Origin: Muribaculaceae bacterium Isolate-037 (Harlan)
Lineage (GTDB): Bacteria; Bacteroidota; Bacteroidia; Bacteroidales; Muribaculaceae
Assembly: GCA_003762615.1 (NCBI GenBank)
Contig: RIAZ01000032.1
Coordinates: 1-64,000, forward strand
Length of the DNA stretch: 64,000 nt
Reading direction: 5' to 3'
Positions 1 to 64,000 of the stretch are shown here, one piece after another; within the stretch, counting starts at the first letter, position 1, and every line of letters starts with the position of its first letter. A model generated the notes under the pieces. The model did no database searches, had not been told where the DNA came from, and saw only the letters and a list, made by a program, of their open reading frames with translations. The translations under genes were made by a program, and so were the position numbers.

Positions 1-114
1 GTTCTTCAGGTAGTGAAAGCTACTGATGACAGACTCAGCGTAAGGAAAAGATTGGTCAGGGCATCCCTTGATTCTGAATATTTGTTTACACTTCTAAATA
101 ATTATGGATTTTGA
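1..114 (+). CDS. C-terminal end of an unidentified protein, cut by the window edge
   Basis: Frame 1 is open from the first base for 37 codons and stops at TGA 112-114. The visible end reads ...DSEYLFTLLNNYGF. Too little is present to assign a family, and the start lies outside the window. The next gene has its own promoter 56 bases further on, so this is probably a separate transcription unit. Confidence 0.3.
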   Translation, partial: VLQVVKATDDRLSVRKRLVRASLDSEYLFTLLNNYGF

Positions 115-169
115 TGCGGTTGCCCTGCGGGCCACCACGCCAAATGGTTAAAATGTGATAAAAAATTCG

Positions 170-177
170 TAACTTTG
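170..177 (+). promoter_or_regulatory. -7 box TAACTTTG, near-leaderless promoter
   Basis: TAACTTTG matches the Bacteroidetes -7 consensus TAnnTTTG. With the G at about -4, transcription would start near 181, leaving about 5 nt before the ATG at 186. That ATG is needed for the lipoprotein signal peptide, so a near-leaderless mRNA is the simplest reading. The -33 element is weak. Confidence 0.55.
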
Positions 178-185
178 CAGAATAT

Positions 186-1829
186 ATGAGACATTGGTTC
201 TTCGTCATATTATTATTTTGTGCTGCGGTTATGGTTTCATGTTCGCAGTCGGGTAAACAGCGGCAAATCCTTTCTGACGCGGAAAGGATTGTTGAACTAT
301 ATCCCGATAGTGCATTGTCAATGGTGAGCGATATTGATGTTTCTGACATTAAAAATTCAGACAATAGAGCGTTATATGGTCTTGTCGTAGCGGCAGCCCA
401 TAAAGCTAAGGAGAGTTCCATGGCTTCTGATTCGCTAACACAATTCACTTTTCACCACTACCGCGACAAAGATTCTGTTCGTTTTCTCAAATGCGGGGAA
501 CTATATGCCTTGCATCTTTTTTGGAATAGTAATGGCGAGTCAGCACTTGCATTGTTGGACTCATTGGTAGCGTTACCATACGTTACGGATGGCATCGAGA
601 TTAAATTACTACGAACGAGAGTTGGTATTGGAGGAACGTTATATGACTGTGATAACAATATAAGATTTCTCAAGCGACTATTGACTATTGACAATGACTC
701 CGTCTCAGAATGGTATTACAAGCAACAACTTTACCTGAACTACACTTATACAGGACATGCTGATTCTGCGTTGATTTATATTAACGAATTAATCGACCAT
801 GCCAAGTCGAATCATCTTAGTGAAGAGGAATTTGAGCTGAAATATGAAAAAATCGCCGTCCTTGAAGAATTAGGTGAGTATGATGAGGGCAACGCCTTGG
901 CAGACTATATCATAGACAACGCTCCTGATAACTCCATTTTGCATTTTGTCCACCTATGGAAAGCGTTGAATCATTTCAATATGGGTGAAATCGAAATTTC
1001 AACACGGGAGCTTGCATTGGCAGATAGTTGCGTACAAAATGTGTCAAGAGAAGAACGAAAGTATTATGAAAGTTTTGCCGGGCATCTTCGTAATTTCTTG
1101 CAGTACCGTAAGGACGGGAAAATACGGATTATACAGTTGGCGGCATTAACCAACAATCAGCGAGATAATTTCTTCAGAATGGAATCAACAAAGGTTGAGA
1201 ACGAGAAGAATACATTGAGAGCTGAAAACCGAGCTTTGGAATTGAAATCCCAAAACCAGCGTAAGACAGCGATCATCATCATAGTCATTCTGATTGCTGT
1301 TATCATCGCTATAACTGCTGTATGGAATATACAGAAACGCAGACGCAAAATAATTGAAGCAGAAGAGCGAGTAGATGCTCTGAATAAGATGATTGAAGAA
1401 CTTAAGCAACCGATCCCGACCTCCGGGCATGAAGCATTACGTCGTGCAATGCTTCAACAGCTCGGAATAATCAAAATGGTAGCAGAGACTCCGACCGAAC
1501 AGAATAGAGAGATGCTTCGCAAATTATCCTCAATAGAAAGCGATACCAACGGCTCGCTTGTCAATTGGGATAATCTCTATGAAATTATCAACAATCTATA
1601 CTCAAACTTCTATTCAAAACTACACACCAAGTACGCAGACATGCTCACTGAAAAGGAAGAGCAGGTCATAGTTCTTTTTGTGGCAGGTTTCTCAGCAAAA
1701 GAAATCAGCGTCATAACATCTCAGTCCACTGCATCTATTTATGTCCGTAAGTCTTCTATCAAAAAGAAACTGGATGTGCCGGAAAAGGAGGATGTGATAG
1801 CATTTATCCGTCAGGAGCTTTCCGTTTAA
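186..1829 (+). CDS. TPR-type lipoprotein regulator with transmembrane helix and LuxR-like C-terminal HTH
   Basis: This 547-aa protein starts with a lipoprotein-like signal (hydrophobic residues 4-17, Cys at 19 in MVSCS). A long helical, TPR-like region follows, then a short coiled coil, a transmembrane helix at about residues 359-380 followed by QKRRRK, and a C-terminal helix-turn-helix at about 486-547 (LTEKEEQVIVLFVAGFSAKE). Bacteroidetes have many such one-component membrane regulators, usually next to the surface gene they control. Here the neighbour is the outer-membrane barrel at 1986, and three TTTTAGATT repeats lie between them. The ligand is unknown. Family assignment is by architecture, so the regulatory target is inference. 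Confidence 0.75.
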   Translation: MRHWFFVILLFCAAVMVSCSQSGKQRQILSDAERIVELYPDSALSMVSDIDVSDIKNSDNRALYGLVVAAAHKAKESSMASDSLTQFTFHHYRDKDSVRFLKCGELYALHLFWNSNGESALALLDSLVALPYVTDGIEIKLLRTRVGIGGTLYDCDNNIRFLKRLLTIDNDSVSEWYYKQQLYLNYTYTGHADSALIYINELIDHAKSNHLSEEEFELKYEKIAVLEELGEYDEGNALADYIIDNAPDNSILHFVHLWKALNHFNMGEIEISTRELALADSCVQNVSREERKYYESFAGHLRNFLQYRKDGKIRIIQLAALTNNQRDNFFRMESTKVENEKNTLRAENRALELKSQNQRKTAIIIIVILIAVIIAITAVWNIQKRRRKIIEAEERVDALNKMIEELKQPIPTSGHEALRRAMLQQLGIIKMVAETPTEQNREMLRKLSSIESDTNGSLVNWDNLYEIINNLYSNFYSKLHTKYADMLTEKEEQVIVLFVAGFSAKEISVITSQSTASIYVRKSSIKKKLDVPEKEDVIAFIRQELSV

Positions 1830-1834
1830 GGAGG

Positions 1835-1917
1835 TTTTAGATTGATAAAGTCTTATTTTAGATTTTTACATCATATATGCTTTGATAATCAATATATTAC
1901 GAATACTATTTTAGATT
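1835..1917 (+). repeat. Three TTTTAGATT direct repeats upstream of the barrel gene
   Basis: The 9-mer TTTTAGATT occurs at 1835-1843, 1856-1864 and 1909-1917. The spacings are 21 and 53 bp, close to two and five helical turns. The last two copies share the longer 15-mer TATTTTAGATTTTTA at 1854-1868 and 1907-1921. Their position just upstream of the -33 element at 1924 suits an activator operator. Confidence 0.5.
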
Positions 1918-1923
1918 TTTAGG

Positions 1924-1956
1924 TTTGGCGTTAAGATTGGTTTAGGTGTAATTTTG
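1924..1956 (+). promoter_or_regulatory. Promoter of the outer-membrane barrel gene
   Basis: The -33 element TTTGG is at 1924-1928 and the -7 element TAATTTTG at 1949-1956, with a 20-bp spacer. The predicted start is near 1960, giving a leader of about 26 nt to the ATG at 1986. TAGG at 1920-1923 lies exactly 29 bp upstream of the -7 box, as it does in the heme-block promoters, but only that half-site is present. Confidence 0.65.
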
Positions 1957-1985
1957 CGGTATCAAAATCAAAAACGTATCGTAAA

Positions 1986-4079
1986 ATGAACGCAAAAATC
2001 TTCATCAAAATCTTGGTTGTGTTGATTGCAATCATTACCACAACCGCAGCCGCCGCCCAGGAATCAATGGACACCATTGCGGCTCAGGAACTCAACGAGG
2101 TTGTAGTTCAAGCTCCCAAAGTGATTCGCAAGGCTGATATGGATGTTTACTATCCATCGCAGAGCGCAGTTGAGAATTCCCGAAACGGAATGCAGTTGCT
2201 CAACAATCTTATGATTCCATCTTTGACTGTTACCGAAGCTCTCGGACAGATTAAAGCTGGCGGTCAATCAGTGCAGGTTCGCATCAATGGTCGTGAGGCG
2301 ACTATCGATCAAGTGAAGGCTCTCTTACCGGAAACCATCAAACGTGTGGAGTGGATAGATAATCCCGGACTTCGTTATCATGGCGCAAGCTATGTGCTGA
2401 ACTTCATCATTGCCAATCCAACACTTGGAGGTTCACTGCAAGCAGAAGGGCGACAGGCTCTGAATACGGCATGGGGCGATTACTTCGTTGATAGCAAATT
2501 CAACAATGGGCGTTCACAGTTTGAAGTAGGTGGTATGTTCAAACTCACAAACAACGTAAAGACCTATCGGGATTATCATGAGACTTTCACATATCCCGAT
2601 GGCACTTCTCTGACACGCACAGAAACGCCAATCGGCGGCCAAGTTGATAATACTTTTGGTCGTCTATGGGGGTCGTACAGTTATATCAAACCTGACACCA
2701 CAATATTCTATGCTGAGGTCAGTGCAGCTCCGACTTTCTCAGATAATATGACATACAATGGATTGTTATCCTTGAGTGACGGAACTGACGATATAATTCT
2801 GACAGATTCGCATGGGAACAATGGAACCGTCCCAAAATTTTCAGCATATTTTGAACAGCATTTTAGAGGTAAGCAGACACTTGTCGTTGACTTCAATAGT
2901 TCGTTTTACTTTGGTAAGTCCTATTCTGATTACATTGAACAGTCATCAAACGTATCCGGCAATTATCCCAGTGACATACATACGATGATTAAAGACCGTA
3001 ATCAGGCTTACGCCATCGAGGCAAACTATATCAAGAGTTGGCGACGTTCTAAATTCACAGCCGGAGCATCCTACACTGCAAACCGAAACCGCTCAGTGTA
3101 TGAAAATCTTGGTGGAGAGGTGTTCCACCAACGTCAAGATAAAGTTTATCTTTTTGCCGAGTATTTTCAACGCTTAAATAAATTCACTTTCACAGCTGGA
3201 CTTGGAGCGCAATACACCGATTTCTTATTCAAGGAAACCAAGCAGGGCAACCAGTCATGGAACTTGCGTCCACAGGCTTCACTGTCATATCGCCTCAACC
3301 AAAGCAATCAGTTCAGACTCAGTTTCCAATCTTGGCAATCGGCTCCATCTCTCGCTCAGACGAATGTGGCACCGCAACAAATTGACGGCTTCCAATGGAG
3401 AATAGGCAATCCCAACCTGAAAACATCAACTTCTTATATGCTCACTTTCCGCTATAATTTCAGCTTGCCGCGAGTGGAAGGCACATTTGGAGTACGAGCA
3501 TTTACCAGTCCCAATGCCATTACTCCCTATCTATATTGGGAAACCAATCGCCTTATTACCTCCTATGAAAACAGCAATGGTTTACAGAATCTTACATTCT
3601 TTTTATCTCCACAGGTTGAGGTTATTCCCGATTGGCTTATGGCAAGTGCCCACTTACAATACCGCGTGGAGCGAATGAAAGGCACAAGCTACAAACTCTA
3701 TAACCATAATTGGAGCGGTAATGTAAGTCTGATGCTTTCACATTGGGGATTTCAACTCATAGGCCAGTATGTCCGTGCTCAGCATGACCTTTGTGGAGAG
3801 AAAATCAGTTGGGGTGAAAATCTATCCATCGTTCAGCTATCATACAATTGGAGGAATTGGCAATTTGGTGCTGGCGTAATCATGCCCTTTGGCAAATACG
3901 ACCAAGGCTCAAGAATGCTCAGCAAATGGAACACCAACGAACAGCACATGCGCCTCGATATGAGAATGCCCTATGTAAGCGTTAGCTACAATATACAATG
4001 GGGCAGACAAAAATGCGGTGCAGACAAAATAATCAATGCTGATGCTACGATTGAAAAGTCTACCGCAGGTGGTAGATAA
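1986..4079 (+). CDS. Outer-membrane beta-barrel family protein (TonB-receptor-like)
   Basis: This 697-aa protein has a cleavable signal peptide (cut near AAAAQ, residue 24). The plug-like N-terminal half begins LNEVVVQAPKV and contains the segment VRINGREATIDQVKALLPETI with WIDNPGLRYHG, typical of the outer-membrane beta-barrel (OMP_b-brl_3) group of TonB-dependent-receptor relatives. The rest is rich in alternating aromatic beta strands. No carboxypeptidase-like N-terminal extension is seen. It follows a membrane-bound LuxR-type regulator, which suggests it is the controlled surface protein. The substrate cannot be read from sequence. Confidence 0.75.
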   Translation: MNAKIFIKILVVLIAIITTTAAAAQESMDTIAAQELNEVVVQAPKVIRKADMDVYYPSQSAVENSRNGMQLLNNLMIPSLTVTEALGQIKAGGQSVQVRINGREATIDQVKALLPETIKRVEWIDNPGLRYHGASYVLNFIIANPTLGGSLQAEGRQALNTAWGDYFVDSKFNNGRSQFEVGGMFKLTNNVKTYRDYHETFTYPDGTSLTRTETPIGGQVDNTFGRLWGSYSYIKPDTTIFYAEVSAAPTFSDNMTYNGLLSLSDGTDDIILTDSHGNNGTVPKFSAYFEQHFRGKQTLVVDFNSSFYFGKSYSDYIEQSSNVSGNYPSDIHTMIKDRNQAYAIEANYIKSWRRSKFTAGASYTANRNRSVYENLGGEVFHQRQDKVYLFAEYFQRLNKFTFTAGLGAQYTDFLFKETKQGNQSWNLRPQASLSYRLNQSNQFRLSFQSWQSAPSLAQTNVAPQQIDGFQWRIGNPNLKTSTSYMLTFRYNFSLPRVEGTFGVRAFTSPNAITPYLYWETNRLITSYENSNGLQNLTFFLSPQVEVIPDWLMASAHLQYRVERMKGTSYKLYNHNWSGNVSLMLSHWGFQLIGQYVRAQHDLCGEKISWGENLSIVQLSYNWRNWQFGAGVIMPFGKYDQGSRMLSKWNTNEQHMRLDMRMPYVSVSYNIQWGRQKCGADKIINADATIEKSTAGGR

Positions 4080-4155
4080 AAATCTGCCAATCATAAAAAT
4101 AACTACTATCTGTTGTGAAATAAAAGAAACGAAAAGTCAAAAAAATGCAACTCAA

Positions 4156-4257
4156 ATGAAGAAAATACTAATTTCTATGATGGTACTTGCAATGACAAGC
4201 GTTGCGTTTGCCGGAGACTGGCAGACGCAGAAAGGGTACCGCGGTGACTTGAACTGA
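4156..4257 (+). pseudogene. Secreted/outer-membrane protein cut off after its signal peptide by an insertion remnant
   Basis: The frame encodes a clean signal peptide (MKKILISMMVLAMTSVAFA) and only 14 mature residues (GDWQTQKGYRGDLN) before a TGA. That stop lies in the first bases of the insertion remnant starting at 4254. No continuation of the frame was found on the far side of the element, so the 3' part has been deleted or replaced. Length is 33 aa, and the original family cannot be named with certainty. Confidence 0.6.
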
Positions 4258-4710
4258 AAAAAGTTGACACTTTTGGGAATCCAACTCGAAAGAGCCAATG
4301 AAAGAAGTTCTAAAACGAGACTTAGTTCTCAAAACAGACCCGGAAACCCAGGAACAATACTGGAGCATGGGGATTAGGACAGTCAGTAAACCTGAAGAGG
4401 AAGATCGTGTTAATGCAGTCCTCGACATCCTAAAAGGGGACAAGACAGCCGAGGAGGTCAGAAAAAAGTATGACATCACCTCAATAAACAGCATCTACAC
4501 GTGGATAGGAAAGTACGTAAGTCAAGAAAAAGTGTTATCTTTGGAGGAACAAACTGAAGAAGATATGGCCAACAAAAGCAAGGACGACCAGATCCGAGAG
4601 CTGAAGGCAAAACTTAGACGAAACAAAACGTGTAAAGTAAATCGGTTCAACGCCTCTGGGCGTGTAAACCACATTAGTTAATCGCTCTCAAATCTGTCAA
4701 CACTTTTCAG
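4254..4710 (+). mobile_element. 457-bp internally deleted insertion sequence with both terminal inverted repeats
   Basis: The left end CTGAAAAAAGTTGACA (4254-4269) pairs with the right end TGTCAACACTTTTCAG (4695-4710), matching at 14 of 16 positions. The element holds one truncated transposase orfA and no catalytic DDE orfB, so it cannot move by itself but could be moved in trans. No convincing target-site duplication is visible at the borders. The left border truncates a secreted-protein gene. Confidence 0.7.
4298..4681 (+). pseudogene. Transposase helix-turn-helix subunit (orfA), C-terminus replaced
   Basis: The 127-aa frame carries a helix-turn-helix (DILKGDKTAEEVRKKYDI, then SIYTWIGKYV) followed by the start of a coiled coil (DDQIRELKAKL). 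In IS3-type elements the coiled coil continues and an orfB with a DDE integrase follows. Here the sequence changes abruptly after ELKAKLRRNK into unrelated residues, and the right terminal repeat follows at once. This is read as an internal deletion. Confidence 0.65.
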
Positions 4711-4732
4711 AGAAGGTCATCATCTGATGACT

Positions 4733-4911
4733 CTATTTTAAATTTTTGACATTTATGTCGGTTTTTTAAATTACAAAGTTAGTGTAATTACATTGACTAA
4801 CCAAATTCTATTTTGAAAAATGGGCATTTATGCCAATTTTTCAAAATAATAGTCAAGGTTGTTCAAATTCTATTCCGAAAAATTGGACATCTGACCACTT
4901 TTTCGGAATAG
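4733..4911. repeat. Three successive related imperfect palindromes
   Basis: Palindromes at about 4733-4772, 4808-4852 and 4870-4911 are 40-45 bp each and share the layout CTATT..., an A/T-rich arm, a GACAT or GGCAT core, and the matching arm. Arms have changed on both sides together: TTTTGA pairs with TCAAAA in the second, TTCCGA with TCGGAA in the third. The compensatory change shows that pairing, not the exact sequence, is preserved. A further short palindrome, TGTAATTACA, lies between the first two. Confidence 0.6.
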
Positions 4912-4925
4912 ACCAAATTAGATGG

Positions 4926-4973
4926 TCACCACATCTCGCTGTCTTTCTTTGACATTGCGGCGATTTGGCTCAT
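4926..4973 (-). CDS. 15-codon ORF overlapping the integrase stop (ATGA)
   Basis: The minus strand encodes MSQIAAMSKKDSEMW and then TGA. Its ATG (4973-4971) overlaps the TGA stop of the integrase remnant (4972-4970), as in translationally coupled genes. A copy with identical length and codon register lies at 23239-23286 (MRKITAMSNKDYKMW). Looser copies lie at 30163-30225, near 33600 and near 54860. Function unknown; it could instead be the start of a longer gene lost from the element. Confidence 0.4.
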   Translation of the reverse strand: MSQIAAMSKKDSEMW

Positions 4974-5383
4974 GTTGGTATATCTAATATGTATTCGCCG
5001 ATTTTCAATTCATCGGCGATCTCCTCGGAGGATAGCTTGATGTAATCCATGAAGGTCTTTTGGGTCTTATGGCCGCTGACGTGCATCATCTGGAGCATGG
5101 TATATTTATAGGAGAGATACATGTTGGTGATTCCGGTGCGTCGGGCGGTGTGGCTCGTCACACAGGCATAGCGCGGAACAATCACATTGCCGTTGAGGTC
5201 GGTTTCGGCTTCCTTACCCTCCTTTTTCAATGCCTCCTTTTGCTTCATTGTCAAGCGGGTCGGCACTTTCTCAGCGAGTGTGGGCACGGTTTCTGACAAA
5301 TCTTTGAGGATATTCTTGATATAGCGATTCAACACCTGCTCGTTGGCTTTCGGTATGTTGTAGCCGTATTGGGTGTCAGGCGA
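4970..5383 (-). pseudogene. C-terminal remnant of a tyrosine recombinase (integrase)
   Basis: About 138 residues remain. The catalytic end is recognisable: SHTARRTGI supplies the HxxR box, HVSGHKTQKTF the second histidine region, and MDYIKLSS the nucleophile tyrosine. The N-terminal domain and first catalytic arginine are missing, and the frame is closed upstream near 5383. It is probably left over from a mobile element. Related tails lie at 23287-23360 and 30222-30485, all on the minus strand. Confidence 0.75.
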
Positions 5384-5389
5384 AGTCCG

Positions 5390-5510
5390 TCACCATTTGT
5401 CGGCATAACGCCGCCAACAATGAAGCCTGTCACACCTCTCTCCGCTTTCACCGATTCATAAAAACTTACCGCTTCAACCCGTTGCCCAGCCTTGAAGCGG
5501 TAATAGTGTG
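5390..5510 (-). pseudogene. Unidentified gene fragment next to the integrase remnant
   Basis: A minus-strand open stretch reads HYYRFKAGQRVEAVSFYES and continues with VKAERGVTGFIVGGVMPTNG before running out of frame into the integrase remnant. The residues look protein-like, but there is no start and I do not recognise the family. It appears to be debris joined to the integrase tail. Confidence 0.25.
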
Positions 5511-5573
5511 ATTGTGTACTTTATTTGAGTTTAGGATTTTAGCTATATTCTAAAACACAATTCCTTGTGATAG

Positions 5574-6188
5574 TTAGTTCTGCGTGTCTGCGATAACCAT
5601 TCCTTCGCGTAAGGCTCTCTCTGTTTCTTCACCCTTTGTGGCTCGGACAATCGCCATTGCAAATTCAATTGTGGTACCGGGACCTTGTGATGTGATCAGA
5701 CGGTCCGAAACCACAACATCTTCCGAGCAGTACCGTCCTCCATGCTTTTCAAATTCCTCTTTCAAGAAGGGATATCCTGTTGCCACTATTCCGTCAATGA
5801 TGCCGATTGGACCCAAGACAAGTGCGGGAGCAGCGCAGATCGCAGCAATGCGTCCATCTTTATCCCAATGTCCTCTGACAAAGGTCTGAACTTCCTCTGC
5901 CAGATTTACGGCATCTTCGCTTTTGTCGGCTCCAGGGAATATCAGCCAATCAACCATTTCGGTCGTTATTTCAGAGATAGTTGTGTCGGCCACCATCAAA
6001 TTGCCGGTCGCACCCCTTACTATGCGGTTTTCAGTCATGGATACTGTGTAAACTTCCATCCCGGCACGACGCATTACATCCACCGGGGCAAGAGCTTCGA
6101 TTTCATCAAAGCCTGTTCCAAGCATAACCATCGCAGCCTTTCCCGAAGGTTTTGTCGGTGCCGGAATCTTGATGCTGATTTCAGTCAT
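5574..6188 (-). CDS. DJ-1/PfpI family protein
   Basis: This 204-aa protein has the DJ-1/PfpI fold. The N-terminal strand AAMVMLGTGFDEIEA carries the conserved acidic residue, and AAICAAPALVLG holds the nucleophile-elbow cysteine. The GPGTTIEFAMAIV segment is typical of the YajL/DJ-1 branch, whose members act in deglycation, chaperoning or oxidative-stress protection. The length is normal. It is divergent from the HxlR regulator at 6342, and the intergenic region carries a perfect palindrome, so redox or electrophile-responsive control by that regulator is likely (inference). Confidence 0.88.
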   Translation of the reverse strand: MTEISIKIPAPTKPSGKAAMVMLGTGFDEIEALAPVDVMRRAGMEVYTVSMTENRIVRGATGNLMVADTTISEITTEMVDWLIFPGADKSEDAVNLAEEVQTFVRGHWDKDGRIAAICAAPALVLGPIGIIDGIVATGYPFLKEEFEKHGGRYCSEDVVVSDRLITSQGPGTTIEFAMAIVRATKGEETERALREGMVIADTQN

Positions 6189-6214
6189 AATTTGTAATTG
6201 TTTTAAGATTTTGT

Positions 6215-6260
6215 TAACTTTGCAATGGATAACTGCTATCCATTTGATAGTGCAAAATTA
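6215..6260. promoter_or_regulatory. Face-to-face divergent promoters with a 19-bp palindrome between them
   Basis: A plus-strand -7 box TAACTTTG lies at 6215-6222 and a minus-strand -7 box TAATTTTG at 6260-6253. Between them is a perfect inverted repeat, ATGGATA-5-TATCCAT, at 6225-6243. The two transcripts would start inside or beside the palindrome and cross each other. A repressor bound there would block the DJ-1 gene and the HxlR gene together. Confidence 0.5.
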
Positions 6261-6295
6261 CGATACATAATCCTATCAAACAAGAGGTTACTTTG

Positions 6296-6313
6296 GAAGT
6301 AGCCACTTACTTC
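6296..6313. promoter_or_regulatory. Candidate HxlR operator GAAGTA-6-TACTTC
   Basis: GAAGTA (6296-6301) and TACTTC (6308-6313) form a perfect inverted repeat in the leader, 29 bp before the HxlR start codon. Further TTACTT-like half-sites flank it. HxlR proteins are dimeric winged-helix regulators that usually bind such inverted repeats near their own gene. Confidence 0.4.
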
Positions 6314-6341
6314 AAACTCACTTTTAGTCAGTATCAATAAG

Positions 6342-6710
6342 ATGAAAGTCGAAAAGATTTCAGAAAAATATTCATGTGTGGCTTCATGCCCTATGCGTAA
6401 CGTCATTGCTCATTTTGCTAATAAATGGTCAATGCTTCTGCTCGTCATACTTGATGAATTTGGAGTTATGCGTTTCAACGAACTGTCGAGAGCCATCCCC
6501 GACATCTCGCCAAAAGTATTGTCGGGTCACCTGAAAACACTTGAATCAATCGGACTTGTGAAACGCATACTCTATGCGGAAGTTCCCCCTCGAACTGAAT
6601 ATGAACTGACCGAACTTGGCAAATCACTGATTCCGATTCTAAACCAATTATCAGAATGGGCACGGCGGAATCTGGAAAAAATAAGTAAAAACTTGCGGAA
6701 ACGTGACTGA
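6342..6710 (+). CDS. HxlR family winged-helix regulator
   Basis: This 122-aa protein has the HxlR signature: CPMRNVIAHFANKWSMLLL near the N-terminus, RFNELSRAIPDISPKVLSGH as the recognition region, and VPPRTEYELTELG in the wing. Cysteines at residues 11 and 15 precede the core; members of this family with such cysteines often respond to thiol-reactive or aldehyde stress. It is divergent from the DJ-1 gene and convergent with a second HxlR gene 24 bp away. Control of the DJ-1 gene is inferred from arrangement. Confidence 0.9.
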   Translation: MKVEKISEKYSCVASCPMRNVIAHFANKWSMLLLVILDEFGVMRFNELSRAIPDISPKVLSGHLKTLESIGLVKRILYAEVPPRTEYELTELGKSLIPILNQLSEWARRNLEKISKNLRKRD

Positions 6711-6734
6711 TTACCTTATCCGCGTTATCTGCGT

Positions 6735-7085
6735 TTACTCAGGCTTATTACGATTTTGCATTATTCGCTCGAAATTATCGCGTCCCCAATTTATCAATGC
6801 CTCCACATGAGGCAGAAGTGTCCGACCGAAATCCGACACAGAATATTCTACGCGCGGAGGAACGTCAGGATACAATTTTCGCTCGATGATACCGTCTGTG
6901 GTCAGTTGCTTCAGTACTTGCGAAAGCACTTTTTCCGATACCGACGGAATGTTACGGTAGATTTCATTAAAACGCACCGGCTCGTTCTCGGAAATCTTCA
7001 CGAGAACGACCAACGCCCACTTGTTGCCTATCCATTCAAGCATCGGGGCTGCCTTGCAATATTCATAATCTAATTTTTTTGCCAT
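6735..7085 (-). CDS. HxlR family winged-helix regulator
   Basis: This 116-aa HxlR protein starts at MAKKLDYEYC, the usual start relative to the conserved APMLEWIGNKWALVVLV segment; upstream in-frame codons would only add residues ahead of the domain. The recognition region RFNEIYRNIPSVSEKVLSQV and wing DVPPRVEYSVSDFGRTLLP are intact. A cysteine sits ahead of the core (EYCKAA). It is divergent from the broken radical-SAM gene, and CGGTAAG repeats bracket its own -7 box, which suggests autorepression. Confidence 0.88.
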   Translation of the reverse strand: MAKKLDYEYCKAAPMLEWIGNKWALVVLVKISENEPVRFNEIYRNIPSVSEKVLSQVLKQLTTDGIIERKLYPDVPPRVEYSVSDFGRTLLPHVEALINWGRDNFERIMQNRNKPE

Positions 7086-7130
7086 TATGCGTTTTACAAA
7101 ACTGATTGAAAATGAATAAAACAAACTTTT

Positions 7131-7190
7131 CGGTAAGGGTCAAACCTATCGGTAAGTTATTGTTTCCGCTCTGATATTGAGCTAATTTTG
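7131..7190. promoter_or_regulatory. Divergent promoter region with paired CGGTAAG sites
   Basis: CGGTAAG occurs at 7131-7137 and 7150-7156. Between them, on the minus strand, lies the -7 box TAGGTTTG (7148-7141) of the HxlR gene. On the plus strand, TTG at 7160-7162 and TAATTTTG at 7183-7190 with a 20-bp spacer form the promoter of the radical-SAM gene. The second CGGTAAG copy abuts that -33 element, so one regulator could control both directions. Confidence 0.5.
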
Positions 7191-7220
7191 CAGCACAAAG
7201 TTAATAAAAAACGATGAAAT

Positions 7221-8114
7221 ATGATATATCCTGAATTACATTTCACGGGACAGGTGTGGCGGCCTCCATACTAAGCCAACTCCCAGCTGCTGCAAATAAC
7301 ATCGGGCTGCACATGGCATAAATGCAAATTCTGTTCGCTCTACCATGGCACCACGTTCAGAATGTCGCCGCTGTCTGAGGTGGAATCCGATCTGAAAGTC
7401 ATCCGGGAATGGCAGCCATGGGCACGCCGCGTTTATCTCACTGGGGCAAATCCTTTTGCTCTGAGCTATAACAAACTGATGGAGATTGCCATCCTTCTCC
7501 GCAAATACCTCCCCTATATGGAGTCATTCGGAATGTTTGCCCGGGTCACGGACATTACGCCTAAATCGGTAGAGGAGTTGAAAAATCTCCGGCACATGAA
7601 GCTCGACAGCATCAACATTGGCATAGAGACCGCCCACGACCTCACACTGGAGCGGATGAACAAAGGTTATCATGCCTCGGATATTCTTGAGCAGCTATCA
7701 AAGCTTGATGAAGCCGGAATACGCTATAATGTCTTCTATCTGAATGGTCTCGGAGGAAAGGGATACGGAGTGGAGAGTGCGATTGCCTCGGCTGACTTGC
7801 TGAACAGGCTTCATCCCTGCATTATCAACATAGTGTCATTGACTGTCTTTCCAGAATCTCAGCTCTATCAAGAGGTGTTGGACGGAACTTATGAGGAAGA
7901 ACCGGAGATTGAGAGGTTGATTGAGATGCGCACGTTAATCGAGCAATTGAAAATAAAAGTCAACCTGTTAGGACACCATGTTTCCAATACAGTCCCTATA
8001 ACCGGAGCATTGCCACATGACAAAGTAGCGATACTCCGTGAATTTGACAAGGCGATAGCCGAATTTCCTGAAGAGGAGCTGAAAGCCTATCGCAACAGGA
8101 TATGGCATCTGTGA
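7221..8114 (+). pseudogene. Radical-SAM protein interrupted by an in-frame TAA after 17 codons
   Basis: The frame starts MIYPELHFTGQVWRPPY and meets TAA at 7272-7274. It then continues uninterrupted in the same frame for 279 codons. The downstream part begins ANSQLLQITSGCTWHKCKFC, which carries the three cluster cysteines (CTWHKCKFC), and later DSINIGIETA and other radical-SAM barrel segments. Family members usually have Glu at the stop position, so a single GAA-to-TAA change explains the lesion. A downstream start at 7362 would lack the cysteines. It is most likely inactive unless the stop is suppressed. The substrate is unknown. Confidence 0.8.
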
Positions 8115-8132
8115 AGATTCTCCGTCTTGTTC

Positions 8133-8158
8133 AGCCTGCTCATTTTGGGCAGGCTTTT
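8133..8158 (+). terminator. Intrinsic terminator after the radical-SAM gene
   Basis: AGCCTGC (8133-8139) pairs with GCAGGCT (8149-8155) across a 9-nt loop and is followed by a T-rich tract. It overlaps the very end of the convergent tautomerase gene. Confidence 0.7.
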
Positions 8159-8360
8159 ATTTCCCTTTGTAATTGCGTTTGATTTCACCAATCGACTTTC
8201 CGCCGATACCGAAATTCTCATCGGGCAGTTCCTTGATAATGACAGTGAAGAACTGCACCGAGATGTGGGTAATCTCGGACGCAGTGGTCGTGAGCCGCCC
8301 GATGAGATGTGTCTTCTGCTCGTTTGTCAACTGTCCGCTTTCAATAGAAATGTATGGCAT
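8157..8360 (-). CDS. 4-oxalocrotonate tautomerase-like protein
   Basis: This 67-aa protein begins MPYISIESG, so Pro-2 becomes the catalytic N-terminal proline after Met removal. It contains LTTTASEITHISVQFFTVIIKEL and ends in an IGGKSIGEIKRNY tail, typical of the small tautomerase family that catalyses keto-enol isomerisation. A close paralogue lies at 24363-24563. The upstream neighbour on the same strand is a CPBP fragment, so this copy sits in decayed surroundings, though its own frame is intact. Confidence 0.8.
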   Translation of the reverse strand: MPYISIESGQLTNEQKTHLIGRLTTTASEITHISVQFFTVIIKELPDENFGIGGKSIGEIKRNYKGK

Positions 8361-8471
8361 AATATTTTCACGTATCAGTAACACTGGGATATGAGCCAAA
8401 TGTTATCGAAACGTCCGGCTTTCAAATTCTCATAGTAAAAGATTACATAAAGCCCAAACGCAATGAAGAAG

Positions 8472-8732
8472 GTATCTTTTGAAAGAAAGTCCTAATCTGA
8501 AAAAATACTTCCTCCAATAAAGGGGTGATAACCAACATCACCATTAACATATAAGGCACTGACCCCATATTCGCGACTTTGAACGGGTTACCTCCAAACG
8601 AAGTGAATGTCTCCGTATTAATTTCATTAGCCCTATATATGGGTGTGCATGCAATCAAGATTCCTGCACTTAATATTCTCGTCACAAGCCAAAACAAAAG
8701 GCGTACTCTAAAATCCATTTCTTTGAATGATG
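8472..8732 (-). pseudogene. CPBP-type intramembrane protease fragment with two frameshifts
   Basis: The minus strand matches the first third of the intact CPBP gene at 27438-28130, from the HSKKW segment through LTSFGGNPF and LLEE to LGLSFKK. One T is missing in a T-run near 8705, and one base has been gained near 8510 just after the LLEE codons. The catalytic EExxxR motif is destroyed, and all later helices are absent. It is a dead partial duplicate. Confidence 0.75.
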
Positions 8733-9005
8733 GAAGTCAAAATCGCCACCACCCAAAAAGTGTCAGACAAAAGAATCGGGGTCAACTATGCGGAAGCCGA
8801 TAGCATTGAAAATAATAACGCCGAAACCAACACCATTGATGCACCCTCCACAGAGTCAAAGAAGTCAATGGCAGCAAACCCATCTATGAAATATACCAAG
8901 CACTGCAGACAACGACACTCCCATACAGGTCTTTCGGAATATAACTAATCAAGAGGGATGAGAATTGGAATCAGGAGAGTTCTCATTCCATTTTAATCAT
9001 TTCTA
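8733..9005. other. Decayed interval with no intact gene
   Basis: No complete gene is supported. The minus strand between about 8790 and 8940 has a hydrophobic open stretch (VEGASMVLVSALLFSML) with a stop downstream, probably a membrane-protein remnant of unknown family. Near 8956-8990 the arms GGGATGAGAAT and GTTCTCATTCC could form a weak terminator for the regulator gene ending at 9006. Confidence 0.35.
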
Positions 9006-9953
9006 TTAGGGAAGTTTTATTTCATTTAAGTCTATAATATGATGAAGAATAGCATATACAGTCATTCCTGCTACTGAATGAATATTGAGTTTCTCGCTAA
9101 TATTTTTCCGATATGTAGTGATTGTATGAAATGATAGGTGTATCTTATCAGCGATTTCCTTTGTTGACAGACCTTGTGCAATCTCTCTCAATATCTCCTT
9201 TTCCCTATATGTAAGCACTTCAGAATCCGAGATTTCTTCTTCAGTATGGCTATCTTCACTCTCTAACCTATTTTTAAGTTCCTTTTCCAATCTTATCACC
9301 TCAGGAAACAATATCTTGTTTTCCATCTCGCAATGTTGAATCAAATCTCTGCCGCACAGCATAAGTTCAAGAAGCGCGGAATTTATCATCTCATTATTTT
9401 TCTGTGTGTATTTGTAAATAAACAGCTCTTTCAAGTCATTCAATTTCCCCGCCATGTGGTCATGCCGCATTGAAAAATCCGTGATATTGAATTTATCAGT
9501 AATATCTCCATTCACCAAGTTCTCAACGTATGAGAATATTACGGTATCCTCATATCCCATGTGATTCTTAACCTCCTCTATATAAGTGTCGTAAAACTTC
9601 AGTATTACCATTGATATTTCAGAAGTTTCAATGCCATGTATGCCTTCAATCAATGTCCTCTTGATATTAGGAAGAGAGAAGTTAATGAAATGGATATGTG
9701 ATTTTCTCAAATATCCGACCAAAGACATAAGCGACACATGGTAATTCTCCCAATTTTTACCTGCGATATAATTTATCACGGCAAGAAATGTATCTGTATG
9801 AACCTCATTCTGCTTACATACCTCTTCAACGGTACTGTCTCCAAAACCGAGGGATATATCAAATCTATTGAGAACAATCAGAAGCCGATTATTGTCCTCA
9901 ATTATGTCACGAAGGGTGTCTTGTCGCGTATATGTATTGTTATCCTTGATCAT
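9006..9953 (-). CDS. DUF542-hemerythrin-LuxR transcription regulator
   Basis: This 315-aa protein combines three parts. Residues 1-65 resemble the DUF542/ScdA N-terminal domain (DTLRDIIEDNNRLLIVLNRF, then STVEEVCKQNEVHTDTFLAV), but the usual paired cysteines are replaced by SLGFGD. Residues 75-225 form a hemerythrin-like four-helix bundle with His/Glu ligands in NHMGYEDTVIF, MRHDHMAGKL and QHCEMENKILFPEV. The C-terminus is a LuxR/NarL helix-turn-helix (LTYREKEILREIAQGLSTKE). ScdA/RIC hemerythrins repair or sense iron centres under NO and oxidative stress. It is divergent from the heme operon and shares its operator. A di-iron O2, NO or iron sensor controlling heme uptake is the best inference. 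Confidence 0.82.
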   Translation of the reverse strand: MIKDNNTYTRQDTLRDIIEDNNRLLIVLNRFDISLGFGDSTVEEVCKQNEVHTDTFLAVINYIAGKNWENYHVSLMSLVGYLRKSHIHFINFSLPNIKRTLIEGIHGIETSEISMVILKFYDTYIEEVKNHMGYEDTVIFSYVENLVNGDITDKFNITDFSMRHDHMAGKLNDLKELFIYKYTQKNNEMINSALLELMLCGRDLIQHCEMENKILFPEVIRLEKELKNRLESEDSHTEEEISDSEVLTYREKEILREIAQGLSTKEIADKIHLSFHTITTYRKNISEKLNIHSVAGMTVYAILHHIIDLNEIKLP

Positions 9954-9977
9954 GTTTTTTTGTAAATTTTCCCGAAG

Positions 9978-10023
9978 CAAAGTTACTATAAGTGAAAATG
10001 TCCCACAATCCCATAAATTAGGG
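9978..10023 (-). promoter_or_regulatory. Promoter of the hemerythrin regulator with shared palindrome
   Basis: Read on the minus strand: CCCTAATTTATGGG (10023-10010), one base, TTG, 20 bases, then TAACTTTG (9985-9978). The same spacing is found at the heme operon, flavodoxin and TetR promoters. This implies autoregulation by whatever binds the palindrome. Confidence 0.75.
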
Positions 10024-10084
10024 TATTTTTTTATGTTAAAGAAATGCACTATCTCTTGTTTGGACTATTTATCCTCTGAAAATT

Positions 10085-10130
10085 CGCCAATTTTAGGAAT
10101 TGATTGCCATTGATTCATACTGTAATTTTG
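10085..10130 (+). promoter_or_regulatory. Heme operon promoter with shared operator half-site
   Basis: CGCCAATTTTAGGA (10085-10098), one base, TTG (10100-10102), a 20-bp spacer and TAATTTTG (10123-10130). The right half TTTTAGG matches the other three promoters; the left half is degenerate. The leader to the ATG at 10175 is about 40 nt. Confidence 0.75.
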
Positions 10131-10174
10131 CATCTCGAAAATTAATAAAACAATCAAAATAACATCAGTACAAC

Positions 10175-11014
10175 ATGAACAAATTTTTGCTTTTAATGCT
10201 GGCAATTGTCAGCTTATTCGCTACCTCGTGCAGTAGCGATGACGAGCCGGAAATCAACTATGCCAAGGATGTGGCATCTGTATATTCCGGTTACACCAAC
10301 GCTTCCTCAACTTACTTTTCAGATATGATAAGTGAGAATCAGTCTGTGAAAGTAGAGATTGTAAGCAACACAACCGTCAACGTGACCTTTGATAGCGACA
10401 CATGGGGACATACGGTTATCAGCAACGCAGAAGTCTCTCTTTCATCCGAGGGATTTATCATTTCAGGCAAAGGAGAAGCCGAAATATCCGGACATGGTGG
10501 CACAAAAAAATATGAGTGCAATCTTAATGCCGTGATTGGGAAGAACAAGGAGAATGCAAAGTTCGAGTTCTCCATACCAAGTGTGATGGGAGGCCTGACG
10601 GTAAAATTCATACAAGGCGAAGCTCCGGCCAATCTTGTGGTAGCCGGTACATACGATGGTTATACGTCAACCTCATCCGCCTATTTTAAGGATATGATAA
10701 CAGTCGACCAAAAAGTAATGGTAACGGCAAATGAAGATGGTACTGTTTCAATCAGTTATACAAGCGATACATGGGGCGAGGCGAATATATCCAATATCAC
10801 AGTAACGAAAACCGGCACTGGTTATACCCTCGGAGGCAAAGGAACGCTCGCGATGCCCTCAATGGGTGGCGGTGAACCGAAGAACTACGATTGTGATTTT
10901 TCAGGTACGATCAGCTCATCAAAGGACGATGTGGAAATGTCATTCTCTGTTCCGAGCGTGATGGGAGGAACTGTAATTAAATTCATTCTCGGCCAAGCAC
11001 CGGCAACAGAATAA
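10175..11014 (+). CDS. Lipoprotein with two tandem calycin-like domains
   Basis: This 279-aa lipoprotein (FATSC, Cys near residue 19) carries two repeats of about 120 residues. Each has a YSGYT/YDGYT start, a SDTWG core and a final SVMGG(L/T)V(I/V)KF strand, at about 30-150 and 155-275. The pattern fits the Bacteroidetes calycin-like lipoprotein domain, a lipocalin-type barrel able to hold a hydrophobic ligand. It is the first gene of the heme operon, 8 bp before HmuY, so a surface heme- or porphyrin-binding role is reasonable but unproven. Confidence 0.7.
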   Translation: MNKFLLLMLAIVSLFATSCSSDDEPEINYAKDVASVYSGYTNASSTYFSDMISENQSVKVEIVSNTTVNVTFDSDTWGHTVISNAEVSLSSEGFIISGKGEAEISGHGGTKKYECNLNAVIGKNKENAKFEFSIPSVMGGLTVKFIQGEAPANLVVAGTYDGYTSTSSAYFKDMITVDQKVMVTANEDGTVSISYTSDTWGEANISNITVTKTGTGYTLGGKGTLAMPSMGGGEPKNYDCDFSGTISSSKDDVEMSFSVPSVMGGTVIKFILGQAPATE

Positions 11015-11022
11015 GATTATTG

Positions 11023-11736
11023 ATGATCACGATAAAAACATACCCATTTATACTGTCGGCGGTCATGATTTTCATGACCGCTTGCAGTTATACCAATCAC
11101 TTTCTTGATGAAGAGGGTTTGGATCCGTCAGCGCCATATCGTACTATGGCTGATCTGGATGCCACCGCCTACGACTCATGGACATATATAAATCTTGAGA
11201 CAGGCGAGATTGAAAAGCATAAGGATTCAGGTACGTGGTACTATACCGGTACGGAACAGACCAAAAAAGAACAGACTACTGAAGAAGTCGGTATAAATTG
11301 GCACATAGCTGTTCACCGGTACGAGATAAAGACAAACAACGGATCTGCCGTCAATACACATATTCCTGACATAGAGAATGTCATTGCGTTGCCTGATGGG
11401 AAGTATGAGGAAGATGAGACTGTTAATTATTTTACGGAATCAGCAGTTGAAGGTACCACTCCATATCTTCTTGTGATGGATATGAGCGGAATGATGGACG
11501 GCAATATAGGATATGCCCTTGACGGTCAGATAAACCGGGTACTATGTGACGCGGTGACCCGTACCGAAACTGGAGGGATGCCCCCCGTGCTGTATGGAAC
11601 AACCGGCGAGGTGCTGGCAATCAAATATCCCGATGGTGATTGGGCTGCAATCAAGATTACGAAAACTTACGGAGGAAGCGATGGCGCAAGAAGCGGCATG
11701 ATGTCTTTCCAATATAAATTCCATAAATCAAAATGA
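11023..11736 (+). CDS. hmuY: HmuY family heme-binding lipoprotein
   Basis: This 237-aa lipoprotein (MTACS near residue 20) has HmuY features: a DATAYDSWTYINLETGEIEK strand region and INWHIAVHRYEIKTNNGSA, equivalent to the WDIAFHRY segment of the family. HmuY proteins capture heme at the surface and pass it to the TonB receptor HmuR. The heme-ligand residues were not assigned from sequence. ATG at 11023 is preferred over a TTG three bases earlier. The gene ends in an ATGA overlap with hmuR, showing tight coupling. Confidence 0.82.
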   Translation: MITIKTYPFILSAVMIFMTACSYTNHFLDEEGLDPSAPYRTMADLDATAYDSWTYINLETGEIEKHKDSGTWYYTGTEQTKKEQTTEEVGINWHIAVHRYEIKTNNGSAVNTHIPDIENVIALPDGKYEEDETVNYFTESAVEGTTPYLLVMDMSGMMDGNIGYALDGQINRVLCDAVTRTETGGMPPVLYGTTGEVLAIKYPDGDWAAIKITKTYGGSDGARSGMMSFQYKFHKSK

Positions 11737-13907
11737 GTAGGATTGTTTGCTTCATACTTGCCGTCATTATGGCTATCAACTTGAAGGGAGCATCAACCGA
11801 GGGATTCTCCAGCCACCGTGAAATAATCGGTTATGTTGTCGATGAGAATAATGAGCCTCTCCCCGGAGCCTCTGTTCGTGTGCAGGGAACGGTGCTTGGA
11901 GCTGTCACAGATACCGATGGTAAATTCTCTGTAAGATTGAATGAATCAGGAAATGTGATTCTTCAAGTGTCTTTTATGGGATATAAACCTGTCACCGTGG
12001 AATCGGATAACATTACCAACACACCGATAAGACTTCTTCCCTCCAACCAACAACTTGATGAGGTGGTAGTGACAGGCTCTTTTGTTGAGCGTCCTTTGAA
12101 GAAAGTCCCGGTACTTACAAGAGTCGTTTCCCAACGGGATATTCAGGCTCTTAATCCCAACAGCATAGAGTCACTACTGCAATATGAACTGCCCGGAGTG
12201 CAGATCGGGTTCAACTCCATGAGTCAGCAACCGGAAATCAAGTATCAAGGAATGGATGGGGAGTATATCCTTTTCCTTATTGACGGTGAACGTGTGAGTG
12301 GCGAGGGAGCGGACCATAATGTTGATTTTACACGTTTCAACATTGATGACATTGAGCGTATTGAAGTGATAAAAGGGGCACACTCCACCATTTACGGCTC
12401 CAATGCGCTCGGCGGGGTGATAAACATAATAACAAAGACAGCAAACCGCCCTGTATCAGCGAATCTGAGTGCCAGAATATCCAATGGCTACGGACAAAAA
12501 TACACGGGATCGGTTGGAGTTAACAAGTATAACCTTACCACATACACAAGCCTCACTTATCGCACAGCGGACACTTATACGATTGGAGATCCTGAAAGTG
12601 CATCCACCACAATCTGGGGCTATAATATCTGGGATTTCACCCAGAAACTTGGCTATAAATTCAATGAAAAGATTTCCGCAGATTTGAAATTCACAAATTA
12701 TTGGAACCAAAAGGATATACGTACAGGCAGACTCTATCAGGAATATAACCGTGACTACACCTTAGGCGCAAAAATAAAGTATCTCCCTGCGACCAGTCAT
12801 CAGATTACGATAGGGTATATGTTTGACAACTTCTGGAAAGACCATCATTTCTTTCGTGCGGATTCGACAGCATTGAATTACCGGAATATCCGTCAGACTC
12901 CGAGAATTGATTATGCCGGGAAATTCGGTAATGTAAGTATAAATGTAGGATCGGAAGGTGACATTGAATACCTGAAACACTATATGTTCAAGGACAGTAC
13001 CCACTATACCAATCACGCAGTTGCCTTCTATGGACAAGGCGAATGGACTCCGATTGCAGAACTTGACATAGTGGCCGGACTCCGGGCGGATTGGCATCAG
13101 AAATACAAATGGCATCTTACTCCAAAATTGTCCGCCTTATATAAAGCATGGGATGCTGTGACATTCCGATTGGGATATGCGCAGGGATTCCGGTCTCCGT
13201 CACTGAAAGAACTCTACATGGAATATGATATGGGAGGACTCGGCTGGTTCATGATTTATGGAAACCCCAATCTCAAACCGGAGACAAGCAACCAATATTC
13301 GGCCTCCGTGGAATTCAGCAGATGGGGGTTGAACACTTCCATATCCGCTTCACACAACCGATTCAGCAACAAGATCGAGTATCTGATGCTGAGTGACGGC
13401 ACAAGCGACATGCAATATGTCAATGCTGACAAAGCGCGGACCACTTCGATTGAAACCATACTTCGGTATAATTTCAATTTTGGACTGACACTGACGGGTT
13501 CATACGCATTTACCGACGATTACAGCAATGTTGACGGTCACAACACATCTTCAACCCGTCCACATTCAGCCACATTCAGTGCCATGTATCAGAAGAAATT
13601 CAAAAAGGTGTCATTGACCGCCTCTCTCAATGGTCAGTGGGGATCGGCTTTCGACACCTATTCCCGGTCATCGGAGGCTGATGTGAATGGAGAATATGCT
13701 TGGGAGAAACGCCATTACGATGGCAGGACTCTTGTCGCCATGAATGTGGGCGCCACCTTCCCGCGCGGGATATATGTGAATCTTGGTATCGACAATCTAT
13801 TCAATTACAAGGACAAGGCTACCGACAGCTCACTTCAGACTCCACAGAGAGGTATCTCCTTTGTCGGCACTGTCGGCCTTAACCTTGCCGATATGTTCAA
13901 ATGGTAA
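11733..13907 (+). CDS. hmuR: HmuR-type TonB-dependent heme receptor
   Basis: This 724-aa outer-membrane receptor has a signal peptide, a carboxypeptidase-regulatory-like domain (EIIGYVVDENNEPLPGASV, then GKFSVRLN and SFMGYKPV), a TonB box region (LDEVVVTGSF), a plug (IESLLQYELPGVQIG, ERIEVIKGAHSTIYGSNALG, GVINIITK), and a 22-strand barrel ending with GTVGLNLADMFKW. It imports heme or a related porphyrin into the periplasm using the proton-motive force. Its place between HmuY and HmuS supports the substrate. The final Trp is typical of barrel C-termini. Confidence 0.88.
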   Translation: MSRIVCFILAVIMAINLKGASTEGFSSHREIIGYVVDENNEPLPGASVRVQGTVLGAVTDTDGKFSVRLNESGNVILQVSFMGYKPVTVESDNITNTPIRLLPSNQQLDEVVVTGSFVERPLKKVPVLTRVVSQRDIQALNPNSIESLLQYELPGVQIGFNSMSQQPEIKYQGMDGEYILFLIDGERVSGEGADHNVDFTRFNIDDIERIEVIKGAHSTIYGSNALGGVINIITKTANRPVSANLSARISNGYGQKYTGSVGVNKYNLTTYTSLTYRTADTYTIGDPESASTTIWGYNIWDFTQKLGYKFNEKISADLKFTNYWNQKDIRTGRLYQEYNRDYTLGAKIKYLPATSHQITIGYMFDNFWKDHHFFRADSTALNYRNIRQTPRIDYAGKFGNVSINVGSEGDIEYLKHYMFKDSTHYTNHAVAFYGQGEWTPIAELDIVAGLRADWHQKYKWHLTPKLSALYKAWDAVTFRLGYAQGFRSPSLKELYMEYDMGGLGWFMIYGNPNLKPETSNQYSASVEFSRWGLNTSISASHNRFSNKIEYLMLSDGTSDMQYVNADKARTTSIETILRYNFNFGLTLTGSYAFTDDYSNVDGHNTSSTRPHSATFSAMYQKKFKKVSLTASLNGQWGSAFDTYSRSSEADVNGEYAWEKRHYDGRTLVAMNVGATFPRGIYVNLGIDNLFNYKDKATDSSLQTPQRGISFVGTVGLNLADMFKW

Positions 13908-13914
13908 AATCATC

Positions 13915-16900
13915 ATGAAACTAAAAATGACTAAAAAACAGATTATACTGGGATCAATCGTTTTACTTTTGGTGTTTGTATTTATTTTTTCGTGGGTGAA
14001 ATGGATCTCGCCCACAAAAATTGCATTCCTGAATTATCAACCCATAGAGTTGGGGCAGATAGCTAAAGCCAACACCAACGGATTTATAAAGATCAAGGAA
14101 CTTTCCACCGATGACATTGATGATGTCGGTGACTATGACATGGTCTTCATAAACGGGATGGGGCTGCGGATAACAGAGGAGCAGCGGACTATCATCCGTA
14201 AGGCTGCTGAAAATGGAACTCCCGTTTTGACCACTATGGCCACCAATCCCGACAACAATATCTGCTCAGTGGATTCATTGATGGTAAATGATCTGAAGGA
14301 GTATCTTTCAGGAGGCAGAGCAAATTACCGAAATCTGCTTGAATATGTGCGCACCTACATAGACTGCAAAGCCATGTTCACAAATGAGCCAGAAGAACCT
14401 GTGGAAAGTCAGTCATACCTGCTCTCGCATCCTGATGTGGACGATCCTGATGCTGAGGAGATAGGGTTTAACACTTTACGTGAATACAAAACTTATCTGA
14501 AATCCAGAAATCTTATTGCCGACAATGCTCCGAATATCATAATAACCGGACAAATGGGCGAGCCCTCGGAATTGATTGCCGCATTGGAAAAATCGGGCAA
14601 CAATGTCTATCGCGTATGGAATATGCGCAAGTTCATAAATGACGGTCATGCAGATTCCATCTCTGTTGCCGCTGTTATAAATATGGCTCATGGCCGTATG
14701 GGTGACTATATGGTTGAATATCTTTCGGAGAATAATGTGCCTCTGTTCTGTCCGGTGAATGCAAATCAGCTTCAGGAAGATTGGGAAGCTGACAAGATGG
14801 GTATGAACGGAGGATTTCTCTCACAAAGTGTTGTCACTCCTGAAATTGACGGCGGCATACGTCCATACGCTTTGTTCGCCCATTATGAGAATGATGAGGG
14901 AATACGCGAGGTGAAAGCTATTCCCGGACGTCTTGACACTTTTGTAGAGACGGTGAATAACCACATATCTCTGAAGCGCACGCCGAACAAGGATAAAAAG
15001 ATCGCTATCGTATATTACAAAGGACCGGGGGTATCGGCTATGTCGGCGGCAGGCATGGATGTCGGCCCGTCACTGTATAATCTCTTGTCAAGATTGGGCA
15101 AAGAGGGTTATTACCTGAAGAATCTACCATCTTCTCCTGCTGAACTTGAGAAGATGGTGCAGGCAGACCGTAGAATCCTTTTCGGAAATGTGGCCATAGT
15201 GCCCCAGCCATTGCCCAACCAAGGGGAAAACTCTTTCAAGATAATCCACGGCACAGATCAAGATCCAGAAGAAAGCTATATCAGTACGTATAAATGGATT
15301 TCAGACACACTTAAAGCCGATGCCCTCATCCATTTCGGCACACACGGTAGTCTGGAGTTCACACCACGCAAACAAGTGGCGCTGTGCAGTCAGGACTGGC
15401 CCGACAGACTTGTCGGACCTCTCCCTCACTTCTATATCTATTCCATAGCTGATGTCGGGGAAGGAATGATTGCCAAGCGTCGCTCCTACGCTGCACTGCA
15501 ATCGTATCTGACCCCGCCTTTCCTTGAAAGCAACCTGCGGGGTGAGTATAAAGGGCTGATGGATAAAGTCGAGGTATACTTTAAGAATCCTTCACAAGCA
15601 ACATCCCTTGATGTCAAGAAGAAGGCAGTTGAATTAGGTCTGCACCGCGATCTTGAACTGGACAGCATATTATCAACTCCTTATACAGAGGATGACATTC
15701 TCCGTATCGAAAATTTTGCAGAAGAGATTGCCGCTGAAAAGATTACCGGACAGCTTTATGTCATGGGAGTTCCATACGAGGATGCGAGAATAGGCACAAG
15801 CGTCTTTGCCATGTCTGTAGATCCCATTGCTTATAGTCTGCTTGCTCTTGACAAACTGCGGAATCCAGCAAAGGCAAAAAAAACGGAACGCAAAGGTCTG
15901 TTCAACCGTCTTTATCTTGAACCTGCCAAATCCATCGTGGCAGCAAAACTCAATTCCGGACACCCCGTGTCTGATTCGGAAATATGTGACATTGCAGGAA
16001 TATCATCTGAGGAACTGAATGAAGCTCGTGAGATAGTCTCAATGAAAGATGCTCCCCAACGAATGATGGAAATGATGATGTCACGTGCTATGCCGGAAAG
16101 AAAAGAAGGCTCGAAAACGAATAACGGGAATATCGTGAAGGCGATGGCCACAGCCAAAAAGATGGGAGCATCCGATGAGCAGTTGGAGAAGATGAAGAAG
16201 GCAATGCTTGCCAAACGAGAAAAAACATCCCAATCAGGTAATGCAGTAGGTAAAAAATCCAATCCTCATGCCGACATGAAGATGAAAATGCCTGAGTATA
16301 CACCTGAGCAGAAAGCCAAGGCCGCAGCTATTATGGAAGTGGAGCGTACATTGAAGAATATATCCAATTACTCAGATGTACTGAGACAATCTCCTGAAAT
16401 GGAATTGACATCGCTGATCAACGCTCTCGCCGGGGGGTATGTCAAGCCATCACCGGGAGGGGATCCCATAGCAAATCCCAACTCGCTTCCAACAGGACGT
16501 AACCTGTTCGGAATAAACGCGGAGGCAACACCAAGTGAATCAGCTTGGAACAAAGGCGTGGAGATGGCCAAGAATACGATCGATATGTACCGCAAGCGAC
16601 ATAATGACAGTATTCCGCGGAAAGTCAGCTATACGCTCTGGAGCGGAGAGTTTATTGAATCAGAAGGTGCTACCATAGCGCAGGTGCTTTATATGCTAGG
16701 AGTGGAACCGGTCCGAGACGCTTTCGGCAGGGTCACAGACCTTCGGCTCATTCCATCCGATGAACTTGGACGACCGAGGATAGATGTTGTTGTGCAGACC
16801 AGCGGACAGTTGCGCGATATAGCTGCCTCCCGTCTTTTCCTGATAAACCGCGCTGTTGAGATGGCTGCCGCCTCTAAAGATGACAATTATGAAAATCAGG

Positions 16901-17886
16901 TTGCGCAGGGTATCACCGACTCGGAGAGGAAACTTGTCGAGCGGGGCATATCTCCTAAAGAAGCCCGCGCGATAGCGGCATACCGTGTATTCGGAGGCCT
17001 TAACGGTGGATATGGGACCGGAATACAAGGGATGGTGCAAGGGAACCAATGGAAAGAGGAATCGGAGATAGCCGACACTTATCTCAACAATATGGGCGCT
17101 TATTACGGCGATGAGGATAATTGGGAAGCCTTCACACAGTATGCTTTCGAGGCAGCCCTGACTAATACCGATGCAGTCATCCAACCCCGGCAATCCAATA
17201 CGTGGGGAACCCTTAGCCTTGACCATGTATATGAGTTTATGGGTGGTATGAACCTTGCTGTCAGAAATGTCACGGGCAAGGATCCTGACGCATATCTCAG
17301 CGATTACCGCAACCGTTCCAACTACCGTATGCAGGAAGTGAAAGAGGCTATAGGTGTGGAAGGACGCTCCACCATATTCAATCCTACATATATAAAGGAA
17401 AAGATGAAAGGCGGCGCGGGCGACGCATCGACTTTTGCAGAGATAGTGCAGAATACATACGGATGGAATGTGATGAAACCTGCGGCGATTGATCCGGAGA
17501 TGTGGAGTGAAATTTACGAAGTGTATGTCAACGACAAGCACAATCTTGGTATCCGCGAATTTTTCAAGGACAAAAATCCTTCCGCCATGCAACAGATGAC
17601 TACGGTCATGAAAGAAGCTGCTGAAAGAGGGTATTGGAAGCCTGATGCCGGTCAGATTAACAATCTGGAAAATCTTAATCAGGAAATGTCTGCCACTATT
17701 TCATCTGCTTCAGAGCAGTCTGCCGACGATGGCATGGTCATGAAAAAAGAGGAAATGAACAATGTGGAGCATGCCACGGTAGGCAATGTCGGAAAGGTTG
17801 CTGTCGCAGTGGCTGTGGCCGCTTTAATAATCCTTCTGGTTGTGGTGGCTAAACGGCGTAGAAATTCCGCAAAAGATATGGAATGA
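13915..17886 (+). CDS. hmuS: HmuS: CobN/magnesium-chelatase-like protein of heme uptake
   Basis: The 1323-aa protein starts at ATG 13915, after the hmuR stop; an earlier in-frame start would lie inside hmuR. The CobN signature IHFGTHGSLEFTPRKQVAL and EGMIAKRRSYA near residue 470-525 is clear, with a second conserved half at about 880-1250. Unlike soluble CobN, it has an N-terminal membrane helix (about 9-27) and a C-terminal one (about 1294-1315), so the catalytic bulk should lie in the periplasm. A Met/Lys-rich insert sits at about 716-802. Related HmuS proteins are linked to removal of iron from heme. Cobaltochelatase activity is unlikely, because no cob genes lie nearby. Confidence 0.85.
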   Translation: MKLKMTKKQIILGSIVLLLVFVFIFSWVKWISPTKIAFLNYQPIELGQIAKANTNGFIKIKELSTDDIDDVGDYDMVFINGMGLRITEEQRTIIRKAAENGTPVLTTMATNPDNNICSVDSLMVNDLKEYLSGGRANYRNLLEYVRTYIDCKAMFTNEPEEPVESQSYLLSHPDVDDPDAEEIGFNTLREYKTYLKSRNLIADNAPNIIITGQMGEPSELIAALEKSGNNVYRVWNMRKFINDGHADSISVAAVINMAHGRMGDYMVEYLSENNVPLFCPVNANQLQEDWEADKMGMNGGFLSQSVVTPEIDGGIRPYALFAHYENDEGIREVKAIPGRLDTFVETVNNHISLKRTPNKDKKIAIVYYKGPGVSAMSAAGMDVGPSLYNLLSRLGKEGYYLKNLPSSPAELEKMVQADRRILFGNVAIVPQPLPNQGENSFKIIHGTDQDPEESYISTYKWISDTLKADALIHFGTHGSLEFTPRKQVALCSQDWPDRLVGPLPHFYIYSIADVGEGMIAKRRSYAALQSYLTPPFLESNLRGEYKGLMDKVEVYFKNPSQATSLDVKKKAVELGLHRDLELDSILSTPYTEDDILRIENFAEEIAAEKITGQLYVMGVPYEDARIGTSVFAMSVDPIAYSLLALDKLRNPAKAKKTERKGLFNRLYLEPAKSIVAAKLNSGHPVSDSEICDIAGISSEELNEAREIVSMKDAPQRMMEMMMSRAMPERKEGSKTNNGNIVKAMATAKKMGASDEQLEKMKKAMLAKREKTSQSGNAVGKKSNPHADMKMKMPEYTPEQKAKAAAIMEVERTLKNISNYSDVLRQSPEMELTSLINALAGGYVKPSPGGDPIANPNSLPTGRNLFGINAEATPSESAWNKGVEMAKNTIDMYRKRHNDSIPRKVSYTLWSGEFIESEGATIAQVLYMLGVEPVRDAFGRVTDLRLIPSDELGRPRIDVVVQTSGQLRDIAASRLFLINRAVEMAAASKDDNYENQVAQGITDSERKLVERGISPKEARAIAAYRVFGGLNGGYGTGIQGMVQGNQWKEESEIADTYLNNMGAYYGDEDNWEAFTQYAFEAALTNTDAVIQPRQSNTWGTLSLDHVYEFMGGMNLAVRNVTGKDPDAYLSDYRNRSNYRMQEVKEAIGVEGRSTIFNPTYIKEKMKGGAGDASTFAEIVQNTYGWNVMKPAAIDPEMWSEIYEVYVNDKHNLGIREFFKDKNPSAMQQMTTVMKEAAERGYWKPDAGQINNLENLNQEMSATISSASEQSADDGMVMKKEEMNNVEHATVGNVGKVAVAVAVAALIILLVVVAKRRRNSAKDME

Positions 17887-17887
17887 T

Positions 17888-18592
17888 ATGGAAACTGTCG
17901 TACTTATATTGATGTTATTGGTAAGTTTCAGCTTCGTGCTGAAACTTACTTTCCAAAAAGTTCCGGTAAGTATCTCCATTTGTGGTTTATGCCTCCTTTT
18001 CATCGGACTCTCCACTCCGTTTGCCATTGAGCAATCAAGCACACAGATACAGCAATGGCTGCAAAATTCCCGGTTGATGCTTGACACATCGGTAATTCTA
18101 TTCATTGATGTGTTCATGCAGATTTCATTCGCAGTGCTTTCCGCGCAACTCATGACCGCAGGTAAGGTACGGAAAACTATCATCCGCACTTATCGTGTCC
18201 TGCGTCTTTTTCCCGGATTACTGATATTTCCCGTACTCTTCTACACGGTCGTGCAGGCAGTATTCTCTTTTCCGGGAGTGTCCTTTGGAATTGTAGGATG
18301 GTCCGTCGCCGTGGTTGCGTCATCACTGATTTTTCTTATGTCACGGCTGATAAAATATCTGCTGCCTGAGAAAGATATAAGATTGGAGATCCTATTCTTA
18401 GTGAATATTCTGATAGCAATGATGGGGGTGATAGCCACAGTCAATGGAAGGACTGCCGTGAGAGGTGTGTCCGATATAAATTGGGATGCTTTGCTTGGAG
18501 TATTCACAATTACCTTATTCGGAGGCCTAATCGGTTTTCTCATCAATAAATACTCATTAAACAGAATAATCAAAAAAATCAACAGACTATGA
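17888..18592 (+). CDS. hmuT: HmuT-like polytopic membrane protein of the heme operon
   Basis: This 234-aa protein starts at ATG 17888, one base after the hmuS stop. It has about five or six membrane helices (for example VVLILMLLVSFSFVL at the start and FTITLFGGLIGFLI at the end) and no catalytic motif I recognise. The position matches the hypothetical membrane protein between the chelatase-like gene and the ExbB-like gene in Porphyromonas and Bacteroides hmu operons. The gene symbol rests on that synteny. Role unknown; it may anchor HmuS or form a channel. Confidence 0.65.
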   Translation: METVVLILMLLVSFSFVLKLTFQKVPVSISICGLCLLFIGLSTPFAIEQSSTQIQQWLQNSRLMLDTSVILFIDVFMQISFAVLSAQLMTAGKVRKTIIRTYRVLRLFPGLLIFPVLFYTVVQAVFSFPGVSFGIVGWSVAVVASSLIFLMSRLIKYLLPEKDIRLEILFLVNILIAMMGVIATVNGRTAVRGVSDINWDALLGVFTITLFGGLIGFLINKYSLNRIIKKINRL

Positions 18593-19167
18593 TCTATATC
18601 TCAGACGTAATGTATTGGATCTCCACGGGACTATTGGTTCCTGTAGTAATCCTGCTTATCTATTTCTTTATCCGTGCGCTGATTCTCGTCGGTTCTTTCT
18701 TCGGTCAGTATCTCGCCATGAAACGCACACAACGTTTTGTCAATTCCCATCTTGACAGGCTCACGCCCGACAATCTCGATGATTTTGTCAAGTCGTTACC
18801 CGATAACTGCAATGCACTTGTCATTCCTTATATAAGGAAAATTGTCGAGGCAAAAGGGAATAGGGCATTGACAGACAGGTTACTCGCTGATTTCGAAATT
18901 GCGGTGGACAAGGAACTGTCAACACCTAAGACACTTGGTAAACTCGGTCCTATACTCGGCCTGATGGGTACACTCATACCAATGGGACCCGCTCTTGCCG
19001 GTCTCGCACAGGGTGACATTGCATCTATGGCCTACAATATGCAGGTGGCTTTTGCAACAACAGTGATAGGCCTTGTGATCAGTGCCATCGGCTTTATTGT
19101 ACTCCAGATGCGCCAACGTTGGCTGTTTCAGGATCTCACCAACCTTGAATACATCGCACAATTATGA
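18589..19167 (+). CDS. hmuU: HmuU: MotA/TolQ/ExbB-type proton channel protein
   Basis: This 192-aa protein has a first membrane helix at 12-35 and the family core TPKTLGKLGPILGLMGTLIPMGPAL followed by MAYNMQVAFATTVIGLVISAIGFI, the conserved proton-path helices of ExbB/TolQ/MotA. It overlaps hmuT by 4 nt and hmuV by 4 nt. It probably forms a motor with HmuV, either energising HmuR or driving HmuS. ExbB members usually support TonB, but no tonB gene is present here. Confidence 0.85.
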   Translation: MIYISDVMYWISTGLLVPVVILLIYFFIRALILVGSFFGQYLAMKRTQRFVNSHLDRLTPDNLDDFVKSLPDNCNALVIPYIRKIVEAKGNRALTDRLLADFEIAVDKELSTPKTLGKLGPILGLMGTLIPMGPALAGLAQGDIASMAYNMQVAFATTVIGLVISAIGFIVLQMRQRWLFQDLTNLEYIAQL

Positions 19168-19490
19168 GAAGGAGATTATTGCGTCAACAGGAGGATATTG
19201 ACCCCATGAGCGTGGTCAGCAACCTATTTGATGTTGCAATGGTTTTTGCTGTAGCTCTGATGGTTGCGCTTGTCAGCCGTTACAATATGACAGAGATGTT
19301 CTCACAGGACGATTTCACTATGGTGAAGAATCCCGGCAAGGATAATATGGAGATCATCACAAAAGAGGGGCAAAAAATCAACCGCTACACTCCATCTGAG
19401 GATCAATCCTCCAAGGATAATAAAAAGGGAAAACGTGTGGGAGTGGCATACGAATTGGAAAACGGCGAAATTATATATGTTCCTGAATAA
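19164..19490 (+). CDS. hmuV: HmuV: DUF2149 protein, ExbD-like partner
   Basis: The 108-aa protein has a short cytoplasmic start, one membrane helix (NLFDVAMVFAVALMVALVS, about 17-35) and a periplasmic tail. The Asp at the start of the helix, preceded by DPMSVVS, matches the ExbD layout in which that Asp carries protons. The tail VGVAYELENGEIIYVPE is typical of DUF2149. It ends the heme operon; the next gene has its own promoter. Confidence 0.75.
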   Translation: MRRRLLRQQEDIDPMSVVSNLFDVAMVFAVALMVALVSRYNMTEMFSQDDFTMVKNPGKDNMEIITKEGQKINRYTPSEDQSSKDNKKGKRVGVAYELENGEIIYVPE

Positions 19491-19525
19491 TTACATTGAA
19501 TTTTGGAACTGACAAAACAAAAATA

Positions 19526-19571
19526 CCCTACTTTTAGGGATTTCATAGTTGCCGTTTAGTCAGTAATTTTG
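19526..19571 (+). promoter_or_regulatory. Flavodoxin promoter with the best copy of the shared palindrome
   Basis: CCCTACTTTTAGGG (19526-19539) has perfect 5-bp arms around a 4-bp centre. One base later comes TTT (-33), 20 bases, then TAATTTTG (19564-19571). The leader to ATG 19605 is about 30 nt. The geometry is identical to the heme operon, regulator and TetR promoters. Confidence 0.75.
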
Positions 19572-19604
19572 CATAAGAAATTAACAACAAGAAATCAAGA
19601 AATA

Positions 19605-20108
19605 ATGAAAAAGACAGCTATTTTCTATGGCTCTACTTCAGGAAACTGCGAAGGAGTGGCCAATAAAATCGCTGAAGCACTGGGTGTCAATTCATCCGAT
19701 GTTTTCAGCGCATCACAGATTGATGCAGCTAAGATTGCAGAGTATGATAATCTGCTGCTCGGATCCTCGACATGGGGAAGCGGAGACCTTCAGGATGAGT
19801 GGTATGACGGAGTTGAGGTCATCAAGGCTTCTGACCTCAACGGCAAGACTGTCGCAGTATTCGGTTGTGGAGACTCTTGTGGTTTCAGCACCACTTATTG
19901 TGACGCTATGCGCACACTCTATGATGCAGCCAAAGATGCAGGAGCTAATATGATTGGTGCCGTATCGACCGACGGCTATACATTTGATGAATCTACATCG
20001 GTTGTTGACGGTAAGTTTGTCGGACTTGCTCTTGACGAAGACAATGAAAGTGATAAGACCGACGAGCGTATTGCCGCATGGGTTGATGAAATCAAACCGA
20101 GTCTCTAA
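19605..20108 (+). CDS. fldA: Long-chain flavodoxin
   Basis: This 167-aa protein begins MKKTAIFYGSTSGNCEGVA, the FMN phosphate loop, and contains SSTWGSGDLQDEW and VFGCGDSCGFSTTYCDAM, the two flavin-stacking loops, as well as the insert that marks long-chain flavodoxins. It is a soluble electron carrier that replaces ferredoxin when iron is scarce. ATG 19605 is chosen because an upstream in-frame start would lie beside the -7 box. Sharing an operator with the heme operon supports iron-linked control. Confidence 0.9.
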   Translation: MKKTAIFYGSTSGNCEGVANKIAEALGVNSSDVFSASQIDAAKIAEYDNLLLGSSTWGSGDLQDEWYDGVEVIKASDLNGKTVAVFGCGDSCGFSTTYCDAMRTLYDAAKDAGANMIGAVSTDGYTFDESTSVVDGKFVGLALDEDNESDKTDERIAAWVDEIKPSL

Positions 20109-20156
20109 TTAGACCATCATGCAAGAATAATTACGTAAAGCCCAAAATATATTCAG

Positions 20157-20190
20157 AAGAGGATGGTCAGCAATGCCCGTCCTCTTTGCT
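20157..20190 (+). terminator. Probable terminator after flavodoxin
   Basis: AAGAGGA (20157-20163) pairs with TCCTCTT (20180-20186), followed by a short T-rich stretch. The stem is moderate and the loop is 16 nt. Confidence 0.5.
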
Positions 20191-20246
20191 TCTTCAATAA
20201 GCAATCAATGATAAGTACAAATTGAAAGATATGATGTCGGCAGCAC

Positions 20247-20260
20247 TCCTAAAATTAGGT
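20247..20260. promoter_or_regulatory. Extra copy of the heme-block palindrome, TCCTAAAATTAGGT
   Basis: This 14-mer matches the shared operator (4 of 5 arm positions symmetric) but has no -7 box at the usual 25-bp distance on either strand. It lies 109 bp upstream of the copy at 20356, about ten helical turns, so cooperative or looped binding at the tetR promoter is possible. Confidence 0.45.
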
Positions 20261-20286
20261 AGACTATGTTTTAGAAATTCAAATAC

Positions 20287-20299
20287 TGAACATTGTTCA
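20287..20299. promoter_or_regulatory. Candidate TetR operator TGAACATTGTTCA
   Basis: A perfect 13-bp palindrome lies upstream of the tetR promoter. The 10-mer ACATTGTTCA recurs at 21120-21129, just before the RND gene, as expected for a TetR protein controlling itself and an adjacent transporter. Confidence 0.55.
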
Positions 20300-20355
20300 A
20301 CGGATGTTCATTGTTGATGCATTATTTTATTGTCTTGTAGCGCAATGTGTTTACT

Positions 20356-20401
20356 AACTAATATTAGGTATTGCGTATTCCATTGAAATAATGTAATTTT
20401 G
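20356..20401 (+). promoter_or_regulatory. tetR promoter with shared palindrome
   Basis: AACTAATATTAGGT (20356-20369), one base, TTG (20371-20373), 20 bases, TAATTTTG (20394-20401). The leader to ATG 20429 is about 24 nt. A TTG codon inside the -7 box cannot be the start. Confidence 0.72.
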
Positions 20402-20428
20402 CAGTCGAAAACAGAACGTCGTTTGTTT

Positions 20429-21043
20429 ATGCAGATATTAAAAGAAGATATTAAACACAGAATTCTTGATGTGGCTCGACAAGAGTTCGCATCAAGAGGA
20501 TATGCAAAGGCTTCCATGAGGAGCATCGCATCCAAAGTAGGAGTTGGTGTGGGCAATATCTACAACTATTATCCCAGCAAGGATAAGCTGTTTTGCGCCG
20601 TCCTTGCCCCAGTGGTATCAGCCTGCTATGCGATGTTTGATAAGCATCATGGAGAATATGGACAGGATGCAATATCCATGACACAAGAAAATTATCTTGT
20701 ATCGGCCGTATCTGACTACATGATCATACTAAAAGGAAATAGGACACTATTAAAAATTCTTCTTTTCAAAGCGCAAGGTTCATCTTTGGAGGACTTCAAA
20801 ATTAAATTCACAGATAAAGCCACTGAACAGGTTAAATCATGGTTTGCGGATAATAAGAAGAAGCATCCATATATGAATATTGATGTCAGTGATTTCATGA
20901 TACATCTTCATACAGTATGGATGTTCACAATGTTTGAGGAAATTATTATGCACCGTATAACCGGCGATGCTATGGTTCGTGTAATTGAGGAATATATAAA
21001 ATTTGAAATAAACGGATGGAAAAACATACTGCACATCGGTTAG
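20429..21043 (+). CDS. TetR family regulator
   Basis: This 204-aa protein has the TetR N-terminal helix-turn-helix: ILDVARQEFASRGYAKASMR, then SIASKVGVGVGNIYNYYPSKD. The C-terminal ligand domain is helical and unremarkable. Start 20429 is chosen because transcription begins only near 20405. It precedes a truncated RND transporter, and TGAACA/TGTTCA-type sites flank the gene, so the transporter was probably its target. With the transporter deleted, the regulator may now serve only itself and the heme-block circuit. Confidence 0.88.
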   Translation: MQILKEDIKHRILDVARQEFASRGYAKASMRSIASKVGVGVGNIYNYYPSKDKLFCAVLAPVVSACYAMFDKHHGEYGQDAISMTQENYLVSAVSDYMIILKGNRTLLKILLFKAQGSSLEDFKIKFTDKATEQVKSWFADNKKKHPYMNIDVSDFMIHLHTVWMFTMFEEIIMHRITGDAMVRVIEEYIKFEINGWKNILHIG

Positions 21044-21067
21044 AGTTTCCAATATATCATAATGAGT

Positions 21068-21104
21068 TGGAGAGAGTTTCACATTTGGAATTCTCTCCTT
21101 TTTT
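21068..21104 (+). terminator. Intrinsic terminator after tetR
   Basis: GGAGAGA (21069-21075) pairs with TCTCTCC (21092-21098) and is followed by six T residues. It separates tetR from the RND remnant, which therefore needed its own promoter. Confidence 0.8.
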
Positions 21105-21116
21105 ATTGAACAAAAT

Positions 21117-21129
21117 AAGACATTGTTCA
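21117..21129. promoter_or_regulatory. Second TetR-type site before the RND gene
   Basis: AAGACATTGTTCA shares its last ten bases with the perfect palindrome at 20287-20299. A TGAACA half-site lies at 21107-21112. It lies about 36 bp before the RND start codon. Confidence 0.4.
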
Positions 21130-21164
21130 TTATTGACAGCCTGAAATCAACCAATATAGTGATT

Positions 21165-22285
21165 ATGAAAATAGAAATGATCAACAAAAAATTTGGCAGT
21201 TATGCTAAGCGACTCCTGAAAGTACGCTGGCTTGCCTTACTAACATTTGCCGTTGCCATTGTGGGCGGCATCGTCGGTCTTAAGCACCTTGTGGTGGAAA
21301 CATCATTTGACGACTATTTCGTTGAAGGAGATCCAATGTTAATCAAAACCGATGAATTCAAGGCTCATTTCGGCAACGACTATTTCATCGGGGTACTTAC
21401 AGAGTGTGACAACCACTTTACGCCTGAAGCATTGACCACACTCCGGGCTTTATCCAATGAGTTGCTTGACAGCATCTCTTATGTGGATAAGATTACCTCC
21501 CTCACCGATATAGAATTTCTTGTCGGTAACGATGAGGGTATGGCGATAGAGCAAATAGTCCCGGATGTCATACCGACAGACAAAGCCGGATTGGATTCAA
21601 TACGGACTTTGGCTTACAGCAAGCCTGAAATCGCCCGCAAGCTCGTGTCAAAGGATGGTCGATTGTCTTGGATTATGGTTAAACTTCGTCCGTTTCCAGA
21701 GGATTCTGTATGGAAGAAAGAGGGAACAATAGCTCCTGACTTGATAACAGGTGCGGAAGTTGAAAAGATAATTTCCAAATCATGCTACGCTCAACTGAAT
21801 CCGAAAGCGACAGGTATGCCGTTTGTCAACCAGCAGAAAATGAAATTCATTGGCGAGGACATGAAACGCATGGTACTGATTGCCCTTGCCATTTCCATTA
21901 TTGTCATGTTGATTGCCACCCGCTCTTGGCAGGGGATAATCGCTCCGTTCATTTCAACATTCGGTGGTCTGACACTGACATTCGGTGTTGCCGGATGGCT
22001 TGGGCTGTATGTGGATTCTGCAACAACAATGATACCCGTGATGCTTGCATTTGCGGTGTCAATAGCCTATAACATACATATATTCTCATTCTTCAAGCAA
22101 CGGATGCGGCTCCACGGACAACGTAAGGGCGCTGTCATTGAAACAATCGAGGAAACTGGTTGGCCGACATTCTTCTGTGGAATGACCACGATTGTGTCAT
22201 TGCTGTCTTTCCTCGCAGTTAATATCAGGCCCGTCAAGGCGATAGGCGTAAATACATCGCTATGTGTCCTGTTCGTATTGGTAAC
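21165..22285 (+). pseudogene. RND/MMPL-type transporter, 5' part only
   Basis: About 370 residues remain: a first membrane helix (LTFAVAIVGGIVGL), a large periplasmic loop (VETSFDDYFVEGDPML onward), and helices of the first sterol-sensing-like bundle (LIALAISIIVMLIA, GLTLTFGVAGWLG, FFCGMTTIVSLLSFLAV). Full family members have 750-1000 residues and a second bundle. After GVNTSLCVLFVLVT the frame changes to unrelated residues and stops at 22371-22373, because the DNA now continues into an outer-membrane barrel gene in another frame. The transporter is inactive. Confidence 0.8.
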
Positions 22286-23035
22286 CCTATATCATCATTC
22301 TTCCAGCTGCCTATCGACCCCACTAATCCGTGGGCTATATCCTTTCCGGGGGTGGAACATCCATACTCTATAAATCTGGATTGCACACCTTCAAAAAAAC
22401 TGATAAATTCTGAATACGGAGGACGTTTCAGCGTATATTTACCGGGAATAGATTTTTCCGTGTCAGCAATGCGGACATGGAATAAAATGCCGTGTTTTGC
22501 AGGCTCAGTGTCACAGGATGGAAGTCTGGTTTTCAATGGCGTGTATGATAGGATGACAATGCTTGGGGCTGATGCCTCGTTACCGTTGGGCAAACTCGTG
22601 GTTCGCAGTGAATTTGCTGAATACCTTGGAGAGGTTCAAACCCCGACTCAAATTGAGACGAATCCACAGAAGAAAAATACCCTTAACTTCTTGATTGGCA
22701 TTGACTGGTATCCGGGAAATGACTGGACCATAGCCGCACAGTATTCTCATAAATATATAGCAGGTTTTTCAACAGGCATTGCCGGTTATCGGAATTCCGG
22801 ATTAGCGACATTGAGGATTGCTAAGGATCTGTTCTGAAATACACTTAATGTATCAACATTTGCGTATGTAGATTTAACAAATGGAGGAATCTACAACCGG
22901 CTATATGCAGATTATGCGCTGACAGACCAAATACATGCTTTTATTGGATATGATTTATTTCATGCCGATAATGGTTCTTTTGCTATGTATTCAAAAAACT
23001 CGGAAATATGGTTAAAACTGAAATACAGTTTCTAA
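22275..23035 (+). pseudogene. Outer-membrane barrel remnant, 5' deleted and with an internal TGA
   Basis: From about 22275 the frame reads GNPISSFFQLPIDPTNPW and continues with barrel strands, including FSVYLPGIDFSVSAMRTWNK and DWYPGNDWTIAAQYSHKY. A TGA at 22835-22837 interrupts it. The same frame then runs on for 66 codons to TAA at 23033-23035, ending IWLKLKYSF, a typical barrel end. It probably encoded the porin-like protein of an RND-associated lipid export cluster. No start codon or signal peptide remains. Confidence 0.75.
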
Positions 23036-23238
23036 GAATGGGTAAAACAAAACATAAAGACGCAGTGGTGGAAATATCAATCTGATTCAAAACATTGGCT
23101 TTGGTCTATGAGACCAAAATTACAATACGGTTTACAAGATTTTCAAATTCAGTATCTTCAATATTAGATATTTGTCCGTTTTGTATAGGCTTCATTTCAA
23201 ATGCAAAATTACAAAATTTACTGACATACAGACGTCTG

Positions 23239-23360
23239 TCACCACATCTTGTAATCTTTGTTTGACATTGCGGTAATTTTGCGCATGTTGAGAAGTCTTA
23301 TCGGTATTCGCTGATTTTCAATTCGTCGGCTATTCCCTCCGAGGATAGTTTGATGTAGTA
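23239..23360 (-). pseudogene. Second integrase tail with the 15-codon ORF copy
   Basis: On the minus strand a short tail YYIKLSSEGIADELKISEYR ends in TAA. It is followed by a 48-nt ORF, MRKITAMSNKDYKMW, at 23286-23239. The tail matches the end of the integrase remnant at 4970, and the small ORF matches 4926-4973 codon for codon. The palindrome ACAGACGTCTGT (23228-23239) borders it. Everything upstream of the tail is missing. Confidence 0.6.
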
Positions 23361-23371
23361 TGAAATAAAAG

Positions 23372-23428
23372 TTCCGCCTGGTACGCATGCAAAGCCTAAG
23401 CGCGGCGGAATCTGTTGATGCAAAGTTA
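23372..23428 (-). other. Minus-strand promoter with an immediate hairpin
   Basis: A minus-strand -7 box TAACTTTG is at 23428-23421. The predicted RNA begins near 23417, next to a 7-bp perfect stem: TTCCGCC at 23372-23378 on the plus strand pairs with GGCGGAA at 23404-23410. The 25-nt loop includes GCATGC. The downstream region holds only the integrase tail. It may be a leader or small RNA left from the mobile element. Confidence 0.35.
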
Positions 23429-23507
23429 ATCAAATTATTTGAGCCGACAATTGATGTTGTTTAAATTTTTAGATTTCCCAGAATTTTAAGAACGTTAAAT
23501 AATTTTA

Positions 23508-23515
23508 TAACTTTG
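23508..23515 (+). promoter_or_regulatory. -7 box TAACTTTG of the YciI-GNAT-tautomerase operon
   Basis: TAACTTTG lies 52 bp upstream of ATG 23568. The -33 region is A/T-rich without a clear TTTG. The three genes that follow overlap or nearly overlap, so this is the likely operon promoter. Confidence 0.55.
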
Positions 23516-23567
23516 CATTTGGATTGACGCATGTTGGTTCACGACATTTTGGATAATAAGAAACAAT

Positions 23568-23855
23568 ATGTTCATAGCAATACTTACATATAAGAAGCCT
23601 CTGAGTGAGGTTGACAAATATCTTCAGGCTCATCGCGAGTATCTGGCTGAGAATTATGCTGCCGGAAATTTCATTACTTCCGGTCCGCAGACACCGCGCG
23701 TCGGAGGCGTGATAATGATGAGAGTGGCAAGCCGCGAGGCGGTCGATGCCCTGATAAAGCAAGACCCGTTCCATATCAACGCCATTGCCGATTATCAGAT
23801 TGTAGAGTTTACACCGACTATGTTCTGCAACGATAGCTTGAAATCTCTGTTATGA
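23568..23855 (+). CDS. YciI-like protein
   Basis: This 95-aa protein has the YciI/DGPF-type dimeric ferredoxin-like fold: MFIAILTYKKPLSEVDKYL, HREYLAENYAAGNFITSGPQ with the conserved His, and RVASREAVDALIKQDPFHI. Some family members are hydrolases or dehalogenase-like enzymes, but most have no known substrate. The stop overlaps the GNAT start by 4 nt (ATGA), so the two are translationally coupled. Confidence 0.8.
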   Translation: MFIAILTYKKPLSEVDKYLQAHREYLAENYAAGNFITSGPQTPRVGGVIMMRVASREAVDALIKQDPFHINAIADYQIVEFTPTMFCNDSLKSLL

Positions 23856-24352
23856 TTGAGACCGGAAGACTGATATTGCGACATTGGCGAGTTGAAGATG
23901 CTTCAGTTCTCTATAAATATGCTTCGGACAATCGGGTAAGTGAATTGGCATTGTGGCCGACTCATACTTCGATTGAGATGAGCCGCGAAGTGATTGAAAA
24001 AATATTTATGTCCAATCCAGATTGCTTTGCAATTGTCTTGAAAGAGAGCAGTGAGCCGGTAGGTTGTATCGGTCTTGTTCCGGTTGGGGACGAACATCAC
24101 GAAACAAAACCCTCCGAAAGAGAGGTCGGTTATTGGATTGGTCATCCATATTGGAATATGGGAATCACAACGGAGGCATTGGAGGCATTGGTAGCCTATT
24201 GTCGTGATAATATCGGTCTTCAATCACTGCTTATAACCGTATACAACAGAAATATAGCATCGCAAAAAGTGGCTGAGAAGTGTGGATTCAGCAGCATAGA
24301 CAACTATCTTTACGAAGGTGTCGGGAGCAGAGCTTACCGATTAGACTTATAA
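23852..24352 (+). CDS. GNAT acetyltransferase, RimJ/RimL type
   Basis: This 166-aa protein starts MIETGRLILRHWRVEDA, the usual opening of RimJ-like acetyltransferases. EREVGYWIGHPYWNMGITTEAL forms the acetyl-CoA binding region, and NIASQKVAEKCGF is the conserved final helix. It probably acetylates an amino group on a small molecule or protein. The target cannot be read. It is coupled to the YciI gene and 10 bp upstream of the tautomerase. Confidence 0.85.
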   Translation: MIETGRLILRHWRVEDASVLYKYASDNRVSELALWPTHTSIEMSREVIEKIFMSNPDCFAIVLKESSEPVGCIGLVPVGDEHHETKPSEREVGYWIGHPYWNMGITTEALEALVAYCRDNIGLQSLLITVYNRNIASQKVAEKCGFSSIDNYLYEGVGSRAYRLDL

Positions 24353-24362
24353 TTATAAAATT

Positions 24363-24563
24363 ATGCCATACATATCCATTGAAAGCGGACGACTGACCGC
24401 TGAACAGAAGAAAGAGCTTATTGAGCGACTTACAACAACGGCATCCGAGATAACACATATCCCAGCGCAGTTCTTCACTGTCACTATCAAAGAGCTGCCG
24501 GATGAGAATTTCGGCATCGGCGGAAAGTCGATTGACGAGATTAAACGCAACTACAAGCCATGA
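24363..24563 (+). CDS. 4-oxalocrotonate tautomerase-like protein
   Basis: This 66-aa protein, MPYISIESGRLTAEQKK..., has the catalytic N-terminal Pro, an Arg in the middle (ELIERLTTTASE) and the IGGKSIDEIKRNY tail. It is a close paralogue of the protein at 8157-8360. It is the third gene of the YciI-GNAT operon, a setting that suggests small-molecule detoxification, though no substrate can be assigned. Confidence 0.85.
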   Translation: MPYISIESGRLTAEQKKELIERLTTTASEITHIPAQFFTVTIKELPDENFGIGGKSIDEIKRNYKP

Positions 24564-24579
24564 ATGAAGGAAGATTGAT

Positions 24580-24694
24580 ATGACTAACAAAATATATCCG
24601 CGGACGGGTGAGGTGTAATTGTCCTGTGGACAAAATCAAAAAGTACATACCTGCGATTCAGTCAGGCGACATTGAAATGATTAGTCTTGAATAA
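24580..24694 (+). pseudogene. Ghost of a CatB/Vat-type O-acetyltransferase
   Basis: Two short pieces lie together: MTNKIYPRTGEV followed by a stop, then DKIKKYIPAIQSGDIE and a stop at 24692-24694. They resemble the very start and very end of xenobiotic hexapeptide acetyltransferases (YPKTGDVQ at the start, an IPAIQSGDIE-type end), with about 170 residues deleted between. This is recognition from memory of short motifs, so the call is tentative. Confidence 0.35.
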
Positions 24695-24709
24695 GTGGCT
24701 GCTTAAATC

Positions 24710-25504
24710 ATGTGTGGATTATTGATATTTCGACCGTGTAGATCACTTGATGCCTACATCCGATATTATTGGATATTGCGAAGTCGGGAGGAGTTGAGTA
24801 CCTTGACGTTTCCCGTTGGTTGTCCGCAGTTGATATTCCACCGCAATAGATCGCTGTATATATCTGAATTGCGGACGCATCAACCTCAGTTTGCCATAAG
24901 CGGACAGGTGAATTTTCCTGCCACATTGCAGTCAACCGATGACACGGAGATGATTGTCGTTGTGTTAAAGCCCCATGCCGCCACACTTTTTGACATACCC
25001 ATATCTGCATTCTATAATCATGAGATTGATGGATTTGATCTTGGAGATTCAGATCTTAATGATTTAGCCCGTAGGGTGTTTGATGCAGGGTGCGCAGAAG
25101 ATGGCATCCGCATAATTGAACAGTGGTTGATTTCGAGATTGAATGAAAAACGCATATATGACTTCACTCGTATCGGAGTGTCATTGAGTATGCTGTTTTC
25201 AGATTGTAAGACCACGGTAAGGGATATGGCTTATGCCACCTGCCTTGGGAAAAGACAATTTGAGCGGGTGTTTTTCAATTCAGTAGGAATGAAGCCAAAG
25301 GAATATGCAAGGATTGTAAGGTTTCAAAAGTCACTGTGGTTTATGCAGACCGGCAATCATGATTACATGGATATTGCCTTTAACAGCGGCTATTCCGACC
25401 AGTCACATTTCATCCGTGAATGTCGGGAGTATTCCGGGTTGACGCCATCCAAGCTGATTGTCACGCAGCCGATTTATTCCGACCTATTTTCCTCACCGGT
25501 GTAA
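24710..25504 (+). CDS. AraC family regulator
   Basis: This 264-aa protein has an N-terminal effector domain of the DUF6597 type (CRSLDAYIRYYWILRSREE, then FPVGCPQLIFH) and a C-terminal double helix-turn-helix (TTVRDMAYATCLGKRQFERVF, and MDIAFNSGYSDQSHFIREC with LTPSKL). It stands alone between the acetyltransferase ghost and the chloramphenicol acetyltransferase-like gene. Either neighbour could be its target. Confidence 0.85.
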   Translation: MCGLLIFRPCRSLDAYIRYYWILRSREELSTLTFPVGCPQLIFHRNRSLYISELRTHQPQFAISGQVNFPATLQSTDDTEMIVVVLKPHAATLFDIPISAFYNHEIDGFDLGDSDLNDLARRVFDAGCAEDGIRIIEQWLISRLNEKRIYDFTRIGVSLSMLFSDCKTTVRDMAYATCLGKRQFERVFFNSVGMKPKEYARIVRFQKSLWFMQTGNHDYMDIAFNSGYSDQSHFIRECREYSGLTPSKLIVTQPIYSDLFSSPV

Positions 25505-25542
25505 ATGTCGCATTTATTCTATCGCATTATTGGCAGAAGGTG

Positions 25543-25550
25543 TAATTTTG
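25543..25550 (+). promoter_or_regulatory. -7 box of the CAT-like gene, near-leaderless
   Basis: TAATTTTG lies only 9 bases before ATG 25560. With the transcription start near 25554 the leader would be about 6 nt. The -33 region is TTATTC-like and weak. Confidence 0.55.
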
Positions 25551-25559
25551 CGGTAAAAA

Positions 25560-26192
25560 ATGCAGGAAGTAAATCCAAAAGAGACGTCGCGGTCATACGC
25601 TTTTGAAATGTGGATGAAAGCACCGATGCCGATGGTGACGCTGATAAAGACACTTGATGTGTCGCATCTGTTGAAAATCAGCAGGAAACGAGGGCTTAAA
25701 TTTAATATGCTGATGTGCTGGTGTATCGGTAGATCCGCCTCACAGATAAAGGAGTTCTATATGCTCCCGGTCGACAACAGACTTATCAGGTTTGATTCAA
25801 TTGCCGTCAATACGATTGTGGCAAATAATGTCGGAGAAGTAAGTTCGTGCGACATACCTTATTCAGACGATATAGAGAAATTCAACAGTGATTATTTTCG
25901 GCTTACACGGCAAGTTGCTGAAAGCTGTGAGAATCATGATATAGCAGACAGTATGGTCATCGGCACATCGGCATTGGTGGAATGTGAGATAGATGGAGCG
26001 GTGGGAATGTACAGCGGCGTATTTAATAATCCGTTCATGATTTGGGGAAAATACAAGAAAAAGCTATTCAAAACCAAGCTTACCGTGTCGTTTCAATTCC
26101 ATCATGCCCAAATGGATGGTGCTCATGTAGCCCGATTCCTTGATTTGTTGCAAAAAGAGATCAACAATGTTCATCACTTACGTGTACAATAA
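25560..26192 (+). CDS. Chloramphenicol acetyltransferase family protein
   Basis: This 210-aa protein keeps the CAT active-site motif HHAQMDG (residues about 180-186), equivalent to HHAVCDG, and the AFEMWMKAPMPMVTLIKTLDV start typical of the trimeric CAT fold. FMIWGKYKKK corresponds to the FTWGKY segment. The sequence is divergent from the drug-resistance enzymes, so acetylation of chloramphenicol should not be assumed. A broken copy of its 5' part lies at 28523-28632. Confidence 0.8.
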   Translation: MQEVNPKETSRSYAFEMWMKAPMPMVTLIKTLDVSHLLKISRKRGLKFNMLMCWCIGRSASQIKEFYMLPVDNRLIRFDSIAVNTIVANNVGEVSSCDIPYSDDIEKFNSDYFRLTRQVAESCENHDIADSMVIGTSALVECEIDGAVGMYSGVFNNPFMIWGKYKKKLFKTKLTVSFQFHHAQMDGAHVARFLDLLQKEINNVHHLRVQ

Positions 26193-26360
26193 TCAAAGCA
26201 TCCGGATTATTAATCTTCATAAAATGTGAATTGTGTGACCTTATCCGAATTTTAGTAGAGTCACCACAGTTAAATGTTAAAATAATGAGTTGTGTAATTT
26301 TTTCTTACCATTGTGGAACTTTCGGGTAAATTCAGCAACTAACCTTGTAAAACAAAAATC

Positions 26361-26852
26361 ATGGACAATCCTTCAGAATATAATCAATCCTTCACCGCTA
26401 TGGTAAGAAGACACGAAAAGATCATTTTTAGTGTCTGCTTCTTCTATGCGACAACGGATGTTGGGTTTGATGATTTGAGGCAGGAGGTCCTGATTTCACT
26501 TTTCAAGGCTTATCGTCATTTCAGAAAAGATTCCTCGGAATCTACATGGGTTTACAAAGTCGCTTTGAATACGTGTCTTTTCTCACTCCGGAGGCTTACT
26601 CCGAAAGTTCGTATGCTCTCATTTGAAGAAATGCCATATATTCAATTTGAGGATGATTCGGAGCATGATATACAAAACAGACTTGAATGGCTTTATTCAT
26701 CCATTTCAAGACTTAAGCCTATTGACAAGGCTTTGGTACTCATGTGGCTGGATGAATTAAGCTATGATGAAATTGCTGAAAATATGGGTATTCCCAGAAA
26801 TACGGTTGCCTCGCGGCTACATAGGATAAAAGAAAAACTCTCAACAAAATAA
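26361..26852 (+). CDS. ECF RNA polymerase sigma factor
   Basis: This 163-aa protein has sigma region 2 (DLRQEVLISLFKAYRHFR, then STWVYKVALNTCLF) and region 4 (IDKALVLMWLDELSYDEIAE, then GIPRNTVASRLHRIKEKL). The stop is 2 bp from the next start, that of a small membrane protein placed like an anti-sigma factor. Extracytoplasmic sigma factors of this size usually respond to envelope signals. The upstream 150 bp show no clear TAnnTTTG box, which may mean an autoregulated ECF promoter. Confidence 0.9.
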   Translation: MDNPSEYNQSFTAMVRRHEKIIFSVCFFYATTDVGFDDLRQEVLISLFKAYRHFRKDSSESTWVYKVALNTCLFSLRRLTPKVRMLSFEEMPYIQFEDDSEHDIQNRLEWLYSSISRLKPIDKALVLMWLDELSYDEIAENMGIPRNTVASRLHRIKEKLSTK

Positions 26853-26854
26853 AT

Positions 26855-27415
26855 ATGGAACTTGAAGATTTAAAAAAAACATGGAAATCTGTCGAGCCTC
26901 ATATTGAAAAAGCCTCGACGGGAACTTCTGATATTCCTGATTTGGAGTCAAAAACCGATTATAAAACGCGATTATTACGGCGTTGCATCATCAGTCTTAC
27001 CATTTCTGTGGTAAGCTTTCCATTGGTTGTTACATCCCGTTTATGGGCACCGATGTTGTTTCCAATATCATGGCTTGTATCGTTTGGAATAGTGGGTATT
27101 ATCGCGATTATGGCGGAAATATATCTGATTAATATGATCAGAAAGGTTTCTATATCAGAATTCTCTATATCAGAAATTATGAAAGCAACCCTCAAAATAA
27201 AAAAATACTACAAAAATATTGAATTGATATTTTCCGTAGTGTTCGCCATTCTAATGGGTTGGTTAGTCTTTCTGCCACCGTTTCTTGGTAATTGGAGAAT
27301 GGTCTTAGTTGTAATTGCTATAGTAATAACGTCAATTATTGAACTACGATTATATAATAAAAACATAACTTTGATTAACAGGTTATCAGGGTCGGAATAT
27401 AGCGATATAAACTAA
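26855..27415 (+). CDS. Membrane protein, putative anti-sigma factor
   Basis: This 186-aa protein starts MELEDLKKTWKSVEPHIEK, a helical cytoplasmic segment, and has four membrane helices at about 50-65, 70-95, 125-145 and 148-165. Short proteins with this layout directly after an ECF sigma gene in Bacteroidetes are usually annotated as anti-sigma or regulatory membrane proteins. There is no zinc-binding HxxxCxxC motif. The role is inferred from position. Confidence 0.6.
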   Translation: MELEDLKKTWKSVEPHIEKASTGTSDIPDLESKTDYKTRLLRRCIISLTISVVSFPLVVTSRLWAPMLFPISWLVSFGIVGIIAIMAEIYLINMIRKVSISEFSISEIMKATLKIKKYYKNIELIFSVVFAILMGWLVFLPPFLGNWRMVLVVIAIVITSIIELRLYNKNITLINRLSGSEYSDIN

Positions 27416-27437
27416 TAAAAACTAATAAAAACATATA

Positions 27438-28130
27438 ATGAGATACATCCTTTCCCGTACAGACGACTATATCTATCATTCAAAGAAATGGATTTTAGGG
27501 TATGCCTTTTTGTTTTGGCTTGTGACGAGAATATTAAGTGCAGGAATCTTGATTACATGCACAGCCATCTATAAGGCTAATGAAATTGATGCGGAGAAAT
27601 TGACTTCGTTTGGAGGAAACCCGTTTGAAGTCGCAAATAAGGGATCAGTGCCTTTTATGTTAATGGTATTGTTGGTTATAGCCCCTTTATTGGAGGAGGG
27701 GATTTTCAGATTGGGACTTTCTTTTAAAAAGTGGCAGATTGCCATATCATTATCATTGATACCCATCGCGGTAATTTGGCAACACATATACTCCTTCTCA
27801 GCCATTGAATTTGCCGTCTGGAGCATTGCGGCGATTATGATACTCCTTTTTGTGAATTTATATTTTAAGCAGACTTTATGGATTGAGGTCAAAGAAAGAT
27901 TTGAAGTGCCAATTATTTGGATTTCATCAATAGTATTTGCCATTATGCATCTAATGGCTTTCAGCAATATTTCAATCTCATTACTCCCTTATTGTCTGTG
28001 CGTAACGGCAGTCGTATTTTTTGCCGGATGTGCATGTGCATATTTGAGAGTCAATTTGGGATTTTGGTGGGCTGTAGGGTTCCATATATTCAACAATCTG
28101 CCTCCTGTTATCATAATATGTTCACTCTAA
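27438..28130 (+). CDS. CPBP family intramembrane glutamic endopeptidase
   Basis: This 230-aa protein has about seven membrane helices and the three CPBP motifs: LLEEGIFRLG (EExxxR), FAIMHLMAF (FxxxH) and GFWWAVGFHIFNN (HxxxN). These proteases cleave within membranes; relatives include Rce1. It is third in an operon with an ECF sigma factor and a membrane protein, so cleavage of that membrane protein to release the sigma factor is a testable idea. A frameshifted partial copy is at 8472-8732. Confidence 0.87.
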   Translation: MRYILSRTDDYIYHSKKWILGYAFLFWLVTRILSAGILITCTAIYKANEIDAEKLTSFGGNPFEVANKGSVPFMLMVLLVIAPLLEEGIFRLGLSFKKWQIAISLSLIPIAVIWQHIYSFSAIEFAVWSIAAIMILLFVNLYFKQTLWIEVKERFEVPIIWISSIVFAIMHLMAFSNISISLLPYCLCVTAVVFFAGCACAYLRVNLGFWWAVGFHIFNNLPPVIIICSL

Positions 28131-28379
28131 AATAATCACAAATGAAAACTATTCTTAAGTTTATGGCTTTTGTTCCTATGAAAACATTCTCTTGACGACC
28201 CAAGGTTACGTAGGAGATTTATGGCTTGTTTCATAGAATATTCATCTGCGTAAGTCTTCTTTCTGAGGAAATCCATCATATATTTATTTGTCGCGAAACG
28301 ATTACTGGGTATTACCTTTATCTACCTATTGGTGATGACTATCGGTGATGCTTACTATATAGGTTAGGCAACTCCCAGA

Positions 28380-28525
28380 TTATCCTTTCCATTGAGTGAA
28401 GAAAAAGCTATTGTGTCCAAGGATAACAAAATAGAATTTCAAACTGGCAATAGCTGCTCCGGTTACTCGTCGGCATATTTGTTGAGGCATTTTGGGGTAC
28501 AGACAAAGGGTGATAGGATACGACG
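28380..28525 (+). pseudogene. Fragment of a C39-like cysteine peptidase
   Basis: The frame reads LSEEKAIVSKDNKIEFQTG and then NSCSGYSSAYLLRHFGVQTKGD, which resembles the catalytic-Cys region of bacteriocin-type C39-like peptidases. It is cut at about residue 45, where CAT-like sequence begins. No catalytic His/Asp part follows, and the upstream frame has a stop at TAG near 28366. Confidence 0.45.
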
Positions 28526-28632
28526 TAAGCATACGCTCTTGAAATATGAATTGAAGCTCCGATGCCGATGGTGACGCTGATAACGGCGCTTGAAGTGGCG
28601 CATCTGTTGAAAATCAGCCGGGAACTCCATCA
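28523..28632 (+). pseudogene. Broken second copy of the CAT-like gene 5' region
   Basis: About 105 bases match 25590-25690 of the intact CAT-like gene, including codons for PMPMVTLI and HLLKISR, but the reading frame shifts before ATGCCGATGG and the similarity ends after AAAATCAGC. It lies between a peptidase fragment and a kinase fragment. Confidence 0.65.
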
Positions 28633-28721
28633 CCGTCGGTGGAGAGGCGATGACGGGATATGCCTATTATCTTTGCTTGGGGCTCCATTGCTATATCGGA
28701 TTTTTAGGCAACGATGTCGTG
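28629..28721 (+). pseudogene. Fragment of a PfkB-type sugar kinase
   Basis: A 31-codon open stretch reads ITVGGEAMTGYAYYLCLGLH and then CYIGFLGNDVV. This resembles the N-terminal glycine-rich GGxxxN/xG region of PfkB (ribokinase-family) carbohydrate kinases. Nothing else of the gene remains. Confidence 0.4.
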
Positions 28722-28779
28722 CATGTAGCAAAGTTAGTCATAATATTTGGATTTCAGGATATTATTGACGAAAATTTAT

Positions 28780-28787
28780 TAACTTTG
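28780..28787 (+). promoter_or_regulatory. -7 box of the DUF3800 cassette, leaderless
   Basis: TAACTTTG ends only 4 bases before ATG 28792, so the predicted transcription start (about 28791) almost coincides with the start codon. TTG at 28757-28767 is a candidate for the -33 element. Confidence 0.55.
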
Positions 28788-28791
28788 CACT

Positions 28792-29511
28792 ATGAAACAA
28801 CCGCAAAAGGCATACTCGATATTTTGTGACGAAAGTTGTCATCTGCAATTTGACAATAGTGATGTCATGTGCATCGGCGCTATAATAGTGCCGGACAAAT
28901 ATCTTGAAACATATAAAACTGAGCTTAAACGACTGAAAAGTAAGTATGGTATTCTGCATGAATTGAAGTGGAATACTGTAAGCCGCACACATATTGCCAT
29001 GTATGATGAGATTTTGCGTTTGTTCTTTGATTCGTCAATGGTATTCCGCAGTATCCTTATCAAAAATAAATCCAATATTCAAGCGCACTCATTGGAGAGG
29101 GATGAATATAATCGGTTCTATTATTCAGTAATTGAGCGTTTGATAAGGTTTTCTATCTGGCACAACTCCGATAGCGGGAATTTATACCGTGTTTTTCTTG
29201 ATCTCAAGGATAATCACGGGAAAATAAAACTTGCCTCAATACACAAAGAACTCATAAATATGTTAGGAACGGATGGCACAATTCAATCAATGCAGAATAT
29301 CCGTTCACATGAATCGCAGTTTATTCAACTTACTGATATTATAATCGGTGCGATAACATACAGGGCAAGAGGTCTGACCGGGAGCGAAGCTAAAATGAAT
29401 ATAGTCAGGCTTATTGAGGAACTATCCGGCTACCATCTTGATGAAGGAACAGAGCCGGGAGATGACAAATTTGCAATCTACGATTTTCAACCCAAGAGAA
29501 GAAATGGCTGA
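28792..29511 (+). CDS. DUF3800 protein
   Basis: This 239-aa protein shows the DUF3800 pattern: YSIFCDESCH near the N-terminus (the family's DES motif), a central YSVIERLIRF region, VFLDLKDNHGK, and SQFIQLTDIIIGAITYRA near the C-terminus (the family's QLADL motif). The acidic residues suggest an RNase H-like nuclease fold. The family is widespread in phages, plasmids and defence islands, without a settled function. The stop overlaps the next gene by 8 nt. The mRNA is probably leaderless. Confidence 0.85.
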   Translation: MKQPQKAYSIFCDESCHLQFDNSDVMCIGAIIVPDKYLETYKTELKRLKSKYGILHELKWNTVSRTHIAMYDEILRLFFDSSMVFRSILIKNKSNIQAHSLERDEYNRFYYSVIERLIRFSIWHNSDSGNLYRVFLDLKDNHGKIKLASIHKELINMLGTDGTIQSMQNIRSHESQFIQLTDIIIGAITYRARGLTGSEAKMNIVRLIEELSGYHLDEGTEPGDDKFAIYDFQPKRRNG

Positions 29512-30040
29512 TAACGATATGCTTGGAATATTGCAGCCATATTTTGATTGCGAACTATCAGTTGACGACAAAGACAAAATATTGGAGTTGCACGAACGGT
29601 TCAAAAATGATGTTCTTATTCAAAAGGTAAATTTGGATGGGGTAGAACTGATTGTGAAGCCATATCTATATAACTGCGCTCATAAGGATAGTTTGCCCGA
29701 ATGGTTTGATGGTCTGCTTGAAAAGTTTGTCCATGTCATAACAAGAGATGCCAAAGAGGACAGACGCAAAATCGCCAAGACCGTTAGAGAGTTTCGCTCG
29801 GAGCGTGCCGTGCGTATCCATTGGATTAAACCTATTTTGGAAAACGCTTCCGACAAGCGTATTACACGATTCAAGTATATAGAAAATTCAGGACGGGAAC
29901 GTGAATATTTTTGGTATCGCGCAAAGGGTTATATGGTAGTGGTAGAGTACATCAATCCTAATTTCGCATTGATTACAGGATTTTGCGTTGACCAATCCAA
30001 TCATGCCTATTATATGCGTAAACTTCAGAACAAGGCATAA
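29504..30040 (+). CDS. Unassigned protein of the DUF3800 cassette, possibly a BECR-fold RNase toxin
   Basis: This 178-aa protein starts at ATG 29504, inside the end of the DUF3800 gene. The C-terminal half reads RIHWIKPILEN, then FKYIENSGREREYFWYRAKG and YMVVVEYINPNFALITGFCV. A basic RxHWI segment followed by short beta strands with conserved W/Y resembles small phage-encoded RNase-like domains. I cannot place the family firmly. Tight overlap with DUF3800 suggests joint action. Confidence 0.5.
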   Translation: MADNDMLGILQPYFDCELSVDDKDKILELHERFKNDVLIQKVNLDGVELIVKPYLYNCAHKDSLPEWFDGLLEKFVHVITRDAKEDRRKIAKTVREFRSERAVRIHWIKPILENASDKRITRFKYIENSGREREYFWYRAKGYMVVVEYINPNFALITGFCVDQSNHAYYMRKLQNKA

Positions 30041-30045
30041 AAAAA

Positions 30046-30065
30046 CCGCATTTACGGTAATGCGG
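30046..30065 (-). terminator. Hairpin between the DUF3800 cassette and the integrase remnant
   Basis: CCGCATT (30046-30052) pairs with AATGCGG (30059-30065). A run of A residues lies on the left, so on the minus strand the stem is followed by T residues. It therefore suits minus-strand transcripts better than the cassette on the plus strand. Confidence 0.55.
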
Positions 30066-30162
30066 CCAACCAAGTCTTTCGTTCTTCGATCGATGACAGT
30101 GCAAAGTTAGCGATTTTTTCTAACTCTACAAAATTTTAACGCTTTAATAAGCAAAGAGTTCA

Positions 30163-30485
30163 TCAAAATATAGCGTACTGTGTTGAATTGGCTATTGCGT
30201 CTATTTCGTTGGCAATTTGGCTCATATAGGTAAGATTCGAAAGTATTTGCCGATTTTCAATTCATCGGAGGATAGTTTGATGTAGTCCAGGAATATCTTT
30301 GTATCCCTGTGTTTGCTGACGTGTATTATCCGGACGATGGTGTTTTTGTGGGAGAGATACGTATTCGTGATACCGTTGCATTGGGCAGTGTGCATATCAT
30401 TCTTTTCTGAGACGGCTGCCGTCGTTGTTTTTCTCGATACGCAGTAAACGTAACCCCTTCCCTGAATTGAAGTTGTAGGTAACAC
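30163..30485 (-). pseudogene. Third integrase tail with coupled short ORF
   Basis: The minus strand has a degraded integrase end: HTAQCNGITNTYLSHKNTIV, HVSKHRDTKIF, then LDYIKLSSDELKIGKYF, stopping at TGA 30224-30222. A 20-codon ORF beginning MSQIANEIDA overlaps that stop as ATGA (30225-30163). The layout is the same as at 4926-5335. The HxxR box is lost and most of the N-terminus is missing. Confidence 0.6.
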
Positions 30486-30529
30486 CCAGTTTAACAGTTA
30501 TATACTGCTTCGTGCATGTAAGTCGGTTT

Positions 30530-31285
30530 TCATTTCTTTTTCTTTAATTGTTCCTGACCGATTTTATAATTGGCAAAAGCGTTCTGTCTATGACTGTCAA
30601 TCCAATTGGACCAAAATTCAATATCACGCTCATAATCTTTGAGCTTATGTTTGGAGAAATCCCACAGTTGTTTCTGGGTCGGTAGCTGCATTCTGTCCGT
30701 CATTTTATTTCGTGATTGCATCACAAATATCTGGGCAATAGGAGTCTTGCCATAATCATAGAAATCCACGACAAGGATATGCTGTTTCTTCTTGTCAAAG
30801 TAGGTGTATGTATACATTTCGCCCGGCTTTCGGTGCCAGTCCTCCACATCGTCATCATACACCCACATTGTGTAGGGGCGGTCGTTATCTTTATTTAATG
30901 TAAGACATTGCATATTGGATGTCAGCGATGAGGGTCTCTTTGCAGGAGGCTCATTCTTCAGCTTGACAAATATTTTTCCATGCGTCGGAGAATAGAACAA
31001 CACCTCTTCGTCCTGCAGTCTGGCGGTCTTGAGAATGTCGGCAATGAATTTGTCCATCCCTGGATATTTAGCAGCAGAATCTGCACAGGAGATTATCGCC
31101 ATCTCCTGCGGAATAATCACATCACCGAATGTCATGCGGTAAGTGGTGTCCTTATCTATTATCTGACCGTAATAGTCACTTATATGCCAATCTCTGTTGG
31201 CATAGGTTACAGGTTTTAGAGAATTGCAACTGTTCATGAGTGCGATGATTAATCCCGCGAAAAGGATGTAGCTGATTTGTTTCAT
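30530..31285 (-). CDS. Lipoprotein of unknown function
   Basis: This 251-aa protein has a lipoprotein signal (LIIALMNSCNS, Cys near residue 20). The body is hydrophilic, with many aromatic residues (TYTYFDKKKQHILVVDFYDY) and a Lys-rich tail (QEQLKKKK). I do not recognise a family. It is divergent from a sensor kinase gene and shares the intergenic GTCTTAG repeats, so it is a candidate target of that two-component system. Its own -7 box TAATTTTG is at 31319-31312. Confidence 0.7.
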   Translation of the reverse strand: MKQISYILFAGLIIALMNSCNSLKPVTYANRDWHISDYYGQIIDKDTTYRMTFGDVIIPQEMAIISCADSAAKYPGMDKFIADILKTARLQDEEVLFYSPTHGKIFVKLKNEPPAKRPSSLTSNMQCLTLNKDNDRPYTMWVYDDDVEDWHRKPGEMYTYTYFDKKKQHILVVDFYDYGKTPIAQIFVMQSRNKMTDRMQLPTQKQLWDFSKHKLKDYERDIEFWSNWIDSHRQNAFANYKIGQEQLKKKK

Positions 31286-31311
31286 TGTTGAAGAGGTATT
31301 TGTTTATGTTG

Positions 31312-31414
31312 CAAAATTACCTCCAAAGTAAACAAAATAGTCTTAGCCTAACCTCCTTTAGTCTTAGTTGGTCTTAGCCGGGTAGGGATTTATTGGATTT
31401 ATTCATTAAATTTG
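31312..31414. promoter_or_regulatory. Divergent promoters with three GTCTTAG repeats
   Basis: GTCTTAG occurs at 31340-31346, 31361-31367 and 31371-31377; the spacings of 21 and 10 bp place all three on one face of the helix. The minus-strand -7 box TAATTTTG is at 31319-31312, and the plus-strand -7 box TAAATTTG at 31407-31414, four bases before the kinase ATG. OmpR-type regulators bind such direct repeats. Confidence 0.6.
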
Positions 31415-31418
31415 TAAA

Positions 31419-32735
31419 ATGAAACGTTTTCGCTACATTACAATAACCACATTGGTTGTCATCGCTATAATGGTAGTGGCAAACATCGTGTATCTGCATA
31501 GCTTTTATAATTCCATAAAGGAGCAGTCAATTCAAACAGCAACCGAATGTCTTCGCCGGGCAGATATTCTGGAGATAATATCACGGATGAAAGGTACATC
31601 CGTAGGCGAGGATGACTCTTTCATCAGACTGACACTGATGGTTCAAGGTGAGAAGACTACTGACGGAAGTTACGAATACCCCAATCTCTTGGAGAACATA
31701 GACAAGACCATGAGCTTGTATTTTCACTTCATAGCATCAAACACTCCGGATATGAATCCGCGTGATTTCTCAGACGTGGAGCATATCTATCGTAAGGAGT
31801 TATCCGGATTTGGATTGGCACCTGAAGATGTGATGGTCACGGATATACCCGGCGAATCTCCTGCTTTTGAGAAGCATTGGAAAATCAAAGTCAATAACGC
31901 AGAGGGTGAGCCTATTGTCATAGGTTATATAAGTCCATTGTCAGGTTACATATTCCGCCGCATGGCGGGAATAATCATAACGTCGGCGGTTATCCTGCTT
32001 CTGATGTCATTCCTGATATGGTATCTTCTTCATTGGGTAGGCAAACTTAGGTCTATCGAGCAGATGAAGGATGATTTCACCCATAACATGACACATGAGC
32101 TGAAAACACCGGTCGCAGTGGCTTATTCAGCCGCGGACTCCATGCTGAGATATTATGACCAGAGCGATGAGCAAAGAAACAAGAGGTTGCTTACCATCAT
32201 CATGCAACGGCTCAATTTTCTCAGTGGCATGATTGAGAATATTCTCTCGATGAGCATGGAGCGGTTTAAGAGCATGCAACTTAATATTGAAAAAGTCCGG
32301 TTAAGACCACTTGTTGAAGAAGTCGTCGGTATGATTGAAATGAAAGCGGGCAAACCTGCAAAAATCGAGATTTATATTCCGGAAAATGTGGAAATATCAA
32401 CCGATTCCCTGCACTTTGGCAACGTCATATCGAATCTTCTTGACAACGCGGTGAAATATTCGGGTGATGCTGTTGAGATAAAGATTTACGGAGACAATAA
32501 CGAAATATCTATTTCGGATAATGGAATAGGAATACCCAAAGGGAGTTTACCATATATCTTCGATAAGTTTTATAGAGTCACGGATGGCGACCGTTATGAA
32601 GTTGGCGGCTATGGATTGGGATTGTATTATGTGAAGCAGATATCGGAAATGCAAGGATGGAGCATTTCTGTGATAAGCGAGGAGAATAAGGGTACAACTT
32701 TCACTATTAAATTTAACAGAGATGAGAAAAGATAA
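31419..32735 (+). CDS. Membrane sensor histidine kinase
   Basis: This 438-aa kinase has membrane helices at about 7-27 and 185-207 around a periplasmic sensor domain, then a HisKA domain (DDFTHNMTHELKTPVAVAYS, phospho-His near 225) and an HATPase domain (NVISNLLDNAVKYSG, ISDNGIGIPKGSLPYIFDKF and GYGLGLYYVKQI). No clear HAMP domain is present. The start codon follows the -7 box by four bases, so the mRNA is probably leaderless. It overlaps the response regulator by 14 nt. The order kinase-then-regulator resembles RprXY of Bacteroides, but identity with that pair is not established. Confidence 0.9.
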   Translation: MKRFRYITITTLVVIAIMVVANIVYLHSFYNSIKEQSIQTATECLRRADILEIISRMKGTSVGEDDSFIRLTLMVQGEKTTDGSYEYPNLLENIDKTMSLYFHFIASNTPDMNPRDFSDVEHIYRKELSGFGLAPEDVMVTDIPGESPAFEKHWKIKVNNAEGEPIVIGYISPLSGYIFRRMAGIIITSAVILLLMSFLIWYLLHWVGKLRSIEQMKDDFTHNMTHELKTPVAVAYSAADSMLRYYDQSDEQRNKRLLTIIMQRLNFLSGMIENILSMSMERFKSMQLNIEKVRLRPLVEEVVGMIEMKAGKPAKIEIYIPENVEISTDSLHFGNVISNLLDNAVKYSGDAVEIKIYGDNNEISISDNGIGIPKGSLPYIFDKFYRVTDGDRYEVGGYGLGLYYVKQISEMQGWSISVISEENKGTTFTIKFNRDEKR

Positions 32736-33402
32736 AGTTCTGTTGGTGGAGGATGATTCCACACTGTCATATATCATAGAAGACGCATTGCAACGTGAAG
32801 GTTTTGAAGTATCAACCGCACAAAATGGAGAGGTTGGGTTAAGACTATTTGAGGAGATATATCCCGACATTGTGGTTGCCGATGTTATGATGCCTAAAAT
32901 GGACGGTTTTGAAATGGTGAAATTTATCCGTATGAAGTCGCCTCATACCCCTGTGCTTTTTCTCACAGCCCGCACCGCATTGGATGATGTGGTCCATGGT
33001 TTTGAAATCGGAGGCAATGACTATATCCGCAAGCCTTTCCAGATAGCGGAACTCGTGGTGCGTATAAAGGCTCTGCTTAGGCGAATGAGCGCAACTGTTG
33101 AAAATTCCGTTTTGACAGTCGCAGATTGCAGACTTGATTTTGCAGCTCAAAAACTTGTCGTTGATGGCAATTCCAGAGAACTATCTCATATAGAGGCTGT
33201 AATCTTTGATGAGTTATTTCATCATCCGAATGAAGTTGTCGAAGCCCGTACACTCATGTACCGAATCTGGCAAAATGACGACTACAACAACTTGAACCGT
33301 CTGCATGGTTTCATCTACAAGCTCCGCAAGTATCTCTCATCTTCTACGCTTGACATTCTGAATATCCGAGGGATCGGATACAAGCTTTCCAATAAAGATT
33401 GA
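32722..33402 (+). CDS. OmpR family response regulator
   Basis: This 226-aa regulator has a receiver domain (VLLVEDDSTLSYIIEDAL, PDIVVADVMMPKMDG with the phospho-Asp near 54, LTART and the KPFQ lysine) and a winged-helix DNA-binding domain (SHIEAVIFDELFHHPNEVVE, NRLHGFIYKLRKYL and IRGIGYKL). It overlaps the kinase gene and is its evident partner. The GTCTTAG repeats upstream of the kinase are the candidate binding site. Confidence 0.92.
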   Translation: MRKDKVLLVEDDSTLSYIIEDALQREGFEVSTAQNGEVGLRLFEEIYPDIVVADVMMPKMDGFEMVKFIRMKSPHTPVLFLTARTALDDVVHGFEIGGNDYIRKPFQIAELVVRIKALLRRMSATVENSVLTVADCRLDFAAQKLVVDGNSRELSHIEAVIFDELFHHPNEVVEARTLMYRIWQNDDYNNLNRLHGFIYKLRKYLSSSTLDILNIRGIGYKLSNKD

Positions 33403-33674
33403 ATAGTATCCCATTCACGGCGTAAAGTTGAAAACCGGCTATTATATAGAAATCCTTTGTTGATTCGAGACAGTCCGGAGACGAGTCCGAGGAAGAATGT
33501 TCGGTTGTCAAACCTCTTTCCTTACCAAATTTTTAGACTACACAGTTAGTGTAATCTGTAGATATTTACAAACTGTAATCGACATATCTCTCGATCTTTT
33601 TTAGACATCGCAGCAATTAAGCTTCCATTTTTATGAGATGGAGGTTAAGTTGTTGAAATCTCATGATATTTTTG
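33403..33674. other. Intergenic interval with an eroded integrase-associated repeat
   Basis: No gene is supported. On the minus strand at about 33625-33580 the frame SLIAAMSKKDREICRLQ matches the 15-codon ORF found next to the integrase tail at 4926. Nearby, AGTTAGTGTAAT at about 33544 also occurs at 4777, so this is a worn copy of the same mobile border. The rest is featureless. Confidence 0.45.
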
Positions 33675-33682
33675 TAACTTTG
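33675..33682 (+). promoter_or_regulatory. -7 box of the symporter gene
   Basis: TAACTTTG gives a predicted start near 33686 and a leader of about 137 nt. The leader contains the AACTTCACTGAAGTT palindrome and the first telomere-like repeat element. Confidence 0.5.
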
Positions 33683-33694
33683 CTTTCTATAAGT

Positions 33695-33786
33695 AACTTC
33701 ACTGAAGTTTAAGGTTTAAGGTTTAGGGTTCACGGAAATCTACGAAATAAACCATAAACATTAAACTTTAAACTTAAAATAACTTC
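33695..33786 (+). repeat. Telomere-like palindromic repeat element, left copy
   Basis: It starts with the perfect 15-bp palindrome AACTTCACTGAAGTT (33695-33709), then GGTTTAA heptads, a TTCACGGAAATCTACGAA centre, and TTAAAC/ATAAAC heptads of opposite sense. The arms can fold on each other. The right copy at 35097-35227 has the same order when reverse-complemented, so the symporter gene is bracketed by inverted copies. Confidence 0.6.
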
Positions 33787-33823
33787 ATAACCGGATTTGA
33801 ATTTTAAATAAAAACGAAGAGAT

Positions 33824-35029
33824 ATGAAGAAGAGTAATAAGCAGACTCTTATATGGGTCGGTGCGCTGGTGCTGGGTGTGGTGCTGGGATTGCTTAATGT
33901 GGAAATGATCAACAGTACCATGACTGTTTTGGCACAGATTTTCGCGCGTTTGTTCCAGCTCATTGCCATACCTACGATTGCAGTGGCGGTGGTGGCAACG
34001 ATGATGAATCTCGGTGCAGAGAAGGGCACCGTGAAAATATTCCGATGTGCCATGACATATACGTTGCTTACCACCATCATTGCCGCCGCAGTGGGAGTGA
34101 GCATATATTATATCGTGAGTCCGTCTAATCTCTCTGCCGACTTCATGGCTAACGGTGATGCCGCAGTGTCTGCCGACTTTTCGGGTGAGTCATACTCGGA
34201 TCATCTGCTTAACGTTATACCCAATAATCTACTCACCCCGTTGCTTGATGGCAACGTGCTTGGTGTGTTGCTTATGGCATTCGCCATAGGCATCGGAATC
34301 TCGAAGTTGCCGGAAAGCAATTCTAAAACCACTCTAAAGAGCTTCATAGAGGGTGTTCAGAATCTTCTTTTCCTACTGATAAAATGGCTTATAGCGATAT
34401 TGCCGATCGGCATTGTGGCGTTTGCAGCACAATTGACAGCGCAGGTGAGTGGCGGTCTTGTGGCGGATTCATTAGGTAAATACATATTGGTTGTGCTTGC
34501 CGCCAACTGCTCACAGATGTTCATAGTGCTCCCGCTCTTCCTTCTTTCCCACGGCATTAATCCGGTCAAGGCTGTCAAGGCTATGGGTCCGGCATTGCTT
34601 ACAGCATTCTTCACGAAGAGTTCGGCAGCTACATTGCCGCTCACTATCTCCTCGGCAGAGGAGCGTATGGGAGTGAAGCCGAAGGTGGCACGTTTTGTAT
34701 TGCCACTCTGCACCACCCTCAATATGAACGGATGCGCGGCGTTCATAGCCATAACATCAATCTTTGTGATGCAGAACGCAGGGATGGCACTCTCATTCTG
34801 GGAGGTGCTTCTTTGGGTGGGTATTGCTTCGATAGCGGCAGTGGGAAATGCCGGCGTGCCGATGGGTTGCTACTTCCTGACGCTCTCGCTCATGTCGGGA
34901 GTTGAAGGAGGAGTCGCCATATTGGGAGTTATCCTGCCCATCTATACCATAATAGATATGGTTGAGACTTGCGAGAATGTATGGTCCGACTCCACCGTGG
35001 CTATCGTGACCGACCGCCTCACTAAATAA
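33824..35029 (+). CDS. Dicarboxylate/amino acid:cation symporter (DAACS family)
   Basis: This 401-aa transporter has eight or more membrane helices and the DAACS/SDF signature. These include the serine-rich hairpin region (TKSSAATLPLTISSAEERMG), the cation-site helix TTLNMNGCAAF (the family's NMDGT motif with Asp changed to Asn), and a re-entrant GNAGVPMGCYF loop. It imports acidic amino acids or C4-dicarboxylates with sodium or protons. The NMNG variant suggests a neutral-amino-acid or altered-cation type. It stands alone between two inverted repeat elements. Confidence 0.85.
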   Translation: MKKSNKQTLIWVGALVLGVVLGLLNVEMINSTMTVLAQIFARLFQLIAIPTIAVAVVATMMNLGAEKGTVKIFRCAMTYTLLTTIIAAAVGVSIYYIVSPSNLSADFMANGDAAVSADFSGESYSDHLLNVIPNNLLTPLLDGNVLGVLLMAFAIGIGISKLPESNSKTTLKSFIEGVQNLLFLLIKWLIAILPIGIVAFAAQLTAQVSGGLVADSLGKYILVVLAANCSQMFIVLPLFLLSHGINPVKAVKAMGPALLTAFFTKSSAATLPLTISSAEERMGVKPKVARFVLPLCTTLNMNGCAAFIAITSIFVMQNAGMALSFWEVLLWVGIASIAAVGNAGVPMGCYFLTLSLMSGVEGGVAILGVILPIYTIIDMVETCENVWSDSTVAIVTDRLTK

Positions 35030-35062
35030 GGTCTTGACTCATATTGAATAATATTTGATTTA

Positions 35063-35094
35063 AGTTTCACAAGTTTTCCAACTTGCTTCACTTA
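35063..35094 (+). terminator. Hairpin after the symporter
   Basis: AAGTTTCACAAGTT and AACTTGCTTCACTT pair at 11 of 14 positions around a 4-nt loop. There is no strong T tract directly after it, but it is the first stable stem after the stop codon. Confidence 0.45.
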
Positions 35095-35096
35095 AA

Positions 35097-35227
35097 TGGT
35101 TTAAGGTTTAATGTTTATGGTTTATGATCATTAAATTTTGTATAATGAAAAGATTCGTGGATTTTCGTGAATTTTCGTGAATCTTAAACCTTAAACCTTA
35201 AACCTTAAACTATAAACTTTAAACCAC
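35097..35227 (-). repeat. Telomere-like palindromic repeat element, right copy
   Basis: GGTTTAA-type heptads (35098-35123) are followed by ATGATCAT, a repeated TTCGTG(A/G)A centre (35154-35180), and then four TTAAACC/TTAAACT heptads (35183-35225). The two heptad blocks are complementary and could form one long stem. It is the inverted counterpart of 33695-33786. Confidence 0.6.
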
Positions 35228-35481
35228 TGAAGTGCAGCTTGCGAAACTTCAGTATTTGACCCTACGGCTAATGCCGATAATAAAAAATTCTTGATATTCA
35301 CGTACCTAAAATAAGTCATCCCCCTCTTTGTTGACACCGACTTTCCACCTATTTTATATTATGATTTTTATTGAAGTTTAGACTTTCTGAGATAAATGAT
35401 ACTGTGCGGGCATGCCAAGCCCGCACAGTATCAGGGAATATAAACCTTAAAGCGAATCGTATTACCTTATTATCGCATAAC

Positions 35482-38007
35482 CTATAGAGCTGTTATTGTA
35501 AGTTTCGCTGGTTTCACACCTTTAGCCTTGGCTTCAAACACAATATCACCGGCGTTATCGGAAGTCTGTACAATCGCAGTCGCGGCACCGCTAAATAGCG
35601 ACATCTGAGGCTTGTGGAACGGTTCGAGAGATGTGGGGTCGCCATTGGCGGCAGCACGGAAGGATCCGGCACCCTTTACGCTGAACTCCACCTTGCGGGA
35701 GTCGGTCGGCACAATGTTGCCATCCTTATCGGCAATCTGCACGGTTATATATGCGAGGTCCTCGCCATCAGCGGTCAGGGATGTACGGTTGGGGGTCAGC
35801 ACGATGTGGTGAGGCTTGCCGGCAGTCTTCACAGAAGTTTCATCCACGGGTTTGCCATCGGCATCGTATGCCACAACTTTCAGTTCGCCGGGCTGATACA
35901 CCACGTTATCCCATATCAGACGATAGCGGTTCATCAGGTTTGTGGCATCCTCCGCACGATGTTCGGGAGTGTAATCCTTATATTCCTTCCAACCGTCGCG
36001 TATCTTGCTTGCGGCTACCGACGTATCCTTCTTGCGTCGTCCCTGCGACACACCGTTTACAAACAGCTCAGCTTCCGGATAGGAGGTGAAAGCCATGACC
36101 GGAGTCACCTCCCCCTCGCGCCCTTCCCAATTCCAATGGGGCAGGATGTGGAGAGTGGGGGAGTCCTTGCGCCATTGGGAACGGTAGAGATAGTAGGTAT
36201 CCTTTGGTAGACTTGCAAGGTCGAATATGCCGAACATGCTGGAATGGTTTGGCCAGGCATCCGTGTCGTAAGGTGAAGGTTCGCCGAGATAATCGAACCC
36301 TGTCCATACAAATTGACCGATCATCCAAGGATAGTCATCATCGGCAGCGAAGTCAAGGTCAGGTATGTTGCTCCAGCTACAATATTCTGTCCCATAGCCC
36401 GATGACTGGTGATTGTCATACAGAGCATCCGATTTTGGTTTGACTGGAAACATGTATTTACCTCTTGATGATACAGTGGAGGCAGTCTCCGAACCGAGCA
36501 CAAGTCGGTTGGGCAGACGATTGTAGATCATCTCATAGTATTGAGGCTTGTAGTTGAAAGCAGGAATGTCGAGAGCTGCGGCGAAACCGTTGCTTATAAC
36601 CGAACCGATCTGATCCATGCCGCAGGTGACGGGGCGTGTCGGGTCGAGGGAGTTTACAAGATTACGCAGCATCAGCAGCTCATCCATGCCTGGCTGTCCC
36701 CATTGAGAGGGCACCTCATTCCCTATTGACCACATCACCACGGAGGGACTGTTGCGGAATTGCCTCACCATGTTTGTGACATCGCGCTGTGCCCATTCGT
36801 TGAATACCTTACCGTAGCCATTCTCCGACTTCGGACGGAATCCCCAGTCGTCAAATGGCTCGATCATAAGCATCATGCCCATCTCATCACATATTCTGAC
36901 GAGTTCGGGAGCCGGCATGTTGTGGGAGGTGCGGATGGCATTCGCGCCCATCTCCTTGAGAAGAGCCACCTGATGACGCAGTGCAGCCTCATTTATTGCG
37001 GCACCGAGCGGACCGAGATCATGATGATTGCATACGCCTCTGAATTTTGTCGGAATACCGTTTAGAAAGAATCCCTTTTCGGGAATATATTCAAGAGTGC
37101 GTATGCCGAATTTGGTTTCGTATGTGTCAACAACTTTGTCATTACGCAACAACAGAGTCTTGGCAGTATATAGATTGGGAGAATCGGTTGACCAAAGCTC
37201 CGGATTATTGATTATAAATTTCTGTGTCAGTCCTTGACCCCTTGCAATATATTTTGTTGAATCTTTCGAAACCTCCTTCCCGTCAGGTGAATATATAGCA
37301 GTCATGATATTGATGGTTTCACCGTAAGGCCATTCGTCGGATTGCTTTGCGCCTTCAATTTCGATACACATATTGACTACTGCATAATCATCTTTGACTA
37401 TAGGCGTGGTTATATAGGTACCCCACACAGGCACATGCACTCGGTCAGTTTCTACAAGATGAACATTGCGGTAAAGACCTGCCCCGGGATACCAGCGCGA
37501 TTGCTTGTCAAAATTTTCAAGTTGTACGAGTAACTCATTTTCTCCTTGGTGTACGAGTGAGTCAATATTGACATAGAACGAGTTATAACCGTATGGCCAA
37601 GTTATGGCATGATGACCATTGATGCTTACCTGCGCGTTGCTCATAGCTCCATCAAAGACAATGGTATAATGTCTGCCTTCCTGTTCCGGGATATAGATTT
37701 TGCGTTTGTATGCACCTTTGCCGATAAAAGGTAACCCACCGGTACGACCGGTCTTCCATGTGGCTTCCTTTTCGTTGTTTTGTTCAATAATTACGCACTG
37801 TAGGTCGTTGTCACGATCAAATGGACCTGTAATAGCCCAATCGTGTGGAATTTTCACATTCTGCCAGGCAGCTTGTGATTCCACCCCCCCTTGCTTAAAT
37901 TCCCATCCATCAGTTAGACGCGATGATATCCGCTGGGCATTTAAAGGGAAAGTAATGGCTCCCGAAAGAGCCATTACCATAAATATAAAATACTTCTTCA
38001 TAAGCAT
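35482..38007 (-). CDS. GH2 family beta-galactosidase
   Basis: This 841-aa enzyme has a signal peptide and the GH2 order of domains: sugar-binding domain (GWEFKQGGVESQAAWQNV), Ig-like domain, TIM barrel with acid/base Glu in WSIGNEVPS (about 425) and nucleophile Glu in VLGSETAST (about 501), then a DUF4982-type domain and an invasin-like C-terminal domain. It removes terminal galactose from beta-galactans or galacto-oligosaccharides, probably in the periplasm. ATG 38007 overlaps the GH53 stop by one base; an ATG six bases later (MKKYFIF) is equally likely. It is the last gene of the galactan operon. Confidence 0.9.
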   Translation of the reverse strand: MLMKKYFIFMVMALSGAITFPLNAQRISSRLTDGWEFKQGGVESQAAWQNVKIPHDWAITGPFDRDNDLQCVIIEQNNEKEATWKTGRTGGLPFIGKGAYKRKIYIPEQEGRHYTIVFDGAMSNAQVSINGHHAITWPYGYNSFYVNIDSLVHQGENELLVQLENFDKQSRWYPGAGLYRNVHLVETDRVHVPVWGTYITTPIVKDDYAVVNMCIEIEGAKQSDEWPYGETINIMTAIYSPDGKEVSKDSTKYIARGQGLTQKFIINNPELWSTDSPNLYTAKTLLLRNDKVVDTYETKFGIRTLEYIPEKGFFLNGIPTKFRGVCNHHDLGPLGAAINEAALRHQVALLKEMGANAIRTSHNMPAPELVRICDEMGMMLMIEPFDDWGFRPKSENGYGKVFNEWAQRDVTNMVRQFRNSPSVVMWSIGNEVPSQWGQPGMDELLMLRNLVNSLDPTRPVTCGMDQIGSVISNGFAAALDIPAFNYKPQYYEMIYNRLPNRLVLGSETASTVSSRGKYMFPVKPKSDALYDNHQSSGYGTEYCSWSNIPDLDFAADDDYPWMIGQFVWTGFDYLGEPSPYDTDAWPNHSSMFGIFDLASLPKDTYYLYRSQWRKDSPTLHILPHWNWEGREGEVTPVMAFTSYPEAELFVNGVSQGRRKKDTSVAASKIRDGWKEYKDYTPEHRAEDATNLMNRYRLIWDNVVYQPGELKVVAYDADGKPVDETSVKTAGKPHHIVLTPNRTSLTADGEDLAYITVQIADKDGNIVPTDSRKVEFSVKGAGSFRAAANGDPTSLEPFHKPQMSLFSGAATAIVQTSDNAGDIVFEAKAKGVKPAKLTITAL

Positions 38008-39068
38008 TACTTAGTTTTGAAAGGATCCAATGCGGATGTTGGTGCATCGTTATCGAAACATCCGAGGGTATAGCCGTCGTTGTACCCGGCAGGGGCTTGC
38101 GGTTCCCAATAGAAAATGCCCTCAATCTCTGTATTCATCATTTTTGCAATCAATTGCCGGCATGCTTCCGCTTGGTCGTATGGCATGCCAATCTCGCAAA
38201 TCATGATTGGTCGGTTAAATTTTTGTTTGAGATGAGAAATGTTGGCGATACAATCGTCTGCCACCTTCTGCCAGCCACCGGTTTCCCCGTTCTGTTCTGC
38301 CCAATAAGGATATACCGACATCCCTATCATATCATATTTCCCTCCATTGCGTTCAAGTGCATCAAACATTCTGTCGTAGGCCCATTGATTGTTGCCTCCA
38401 TCAAGATGCACGATACATTTCACTTCCGGGAAAACAGATTTTGCGGCATCGTAGCCGGCATTATTCAACTCTGCATATTGAGTCGGATTCTCCTCGATTG
38501 ATCCGATCGGAAGCATCATGCCGGGTGTGGTCTCATTTCCAATCTGTACCCACTCCGGAGTTACGCCGGCATTCTTTATTGAGGTCAGTGTTGATGCCAC
38601 ATGGGAGGCAAGTGCTCCTTTCAGATCATTAAAAGATAGATCTTCCCATGCATCTGGCATCTTCTGATGCCCTGGATCAGCCCATGTGTCGGAGAAGTGG
38701 AAATCTATCATTGTCCTAAGTCCAAGATTCTCAGCCCTGCGTGCTTTCAAGACAACATCATCGGCATTGTTCCAACCATCTTTAGGGTTAACCCATACGC
38801 GTAGGCGTATTGAGTTTACACCACAGTAATCTCGCAAGAGCGACATACACTCCATCTCTTTCCGATCTTCTCCGGGGGTGTAGAATTTACGCCCCTCTGC
38901 CTCCATTTGGGTAAGCCAACTGACGTCGGCACCTTTTGCAAAGCCGTATTGTTTCTCTATTGCTGTCTCATCTTGTCGTGGATTAGTGACAGGGCTTTCT
39001 TCAGAGCATGAGCCGCAGAAGAGAGATGAGGCTAATGCAAACGATGCTATGATTGTTGTCATTTTCAT
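38007..39068 (-). CDS. GH53 endo-beta-1,4-galactanase lipoprotein
   Basis: This 353-aa lipoprotein (CGSCSEE, Cys near 21) is a GH53 barrel: YGFAKGADVSWLTQMEAEG, SIRLRVWVNP, WVQIGNETTPGM with the acid/base Glu (about 176) and MICEIGMPYD with the nucleophile (about 288). GH53 enzymes cut beta-1,4-galactan internally. The lipid anchor suggests surface display, feeding oligosaccharides to the SusCD pair encoded upstream. The full length is normal. Confidence 0.93.
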   Translation of the reverse strand: MKMTTIIASFALASSLFCGSCSEESPVTNPRQDETAIEKQYGFAKGADVSWLTQMEAEGRKFYTPGEDRKEMECMSLLRDYCGVNSIRLRVWVNPKDGWNNADDVVLKARRAENLGLRTMIDFHFSDTWADPGHQKMPDAWEDLSFNDLKGALASHVASTLTSIKNAGVTPEWVQIGNETTPGMMLPIGSIEENPTQYAELNNAGYDAAKSVFPEVKCIVHLDGGNNQWAYDRMFDALERNGGKYDMIGMSVYPYWAEQNGETGGWQKVADDCIANISHLKQKFNRPIMICEIGMPYDQAEACRQLIAKMMNTEIEGIFYWEPQAPAGYNDGYTLGCFDNDAPTSALDPFKTK

Positions 39069-39107
39069 TGAATTCAGTAATTTATTAACGTTTGAGACAC
39101 TTGTTTA

Positions 39108-40817
39108 TTATTTTAGAGAATATGAATAGGTTTGATGTCCCAAGTCTATTGTGAGGATATATGTTTCTCCAATTGTAAGGGCATTATCTCCATCAAAACC
39201 GGTAGTGGCATCTGAATGTCCGAGGCGCAGGTTTCCGTTTCCTCCGCCGAAGAATAGCCCCCAATCATTATTGATGAGAACTTTGACACCCCAAGGAGTC
39301 TCTTTTTCCTTGACAAATTCAGCAGTGAAGACTTCTGGATTTTCTGTAGACTGAATCATTGGATGCTCTGACCAATCATCGTTTAGTCCGGTGAATGTGA
39401 CAGATTCAATCTTTGTCAGCATATAAGTAAGTTCCTTCATGTTGAAGTCCATTACATACAGACCCTTTTCCGGAGCAGGTATATTTCCGTCAGATTCAGC
39501 GAAAACCAGATTCCCACTAAGAGGGGATGCCCCCTCAGTAGCTTTATAAGCAGAAGCCCAGTCAGCCTGTGTATATGCACGATAACCCCATTCTGAATCA
39601 ACCCAATGAGCACCGCCATAACACAACGATGACTCATCATATAAAGATATATAGTCGTCAAAACCATCCCAATTCACCACTCCGGAAAAATAGAGATATG
39701 TTTCGGGAGCGGGTTCCGGTGCAGCCTCACCTGCAGCGATAGTCAATCCTAACGGATTTGACAGATCCAGGACAAGCATAGTCTCACCGGCAGGTAAACT
39801 TACAGAAATTGAGGTTGCCGTTTCACTGAAAGATAGATTTTGGCTGTCACCTCCAAATCCGACTGCCTTTGATATGGCAGGTCCCATATCGGTGGTATCG
39901 CGGTTAAACAACCTGCCTTGACCACTAACTGTAATGTTAACGGTGGTGGGCTCTGACAGATTGACGGGGAGAGTCCATTGGTTGGCTTTCATGTTATAAT
40001 CCATTTTGCCACTGAGATCACCGCTGACTGAGAGATTGTCGATATGCAGTGCGCTCCACCAACCTTCTGTGGTGTTAAGGGTAGTGAAATAGCATCCGGC
40101 AGGATCGGGGAACCAGAAATTCCAATGGTCATCTGCCGATGAGGCATAGAATGTTTTCCCTGTCTCCCCTAAATTGCCCCATACTATGTTGTTAGCCTCG
40201 CGCAACCACCAGTTGGTCCACCCGTTTACTCCCATGAATCCTTGGTATATGCCGTTCTCCTCAGGGGATGCAAGCTGCATGGACGTTTCGTTGCGCTCCT
40301 TGTCCAGCACGGTGGCAAGGATGAGGTGAATCCTATACGACTGCACCATCACCTTTATCACGGAAGAATATGACGGCTCCATATTTGCCGCTATGACAGA
40401 ACGGATACGTATATAAAGAGGAGCCATCTCATCGGCAGTATATCCCAGACGACCAAGGAGGGAATTCAGTTCATCGCATAAGAACTGACGTGAGCGCATC
40501 CCTTTCTCCACGCTAAGGTCGATGGTGGAAGAGAAGTTCTCATCTTTTGAAAGCTGGATAGTCTCTTCGGCGGCGTTGACAGGAGCTTGGATAAGAGAGT
40601 CGCTTAGTGCCAATTGTCCGTTGCCATTCCAATATATTGTCATGGCAAGTGCGAGTGGATTCCCGGGGGATAGAATCACGTCGCCTGTTGCCCCGCTTAG
40701 AGTCACGTCGTCGGCTGGAAGCACGTAGACCGGATCAATGTCGCTTTCGCAGGCGGAAAAGCCAAGAGCAGCGATTGCCGGGAGTAAAGATGTTAAAAAT
40801 ATGTTATTAAGTTTCAT
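39108..40817 (-). CDS. SusE-like surface glycan-binding lipoprotein
   Basis: This 569-aa lipoprotein (GFSACES) has an N-terminal SusE-type Ig domain (VTLSGATGDVILSPGNPLAL) and C-terminal SusE/F-like beta-sandwich modules with repeated aromatic strands. The last one ends YILTIDLGHQTYSYSLK. It sits directly after SusD, the usual place for the surface glycan-binding protein of a locus, here expected to bind beta-1,4-galactan. Confidence 0.82.
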   Translation of the reverse strand: MKLNNIFLTSLLPAIAALGFSACESDIDPVYVLPADDVTLSGATGDVILSPGNPLALAMTIYWNGNGQLALSDSLIQAPVNAAEETIQLSKDENFSSTIDLSVEKGMRSRQFLCDELNSLLGRLGYTADEMAPLYIRIRSVIAANMEPSYSSVIKVMVQSYRIHLILATVLDKERNETSMQLASPEENGIYQGFMGVNGWTNWWLREANNIVWGNLGETGKTFYASSADDHWNFWFPDPAGCYFTTLNTTEGWWSALHIDNLSVSGDLSGKMDYNMKANQWTLPVNLSEPTTVNITVSGQGRLFNRDTTDMGPAISKAVGFGGDSQNLSFSETATSISVSLPAGETMLVLDLSNPLGLTIAAGEAAPEPAPETYLYFSGVVNWDGFDDYISLYDESSLCYGGAHWVDSEWGYRAYTQADWASAYKATEGASPLSGNLVFAESDGNIPAPEKGLYVMDFNMKELTYMLTKIESVTFTGLNDDWSEHPMIQSTENPEVFTAEFVKEKETPWGVKVLINNDWGLFFGGGNGNLRLGHSDATTGFDGDNALTIGETYILTIDLGHQTYSYSLK

Positions 40818-40827
40818 TATTCAAATA

Positions 40828-42441
40828 TCAGTATAACGGGTTTTTAAGATTAGGATTCGCTGTCAGGTCAGTATCAGGAATCGGGTAGATGTCATATCTG
40901 GCATTTACGGCGCGACCGTCTAAGACACCACCTTTCCATTGCCAGATGTAAGAATCTGTAGTAAACTTGTCAAAACGCACGAGGTCAGTTCTTCTGATGG
41001 ATTCAAGATAAAGTTCACGTCCCCTCTCGTCAAGAATGAAATCAAGAGAGAAATCAGAGTCAGAGATTTTTCCGCTTTCATCATTATGGTATGCACGCAT
41101 GCGTACTTTGTTTACAAGTTCAAGGGCTTCAGTTCTTGAGATGCCTGCACCACCACGTAAGAAGGCTTCGGCAGCCATAAGATATACATCGGCAAGGCGT
41201 AGCATGGGATAATCTGTAGAGCAACCGGTTGCCGCAGAATTAGAGGCTGCAACACCATCGTCTGTCAGATTAGAGAATTTCTCGAAGAAATATCCTTCGG
41301 ACTGATTATCAATTGCTCCGGTAAAATATTGGGTCTGCCCATCGGTATAGAACATCGCACGAGAGTCTGACGTGGCAGACACATCGCCAAACTTTTCCAC
41401 TATCTCGCCACGTGCCCGGAACATTCCCCAGCCGTTGGTCAGTCCATATTTGGCAGGATCCTGAGTACTGGAGTTTCCGCATGATCCACATACAAGGTAG
41501 GTACCTCCACCCCAAGTGACCGATGTGGTTGCATCACACACCATTGCAAATAGTATTTCATGCGAACGCTTATGATTATCGGCATTGAAGAGTTTTGCAT
41601 AATCCGGTTCAAGATAAAATGCCGGATTGGATATCACCTTATGGCATGCCGTTATGCATTCTGTGTAATACCTCGCGTCGGTATTGCCACGATAGACCGC
41701 ACTGTTGAGATAGAGGCGTGCGAGAAGAGCCCAAGCAGTAGGTTTGCTTGCACGTCCATATTCATTTGAGTCGGGAAGTGCTGTCGTTGTTCCCTCAGCT
41801 ACGAGCGCTTTCAATTCGCTTTCAATGAAATCAAATAATGCCGGTCCGTCGTATGCTTCGGGTACAAATCCAGTCACGGGGGTTGTCTCATCCACTTTCG
41901 GTCCCTGACGGTATAAATCCAACACCATCCAATAGCTGAAAGCTCTCATAAAGCGAGCTTCGGAACGATAAGCCCTGATTTCATCCTGTTCGATGCTTGA
42001 AAATTTGGCAATCTCTTCGTCAGGGCAATGGCGTAGGAATTCATTACAGAGAGAGATATTGAAGAAAAGCCAATAATAAGAATCTGACACCCAGGAATCT
42101 TTGGAACTCCAATTGATATATGTCAGGTCTACGAGATTGTTGCCAGAGAGCCACGTGTTTGCTACCTCATCTGTGGCAGCTTCCTGAAGATTGAAATAAC
42201 CACGCGAGAAGTCCTGTCCGTTGATTGTGGTCAAATCGCCGTTATCCCCTCCTTGTCCTTGTCCGGCAAGCACATAGGATGCATATATCTTTGCGAGAAC
42301 GCTCCTGTAATTGGCAGCGTCAGTATAGACATCGTTTGAGGTAGTCTCGGTGACGGGCATCTGGTTGAGGTCGTCAGTGCAGCTTCCGAGCATCATTCCG
42401 AATCCTAAGATTATCCCTGAAATTATATTTAATTTTTTCAT
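40828..42441 (-). CDS. SusD family starch/galactan-binding lipoprotein
   Basis: This 537-aa lipoprotein (MMLGSCTDDLNQMP) has the TPR-like SusD fold, with RSEARFMRAFSYWMVLDLY and the RGRELYLESIRRTDLVRF signature near the C-terminus. SusD acts as the lid of the SusC transporter and binds incoming oligosaccharides. It starts 11 bp after the SusC stop. Confidence 0.93.
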   Translation of the reverse strand: MKKLNIISGIILGFGMMLGSCTDDLNQMPVTETTSNDVYTDAANYRSVLAKIYASYVLAGQGQGGDNGDLTTINGQDFSRGYFNLQEAATDEVANTWLSGNNLVDLTYINWSSKDSWVSDSYYWLFFNISLCNEFLRHCPDEEIAKFSSIEQDEIRAYRSEARFMRAFSYWMVLDLYRQGPKVDETTPVTGFVPEAYDGPALFDFIESELKALVAEGTTTALPDSNEYGRASKPTAWALLARLYLNSAVYRGNTDARYYTECITACHKVISNPAFYLEPDYAKLFNADNHKRSHEILFAMVCDATTSVTWGGGTYLVCGSCGNSSTQDPAKYGLTNGWGMFRARGEIVEKFGDVSATSDSRAMFYTDGQTQYFTGAIDNQSEGYFFEKFSNLTDDGVAASNSAATGCSTDYPMLRLADVYLMAAEAFLRGGAGISRTEALELVNKVRMRAYHNDESGKISDSDFSLDFILDERGRELYLESIRRTDLVRFDKFTTDSYIWQWKGGVLDGRAVNARYDIYPIPDTDLTANPNLKNPLY

Positions 42442-42452
42442 TATTCTGATTT

Positions 42453-45422
42453 TTAGAAGTTAAGTCCGAGAGTGACTGAATATGTCCGAGGACGAGGATA
42501 GACTGCCGTATCAACGCCATTAGAACTTTCCGGATCCACTCCTTTATATTTTGTGATTGTAAACACGTTCTGAATCATTGCCGCTACGTGAAGATTCAGC
42601 CCTTTGTAAACTTGACCGAAATCATAGGCAAGCTGAAGATTATCCATCTTGAGGAATGAGGCATTCTCAAGATAATAATCGCTCAGGAATTGACGTCGTT
42701 GGAACCCGGTGGTAAGGAAGCTACGGTTGAGGTTGTTGAGCTGATAGTCATTGTAGCTCATAGTTTCCCATGCGCCAGTGTTCATTGCCATTCCGTTGAA
42801 TATATATCCACCAAGATTAGCTCTTAGGGAAGTAGACAATGACCATTTCTTGTAGCGTAGGTTTGTGGAAAGTCCGAGAATCCAGTCTGGGGCAGGGGAG
42901 TGGCAATGGTAGCGGTCATTATTCGTGATTTGTCCATCGCCATCCAGGTCGGCATAGAGTCCCTCGATCGGGCGTCCGGTCTCTTGATCATACAACTGCT
43001 TGAACAGATAGAATGAATAAGGAGCATAATCTGTTGAGAATACCTGCATCTGATAGGCATCAATCCATGGACCCACCTCGGTGTCCGGGCTCGGAGCACC
43101 GGGAGTCAGGGTTAGATTCTTGATTCTGACGCGTTGCCAGGCAGCATTGGCAGTGATTGACCATGACCAGTCTTTGTTGCTTATCAGATGTGCTGTCAGG
43201 GCAAGCTCGATACCCTTGGAATCTACATTACCGACATTCTCAAGCATCAGCTTGTCGAAATTTGTGCCTGCAGGTACGGGGACAGTTGCAAGGAGATTCT
43301 CCGTCTTGCGGGTATAGAAATCTGCTGAGAACGTGAAACGATTGTTCAGCAAGGCTATATCAATACCGTAGTTCCACGACTTTGTCGTTTCCCATTTCAG
43401 GTCGGGGTTATAGGCCTCCGGACGATATGTATAGACCGGATTACCTCCGAATAGATACTGTGCACCATCAAGACCGGGAGTATACACAGGGATGTAGCCA
43501 TAGTTGGTGATGCCGTCTTGCTGACCGGTGACGCCATAAGATGCGCGCAACTTAAGATCATTAATCCACTCACGTGCATGCTCGAAGAATCCTTCCTGTG
43601 AGACTCTCCATGCCAAAGCCACTGAAGGGAATGTGCCCCAACGGTTATTCTTTGAGAAACGTGAGGAACCATCCCGACGCACGGTTGCTGTCAGTAGGTA
43701 ACGGTCCATAAAGGTGTAGTTTAATCTGCCATAATAAGATATTAAAGAATGACGTTGGTCGGTAGCGGCAGATGTTGACTGTTGGATACCTTCGGCATTC
43801 AACACTGCATAGAAAGGCGTAGTATATTTCCAATATTGATAGTCGTAGCCGAACGTAGCATCTACGTTTGATCTTATCACTTCAAAGTCACGATTATAGT
43901 TTGCATATAGAGTGAGCAGTCGGTTATAGTTCTTCTGAGGACCGTACTTATAATCGCGTCCTCCTGTGGTATAGTAGGCTATCGCCTCTTTAGGTACATA
44001 GATATTACCTTCCCCCTTTGACCAGTCGTAGCCTCCGGTGGCATGAAGTCTGAGTCCTTTCACCCAACGGATATTCCAGTCGACATCTATATTCCCTATG
44101 ATACGATAGACGTCGGATGTGGATTTATACTGGTTAAGTCTTCCAACAGCATTAGCCAAAGCACCTGTGACGGGAATACCATTGGCATCAACAGCCTCAT
44201 TATATCCTCCGAAGGAGTCGTTGCCGGAATATACAGGTATGGTTGGGTTAAGGGTTGCACCACCCCAAATGGCATCTGTGTCGGCGAATCTGTTTTTGGA
44301 ATAAGTCCCTTTAAGACTAAATTGGAAGCGGAGTTCATCCCTAAAGAAAGACGGAGTAAGATTCAGGTTTCCCGTAAAACGTTTGGTATTGTCGGTTTTC
44401 AGTATACCCTCTTGATAGTAAGCACCGGCAGACACACGGAAAGGTAGCCAGGATGCGGCACGTCCTGACACGCTCAGATTATTGTCGGAGCCGAATGCTG
44501 TATGATAAATCTGGTCGTTCCAATTAGTACGGCTGTTGCCCAACAATGATTTCTGGCGCTGTGTACCAAGTTTGTCTACAATCCCGATAAATTCATCGGT
44601 AGAGAGCATGTCGGAGGTCTTTGTCTTTGTTGATACTGAGTTTGTTGTCTGGAATGAAACCTTTATGCCGTCACCCTTACCTTTCTTAGTGGTTATTATA
44701 ATCACGCCGTTTGATGCACGCGAACCATATATGGCTGTCGATGATGCATCCTTAAGGATGGTCATACTCTCGATGTCGTTCGGATTTATGAGGCTAAGGA
44801 AATTACCTGCACCGCTAACCGAACCACCGACCTCCATAGGTACACCATCAAGTACGATAAGGGGATCGTTGGATGCATTTAGAGAAGCACCGCCACGCAC
44901 ACGGATTGTGGATCCGGCTGTCGGCGAGCCGCCGCCGTTGACAATCTGCACACCTGCAATCTTGCCATTCACCAGTTCTTCGGGAGAGGAGATCATACCT
45001 TTGTTGAAATCCTTTTCACTGACCGTGGATACAGAGCCTGTAAGATCATCCTTTTTCCTGACACCGTAGCCTATAACCACGACTTCATCCAATAATTCGG
45101 AATTGGGTTTCATGGTGATGGTCATGTTGTCGGAAGTGATGTCTACGGTCAAGTTGTCATATCCGACATAGGAGATAACCAACTGTTTTGCGCTTTTGGG
45201 AACATTGACAGAGAAATTACCCTCAATGTCAGTGGCTGCTCCGATTGATTCTCCTACCACCTTGACTGTAGCTCCAATCAATGGTTCGCCATTCTCATCA
45301 ATGACAGTACCCGTAACTGTCCGTTGGGTTTGTGCGAAAGCCGAAACGGGAATAAGAAGTAGAGTGAGAAATAGCCCCACCCACCATCTTCTTATTTCGG
45401 TGGCACGAATTGCTTTGTACAT
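42453..45422 (-). CDS. SusC family TonB-linked outer-membrane transporter
   Basis: From ATG 45422 the protein has 989 aa; an in-frame ATG at 45455 would add 11 residues ahead of MYKAIRATEIRRWW. It has a signal peptide (SAFAQTQRTV), a carboxypeptidase-regulatory domain (GTVIDENGEPLIGATVKV), the TonB box region (ELLDEVVVIGYG), the SusC plug (GKIAGVQIVNGGGSPTAGST and IRVRGGASLNASNDPLIVLDG) and a 22-strand barrel ending SVTLGLNF. It imports galactan oligosaccharides, judged from the adjacent GH53 and GH2 genes. Confidence 0.93.
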   Translation of the reverse strand: MYKAIRATEIRRWWVGLFLTLLLIPVSAFAQTQRTVTGTVIDENGEPLIGATVKVVGESIGAATDIEGNFSVNVPKSAKQLVISYVGYDNLTVDITSDNMTITMKPNSELLDEVVVIGYGVRKKDDLTGSVSTVSEKDFNKGMISSPEELVNGKIAGVQIVNGGGSPTAGSTIRVRGGASLNASNDPLIVLDGVPMEVGGSVSGAGNFLSLINPNDIESMTILKDASSTAIYGSRASNGVIIITTKKGKGDGIKVSFQTTNSVSTKTKTSDMLSTDEFIGIVDKLGTQRQKSLLGNSRTNWNDQIYHTAFGSDNNLSVSGRAASWLPFRVSAGAYYQEGILKTDNTKRFTGNLNLTPSFFRDELRFQFSLKGTYSKNRFADTDAIWGGATLNPTIPVYSGNDSFGGYNEAVDANGIPVTGALANAVGRLNQYKSTSDVYRIIGNIDVDWNIRWVKGLRLHATGGYDWSKGEGNIYVPKEAIAYYTTGGRDYKYGPQKNYNRLLTLYANYNRDFEVIRSNVDATFGYDYQYWKYTTPFYAVLNAEGIQQSTSAATDQRHSLISYYGRLNYTFMDRYLLTATVRRDGSSRFSKNNRWGTFPSVALAWRVSQEGFFEHAREWINDLKLRASYGVTGQQDGITNYGYIPVYTPGLDGAQYLFGGNPVYTYRPEAYNPDLKWETTKSWNYGIDIALLNNRFTFSADFYTRKTENLLATVPVPAGTNFDKLMLENVGNVDSKGIELALTAHLISNKDWSWSITANAAWQRVRIKNLTLTPGAPSPDTEVGPWIDAYQMQVFSTDYAPYSFYLFKQLYDQETGRPIEGLYADLDGDGQITNNDRYHCHSPAPDWILGLSTNLRYKKWSLSTSLRANLGGYIFNGMAMNTGAWETMSYNDYQLNNLNRSFLTTGFQRRQFLSDYYLENASFLKMDNLQLAYDFGQVYKGLNLHVAAMIQNVFTITKYKGVDPESSNGVDTAVYPRPRTYSVTLGLNF

Positions 45423-45544
45423 AGAATTGTTATAGTTGTTTGTTGTATATTTCAATTTTAAGGATATGAGGTTGAGGCAACTTCATCATGGTATTTATCA
45501 TCTATACCAAATCAAACAATCTTACGATTCCTCTTTTGTAATCG

Positions 45545-45611
45545 CAAAGTTAGGACTAAATCATGACATGCATCAGTGAAAATCGGACAATTGATGTAAC
45601 ACTCCGGACAA
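45545..45611 (-). promoter_or_regulatory. susC promoter with 21-bp-spaced TTGTCC repeats
   Basis: On the minus strand TTGTCC occurs at 45611-45606 and 45590-45585, exactly 21 bp apart and inside the longer repeat ATTGTCCG. The -7 box TAACTTTG is at 45552-45545. A repeat pair with the same 21-bp spacing lies upstream of the hybrid regulator gene, so this is the likely operator of its AraC-type domain. Confidence 0.6.
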
Positions 45612-45648
45612 TCGCTCAAGAAAAGTAGATATATACCGCAGTTTTGTC

Positions 45649-48600
45649 TTAATTCTTATCTACGGATTCATCGTCCGAGTGATACATGCTTGGTTTTACG
45701 CCAAACTGATTTTGGAAACATTTTGCAAAATATGAAGGTGTCTTGAATCCTACCATATAGCTTATCTCTGCAATGGTAAACCGATGCTGACTTATAAGCA
45801 TTGCTGCTTTCTGTAATCTAACTTGTCTTATATAATCAAGAGGGGTCAGACCAATATATTTCTTTATCAACCGATATAATTGCTTTGAGTTTATTTCTGC
45901 CTTCTCGCATAGAAGATTGACGTTTAGATCCGGATCCGACACGTTGTCTTCAATAATCCTGGCAATTTTAGCAAGAGCCTTTTCATTAATTGATTCCGCC
46001 TCAATCGGTTTTGCCTCAGCCTCTGTAATGGCCTGAATCCTAACTTTCTCCTTGATCTCCTTTCTTGCCTTCAGCAATTGGTGTATACGTCCGAGTAAAG
46101 CCGATGGTTCGAAAGGTTTTGTCATGAATACGTCTATCCCTACCTTTATGCTTTCATTCTCCGTCTTATTGTCAGACTTTGCTGTGAGCATGATAATCGG
46201 GATGGCGGATAAGCGAGGATGCTGCTTTACGTGTCTCATCATTTCAAGTCCTGTCATTATGGGCATCATCTCATCCACAATAATAAGGTCGGGCGTGAAT
46301 GAAGCTGCGATAGCAAGTCCGGAGCGACCATTCTCTGCAGTGAGATACGTGTAATCATTTTTTATCACGTCTATCAGGAAATTTGATATTTGCAGGTTGT
46401 CTTCCACAATCAACACCTTTGGCTTACCTGAATCTGGAGTTGGTATCTCCTTATGGGACTGTATCGCCTTATCGGATATGGGCAACGTCACTACAAATGA
46501 GGTACCTTGCCCTTCCTTACTGTATAGGGTGATATTGCCTTTCATCACTTCAAGATATTTCTTGATAAGGTATAATCCTAATCCGGTGCCCTCTTTCAGC
46601 TTTGCTGTGGTGGGAGCCCGGAACATCCTTTGGAATACAAGCGACTGATCAATATCGGATATCCCTACACCATCGTCTGACACTACAATCTCCACTTCGC
46701 TGTCTTGTTTGATTATCCCACACGATATAGTTGCGTCTTTGTCAGAATACTTGCATGCGTTGGAGAGAAGGTTGGTGATTACCGACTCAAATTTCACGGT
46801 ATCCGCTTCTATGAAAATTTGTGGGCATGATGTATGGAACACGAATTTCTTTTGCTGATGATTCTCTTTGAACACCTCAAATACATTCTTGCAGAAATCG
46901 ACTACGTCAAAGATAGATAGAATCAACAGATTTTCATCTGAGTCTTCGATATGCTGCAATTCCAATGTGCGGTGAATCATATTGTTAAGTCTTACGGCAT
47001 TCTCATATATTGTTTCCAGATTTTTCTTACTTTCTGGATCACTGGCTCGTTCTTTCATTAGGCTCACCGGACCAAGAATCATGGATAGGGGGGTCTTTAG
47101 ATCATGGGATATCGTTGATAGAAATGATAGTTTTCTCTCCACGTTTTCTAATGCGGCTTGTCGTTCCTGTTCGTGAAAAGCGCGTGCGTTTTTCTCTTTC
47201 GTGTACCATATAAACCAATAAATAATTGCGATAGCAATCATGATATATAGTAATATAGCCCACCAGGATAACGCCAATGGGGGGCGCACGATAAGAGGAA
47301 TGGCTACAGGAGATGTAGGAGAATCAATAGGTTTTATAAGCACGTAGTAATTCCCCATTTTCAGCTCTGAGAGTGTGATTGAGTTTACCCCTTCCGGCAT
47401 GATAATCCAATGGTCAATAGTGTCAGTCGGCGATTCAGCCAATTTATACATGTAGCGTTGCACCGTCTCAGGCGAATATTCGAGAGAACTTACAACCAAC
47501 CTTACATTTCCACCGTATGGGATTGAAATCTCCTTTGTGGATTCATTTATATCTGCCAGATGCAATCCACCCTCGCCATGGTCGCTTAATATCATTTTTA
47601 TAGTCTTATAGTCACCGGTCTTTCCGGAAATATCATTATTAACCACAACAAGCTCATCTGTTGCTCCAAGATATACCTTATTGCTGATTGTGTCCTCATA
47701 TACAGCCGTGTATGATTTTTGAGGAATGGGCAACAAGGTGGGACGCAAGGTCTCTCCGTCAATTTTCCAGACGTTGCTTTGAGTGGAGATCCACATGTCG
47801 GACCCAACTTTGCCTATGGCGAGGATTGTCTCATCACTATTAGTATTTGAGAACCTGACAATCTTATAATTCTCCTCCTTATCAAACACAATGGCCCCTC
47901 CTTTGAACGCACACCATAGACGGGCACCGTTGTCAAGACATATATTCGTAGGATAGCCTCCCGTCAAACTATAAATGTCATATCTCTTTATTCTTTTTGT
48001 TGAGGGATTATACTTTGTAATCACGTTATCTCTGAACAGTAGGATCCAGATATTTCCCTCTCTGTCGCGGAGTATCTCGTTAATTAAGTCATTTGATAAT
48101 CCCAGTTCTCCGGCAATTTTTGTATTCGAGTTTATTGACAAATCTGCCATTACAGTCTTGCCGTCGCCATTAAGTTTGCTTTTATTAACGCAGTGTATGC
48201 CGTTAAGGAAACATCCGACCCAGAAATATCCCTCATCCTCTGTCAAAGCATATACCCAGTTGGATATATGTCTGCCATTATTATCCGTGATATAAAAGAC
48301 GTCAAAATTATCTTTCCCGGAGTTGTAACGGTTGATGCCGGCATCGGTTGCGAACCATATCTCATGATTGGAGTCCTCTCGTATTGCACGGATTTTGTTA
48401 TGGGAAATAGTGTTTGATAGAGCCGAATGTCGGTAGATTTTGGGAGTGGAGTCATCAGCGATACGGATAATCCCGTTATTACCTCCTAACCATAGATTTT
48501 CATTTGAATCACGATATATAGAATGGATTTCATTCCCCTCTCCCGAATTGGTCAGAGAACTGAGTTTTATATTCCGTATGGACGATGAGTTAGAGGCAAT

Positions 48601-49569
48601 AGATAATCCCCGTTCATGACCTGCCCATACGTTATGCTGGCCATCGACATACATGCACCATATTTCATTATCCCCGAGACTTGGGTCATAACGGGAATCA
48701 TGCCTGTAATGCCTGACGCTGTCATTAGTCAGATCAAACACCCCGTCATCTGTACCAATAAGGATATGCCCGGTGTCATCTTTTGCGAGACATTTGATAT
48801 TCTTATTTTCTACAGGCATCACCTTTTCCCAATGTTCATTGGCAGGAGTGTATTTGTAAAGAGAGCCTTCACCGCCGATGAGAATGCTTTCTTTATCGTG
48901 CGATTCCAATAGGCAATTTGCAAATAAAGAGGTCACATGTGGCAGTTTGGGAATACGCACTGTTATCTGACTGAAAGATTCAGTCTGTGTCTCCCAGCGA
49001 GCAAGCCCGTTGAATGTGCCGGCGTAAATGATTCCTCTGCTGTCGCGAAGTAATGAATACACCGACTTATGGGGTAGACCTTTCGAGCAATCGGTGTAGC
49101 GATTATTTTTAATGTCCAATCTACCGAGACCATTTAATCCGCCAATCCAAAGGTGAGAATCAAAGAGAAGTAGCGTCCTTATCTCTTTTTGTGTAGGGAC
49201 ATTGCAGAATTCGACTTTCCCTACCGTATAATCGTAAATCAGCAAACCATTGTTGCTGCCGAGATATAGTTTGTTGTCATCTTCAAGAACAGAATATATC
49301 TGAAGTCCGAACAATTCTGTCTCTCCAACGGGATGAGTGGAGACCCCGTCAAAGAAGAAGAGTCCGCTATTTGTGCCAAGCCACATAATGCCATGACTGT
49401 CTTTATACAGACAGAATACCGCAGTTTTCTTGCCATCGACAACCACATTTTTCCATGATAAATCAGATTCCGGTAATTGAGGAGCCGGGAAAGATAAGAG
49501 AGGAAAGTATATAATTTCTAATAATATTATCAGTCGGAGAAAGATGGTAGATTTGATGCTCGTAGCCAT
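45649..49569 (-). CDS. Hybrid two-component system regulator of the galactan locus
   Basis: This 1306-aa protein has a signal/anchor start, a two-component-regulator beta-propeller (repeated DSHGIMWLGT-type blades, to about 690), a Y_Y_Y domain (about 690-760), a membrane helix (about 766-790), HisKA (FLSTISHDLKTPLSMILG, His near 820), HATPase, a receiver (VLIVEDNLQISNFL and VDEMMPIMTG, about 1046-1160) and an AraC helix-turn-helix (about 1213-1300). Such proteins sense an oligosaccharide in the periplasm and activate the adjacent SusCD operon. The locus order (GH2, GH53, SusE-like, SusD, SusC, regulator) matches the pectic-galactan locus of B. thetaiotaomicron. Confidence 0.93.
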   Translation of the reverse strand: MATSIKSTIFLRLIILLEIIYFPLLSFPAPQLPESDLSWKNVVVDGKKTAVFCLYKDSHGIMWLGTNSGLFFFDGVSTHPVGETELFGLQIYSVLEDDNKLYLGSNNGLLIYDYTVGKVEFCNVPTQKEIRTLLLFDSHLWIGGLNGLGRLDIKNNRYTDCSKGLPHKSVYSLLRDSRGIIYAGTFNGLARWETQTESFSQITVRIPKLPHVTSLFANCLLESHDKESILIGGEGSLYKYTPANEHWEKVMPVENKNIKCLAKDDTGHILIGTDDGVFDLTNDSVRHYRHDSRYDPSLGDNEIWCMYVDGQHNVWAGHERGLSIASNSSSIRNIKLSSLTNSGEGNEIHSIYRDSNENLWLGGNNGIIRIADDSTPKIYRHSALSNTISHNKIRAIREDSNHEIWFATDAGINRYNSGKDNFDVFYITDNNGRHISNWVYALTEDEGYFWVGCFLNGIHCVNKSKLNGDGKTVMADLSINSNTKIAGELGLSNDLINEILRDREGNIWILLFRDNVITKYNPSTKRIKRYDIYSLTGGYPTNICLDNGARLWCAFKGGAIVFDKEENYKIVRFSNTNSDETILAIGKVGSDMWISTQSNVWKIDGETLRPTLLPIPQKSYTAVYEDTISNKVYLGATDELVVVNNDISGKTGDYKTIKMILSDHGEGGLHLADINESTKEISIPYGGNVRLVVSSLEYSPETVQRYMYKLAESPTDTIDHWIIMPEGVNSITLSELKMGNYYVLIKPIDSPTSPVAIPLIVRPPLALSWWAILLYIMIAIAIIYWFIWYTKEKNARAFHEQERQAALENVERKLSFLSTISHDLKTPLSMILGPVSLMKERASDPESKKNLETIYENAVRLNNMIHRTLELQHIEDSDENLLILSIFDVVDFCKNVFEVFKENHQQKKFVFHTSCPQIFIEADTVKFESVITNLLSNACKYSDKDATISCGIIKQDSEVEIVVSDDGVGISDIDQSLVFQRMFRAPTTAKLKEGTGLGLYLIKKYLEVMKGNITLYSKEGQGTSFVVTLPISDKAIQSHKEIPTPDSGKPKVLIVEDNLQISNFLIDVIKNDYTYLTAENGRSGLAIAASFTPDLIIVDEMMPIMTGLEMMRHVKQHPRLSAIPIIMLTAKSDNKTENESIKVGIDVFMTKPFEPSALLGRIHQLLKARKEIKEKVRIQAITEAEAKPIEAESINEKALAKIARIIEDNVSDPDLNVNLLCEKAEINSKQLYRLIKKYIGLTPLDYIRQVRLQKAAMLISQHRFTIAEISYMVGFKTPSYFAKCFQNQFGVKPSMYHSDDESVDKN

Positions 49570-49588
49570 AGAATTTGAGTATTATTTG

Positions 49589-49677
49589 CAAAGTTACGAA
49601 AATTCAATGAGCTACTTTCTAACAACCAATATAATAAGATGCAATAAATTGGACAAACTATACACCATTTCAGACAA
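49589..49677 (-). promoter_or_regulatory. Promoter of the hybrid regulator with repeat pair
   Basis: The minus-strand -7 box TAACTTTG is at 49596-49589. Upstream, TTGTCT (49677-49672) and TTGTCC (49656-49651) are 21 bp apart, as before susC, suggesting autoregulation. The pair lies 22 bp, two helical turns, further from the -7 box than at susC. Confidence 0.5.
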
Positions 49678-49716
49678 TATCAAGAATAGATGACATCAAC
49701 AATACTGAGTTCTGCT

Positions 49717-49825
49717 CAATTGCTGTTGCGGTGCCACTGAATAACGTCTCTTGGGCTTGTGGAATAGTTCAAGAGATGTAGCGACTCCATTGGCGACTAC
49801 ACGGAAAGATGTAGCACCTTATTTT
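49717..49825 (-). pseudogene. Fragment of a second GH2 gene C-terminus
   Basis: About 100 bases resemble the 3' part of the GH2 gene (35571-35673) at roughly 70 percent by eye. The minus frame FRVVANGVATSLELFHKPK corresponds to FRAAANGDPTSLEPFHKPQ. The catalytic part is absent. The galactan locus may once have had a GH2 gene at this end too. Confidence 0.6.
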
Positions 49826-50085
49826 GGATTGGTGCTTTTGATCTATGAGAAAAAGATTCCCAGAGATATTATGACAGCTCCGATTCCGAGAGAAGGCTGT
49901 GCTGTAAGAGCCGGATCTTTCGGCAAAGATACCTCCGGCGACGATACCGGTGTCTTGCATAATTTGTGTATGATTTTATATGAATTATGCACAATGAGGT
50001 GATTATTGAGCAAAATTTCAATATGAAAGCATATATTATGGAAAAATACTAAATATTTACGATTTATTATTACAAATATTTGGTG
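49826..50085. other. Intergenic interval without an intact gene
   Basis: The minus strand contains a short open end, SSPEVSLPKDPALTAQPSLG followed by IGAVIISLGIFFS, that looks like the end of a small membrane protein, but the upstream part is low-complexity and A/T-rich. I do not assign a gene. No strong terminator was found. Confidence 0.3.
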
Positions 50086-50093
50086 TAACTTTG
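50086..50093 (+). promoter_or_regulatory. -7 box of cysK
   Basis: TAACTTTG, with a leader of about 45 nt to ATG 50142. The upstream 40 bases are very A/T-rich; no clear operator is seen. Confidence 0.55.
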
Positions 50094-50141
50094 CAGAAAG
50101 TTTGAGAAATAGATATGACAATCCATTAAAACCGTCAAATT

Positions 50142-51092
50142 ATGGAAAGAATAGCAAAATCGTTAACAGAACTAATCGGTGATACCCCTTTGCTTGAACT
50201 GAATCACATCATGTCTGATTTTGGGGTAGATGCACATGTCATTGCGAAACTTGAAAGCTTCAATCCCGGAGGAAGTGTAAAAGACCGTGTTGCTTTGTCT
50301 ATGATAGAGGAGGCAGAGAGATCGGGAGTGTTGAGACCGGGACTAACCATCATCGAGCCGACAAGCGGCAACACCGGTATCGGGTTGGCGTGGGTGGCAA
50401 CCGTGAAGGGTTATAAGGTGATATTGACAATGCCGGAGACTATGAGTGTGGAGAGACAGAATCTTCTGAAGGCACTCGGCGCCACCATCGTCCTCACCCC
50501 GGGTGCGGAAGGGATGGGGGGAGCCATAAGGAGGGCGGACGAACTCAGCCGTGAGATTCCGGATAGCGTGATACTCCGTCAGTTTGATAATCCTGCTAAT
50601 CCCAAGATACATCGTGAGACCACGGCGGAGGAGATATGGCGCGACACCGATGGCAAAGTCGACATATTCGTTTCTGCCGTAGGCACAGGCGGCACTCTCA
50701 GTGGCACCGCCGCCCGATTGAAGGAGCTAAATCCTGCCATCAAGGTAGTGGCAGTGGAGCCGGCATCCTCACCGGTGCTCAGTGGCGGTAAGCCCGGACC
50801 TCATAAGATACAGGGAATCGGAGCCGGATTCGTGCCCCGCAATTTTGATGCCGGAGTAGTGGATGAGATTATCCCGGTAGCCGACAATGATGCAATCGCA
50901 GCCTCGCGCTCATTGGCACGCAAGGAGGGAGTATTGGCAGGGATATCATCGGGAGCAGCCTTATCGGCAGCCCTGTCGGTAGCCAAGAGAGAGGAGAACA
51001 AGGGTAAGAATATCGTAGTGATTCTCCCCGACACTGGCGAACGCTACCTCTCGACAGTGCTCTACGCCTTTGACGAATACCTGATAGACTGA
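50142..51092 (+). CDS. cysK: Cysteine synthase A (O-acetylserine sulfhydrylase)
   Basis: This 316-aa PLP enzyme has [10 protein letters not shown] with the PLP lysine, [13 protein letters not shown] binding the substrate carboxylate, [12 protein letters not shown] binding the PLP phosphate, and [11 protein letters not shown]. It makes cysteine from O-acetylserine and sulfide in the cytoplasm. The 12-bp gap to the kinase gene suggests an operon. Confidence 0.95.
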
Positions 51093-51104
51093 TACGTAGG
51101 AAAT

Positions 51105-51593
51105 ATGAAGAGAGTAATAGTGATTGGTTGTCCCGGGGCAGGGAAGAGCTCTTTTGCAAGGAAACTCGCCGGGAAGTTGCATCTGCCGCTTCATTATCTG
51201 GATATGATATGGCATCGTCCGGATAAGACTAATGTCAGCAGGGAGGAGTTTGATCAATCTTTGCATAAGATTATGGATGGAGAGGAGTGGATAATTGATG
51301 GAAATTATCTGCGCACTCTTCCGCTGCGTCTCGGGCGTTGCGACACGGTATTTATGTTTGACCTGCCGGTGGAGGATTGTCTGTCGGGAGCACGTCAGCG
51401 AATCGGTAAGCCTCGTGAGGATATGCCTTGGATGGAAACGGAGATGGATCCGGAATTTCAACAATGGATCCAGGATTTCCCGGACACACAATTGCCGATC
51501 ATAAATGAGTTGCTTGCATCTTGCCGAGAAGGTGTTGACGTCAGGATATTCCGGAGTCGTGACGAGGCTGATACATTCATTGCATCGTTTTGA
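51105..51593 (+). CDS. Small P-loop kinase (adenylate kinase-like, FlaR/topology-modulation type)
   Basis: This 162-aa protein has a Walker A motif (GCPGAGKSSFARKLA), a YLDMIWHRPDK segment and WIIDGNYLRTLPLRLGRCDT, typical of the small ATPases annotated as DNA-topology-modulation kinases or adenylate-kinase-like proteins. No LID domain is present. The true substrate is unknown. The end of the gene forms half of a 19-bp hairpin. Confidence 0.8.
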   Translation: MKRVIVIGCPGAGKSSFARKLAGKLHLPLHYLDMIWHRPDKTNVSREEFDQSLHKIMDGEEWIIDGNYLRTLPLRLGRCDTVFMFDLPVEDCLSGARQRIGKPREDMPWMETEMDPEFQQWIQDFPDTQLPIINELLASCREGVDVRIFRSRDEADTFIASF

Positions 51594-51621
51594 CATTCAA
51601 TATCAAAACGATGCAATGAAT
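51575..51621. terminator. Perfect 19-bp hairpin between convergent genes
   Basis: The left arm (51575-51593) is exactly the last coding bases and stop codon of the kinase gene. The right arm (51603-51621) is its perfect reverse complement across a 9-nt loop. There is no T tract. It separates the kinase from the convergent ammonium transporter and may serve both directions as a terminator or RNA-end protector. Confidence 0.6.
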
Positions 51622-51639
51622 AAGGATATGGTTCAGGAA

Positions 51640-53064
51640 TCAGTTCTCTTCAGTTGAGCGTATCCAGTCGCTTTCGGTAGGAAGCTCCATTGATACGGCA
51701 TTCTCGTATTCCTCATTGTGCTGGGATGCGTCAAGCCCGACATGCTCATTCCATTTGCTGACCCTCATGGGCACAATCTTGTCGGTGATCCAATAGAGCA
51801 GCCAGCTCATTGCGAATGTATAGACGAATACACCTGCCATCACCAGCACATGGTTGAAGAAAAATTCTCCACGGCTTATCATGTCGGGATCGTTCTGGGC
51901 GAAGAAGTCGTATGCGAATATTCCGGTGAGAAGCGTGCCGATTATACCGCCGAGTCCATGAGTGGGAAAAACGTCGAGAGCATCATCAAGCACTTTTGAA
52001 TAACTCTTCCAAGACACTGCGAGATTGCAGCACACGGTGATGACCAATGCAATGAATATGCTCTGTCCAACCGTGACCCAACCGGCACATGGAGTGATTG
52101 CCACAAGCCCGACGACAGCACCTATAGCCGCCCCCATGGCAGAGGGTTTCCTGCCTCTTACGGCATCAAGTGTGATCCATGTCACCATGGCAGTTGCAGC
52201 GGCAGTATTTGTATTGAGGAAGGCGGAGATTGCGATTCCGTCAGCAGCAAGGGATGAACCTCCGTTGAACCCGAACCATCCGAGCCAGAGGAGAGCCGCA
52301 CCGAGGAGCACGAAAGGCACGTTGGCAGGCTTGTTGCCGGCACCACCGTCCTCACGTTTACCCAAGAACATCGCGCCTACCATAGCTGCGATACCGGAAG
52401 CGGCATGAACCACGATACCTCCGGCATAGTCATGCACGTGGAGCATGCCGAAGAGTCCGTCGGGATGCCATGTGCAGTGAGCCAAGGGACAGTAGACGAG
52501 TATAGTCCACAGCATCATGAAGAGGAGGTAGCCGGAGAAATGCACGCGTTCGGCGAAAGCTCCCGTTATCAGAGAGGGGGTGATTATGGCAAACTTCATC
52601 TGGAAGAGGGCGAACAGGGCGAGGGGGATTGTAGTGGTGACAAGTCCGATCTGCGATGCCTCCGATGCCGGATCAGTCACGTTGCCTACACCTACATTGC
52701 GCATCATGAAGAAATCCACGGGGTTTCCGATGACGTGGCATATATCGTCGCCGAAAGCCAGTCCGAAACCGAACACCACCCACAGCACGCTGACGAATCC
52801 CATCACGATGAAACTCTGAAGCATTGTGGATATCACGTTTTTCTTCCTTACCATTCCGCCGTAGAAGAATGATAATCCTGGTGTCATCATGAGGACGAAG
52901 ATGGTGGCGGTGATCATCCACGCCACGTTCGCCCAGATATGAGTGCTGCCGAGTTCAAATAGACCGTCTTTAACCTCCGTGCGCAGTCCGAGGATACTGA
53001 CTACGATAATTCCAATCAAAACAGCCAGCCATCCCCAGCTGACTTCATGTCTGTAAATCTTCAT
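51640..53064 (-). CDS. amt: Ammonium transporter (Amt family)
   Basis: From ATG 53064 (MKIYRHEVSWGW) the protein has 474 aa; the longer open frame upstream is A/T-rich noncoding sequence that includes the promoter. It has about 11 membrane helices, with FFYGGMVRKKN, PLAHCTWHPDG, HAASGIAAM with the first pore His, and DVFPTHGLGGIIG with the second pore His. The C-terminal tail is short and hydrophilic. No P-II (glnB) gene is adjacent. Confidence 0.93.
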   Translation of the reverse strand: MKIYRHEVSWGWLAVLIGIIVVSILGLRTEVKDGLFELGSTHIWANVAWMITATIFVLMMTPGLSFFYGGMVRKKNVISTMLQSFIVMGFVSVLWVVFGFGLAFGDDICHVIGNPVDFFMMRNVGVGNVTDPASEASQIGLVTTTIPLALFALFQMKFAIITPSLITGAFAERVHFSGYLLFMMLWTILVYCPLAHCTWHPDGLFGMLHVHDYAGGIVVHAASGIAAMVGAMFLGKREDGGAGNKPANVPFVLLGAALLWLGWFGFNGGSSLAADGIAISAFLNTNTAAATAMVTWITLDAVRGRKPSAMGAAIGAVVGLVAITPCAGWVTVGQSIFIALVITVCCNLAVSWKSYSKVLDDALDVFPTHGLGGIIGTLLTGIFAYDFFAQNDPDMISRGEFFFNHVLVMAGVFVYTFAMSWLLYWITDKIVPMRVSKWNEHVGLDASQHNEEYENAVSMELPTESDWIRSTEEN

Positions 53065-53138
53065 ACCTTTAGAAATTGAAAATAGAAATTGAAATGTAAA
53101 ATTACCTGTAAAATCATTAAAACAATTTAATAACGCTG

Positions 53139-53146
53139 CAAAAGTA
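53139..53146 (-). promoter_or_regulatory. -7 box of the ammonium transporter gene
   Basis: On the minus strand TACTTTTG (53146-53139) fits TAnnTTTG. The leader to ATG 53064 is about 70 nt. Confidence 0.5.
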
Positions 53147-53440
53147 GAAAATTGTTTATGAATATACAAGAAATAAAGCAAAAATCTTAAAATATATTTA
53201 TATTTATGGATATAATCTATTTGTATTATGTGAATTGCCATAAAAGTACTTTCCTCGATTTTGAATATCATCGAAGATAATGGGTGATTCACGGGGATAG
53301 AGTCTTACTTTAGAATAGAGACTCATGCGCATGAAGAATGCGTCAAGGAAGGTAAGAAAACTATCAAACAATTCGCTGATAATTAGAAATCAATTTGGAC
53401 AATTGGAATGTTATCATGTTCATACGCACGCCACGCAATA
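53147..53440. other. Intergenic interval, no supported gene
   Basis: A/T-rich. A plus-strand 39-codon open frame begins in the palindrome CATGCGCATG near 53320 but has no recognisable features. No terminator with a T tract was seen for the ART-like gene ending at 53441. Confidence 0.3.
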
Positions 53441-54010
53441 CTAAATATTGTATGCCATAAGGGAATTGTCTATATAGCATTCCGGATATATAACTTTGAA
53501 ATTGTTTTTTCCGATAACATTCTTATCCTTTATGCATATCTGAATAGGTGGTTTTAAGTCCAAGTATGCTTTCCCATTTGGGTAAATGCGATCTTGAAAA
53601 TCTCGAATATTGACGCACTCACGAAACTCTGCTCTGATAGCTATATAAGGAAATTTTGTCCCCATAATATCTTCCGCATGCGTCAATACTCGTTCAATAG
53701 TTACTTTGCTATTGGGAAAAGTTTGAGCGTACTCATATCTCCATGCGGAGAATAATGTCAAATCTTTAGGTTCCAATAGATTCAGTACTTTATCAGATGG
53801 TAAGGATACTTCTGATTGGGCTATCAAATATCTTTTCCCTGCATTTAAATACGATACTCGTCCCCAGAAATGAGCAGAATTTACAAATGTATCCCAATAG
53901 TAATAGCCTTTCCCAAGCCAAGGGTTTCTGACATTGCCGGGGAAAGGTCCGTTTGCCTCAACGTAATCAACGTTATCACAATCTTCTAATGTTTGGTAAA
54001 GAATGCTCAA
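53441..54010 (-). CDS. Putative ADP-ribosyltransferase-like toxin of a SecB-linked cassette
   Basis: This 189-aa protein must start at TTG 54010 (LSILYQTLEDCDN), 6 bp after the SecB-like stop; no ATG lies near. The opening LYQT, then NPWLGKGYYYWDTF and SAHFWGRVSY, resembles the LYHG...GxGfYft...A..WA layout of ADP-ribosyltransferase-type toxins, with Gln in place of the usual His. The rest is unassigned. The weak start codon would keep it below the chaperone. The fold assignment rests on a motif pattern only. Confidence 0.5.
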   Translation of the reverse strand: MSILYQTLEDCDNVDYVEANGPFPGNVRNPWLGKGYYYWDTFVNSAHFWGRVSYLNAGKRYLIAQSEVSLPSDKVLNLLEPKDLTLFSAWRYEYAQTFPNSKVTIERVLTHAEDIMGTKFPYIAIRAEFRECVNIRDFQDRIYPNGKAYLDLKPPIQICIKDKNVIGKNNFKVIYPECYIDNSLMAYNI

Positions 54011-54016
54011 AACTAT

Positions 54017-54427
54017 TTAACGTAATTGTGTGTTCTCTTTAAGTATAGTCTGTAGCCCCGTAAGATTTAGAGTAGGGATAAGGATAGGTTCATCTATGTT
54101 GGCTTGTAAAGTCACGGAACTTACAAAAGCCCTAACATACGGGAACACTATTGCAAGGCTATTAGGATAAAAATAATCTGGTATTTCAGTTATGCTTAGA
54201 GGTTCTTTAAACTCAAAAACAGCCTCACAAATAATTTTTACAATCAATTCTTCTCCTTGTGTGGCTGTAAATGCGAAACTAAGATAATAGGAACTTGTAG
54301 TGGGGTCAAAAACTCCAGATGGAGAAAAGGATAGATCCAACGGGGACTGATCTGAGAAAAGTCCCATATTCATTTCCACATTAGTAAATGTGTATGATTT
54401 AAACGCAAAGGCAGCGGGAGTAGCCAT
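54017..54427 (-). CDS. SecB-like chaperone
   Basis: This 136-aa protein matches the SecB fold in its C-terminal half: SLAIVFPYVRAFVSSVT, then LQANIDEPILIPTLNLTGL, which corresponds to NILFPYARECITSMV and TFPQLNLAPVNFDALF of E. coli SecB. Upstream strands YYLSFAFTATQGEELIVKI fit the beta-sheet core. Bacteroidetes largely lack a housekeeping secB, and solitary SecB-like proteins often belong to toxin-antitoxin-chaperone systems. It overlaps the upstream small gene by 29 nt and is 6 bp from the ART-like gene. Confidence 0.75.
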   Translation of the reverse strand: MATPAAFAFKSYTFTNVEMNMGLFSDQSPLDLSFSPSGVFDPTTSSYYLSFAFTATQGEELIVKIICEAVFEFKEPLSITEIPDYFYPNSLAIVFPYVRAFVSSVTLQANIDEPILIPTLNLTGLQTILKENTQLR

Positions 54428-54665
54428 AAGATACAGAATATAAAGAAAAATCCAGACAGTAATCTGGATTTATATTATAGTTTAATAATTCTTGGCGGTT
54501 GGAATGCCTGTTAGTCTGAACTGTTATCGCATAGACATATTCATAGGCATCGACTGATGAGCGGCATTCATTCTCCAGTCGTTCCAAGTCAATTGCCTTC
54601 TGTTTTTCAGAGGTATTAACTCTATAATGTCTCAATGCGGCTAAAACGGGATCCATATCTTTCAT
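54399..54665 (-). CDS. Small protein upstream of the SecB-like chaperone, candidate antitoxin
   Basis: The 88-aa protein begins MKDMDPVLAALRHYRVNTSE, has a helical, charged middle (IDLERLENECRSSVDAYEYV), and ends in a tail rich in Tyr, Phe and Leu (NPDYCLDFSLYSVSYGY). In toxin-antitoxin-chaperone systems the antitoxin carries a hydrophobic chaperone-addiction tail recognised by the SecB-like protein; this tail has that character. Sequence alone cannot show that it is the antitoxin. Confidence 0.5.
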   Translation of the reverse strand: MKDMDPVLAALRHYRVNTSEKQKAIDLERLENECRSSVDAYEYVYAITVQTNRHSNRQELLNYNINPDYCLDFSLYSVSYGYSRCLCV

Positions 54666-54691
54666 GTTTTCGCTTTGCGAAGTTAATAATA

Positions 54692-54790
54692 TTATTTGGG
54701 ATAACCAAACTTTGAGGGTAATCTTTTCTTTATCGCGTCATTATAACCAATAAGAGGTTTAAGATGTTCATCGTCATGGTAATCGGACAT
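54692..54790 (-). CDS. 32-codon ORF heading the SecB-like cassette
   Basis: It encodes MSDYHDDEHLKPLIGYNDAI and 12 further residues, ending FGYPK. The stop is 26 bp before the 88-aa gene. It is acidic at the start and basic at the end. It may be a small antitoxin component or the remaining end of a lost upstream gene. No clear -7 box was found ahead of it. Confidence 0.35.
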   Translation of the reverse strand: MSDYHDDEHLKPLIGYNDAIKKRLPSKFGYPK

Positions 54791-54837
54791 ACGGATAGAA
54801 TGATGGGAGTTTATTATTATTGGCAATAAAACAATTG

Positions 54838-54880
54838 CCACATCTCACTGTCTTTCCTTGACATAGCAGTGATTTAGTAA
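54838..54880 (-). repeat. Fifth copy of the integrase-associated 15-codon sequence
   Basis: On the minus strand the frame reads ITAMSRKDSEMWQL, matching MSQIAAMSKKDSEMW at 4926-4973. No integrase tail is attached. It lies directly upstream of the SecB-like cassette, so that cassette may have arrived with the same mobile element type. Confidence 0.5.
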
Positions 54881-54956
54881 TCTTCAAAAAATAACTTGTT
54901 AAAGTTATAAATGTAAATTTTTTTCTTGTGGCAGCATCTTTCCGGTGCTTTCCGAT

Positions 54957-54997
54957 ATAAAAAAGGGGCTGCGCTCCATCACGGAAGTACAGCCCCT
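54957..54997 (-). terminator. Terminator of the barrel/coiled-coil operon
   Basis: The 8-bp arms AGGGGCTG (54964-54971) and CAGCCCCT (54990-54997) pair across an 18-nt loop. On the minus strand the stem is followed by six T residues. It lies about 60 bp after the barrel gene stop. Confidence 0.8.
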
Positions 54998-55055
54998 CGG
55001 GGTTTAACTATGCTTTAACCTGTAAAATCGGGGAAACCGAAAAAGATTACTTGTT

Positions 55056-55808
55056 TCAGAATTTGAAACCGATCTTCAAAGTCGGAGCTGCCAGTATTGA
55101 ATAATCGTGGCTGTCGGCTTCAAGCGATTTCAAACCCTCCTGCGGTTTGTGGGTAGTCATGTTGTAGGCGTAAGCGAATGGGTCAACAGAGAATCCCACG
55201 AACATAGCCGGGAGCACGTAGTAGTCAAAACCGATGGTGAGGCTGCCACGAAGGCTCCAAGTCTCGCCGACCGACTTGCCCATAGAGGTCCATTCGTCAT
55301 ATTTCTGCTCATTCAGAGCATACGCCATGCCAACCCTCACGCCTGTATACCACATCAGGTTGCTGATTCCGGAGATAGAGAAATATCTGTCGACTCCGGT
55401 GTAAGCGTTCCATGTGCAGGAATACTGGCTTGCCACAGCGCGATAGTTAGGTATCTCGCCGAGAGTGTCATCGCCGGTAATATCGTCGATAGTGCCGGGC
55501 ACGTCGGGATAGCCGGGATGGTGGTTGAAGTTCAGTCCTCCTCCCAAATTGAGTTTCCACTTGTCACTCACGAAGTATCCAGCCTCGAAGCCCACCATGA
55601 GCTTCTTCTGGTTCCAAAGACTGTTAGGAGCTATCGCCTCATAGTCTGTGAGGTTGCCCGGAAGGGCATTGACGTTTGTGTAACTGTTGTATCCTACTGT
55701 AGCCGCTACGGTGAAATCACCTTTTACGGGGGTGTTGTCGTCCTGAGCGGCGACAGTAAGAGACAGCATGGGTAGAACGGCTGAAATTAAAAGTTTCGTT
55801 TTGTTCAT
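55056..55808 (-). CDS. BT1926-like outer-membrane beta-barrel protein
   Basis: This 250-aa protein has a signal peptide (LSLTVAAQDD) and about eight to ten beta strands, ending SILAAPTLKIGFKF with a C-terminal Phe. It matches the layout of the BT1926-type barrel co-transcribed with the S-layer protein in B. thetaiotaomicron. It follows the coiled-coil lipoprotein by 40 bp and shares its promoter. The identification is by architecture and context. Confidence 0.7.
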   Translation of the reverse strand: MNKTKLLISAVLPMLSLTVAAQDDNTPVKGDFTVAATVGYNSYTNVNALPGNLTDYEAIAPNSLWNQKKLMVGFEAGYFVSDKWKLNLGGGLNFNHHPGYPDVPGTIDDITGDDTLGEIPNYRAVASQYSCTWNAYTGVDRYFSISGISNLMWYTGVRVGMAYALNEQKYDEWTSMGKSVGETWSLRGSLTIGFDYYVLPAMFVGFSVDPFAYAYNMTTHKPQEGLKSLEADSHDYSILAAPTLKIGFKF

Positions 55809-55848
55809 TTTTCAGACTTTTAAATTATTTGCCGTTTCCGGGGGATTA

Positions 55849-57963
55849 TTATTCAGCCATAGCCTTGTCAAGGGCAGCCTTGGCGTTGTCGTATTCCTTC
55901 TGGTAGATTTCGATCTGGGCTTTCTGGTCAGCTATCTGCTGCTCAAGAGCCTTGATGGCGTTGGCATCCTTATCACCGGCAGAAGCAAGCTCCTTCTCAT
56001 AGCCGGCAATCTTCTTCTGTGCCTCAGCAATCTGATCCTGGAATCCCTTGATATCAGTCTCCTTCTCGGAAATCATAGAGTCGATATTCTGTCCTTCATT
56101 ATCGGTAGCGATAAGACTGTTGAGGGCATTGTATTCTGCATACTTCTGATCGTATGCGTTCTTGGCGAGGGCATTATCCTTCTTAGCTTCGGCGAGAGCG
56201 AGGTTAGCGGCATTGACCGCATTCATGCTTTCAACATTGCCGGCAGCACCATCATTGAGGTCTTTAGCCTTAGCGTTGAGTTCGGTAATGAATTTCTCAT
56301 TCTCACTTACCTGATATTCAGCATTATTTTTAGTCTTGGTAGCTTCTACAGTGTTGGCAGTAGCAAGTTTGAGTTCTCTTTCTTTATCATAAACATTGCC
56401 GGCCTCATTATATGCCTCCCATGCTTTAGTCTGTGCTTCGATAGCTTTATTAAGGGCAGTCTCGGCATCAGCAAGGGCTTTCTTCTGAGCCTCTGTGGCT
56501 TTATCTCCAGCCTCGTCTACAACCTTCTGGGCAGCATCCTTAGTCTTCTGAGCAGCCTCAACAGCAGCGTCGGCATCCTGAGCGGCTTTTTCAAGTTTCA
56601 CAGAATTGTCGTAAGCCTTCTGAGCGTCCTCCTGAGCTTTCTGGGCATCCTCAAGATACTTGGTTGCATCAGCAAGCCATTTCTTGTCGGATTTCTGAGT
56701 TGCGGCTACCGCAGCAATAACCTTCTCAACACTTCCCGGCACGAGATCGTAGTATGAAGAATATTCGTAATAGGATTCAGACCCTTCACTTACGATGCCG
56801 CTATTCCAGTCTGAAGTGCCTACAAGTTCGTAGGTCAGTTCTTCATTTGTATAAGAAGCATTTGTGAAGAGAGGTATATAGGTTTCGCTGAGGACTTTCT
56901 CCTCCCAATTACCATAACCCCACTCGTTAGGGATATAAATATTCTCTATTTCCTGAATGAATGCGCAGTAGTATCCACGGGCATCCTTGGGAGCACCGTT
57001 TTCCTGTTCTGATACCCATTTAATCTGGATATTCCCACTGATATAGTTAATATTACCATTATAGGGCTTCAGATCATTGACAGCAGCCATATAAGCGGAA
57101 CCTGTCAGAGTTTTCCATGCGGCATTATTTGCATTGGTGGCATCCAACACAACTTTGGCGGCATCTTTCTGCTTGGTATCCAGAGTAAGAACTTCCTGCC
57201 ATACAGCGGGGAGGTCTTTCTTAGCGTCAGCCACTGAGAAATTCTTCCAAGTGTCGATGTAAGTCTGTGCTTCGAGGATATCCTCCTGCCATCCGGTGAT
57301 ATTGTCATTCTCACTTTGGATAAGGTTTGCATAAACTTCAGCTGACGTGTCGAGTCCGGCTTTCAGTCTTGCAAGGTTGATCTCATATCCGGCAAGAGTT
57401 TTATTTGCCGTAAAAACTGCTTCCTGAGCTTCGCGATAGACGCGGAAAAGCTCACTCAGACGAGTCCTTGTAGCATCGTCATTATTCTGGATAGCTTCCT
57501 GATAAGCCTTCTGGGCAGCGAGCATATCAGCCTTCTGTCTCAGAAGGTTAATCTCAAGTTGTCCGGCAAGTTCCTGAAGGAGGTTTGCATAACGTTGCTT
57601 CTCATATTGAGCTTGCGCCATAGCCTCTTCAGCTTGCGCCATAGCTTGTTGCGCGCGAGCTTTCTCGGTTTCTGTCTGTGCTTTCTGGTACTCAGCCCGA
57701 GCCATCTCGTAAGCAGCCTGAGCCTTCGCATATTCAGCCTGGGCCTTAGCCAATTCGGCTTGAGCTTTCTGAGCCTCGGCAGTTGCATTAGCAGTGATTA
57801 TGGCAGCCTCCGCCTGAGCCTTGTTGAGGTCAGCCAGAGATTTGATCTGCTCAGCCTTTGCCTGGCGTACAGCAGTAACAGAAGGAGACTCGGTGTCGTC
57901 CACGCAGCTGTTGAGAGTCAACGCTCCCAAGAGAAGTGCGCTTAGAAATAGTTTCTGTTTCAT
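55849..57963 (-). CDS. Large coiled-coil lipoprotein, BT1927-like candidate surface-layer protein
   Basis: This 704-aa lipoprotein (ALTLNSCVDD, Cys at about 20) is mostly long coiled coil rich in Ala, Lys, Gln and Glu. Residues about 35-150 are near-continuous AQAE/KAQ heptads; a globular part with many aromatics lies at about 300-420 (NEWGYGNWEEKV, YYEYSSYYDLVPGS); coiled coil then continues to the end. It heads an operon with a barrel protein and is controlled by an invertible promoter, as the BT1927-BT1926 S-layer operon is. In this assembly the promoter points away, so the operon is probably OFF. Confidence 0.7.
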   Translation of the reverse strand: MKQKLFLSALLLGALTLNSCVDDTESPSVTAVRQAKAEQIKSLADLNKAQAEAAIITANATAEAQKAQAELAKAQAEYAKAQAAYEMARAEYQKAQTETEKARAQQAMAQAEEAMAQAQYEKQRYANLLQELAGQLEINLLRQKADMLAAQKAYQEAIQNNDDATRTRLSELFRVYREAQEAVFTANKTLAGYEINLARLKAGLDTSAEVYANLIQSENDNITGWQEDILEAQTYIDTWKNFSVADAKKDLPAVWQEVLTLDTKQKDAAKVVLDATNANNAAWKTLTGSAYMAAVNDLKPYNGNINYISGNIQIKWVSEQENGAPKDARGYYCAFIQEIENIYIPNEWGYGNWEEKVLSETYIPLFTNASYTNEELTYELVGTSDWNSGIVSEGSESYYEYSSYYDLVPGSVEKVIAAVAATQKSDKKWLADATKYLEDAQKAQEDAQKAYDNSVKLEKAAQDADAAVEAAQKTKDAAQKVVDEAGDKATEAQKKALADAETALNKAIEAQTKAWEAYNEAGNVYDKERELKLATANTVEATKTKNNAEYQVSENEKFITELNAKAKDLNDGAAGNVESMNAVNAANLALAEAKKDNALAKNAYDQKYAEYNALNSLIATDNEGQNIDSMISEKETDIKGFQDQIAEAQKKIAGYEKELASAGDKDANAIKALEQQIADQKAQIEIYQKEYDNAKAALDKAMAE

Positions 57964-58070
57964 AGGTTAATGTTTGTTGTTAATTGATAAATTAATTTTA
58001 TGTGTGGATATATTTGTTTCAGGATATCTGTTTGATTATAGGTAAGCGATAAGCATGTTTGAAGCCTGAA

Positions 58071-58107
58071 TCGCATCCATAACTCTTCGTAAGAGATTTG
58101 GATGCGA
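58071..58107. repeat. Left 37-bp inverted repeat of the invertible segment
   Basis: It starts TCGCATCCATAACTCTT, has the central CGT, and ends AAGAGATTTGGATGCGA. It matches the reverse complement of the right repeat at 35 of 37 positions. Each repeat is itself nearly palindromic, so the central trinucleotide (CGT against ACG) sets its direction. Confidence 0.85.
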
Positions 58108-58409
58108 TGCTATTTATTTGAAAATTAATAAAATGTCTTAAATGGGAATATGGATTTGCTAAACAAATTGCCGTTTCGTTGCTAAACAATAATGAATATT
58201 GATGAAACTGACGCGCACGAATCTTGGGATTTTTTCAGATTGTTTTCAGGGTAGATATAAGGTGGGTCAGTGGGATTCTCCTTGTGGGGAATAATAAAAA
58301 AATGTGATTACCAACAATATAGAAAATCTTGAATGTTTTGATTTTTTTTGAGAATTTGAAATCTTTTTTGAAATAAATTTGGATTTTTAATTTTTTTGAT
58401 ATAATTTTG
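58108..58409. promoter_or_regulatory. 302-bp invertible promoter segment, OFF orientation
   Basis: The segment between the two 37-bp inverted repeats contains no gene. Its only good promoter lies at the right end and points right, away from the coiled-coil/barrel operon. At the left end the minus strand has no TAnnTTTG next to the repeat. Inversion would bring the promoter against the left repeat, about 140 nt from the lipoprotein start. No invertase gene is in the window. Confidence 0.8.
58378..58409 (+). promoter_or_regulatory. Promoter inside the invertible segment
   Basis: TTTGG (58378-58382), a 19-bp spacer and TAATTTTG (58402-58409) form a near-perfect Bacteroidetes promoter. The -7 box abuts the right repeat, so RNA begins inside the repeat whichever way the segment lies. 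Confidence 0.85.
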
Positions 58410-58446
58410 TCGCATCCAAATCTCTTACGAAGAGATTTGGATGCGA
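58410..58446. repeat. Right 37-bp inverted repeat of the invertible segment
   Basis: A perfect palindrome with 17-bp arms around ACG. It is inverted relative to 58071-58107 and directly follows the -7 box of the mobile promoter. Confidence 0.85.
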
Positions 58447-58477
58447 CAAAGCCGAGATTTGCTAAACAAATAAAAAA

Positions 58478-58505
58478 ATCAGGTCAGAAATGACCTGATT
58501 TTTTA
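58478..58505. terminator. Bidirectional terminator beside the invertible promoter
   Basis: ATCAGGTCA (58478-58486) pairs with TGACCTGAT (58491-58499) across a 4-nt loop, with A residues before and T residues after, so it works in both directions. It would stop the outward transcript made in the OFF state after about 80 nt, and the metal permease transcript from the other side. Confidence 0.85.
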
Positions 58506-58549
58506 TTCTATATTATAAGGTGTTATGGGCAGTGATAACTGGGATGGGT

Positions 58550-59797
58550 TCAGACGATGGTGAAACCGAGGTCGTCAATCACCTCGCGTATGGCAGCTGA
58601 ATCAGCCTCACCCTTTATCACTGTCTTGCCGGTGGCAAGATCCACGCTTACAGACTCCACGCCGGGGAGTTTCGAGAGATTTTTCTCTACCATAGCCTTG
58701 CAATGACCGCAAGTCATCCCTTTCACTGTAATAACAGTCTCTTCATTATTCATTCCTGTATTCATTTCTGTATCTATTTTATCTGATTTTGTTGGTATAT
58801 ATTTTCTTATCATTGCGTTGATGAGCAGGATTATGAGCAACACGGAACAGATGCCGGGGAACAATCCTACCTGAAGGTGGCAATTCATCTTTCCTGCTGT
58901 CATCTGCATCGGAAACCAGTCGGCGGGCATGAGATAGTCGATGCATAAGCCGATTGCTATGGCTCCCATTACGATTGTGGCAAGATACATTGCGGCTGCC
59001 TTCTTGCCGAGGGATTTGCTGACTATTATGATTGACGCGAAATTGGCGGCAGGACCCGCCATCAGCAGCACGAATGCCGCACCCGGACTTAGTCCTTTCA
59101 GCATCAGGGAGAGTGCGATAGGTATGGAGCCTGTGGAGCAGACGTACATCGGTACTGCCACTATCACCACTGCGATCATCGACAGCAATGGATAGTCGGC
59201 AAAGAACGTGAAGAATCCATCCGGAACAAACACTGTTATGGTGGCGGCAATCACCAGTCCGATTATGAGCCATTTTCCGATATTCTGCACCATCTCCACA
59301 AATCCGTAGCGCAAGGCGTCACGTATTTTCCCGATAAAACTGTCGGAGGCTGGAGCGTCGATGGTATCCACCTCTTTATCTGCCGTGACATCGCACGATG
59401 TATCTTCCCGATTGACCAGCATACCGCCAATGAATGCCGTCACGAGAGCCGCCACCGGACGTATTATTGCGAATGCCGGACCAAGTAGGGAGTAGGTTGC
59501 GGCAATTGAGTCAATGCCGGTCTGAGGCGTGGCGATAAGGAATGATGTGGATGCACCACGCGACGCACCGTTGCGGCGGAGGGATACCGCTGTAGGCAGC
59601 ACTCCGCATGAGCATAACGGGAGGGGCACTCCTATAAGAGCCGCCTTTATCACTGCCCATGCACCGGGACGCGACAGATGTTTCCTGTAGAACTCACCGG
59701 GCACGAAGGCATACAGCACGCCTGCCACTAAGAAACCGAGAAGCAGGTAGGGTGCCATCTCGGCGAGCATGTTTATCAATGAGTAAATGAATTCCAT
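58550..59797 (-). CDS. SO_0444-type Cu/Zn efflux permease with C-terminal HMA domain
   Basis: This 415-aa protein starts at ATG 59797 (MEFIYSLINMLAEM), just after the -7 box. It has two permease modules of about four helices each. The first contains PLPLCSCGVLPTAVSLRRNG and ATPQTGIDS, the second VPMYVCSTGSIPIALSLM and GPAANFASIII. The last 65 residues form a heavy-metal-associated domain with GMTCGHC (about 362-367). The family exports metal ions, and the HMA tail probably delivers or senses them. It is downstream of an AraC regulator whose own N-terminus resembles an HMA domain. Confidence 0.85.
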   Translation of the reverse strand: MEFIYSLINMLAEMAPYLLLGFLVAGVLYAFVPGEFYRKHLSRPGAWAVIKAALIGVPLPLCSCGVLPTAVSLRRNGASRGASTSFLIATPQTGIDSIAATYSLLGPAFAIIRPVAALVTAFIGGMLVNREDTSCDVTADKEVDTIDAPASDSFIGKIRDALRYGFVEMVQNIGKWLIIGLVIAATITVFVPDGFFTFFADYPLLSMIAVVIVAVPMYVCSTGSIPIALSLMLKGLSPGAAFVLLMAGPAANFASIIIVSKSLGKKAAAMYLATIVMGAIAIGLCIDYLMPADWFPMQMTAGKMNCHLQVGLFPGICSVLLIILLINAMIRKYIPTKSDKIDTEMNTGMNNEETVITVKGMTCGHCKAMVEKNLSKLPGVESVSVDLATGKTVIKGEADSAAIREVIDDLGFTIV

Positions 59798-59820
59798 ATT
59801 TACAATCTTTTTTCCGATTG

Positions 59821-59828
59821 CAAAATTA
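59821..59828 (-). promoter_or_regulatory. -7 box of the metal permease gene
   Basis: On the minus strand TAATTTTG (59828-59821) lies 23 bp before ATG 59797. It shows the permease has its own promoter despite facing the same way as the AraC gene. Confidence 0.6.
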
Positions 59829-59923
59829 CAAATTGCCGGGCATACGGATGTTACACCATTATCAAATAATGTTGCATGATTATCCATTCGCAAAGGGATA
59901 ATCATGAAGGGCGATAGAATAGA

Positions 59924-60487
59924 CTACACCTCGTCGATACCTGTGCGTTGACCTGAATCCTTAAACTCAGATATAGTCATGCCCTGAGATTTCTTGAAAG
60001 CCCTTGAAAGATGGGCTACGCTTGAGAAGCCTGCCACATCGGCAATCTGCGCCAATGACAGTTCATTGTCAAAAAGGAGTTCCTTCACGTATTCCATACG
60101 TTGCGACATAAGATACGACTGTATGGTCCGCCCCTCTATGGAAGAGAACAGGCGGCTCAGATGACGGAAGTCGAGCTTCACGGCATCCTCCAGATATGCC
60201 GACAGTTTTATCTTCCCGTCGTCATGATTGTGACGGGCATAATGACGGATCGCCCTCTTTATCCTCTCGACCGTCGTGAGTTCCGGAGATTTCAACGGTT
60301 CAAACCCAACGTCCCTCAATCTGCCGTAAAGATTATCCAATGTAGACTGATCCGGAGAGTCGGACAGGGTAATGCTGCCTAACTCCACCCTTGCATCCTT
60401 CAGTCCAAGTTCGCGGCATATATCCTCCACCGTCATAACGCAACGGCGGCAAACCATGTTCTTTATGTGGAGTGTATGTTCAGGCAT
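59924..60487 (-). CDS. AraC family regulator with HMA-like metal-binding N-terminus
   Basis: This 187-aa protein begins HTLHIKNMVCRRCVMTVEDI, an HMA-type betaalpha unit in which MVCRRC replaces the usual MTCGHC, followed by LGLKDARVELGSITLS and LRDVGFEPL, completing the ferredoxin-like fold to about residue 68. The C-terminal 100 residues are an AraC double helix-turn-helix (LAQIADVAGFSSVAHLSRAF). A thiolate metal site linked to DNA binding, next to a metal exporter, makes a metal sensor very likely. No other effector domain is present. Confidence 0.82.
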   Translation of the reverse strand: MPEHTLHIKNMVCRRCVMTVEDICRELGLKDARVELGSITLSDSPDQSTLDNLYGRLRDVGFEPLKSPELTTVERIKRAIRHYARHNHDDGKIKLSAYLEDAVKLDFRHLSRLFSSIEGRTIQSYLMSQRMEYVKELLFDNELSLAQIADVAGFSSVAHLSRAFKKSQGMTISEFKDSGQRTGIDEV

Positions 60488-60567
60488 ATCTGTGAGGTAT
60501 GTTTGGATAATCTCATAACGTCAAACCGGTATTAATATTTCAGATTGTGCTGATGAAGTTTAGACAA

Positions 60568-60602
60568 CTTCAATATTTTAGCTTCAATATTTTATATTGA
60601 AG
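60568..60602. promoter_or_regulatory. Tandem repeat and palindrome upstream of ahpC
   Basis: CTTCAATATTTTA is repeated at 60568-60580 and 60582-60594. The second copy forms a perfect palindrome with 9-bp arms, CTTCAATAT-TTT-ATATTGAAG (60582-60602). It lies about 145 bp upstream of ahpC and about 80 bp upstream of the AraC start. A peroxide regulator such as OxyR or PerR could bind here, but it is not a textbook site. No clear -7 box was found between it and ahpC. Confidence 0.4.
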
Positions 60603-60747
60603 CGTTGTTGGAACTGTTTAATATTTATTGACTTAGCTTAACATTCTTTACGTGCCGAGCATTAAACAAAAGATAAGATGAGCGTGTTTATCATTCGGAA
60701 TTAAGAATAAAACACTAAAACAAATAGAAACAAATAAGTATAACAAA

Positions 60748-61314
60748 ATGGAAACAATCATCAATACCCGCATACCGGAGTTCTCAGTACAGGCATTTCA
60801 CAACGGCAAATTCGAGACGGTGACGGATAAGGACGTGCTCGGCAAATGGGCAGTGTTCTTCTTCTATCCTGCCGACTTCACGTTTGTATGCCCGACAGAA
60901 CTTGTGGATCTTGCGGAGAAATACGATAAACTCAAATCAATGGGTGTGGAGGTATATTCCGTAAGCACCGATTCTCACTTCGTGCATAAGGCATGGCACG
61001 ACACGTCTGACAGCATCCGTAAGATCAATTATCCGATGCTTGCCGACCCGACTGGTCTTCTCAGCCGTGCGTTCGGTGTTATGGATGAGGCGGCAGGTAT
61101 GGCTTACCGTGGCACCTTCGTATGCGATCCGGAGGGCTTGATCAAGCTGGTTGAGATACAGGACAACAGCATCGGACGTAATGCCGATGAACTTCTCCGC
61201 AAAGTGGAGGCAGCGCAGTTTGTGGCATCCCATCCCGGCGAGGTTTGTCCCGCGAAATGGAAAGAGGGAGCCGCAACGCTGAAACCAAGTATCGACCTTG
61301 TGGGAAAGATTTGA
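60748..61314 (+). CDS. ahpC: Alkyl hydroperoxide reductase subunit C (peroxiredoxin)
   Basis: This 188-aa 2-Cys peroxiredoxin has the peroxidatic Cys in DFTFVCPTEL (about 48) and the resolving Cys in GEVCPAKW (about 167). The KAWHD, RGTFVCDPEG and FFYPADFTF segments are typical. It reduces hydrogen peroxide and organic peroxides in the cytoplasm and is recycled by AhpF, encoded 26 bp downstream. Confidence 0.96.
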   Translation: METIINTRIPEFSVQAFHNGKFETVTDKDVLGKWAVFFFYPADFTFVCPTELVDLAEKYDKLKSMGVEVYSVSTDSHFVHKAWHDTSDSIRKINYPMLADPTGLLSRAFGVMDEAAGMAYRGTFVCDPEGLIKLVEIQDNSIGRNADELLRKVEAAQFVASHPGEVCPAKWKEGAATLKPSIDLVGKI

Positions 61315-61340
61315 AGTAGAACGATATAAAATAGAGACCT

Positions 61341-62915
61341 ATGCTGGATAAAGATATAATCACACAGCTAAAGGGTATCTTCGCAAACTTGGAGACGGCG
61401 TTCACATTTGTTGTGAGCGGCGTCTCTTCGCGTGAAGAGACCCGTCAGATGGTGGAGTTTGTAAATGACTTCGCCTCTTCGTCCGCCGCTTTCTCAGTGA
61501 AGGAGGAGGATACTCCCACCGAGGAGAATGCCCCGACCCTTGCTATATGGCGAGATGGTAATCCCACGGGAGTGTCGTTCTGCGGCATACCTAACGGGCA
61601 TGAGTTCACGTCGCTTATCCTTGCGGTGCTGAATGCGGCGGGACAGGGGAAGAATCTTCCCGATGAGGCGTTGCGTCGCCGTATCGCGTCGCTTCAGGGT
61701 CCGGTGGATATGTTTACGTTTGTATCGCTGACGTGCACGAATTGTCCGGAAGTGGTGCAGTCGCTAAATATCATCGCGCTCATCAATCCGTCGTTCCGTC
61801 ACGTCACGATAGATGGTGCTGTTGTGCCGGAGATGGTGAAGAGCTATAATGTGCAGTCTGTCCCGACGGTATATGCCAACGGCGAGCTGCTCAGTGTGGG
61901 GCGTGCGGAACTCGGAGATCTGGTTGCGTTACTTGAGAAGAAGTTCGGCAGCACGCCTAATCCCGGCGAGGTGAGTGATGTCACGCTCGGCTTTGACGTC
62001 ATCGTGGCAGGAGGCGGACCGGCAGGAGCCGCGGCTGCCATATATCTCTCGAGAAAGGGATTGCGCACTGCAATCGTGGCAGGCCGCATAGGCGGACAGG
62101 TGAAGGACACCATGGATATAGAGAATCTTATATCCGTGCCTCATACCACCGGACCGGAATTGGCTTCCGACCTGCGGCGTCATCTGGAATCGTATGATAT
62201 CGCTATCTATGACAACCGCCGTATCGTGGATGTCGCACTTGACGGATTCCCGAAAAGAATCACCACCGACAGTGGTGAGACTTTTGAGGCTCCACAGATA
62301 GTGATTGCTACAGGTGCATCATGGCGACGGCTCAATATTCCGGGTGAGAATGAGTATATCGGTCGGGGTGTGGCATTCTGCACCCATTGCGACGGACCCT
62401 TCTTTGCCGGTAAACGTGTGGCAGTGATTGGTGGTGGCAATTCCGGGATAGAGGCGGCAATCGACCTGGCAGCAATATGCGAGCATGTCGATGTATTTGA
62501 GTTCCTTGATGAACTGAAGGCGGATATGGTGCTTCAGAAGAGACTTACCGAGTTCGACAATGTAGCGGTTCACCTCTCATCAGCAGCAGAGGAGGTGATC
62601 GGTAACGGCACGAAGGTAACGGGCATCAAGGTGAAGGATCGTAAGAGTGGAGAGTCCGCGCTTTATGATCTGGATGGAGTGTTTGTGCAGATTGGACTTA
62701 CTGCCAACAGTTCGCCCTTCTCCAATCAGTTGCCGGTCAACAAAGCCGGAGAGATTATAATGAAGGGTGCTGGACGCACCGGCATACCCGGAGTGTACGC
62801 AGCCGGCGACGTGACAGACATCCCCTACAAACAGATTGTCATAGCTATGGGAGACGGAGCCACGGCAGCCCTTTCCGCAGTCGACGACCGCATGAGAGGC
62901 GTCACCCCCTCCTGA
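61341..62915 (+). CDS. ahpF: Alkyl hydroperoxide reductase subunit F
   Basis: This 524-aa flavoprotein has an N-terminal pair of thioredoxin-like folds with redox motif CTNC (about 132-135), an FAD-binding site (FDVIVAGGGPAGAAAAIYLS), the catalytic disulfide CTHC (about 346-349), an NADH-binding region (VAVIGGGNSGIEAAIDLA) and the FAD closing motif GVYAAGDVTDI. It passes electrons from NADH to AhpC. The length is normal. Confidence 0.96.
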   Translation: MLDKDIITQLKGIFANLETAFTFVVSGVSSREETRQMVEFVNDFASSSAAFSVKEEDTPTEENAPTLAIWRDGNPTGVSFCGIPNGHEFTSLILAVLNAAGQGKNLPDEALRRRIASLQGPVDMFTFVSLTCTNCPEVVQSLNIIALINPSFRHVTIDGAVVPEMVKSYNVQSVPTVYANGELLSVGRAELGDLVALLEKKFGSTPNPGEVSDVTLGFDVIVAGGGPAGAAAAIYLSRKGLRTAIVAGRIGGQVKDTMDIENLISVPHTTGPELASDLRRHLESYDIAIYDNRRIVDVALDGFPKRITTDSGETFEAPQIVIATGASWRRLNIPGENEYIGRGVAFCTHCDGPFFAGKRVAVIGGGNSGIEAAIDLAAICEHVDVFEFLDELKADMVLQKRLTEFDNVAVHLSSAAEEVIGNGTKVTGIKVKDRKSGESALYDLDGVFVQIGLTANSSPFSNQLPVNKAGEIIMKGAGRTGIPGVYAAGDVTDIPYKQIVIAMGDGATAALSAVDDRMRGVTPS

Positions 62916-62957
62916 CACCCCGGCATAACGCGAAGCTAACGCTTGATAATTAAAACT

Positions 62958-63016
62958 AAGACTCCATCTCTTAAAAATATGACAACAGTATCTATATTTT
63001 TAAGAGATGGAGTCTT
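62958..63016. terminator. Perfect 23-bp hairpin between convergent genes
   Basis: The arms 62958-62980 and 62994-63016 are exact reverse complements, with a 13-nt loop. They begin AAGACTCCATCTC and end GAGATGGAGTCTT. It lies between ahpF and the convergent GH26 gene, like the 19-bp hairpin at 51575. A/T-rich inner parts act as partial T tracts in both directions. Confidence 0.65.
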
Positions 63017-63152
63017 GTGTAATCGATGTAGATGTGCTTCTGTCATTATCACCGCGTAACTATCATTCCTTTGACCATCATCCCCGTTTGTAAAATTTAA
63101 TATATTCTCTATAATCAAGTAAGTGAATTTGTCAAAACTTCATAAACAGATG

Positions 63153-64000
63153 TCACTTGACAGTTACATTTTCCGCCATATTATACATGTCTGGAAGATT
63201 GTGGCTGAAGAATGTCAAATTACTATTATAGAATTTTATAAAGTCTTTTTCTGAGGGATGCCCTTTCCAAACAGAATAATAGTGATTGTCATTTTCGTTG
63301 GCTCCCACAAACTTGTTGCGCCACATTACTACCATACACAGGTTGCGTCCGGTTGCGGGTGTCAAAATCTGTTTTGTCCAGTAATCGGCATCTGTGAAAC
63401 CTTCGACACCTGTTTCCGTTACTCCACACGGCTTCAACTTCATTTTGGAAACCTTACTGATAGTTTTTATATTTGCAGCAAAAACAGTTGGGCTAAGTCC
63501 CTGATAGCAATCCATACCTATGAAATCTACGTAATCATCGCCGGGCCATCTGTAAAGAAAATCATTTTCGGTTTTCTGATTATCCATCTGCGGGGCTATT
63601 GCGTAAATAAACTGATGCACACCCTTTTTGTCACGGAGATAGTTTACAGTATATTTCCACAAGGTAATGAATTCCGTTTCAGTAGTACATGTGTTACCCC
63701 ACCAGGACCACGCTTGGGTATGTTCGTGGAACGGACGGAATATGATAGGTATTAAATTTCCGTTACTATCTTTCAATCCGGTTACGAATTCTGCCAGTCG
63801 ATCAAGCCAAGTATTAAATTTCTGCTGTGTGGCAGATCCATCAGTCAGAATCTCCTTGGCAACATTCTTATTGGAATTATCCCAAGAGTCGCCACCTGTG
63901 AGAGGATTGTTGAGGTGCGCACATGCAATGATTACTTCTCCACGGTCACGAGCTTCAAGTATACAACGACGACGTATATTTGTAGATTCAGAGTCAATGT
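63153..64000 (-). CDS. GH26 family endo-beta-mannanase, N-terminus outside the window
   Basis: The minus frame is open from the stop at 63153 to the window edge (282 codons). It contains IIFRPFHEHTQAWSWWG with the acid/base Glu, VTETGVEGFTD with the nucleophile Glu, FIGMDCYQ, and MVVMWRNKF, all typical of GH26. Upstream, IIACAHLNNPLTGGDSW supports a longer barrel. The signal peptide and first strands lie beyond 64000. It cuts beta-mannans; the rest of its locus would be outside the window. Confidence 0.88.
   Translation of the reverse strand, partial: IDSESTNIRRRCILEARDRGEVIIACAHLNNPLTGGDSWDNSNKNVAKEILTDGSATQQKFNTWLDRLAEFVTGLKDSNGNLIPIIFRPFHEHTQAWSWWGNTCTTETEFITLWKYTVNYLRDKKGVHQFIYAIAPQMDNQKTENDFLYRWPGDDYVDFIGMDCYQGLSPTVFAANIKTISKVSKMKLKPCGVTETGVEGFTDADYWTKQILTPATGRNLCMVVMWRNKFVGANENDNHYYSVWKGHPSEKDFIKFYNSNLTFFSHNLPDMYNMAENVTVK

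Follow-up and report, generated by a model that had tools for sequence, protein, structure and literature searches.

Invertible promoters in Bacteroidota

Invertible promoters are well-known in Bacteroides. In B. fragilis, a single serine recombinase, Mpi, is regarded as the enzyme that acts in trans on several such promoters. For the fimS switch of E. coli, directionality has been attributed to FimE, and to our knowledge no arm-type recombinase sites are known there. How a recombinase picks a direction and at the same time avoids mixing several switches is a question to which we know of no answer.

The closest described systems are the S-layer/OmpA operons of B. thetaiotaomicron, which are switched via repeats of the form CCGTTACCTABVRAGTAAC (PMC12118408). 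Here, locking of the BT1927 promoter has shown that the repeats matter (PMC12548429). Furthermore, the arm-binding domain has been tied to integrases of mobile elements (PMC8138268), and further repeat motifs of Bacteroidota are given in the supplements of PMC11892184, among which the core ATCTCTT-NNN-AAGAGAT treated below may already be present. A search of open-access PMC returned no report on phase variation by inversion in Muribaculaceae, and among the matches listed there none dealt with arm sites, direction or helical phasing in invertons, judged by title and start of the abstract.

Here, a putative switch of a different class in front of a similar operon is described. We consider it highly probable that the segment is a phase-variable promoter, which is inverted in trans by a tyrosine recombinase of the type encoded on contig C24, using recombination cores as well as arm sites.

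The predicted invertible segment and its operon

The window is the whole stretch of 64,000 nt that was analyzed, located on contig C28 of the Muribaculaceae genome. It contains two 37-nt inverted repeats at 58071-58107 (left arm) and 58410-58446 (right arm), which are complementary at 35/37 positions (95%) and enclose an invertible segment of 302 nt (58108-58409). The repeats described in the first-pass annotation were in this way recovered by repeat comparison. Each arm by itself is a hairpin-like near-palindrome, with perfect 21-nt halves around 3 nt in the right one and 18-nt halves (89%) in the left one; because of this, both arms also align as direct repeats (86%). Within the arms lies the shared core ATCTCTT-NNN-AAGAGAT, present as AACTCTTCGTAAGAGAT at 58081-58097 and as ATCTCTTACGAAGAGAT at 58420-58436, and the centre of the right core is complementary to that of the left one. 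The pattern ATCTCTNNNNNAGAGAT has 10 exact matches in the genome and the reversed pattern 0, which excludes chance. With 339 nt from core to core, the window segment is far longer than usual, as 52/58 counted invertons of the family measure 170-199 nt.

Using the Bacteroides promoter consensus, one outward promoter was recognized on the plus strand at 58378-58409, with TTTG at 58378 and the -7 box TAATTTTG at 58402-58409. The -7 box abuts the right arm and the promoter is directed away from the operon, which corresponds to the OFF orientation and agrees with the single outward promoter touching the right repeat that had been proposed. The flip was also proposed to place this promoter at the left repeat facing the operon, and inversion in silico indeed creates an exact TAnnTTTG at 58115 on the minus strand. 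As sequenced, the minus strand of 57963-58140 contains no exact TAnnTTTG and a single copy with one mismatch at 58127. A sigma-70-like match lies at 58063-58035 on the minus strand; two such matches in the region compare with a mean of 2.6 in shuffled sequences, i.e., chance level, and a constitutive promoter at this position is possible.

Downstream of the right arm, a bidirectional terminator-like hairpin is present at 58473-58504, with a stem of 14 pairs and a 4-nt loop on both strands. Its fold z is -7.5 and 0/200 shuffles were equally stable; it lies where the OFF-state transcript would end, as anticipated in the first reading. From the other side, a gene for an ArsP_1 permease fused to a heavy-metal-associated domain (58550-59905) is directed toward the hairpin, which may serve this gene side as well.

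The first gene of the operon encodes a coiled-coil lipoprotein of 704 aa (55849-57963, minus strand) without a Pfam family, and is followed by the gene of a 250-aa outer-membrane barrel (55056-55808, minus strand; PF16961 OmpA_like, E 1.3e-85). At E 1e-20, just 1/110 other genomes, G022, encodes a lipoprotein homologue (42% identity), where a core pair lies upstream and the barrel gene is next. The PF16961 barrel is also present in 5/8 genomes of one other genus, probably Bacteroides. In four of these five, a GTTAC-type inverton lies 88-109 bp ahead of a lipoprotein gene (826-980 aa), and next comes the PF16961 barrel, which is homologous to the window barrel (blastp 2e-14 to 5e-12). The barrel matches of G532, as well as two in G516, have no listed inverton nearby. 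The lipoproteins of the four genomes align to that of the window over about 26 N-terminal residues at an E of about 0.05, which is not significant. The likeness to BT1927-BT1926 claimed in the first-pass annotation holds for the gene order, as seen in the four genomes. Judged by these gene neighborhoods, the operon type is common to the window and the probable Bacteroides genomes and the switch class is different, because 4/8 of the latter have GTTAC repeats in front of a homologous barrel operon. By likeness, the window operon would have an S-layer role.

Both orientations and a family of paired cores

The window is in the OFF orientation, whereas the orthologous locus of G022 is ON, with the -7 box at the operon-side arm facing the lipoprotein gene. 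In a second orthologous group L029 and L106 are ON and L119 is OFF, and in a third one L073, the promoter of which is unreadable, is inverted relative to L090, L133, L139 and L188. Each orientation comes from a single assembly per species, so that both orientations are met between related species. From this we infer that the segment inverts in this strain as well. The comparative evidence strongly supports the earlier reading as an invertible promoter in the OFF orientation, to which the present analysis adds the palindromic cores, the second motif, the family across the genome and the candidate recombinase.

The window is not the sole locus of this kind. At least six core pairs are present in its genome, the sister pairs being C14:101152/101327, C25:256681/256856, C29:4574/4769, C41:8989/9174 and C24:36946/37132. 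The six pairs have six different centres, and within each pair the two centres match. A count over 111 genomes of the genus, with the own genome among them, gave 275 exact copies of ATCTCTNNNNNAGAGAT and 7 of the reversed control. Among 207 fetched loci (about 1.0 Mb), which were picked for containing sites or recombinases and from which no genome-wide rate is derivable, 62 non-redundant pairs were found; with copies counted, there are 107 pairs against 4 for the reversed pattern. Since the first search had demanded matching centres, the search was redone on half-sites alone. Here, 53/55 neighboring core pairs have fully complementary 5-nt centres, compared to a mean of 3.0 and a maximum of 10 in 2000 permutations, and the two exceptions sit between two adjacent invertons. 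In 59/62 non-redundant pairs, one arm and not the other has a -7 box (last two bases relaxed) 17-24 nt to its inside; the other three pairs (L073, L087, L177) have no recognizable promoter and were left out. L173 was also removed, which leaves the 58 invertons used for motif offsets, lengths and the IHF-like pattern.

Core-to-core lengths up to 215 nt cluster at 170-177, 182-188, 193-199 and 208. For these 53 invertons the best period is 11.5 (p 0.0005 against smoothed lengths), and by this measure the core spacing tracks helix turns. The GTTAC-type invertons of the other genus (L269-L308, L218, L234, L237) have matched centres in 42/43 cases, and their lengths are quantized too, with a period of about 11.75 (p 0.001; 38/43 tested, 250-315 nt), many of them probably being homologous loci.

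Two further arrangements were observed. The 4.5-Mb relative G033 has 22 exact cores, and several of its pairs on separate contigs have an identical centre, so that cross-locus recombination might occur there. At C47:96583-96787 (L062:2584-2788), an inverted pair ATAAATGTTGCATTTAT lies within an array of similar AT-rich repeats 3' of another tyrosine recombinase gene; a promoter was looked for at this pair and none was found.

Genes behind the sister switches

The C14 inverton precedes SspB-SspC and the C25 inverton BrxP-BrxC, both strong matches, which clearly places genes of the Ssp and BREX defense systems behind these switches as far as gene matches tell. The C24 inverton precedes a lipoprotein operon with a tubulin-like protein, and the C29 inverton the gene of a 463-aa protein, downstream of which a UDP-sugar dehydrogenase is encoded. 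The C41 inverton has genes on both sides, including one for a caspase-like protein (weak match). Domains that recur most often in the pool of 101 operon-side genes, which includes the own genome, include FHA (11), protein kinase (7) and NusG (4). In PADLOC, the commonest matches of this pool were PD-T4-6 models and mad6 with 7 members each, and the commonest family in the pool of 105 other-side genes had 3. Overall, however, the other-side pool matched more PADLOC families than the operon side (102 vs. 75), and no clear enrichment of defense genes is apparent across the regulon.

A second motif at set positions around the cores

A second motif, TTGCTAAACAA, recurs around the cores. On the plus strand of the window, it lies within the segment at 58156-58166, 75 nt from the left core start (inner motif A2), with a second inner copy at 58179-58189 (98 nt from the left core start), and outside at 58459-58469, 39 nt from the right core start (outer motif A1). 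In the whole genome it is present 14 times, of which 10 copies lie in or beside five of the six invertons; the sixth, on C14, has copies with one mismatch. Measured from the core opposite the promoter, the typical start of A2 is 74 nt inside (own genome: 73-75), and A1 lies 25 nt outside the operon-distal core, compared to 39 nt in the window. With up to one mismatch, A2 is present at 72-76 nt inside in 36/58 oriented invertons, and A1 at exactly 25 nt in 19/58 on the promoter side and 3/58 on the other side; the background of TTGCTAAACAA at any other offset is about 0.02 on average in the 58 invertons. On the same threshold A2 is missing in 22/58 and A1 in more, and part of the family, G022 included, has neither motif. 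Where both could be read, the operon side predicted from A1 is the gene side in 24/25 loci. The spacing between A2 and the -7 box is likewise quantized (77-81, 88-91, 98-101 and 112 nt), the window having 246 nt.

Base 5 of the motif is T or C, giving the variants TTGCTAAACAA and TTGCCAAACAA, and it co-varies with residue 30 of the recombinase encoded at the locus. This residue is V or P in 17/17 T loci and Q in 14/14 C loci, i.e., 31/31 loci, among which is the near-identical pair L144/L173. Loci without motif or recombinase or with a tied T/C vote were left out, and identical recombinases were merged. The four most associated of 400 columns are 30, 34, 21 and 25, all within the arm-binding domain; a structural model of the relative from Phocaeicola sartorii puts them on strands two and three of this domain. 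At p < 0.001, with p-values that counted the reference protein twice, there was no column in the core-binding domain and one in the catalytic domain. In a tree built from the remaining part of the protein, the T/C label changes at least four times, twice on well-supported branches; residue 30 changes as often and is concordant in 31/31. Such a small number of changes does not suffice for a formal phylogenetic sign test. The match of base 5 and residue 30 in all 31 loci favors integrase-type arm sites, and the sequence comparison argues for TTGCTAAACAA as putative arm sites of the recombinase.

An IHF-like pattern was also observed. It peaks at offset 41, between core and A2, where 22/58 invertons have at least 7/9 consensus positions, and in the window a tentative DNA-bending (IHF/HU-like) site lies at 58123-58135 on the plus strand with 7/9 positions. 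The reversed pattern peaks too, at offset 29 (25/58), and a classic IHF site was therefore rejected; a different protein may bind this element as a symmetric site. In five GTTAC-type invertons checked, TTGCTAAACAA is absent at up to one mismatch, and column consensus and k-mer counts gave no clear equivalent of the arm motif in 43 GTTAC-type invertons (20 orientable).

The candidate recombinase

On the contig of the window no tyrosine recombinase was found (PF00589, E 0.001), and therefore the enzyme must act in trans. The most likely enzyme for the window segment, judged by the sites around its gene, is a 400-aa tyrosine recombinase encoded at C24:37205-38407, or a close relative of it. The C24 core pair lies just 3' of this gene. 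The protein has Arm-DNA-bind_5, SAM-like and Phage_integrase domains, the arm-binding domain matching PF17293 with an E of 8.7e-10. K275, H349, H371 and Y380 are invariant and R249 and R348 nearly so across 26 aligned rows (the C24 gene plus relatives); we take these six to be the catalytic residues.

Core pairs accompany this recombinase beyond the own genome. They are present within the fetched flank of 17/30 closest recombinase loci (74-100% identity, own included), the flanks often being shortened by contig ends. At least two cores are found in 44/62 genomes with a close full-length homologue, in 4/18 with a weaker one and in 6/31 with none at 1e-40 (close vs. none, Fisher p 2.4e-6). Counter-evidence comes from these last six genomes, which hold 2-6 cores and no recombinase homologue at 1e-40; three of them have distant matches, and G007 (6 cores), G082 and G118 remain without a match even when the cut-off is 1e-10. 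Conversely, exact cores are absent from 6/62 genomes that encode a close homologue.

The P. sartorii relative was modelled with AlphaFold (mean pLDDT 83.5, pTM 0.52). In structural comparison, this model matched lambda integrase 1z1b over 283 aligned positions (Z 14.8, rmsd 13.8) and Tn1549 integrase 6en2 over 257 (Z 15.1, rmsd 12.3), level with the scores of Xer and Cre. The catalytic and core-binding parts of this model would accordingly fall among the tyrosine recombinases, at large rmsd. The arm domain, which the model predicts as three strands plus a helix at residues 3-86, is barely probed by this comparison, because few listed rows begin before residue 100. A sequence search of solved structures gave seven distinct matches, namely four Xer-type proteins, IntI4, an integrase and one annotated as RaiA.

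Other recombinases of the genome were noted as well. Two Resolvase-family genes (C58, C5) have no visible link to these sites. On C69 (L016:2171-2555), a 40%-identical paralogue has its own inverted-repeat pair CTCTAACTTAGAGTGGGG 3' of the gene, 371 apart, with a promoter-like TAATTTTG close to one arm. In another genus, P. sartorii JCM 17136 (L192) encodes a recombinase of 79% identity, next to which lie an inverton and both arm sites; horizontal transfer is a possible origin.

Alternative explanations

The repeats could be static dispersed palindromes or terminators, with a promoter that never flips. Each arm is palindromic, and the evidence for inversion comes from assemblies and not from reads, both of which would fit. 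This reading is scarcely credible and was rejected, since the cores are paired with complementary locus-specific centres, a promoter lies at a set distance inside one arm, and orthologous loci show both orientations. A different question is whether another tyrosine recombinase inverts the segment, either the C69 paralogue or an unrelated one, the C24 gene serving only its neighboring inverton. The genome has 20 Phage_integrase matches, the core of the pair beside the C69 paralogue is related, and G007, G082 and G118 hold cores with no homologue at 1e-10. However, the cores and the arm motif of the window are of the same class as those beside the C24 gene, and the window motif has the T form predicted by P30 of the C24 recombinase. 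The C69 pair, in contrast, has different flanks, and TTGCTAAACAA is absent from its locus within two mismatches; altogether, another enzyme appears quite unlikely.

For A1 and A2, it can be argued that a transcription factor or a nucleoid protein binds there and steers the promoter or the choice of orientation. The helical phasing between A2 and the -7 box is also conceivable for an activator or repressor site, and the IHF-like pattern is close by. Nevertheless, A1 lies at a set distance from the distal core outside the moving promoter and marks the gene side at all but one of the readable loci, and base 5 co-varies with residues of the arm-binding domain, as opposed to zero core-binding columns and one catalytic column. 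Sites of a regulator are therefore an unlikely, although not a far-fetched, explanation.

Proposed mechanism and direction

The sites, the motifs and their geometry, the two orientations in relatives and the co-variation of motif and arm domain can be read from the sequences, and an inversion by the C24-type recombinase through cores and arm sites would account for them as follows. Each end of the segment would act as a palindromic core with half-sites of about 10 nt around a centre of 5-7 nt. Strand exchange would require identical centres, so that the locus-specific centre would be an address, which keeps the switches of the genome from cross-recombining. In addition, the recombinase would grip the arm sites TTGCTAAACAA, A2 within the segment and A1 beyond its operon-distal end, and form with them a helically phased loop that may resemble the looped integrase complex. 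In the OFF state the promoter would fire into the terminator hairpin, and after inversion (ON) it would face the genes of the lipoprotein and the barrel, the leader being roughly 140 nt long.

This geometry may have a directional consequence. In the OFF state A2 would be at the proximal and A1 at the distal core, i.e., one arm site each, whereas in the ON state both would be at the distal core and the proximal core would be without any. Because of this unequal layout, switching could be biased. Taking lambda as the analogue, OFF may correspond to attL/attR and ON to attP/attB. Among loci with A1, 26/31 are OFF, compared to 16/21 of those without A1 and with readable gene side and promoter (the tally includes the near-identical pair L144/L173). 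The excess is independent of A1; therefore, it is no proof of an intrinsic direction and was rejected as such.

An inverter of promoters that uses arm sites would fit a domesticated integrase. On this analogy, the promoters might be domesticated integrase reactions with a built-in direction, ON to OFF by the recombinase alone, which we consider a tentative and rather doubtful idea. If true, switching back to ON would depend on a directionality factor or a signal, and one regulator could jointly turn on address-coded shields, i.e., the S-layer-like coat, BREX, Ssp and capsule-type genes.

Comparison with known systems

New here is the second motif TTGCTAAACAA at set positions around the cores, which co-varies with residue 30. 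The family gives a candidate answer to the question of direction and separation, in which the matched centres would be the addresses and the arm sites would mark the orientation, residue 30 being the predicted specificity residue. It would also bring a surface-coat operon and genes of two anti-phage systems (BREX, Ssp) under one switch class, so that coordinated or combinatorial phase variation of phage defense would become directly testable. Since P. sartorii JCM 17136 has the recombinase relative, the inverton and both arm sites, such tests do not depend on an uncultured organism.

Compared to the BT1927 type, the window likewise has an invertible promoter and palindromic repeats with a variable centre, and downstream it encodes a large surface protein plus a barrel of the OmpA family (PMC12118408, PMC12548429). 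The order inverton, surface lipoprotein and PF16961/OmpA-family barrel is found, whereas the repeat CCGTTACCTABVRAGTAAC is not. The repeat core is ATCTCTTNNNAAGAGAT instead of GTTACCTANNNAGTAAC, of which the genome has no exact copy, the lipoprotein sequences are barely alike, and TTGCTAAACAA is absent at up to one mismatch from the five GTTAC-type invertons checked. In the BT1927 type a site-specific integrase is described nearby (PMC12118408, PMC12548429), whereas the recombinase is not located beside the window operon.

In other respects the locus has the features of tyrosine-type invertons of Bacteroidales, namely repeats plus promoter, both orientations among orthologues and a candidate recombinase with catalytic residues. 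Like Mpi, one enzyme would act on several invertible promoters in trans. Mpi is, however, of the serine type, and the matched 5-nt centres fit a tyrosine recombinase better. With fimS of E. coli (FimB/FimE), the locus would share an invertible promoter of about 0.3 kb that is turned by a tyrosine recombinase (PMC9993118).

The arm-binding domain and the predicted arm-type motifs at set distances from the core sites are shared with the integrases of lambda, CTnDOT and Tn916. In contrast to these, the enzyme described here apparently moves no element and flips resident promoters at many loci, and its arm sites are divided between the moving segment and the fixed flank.
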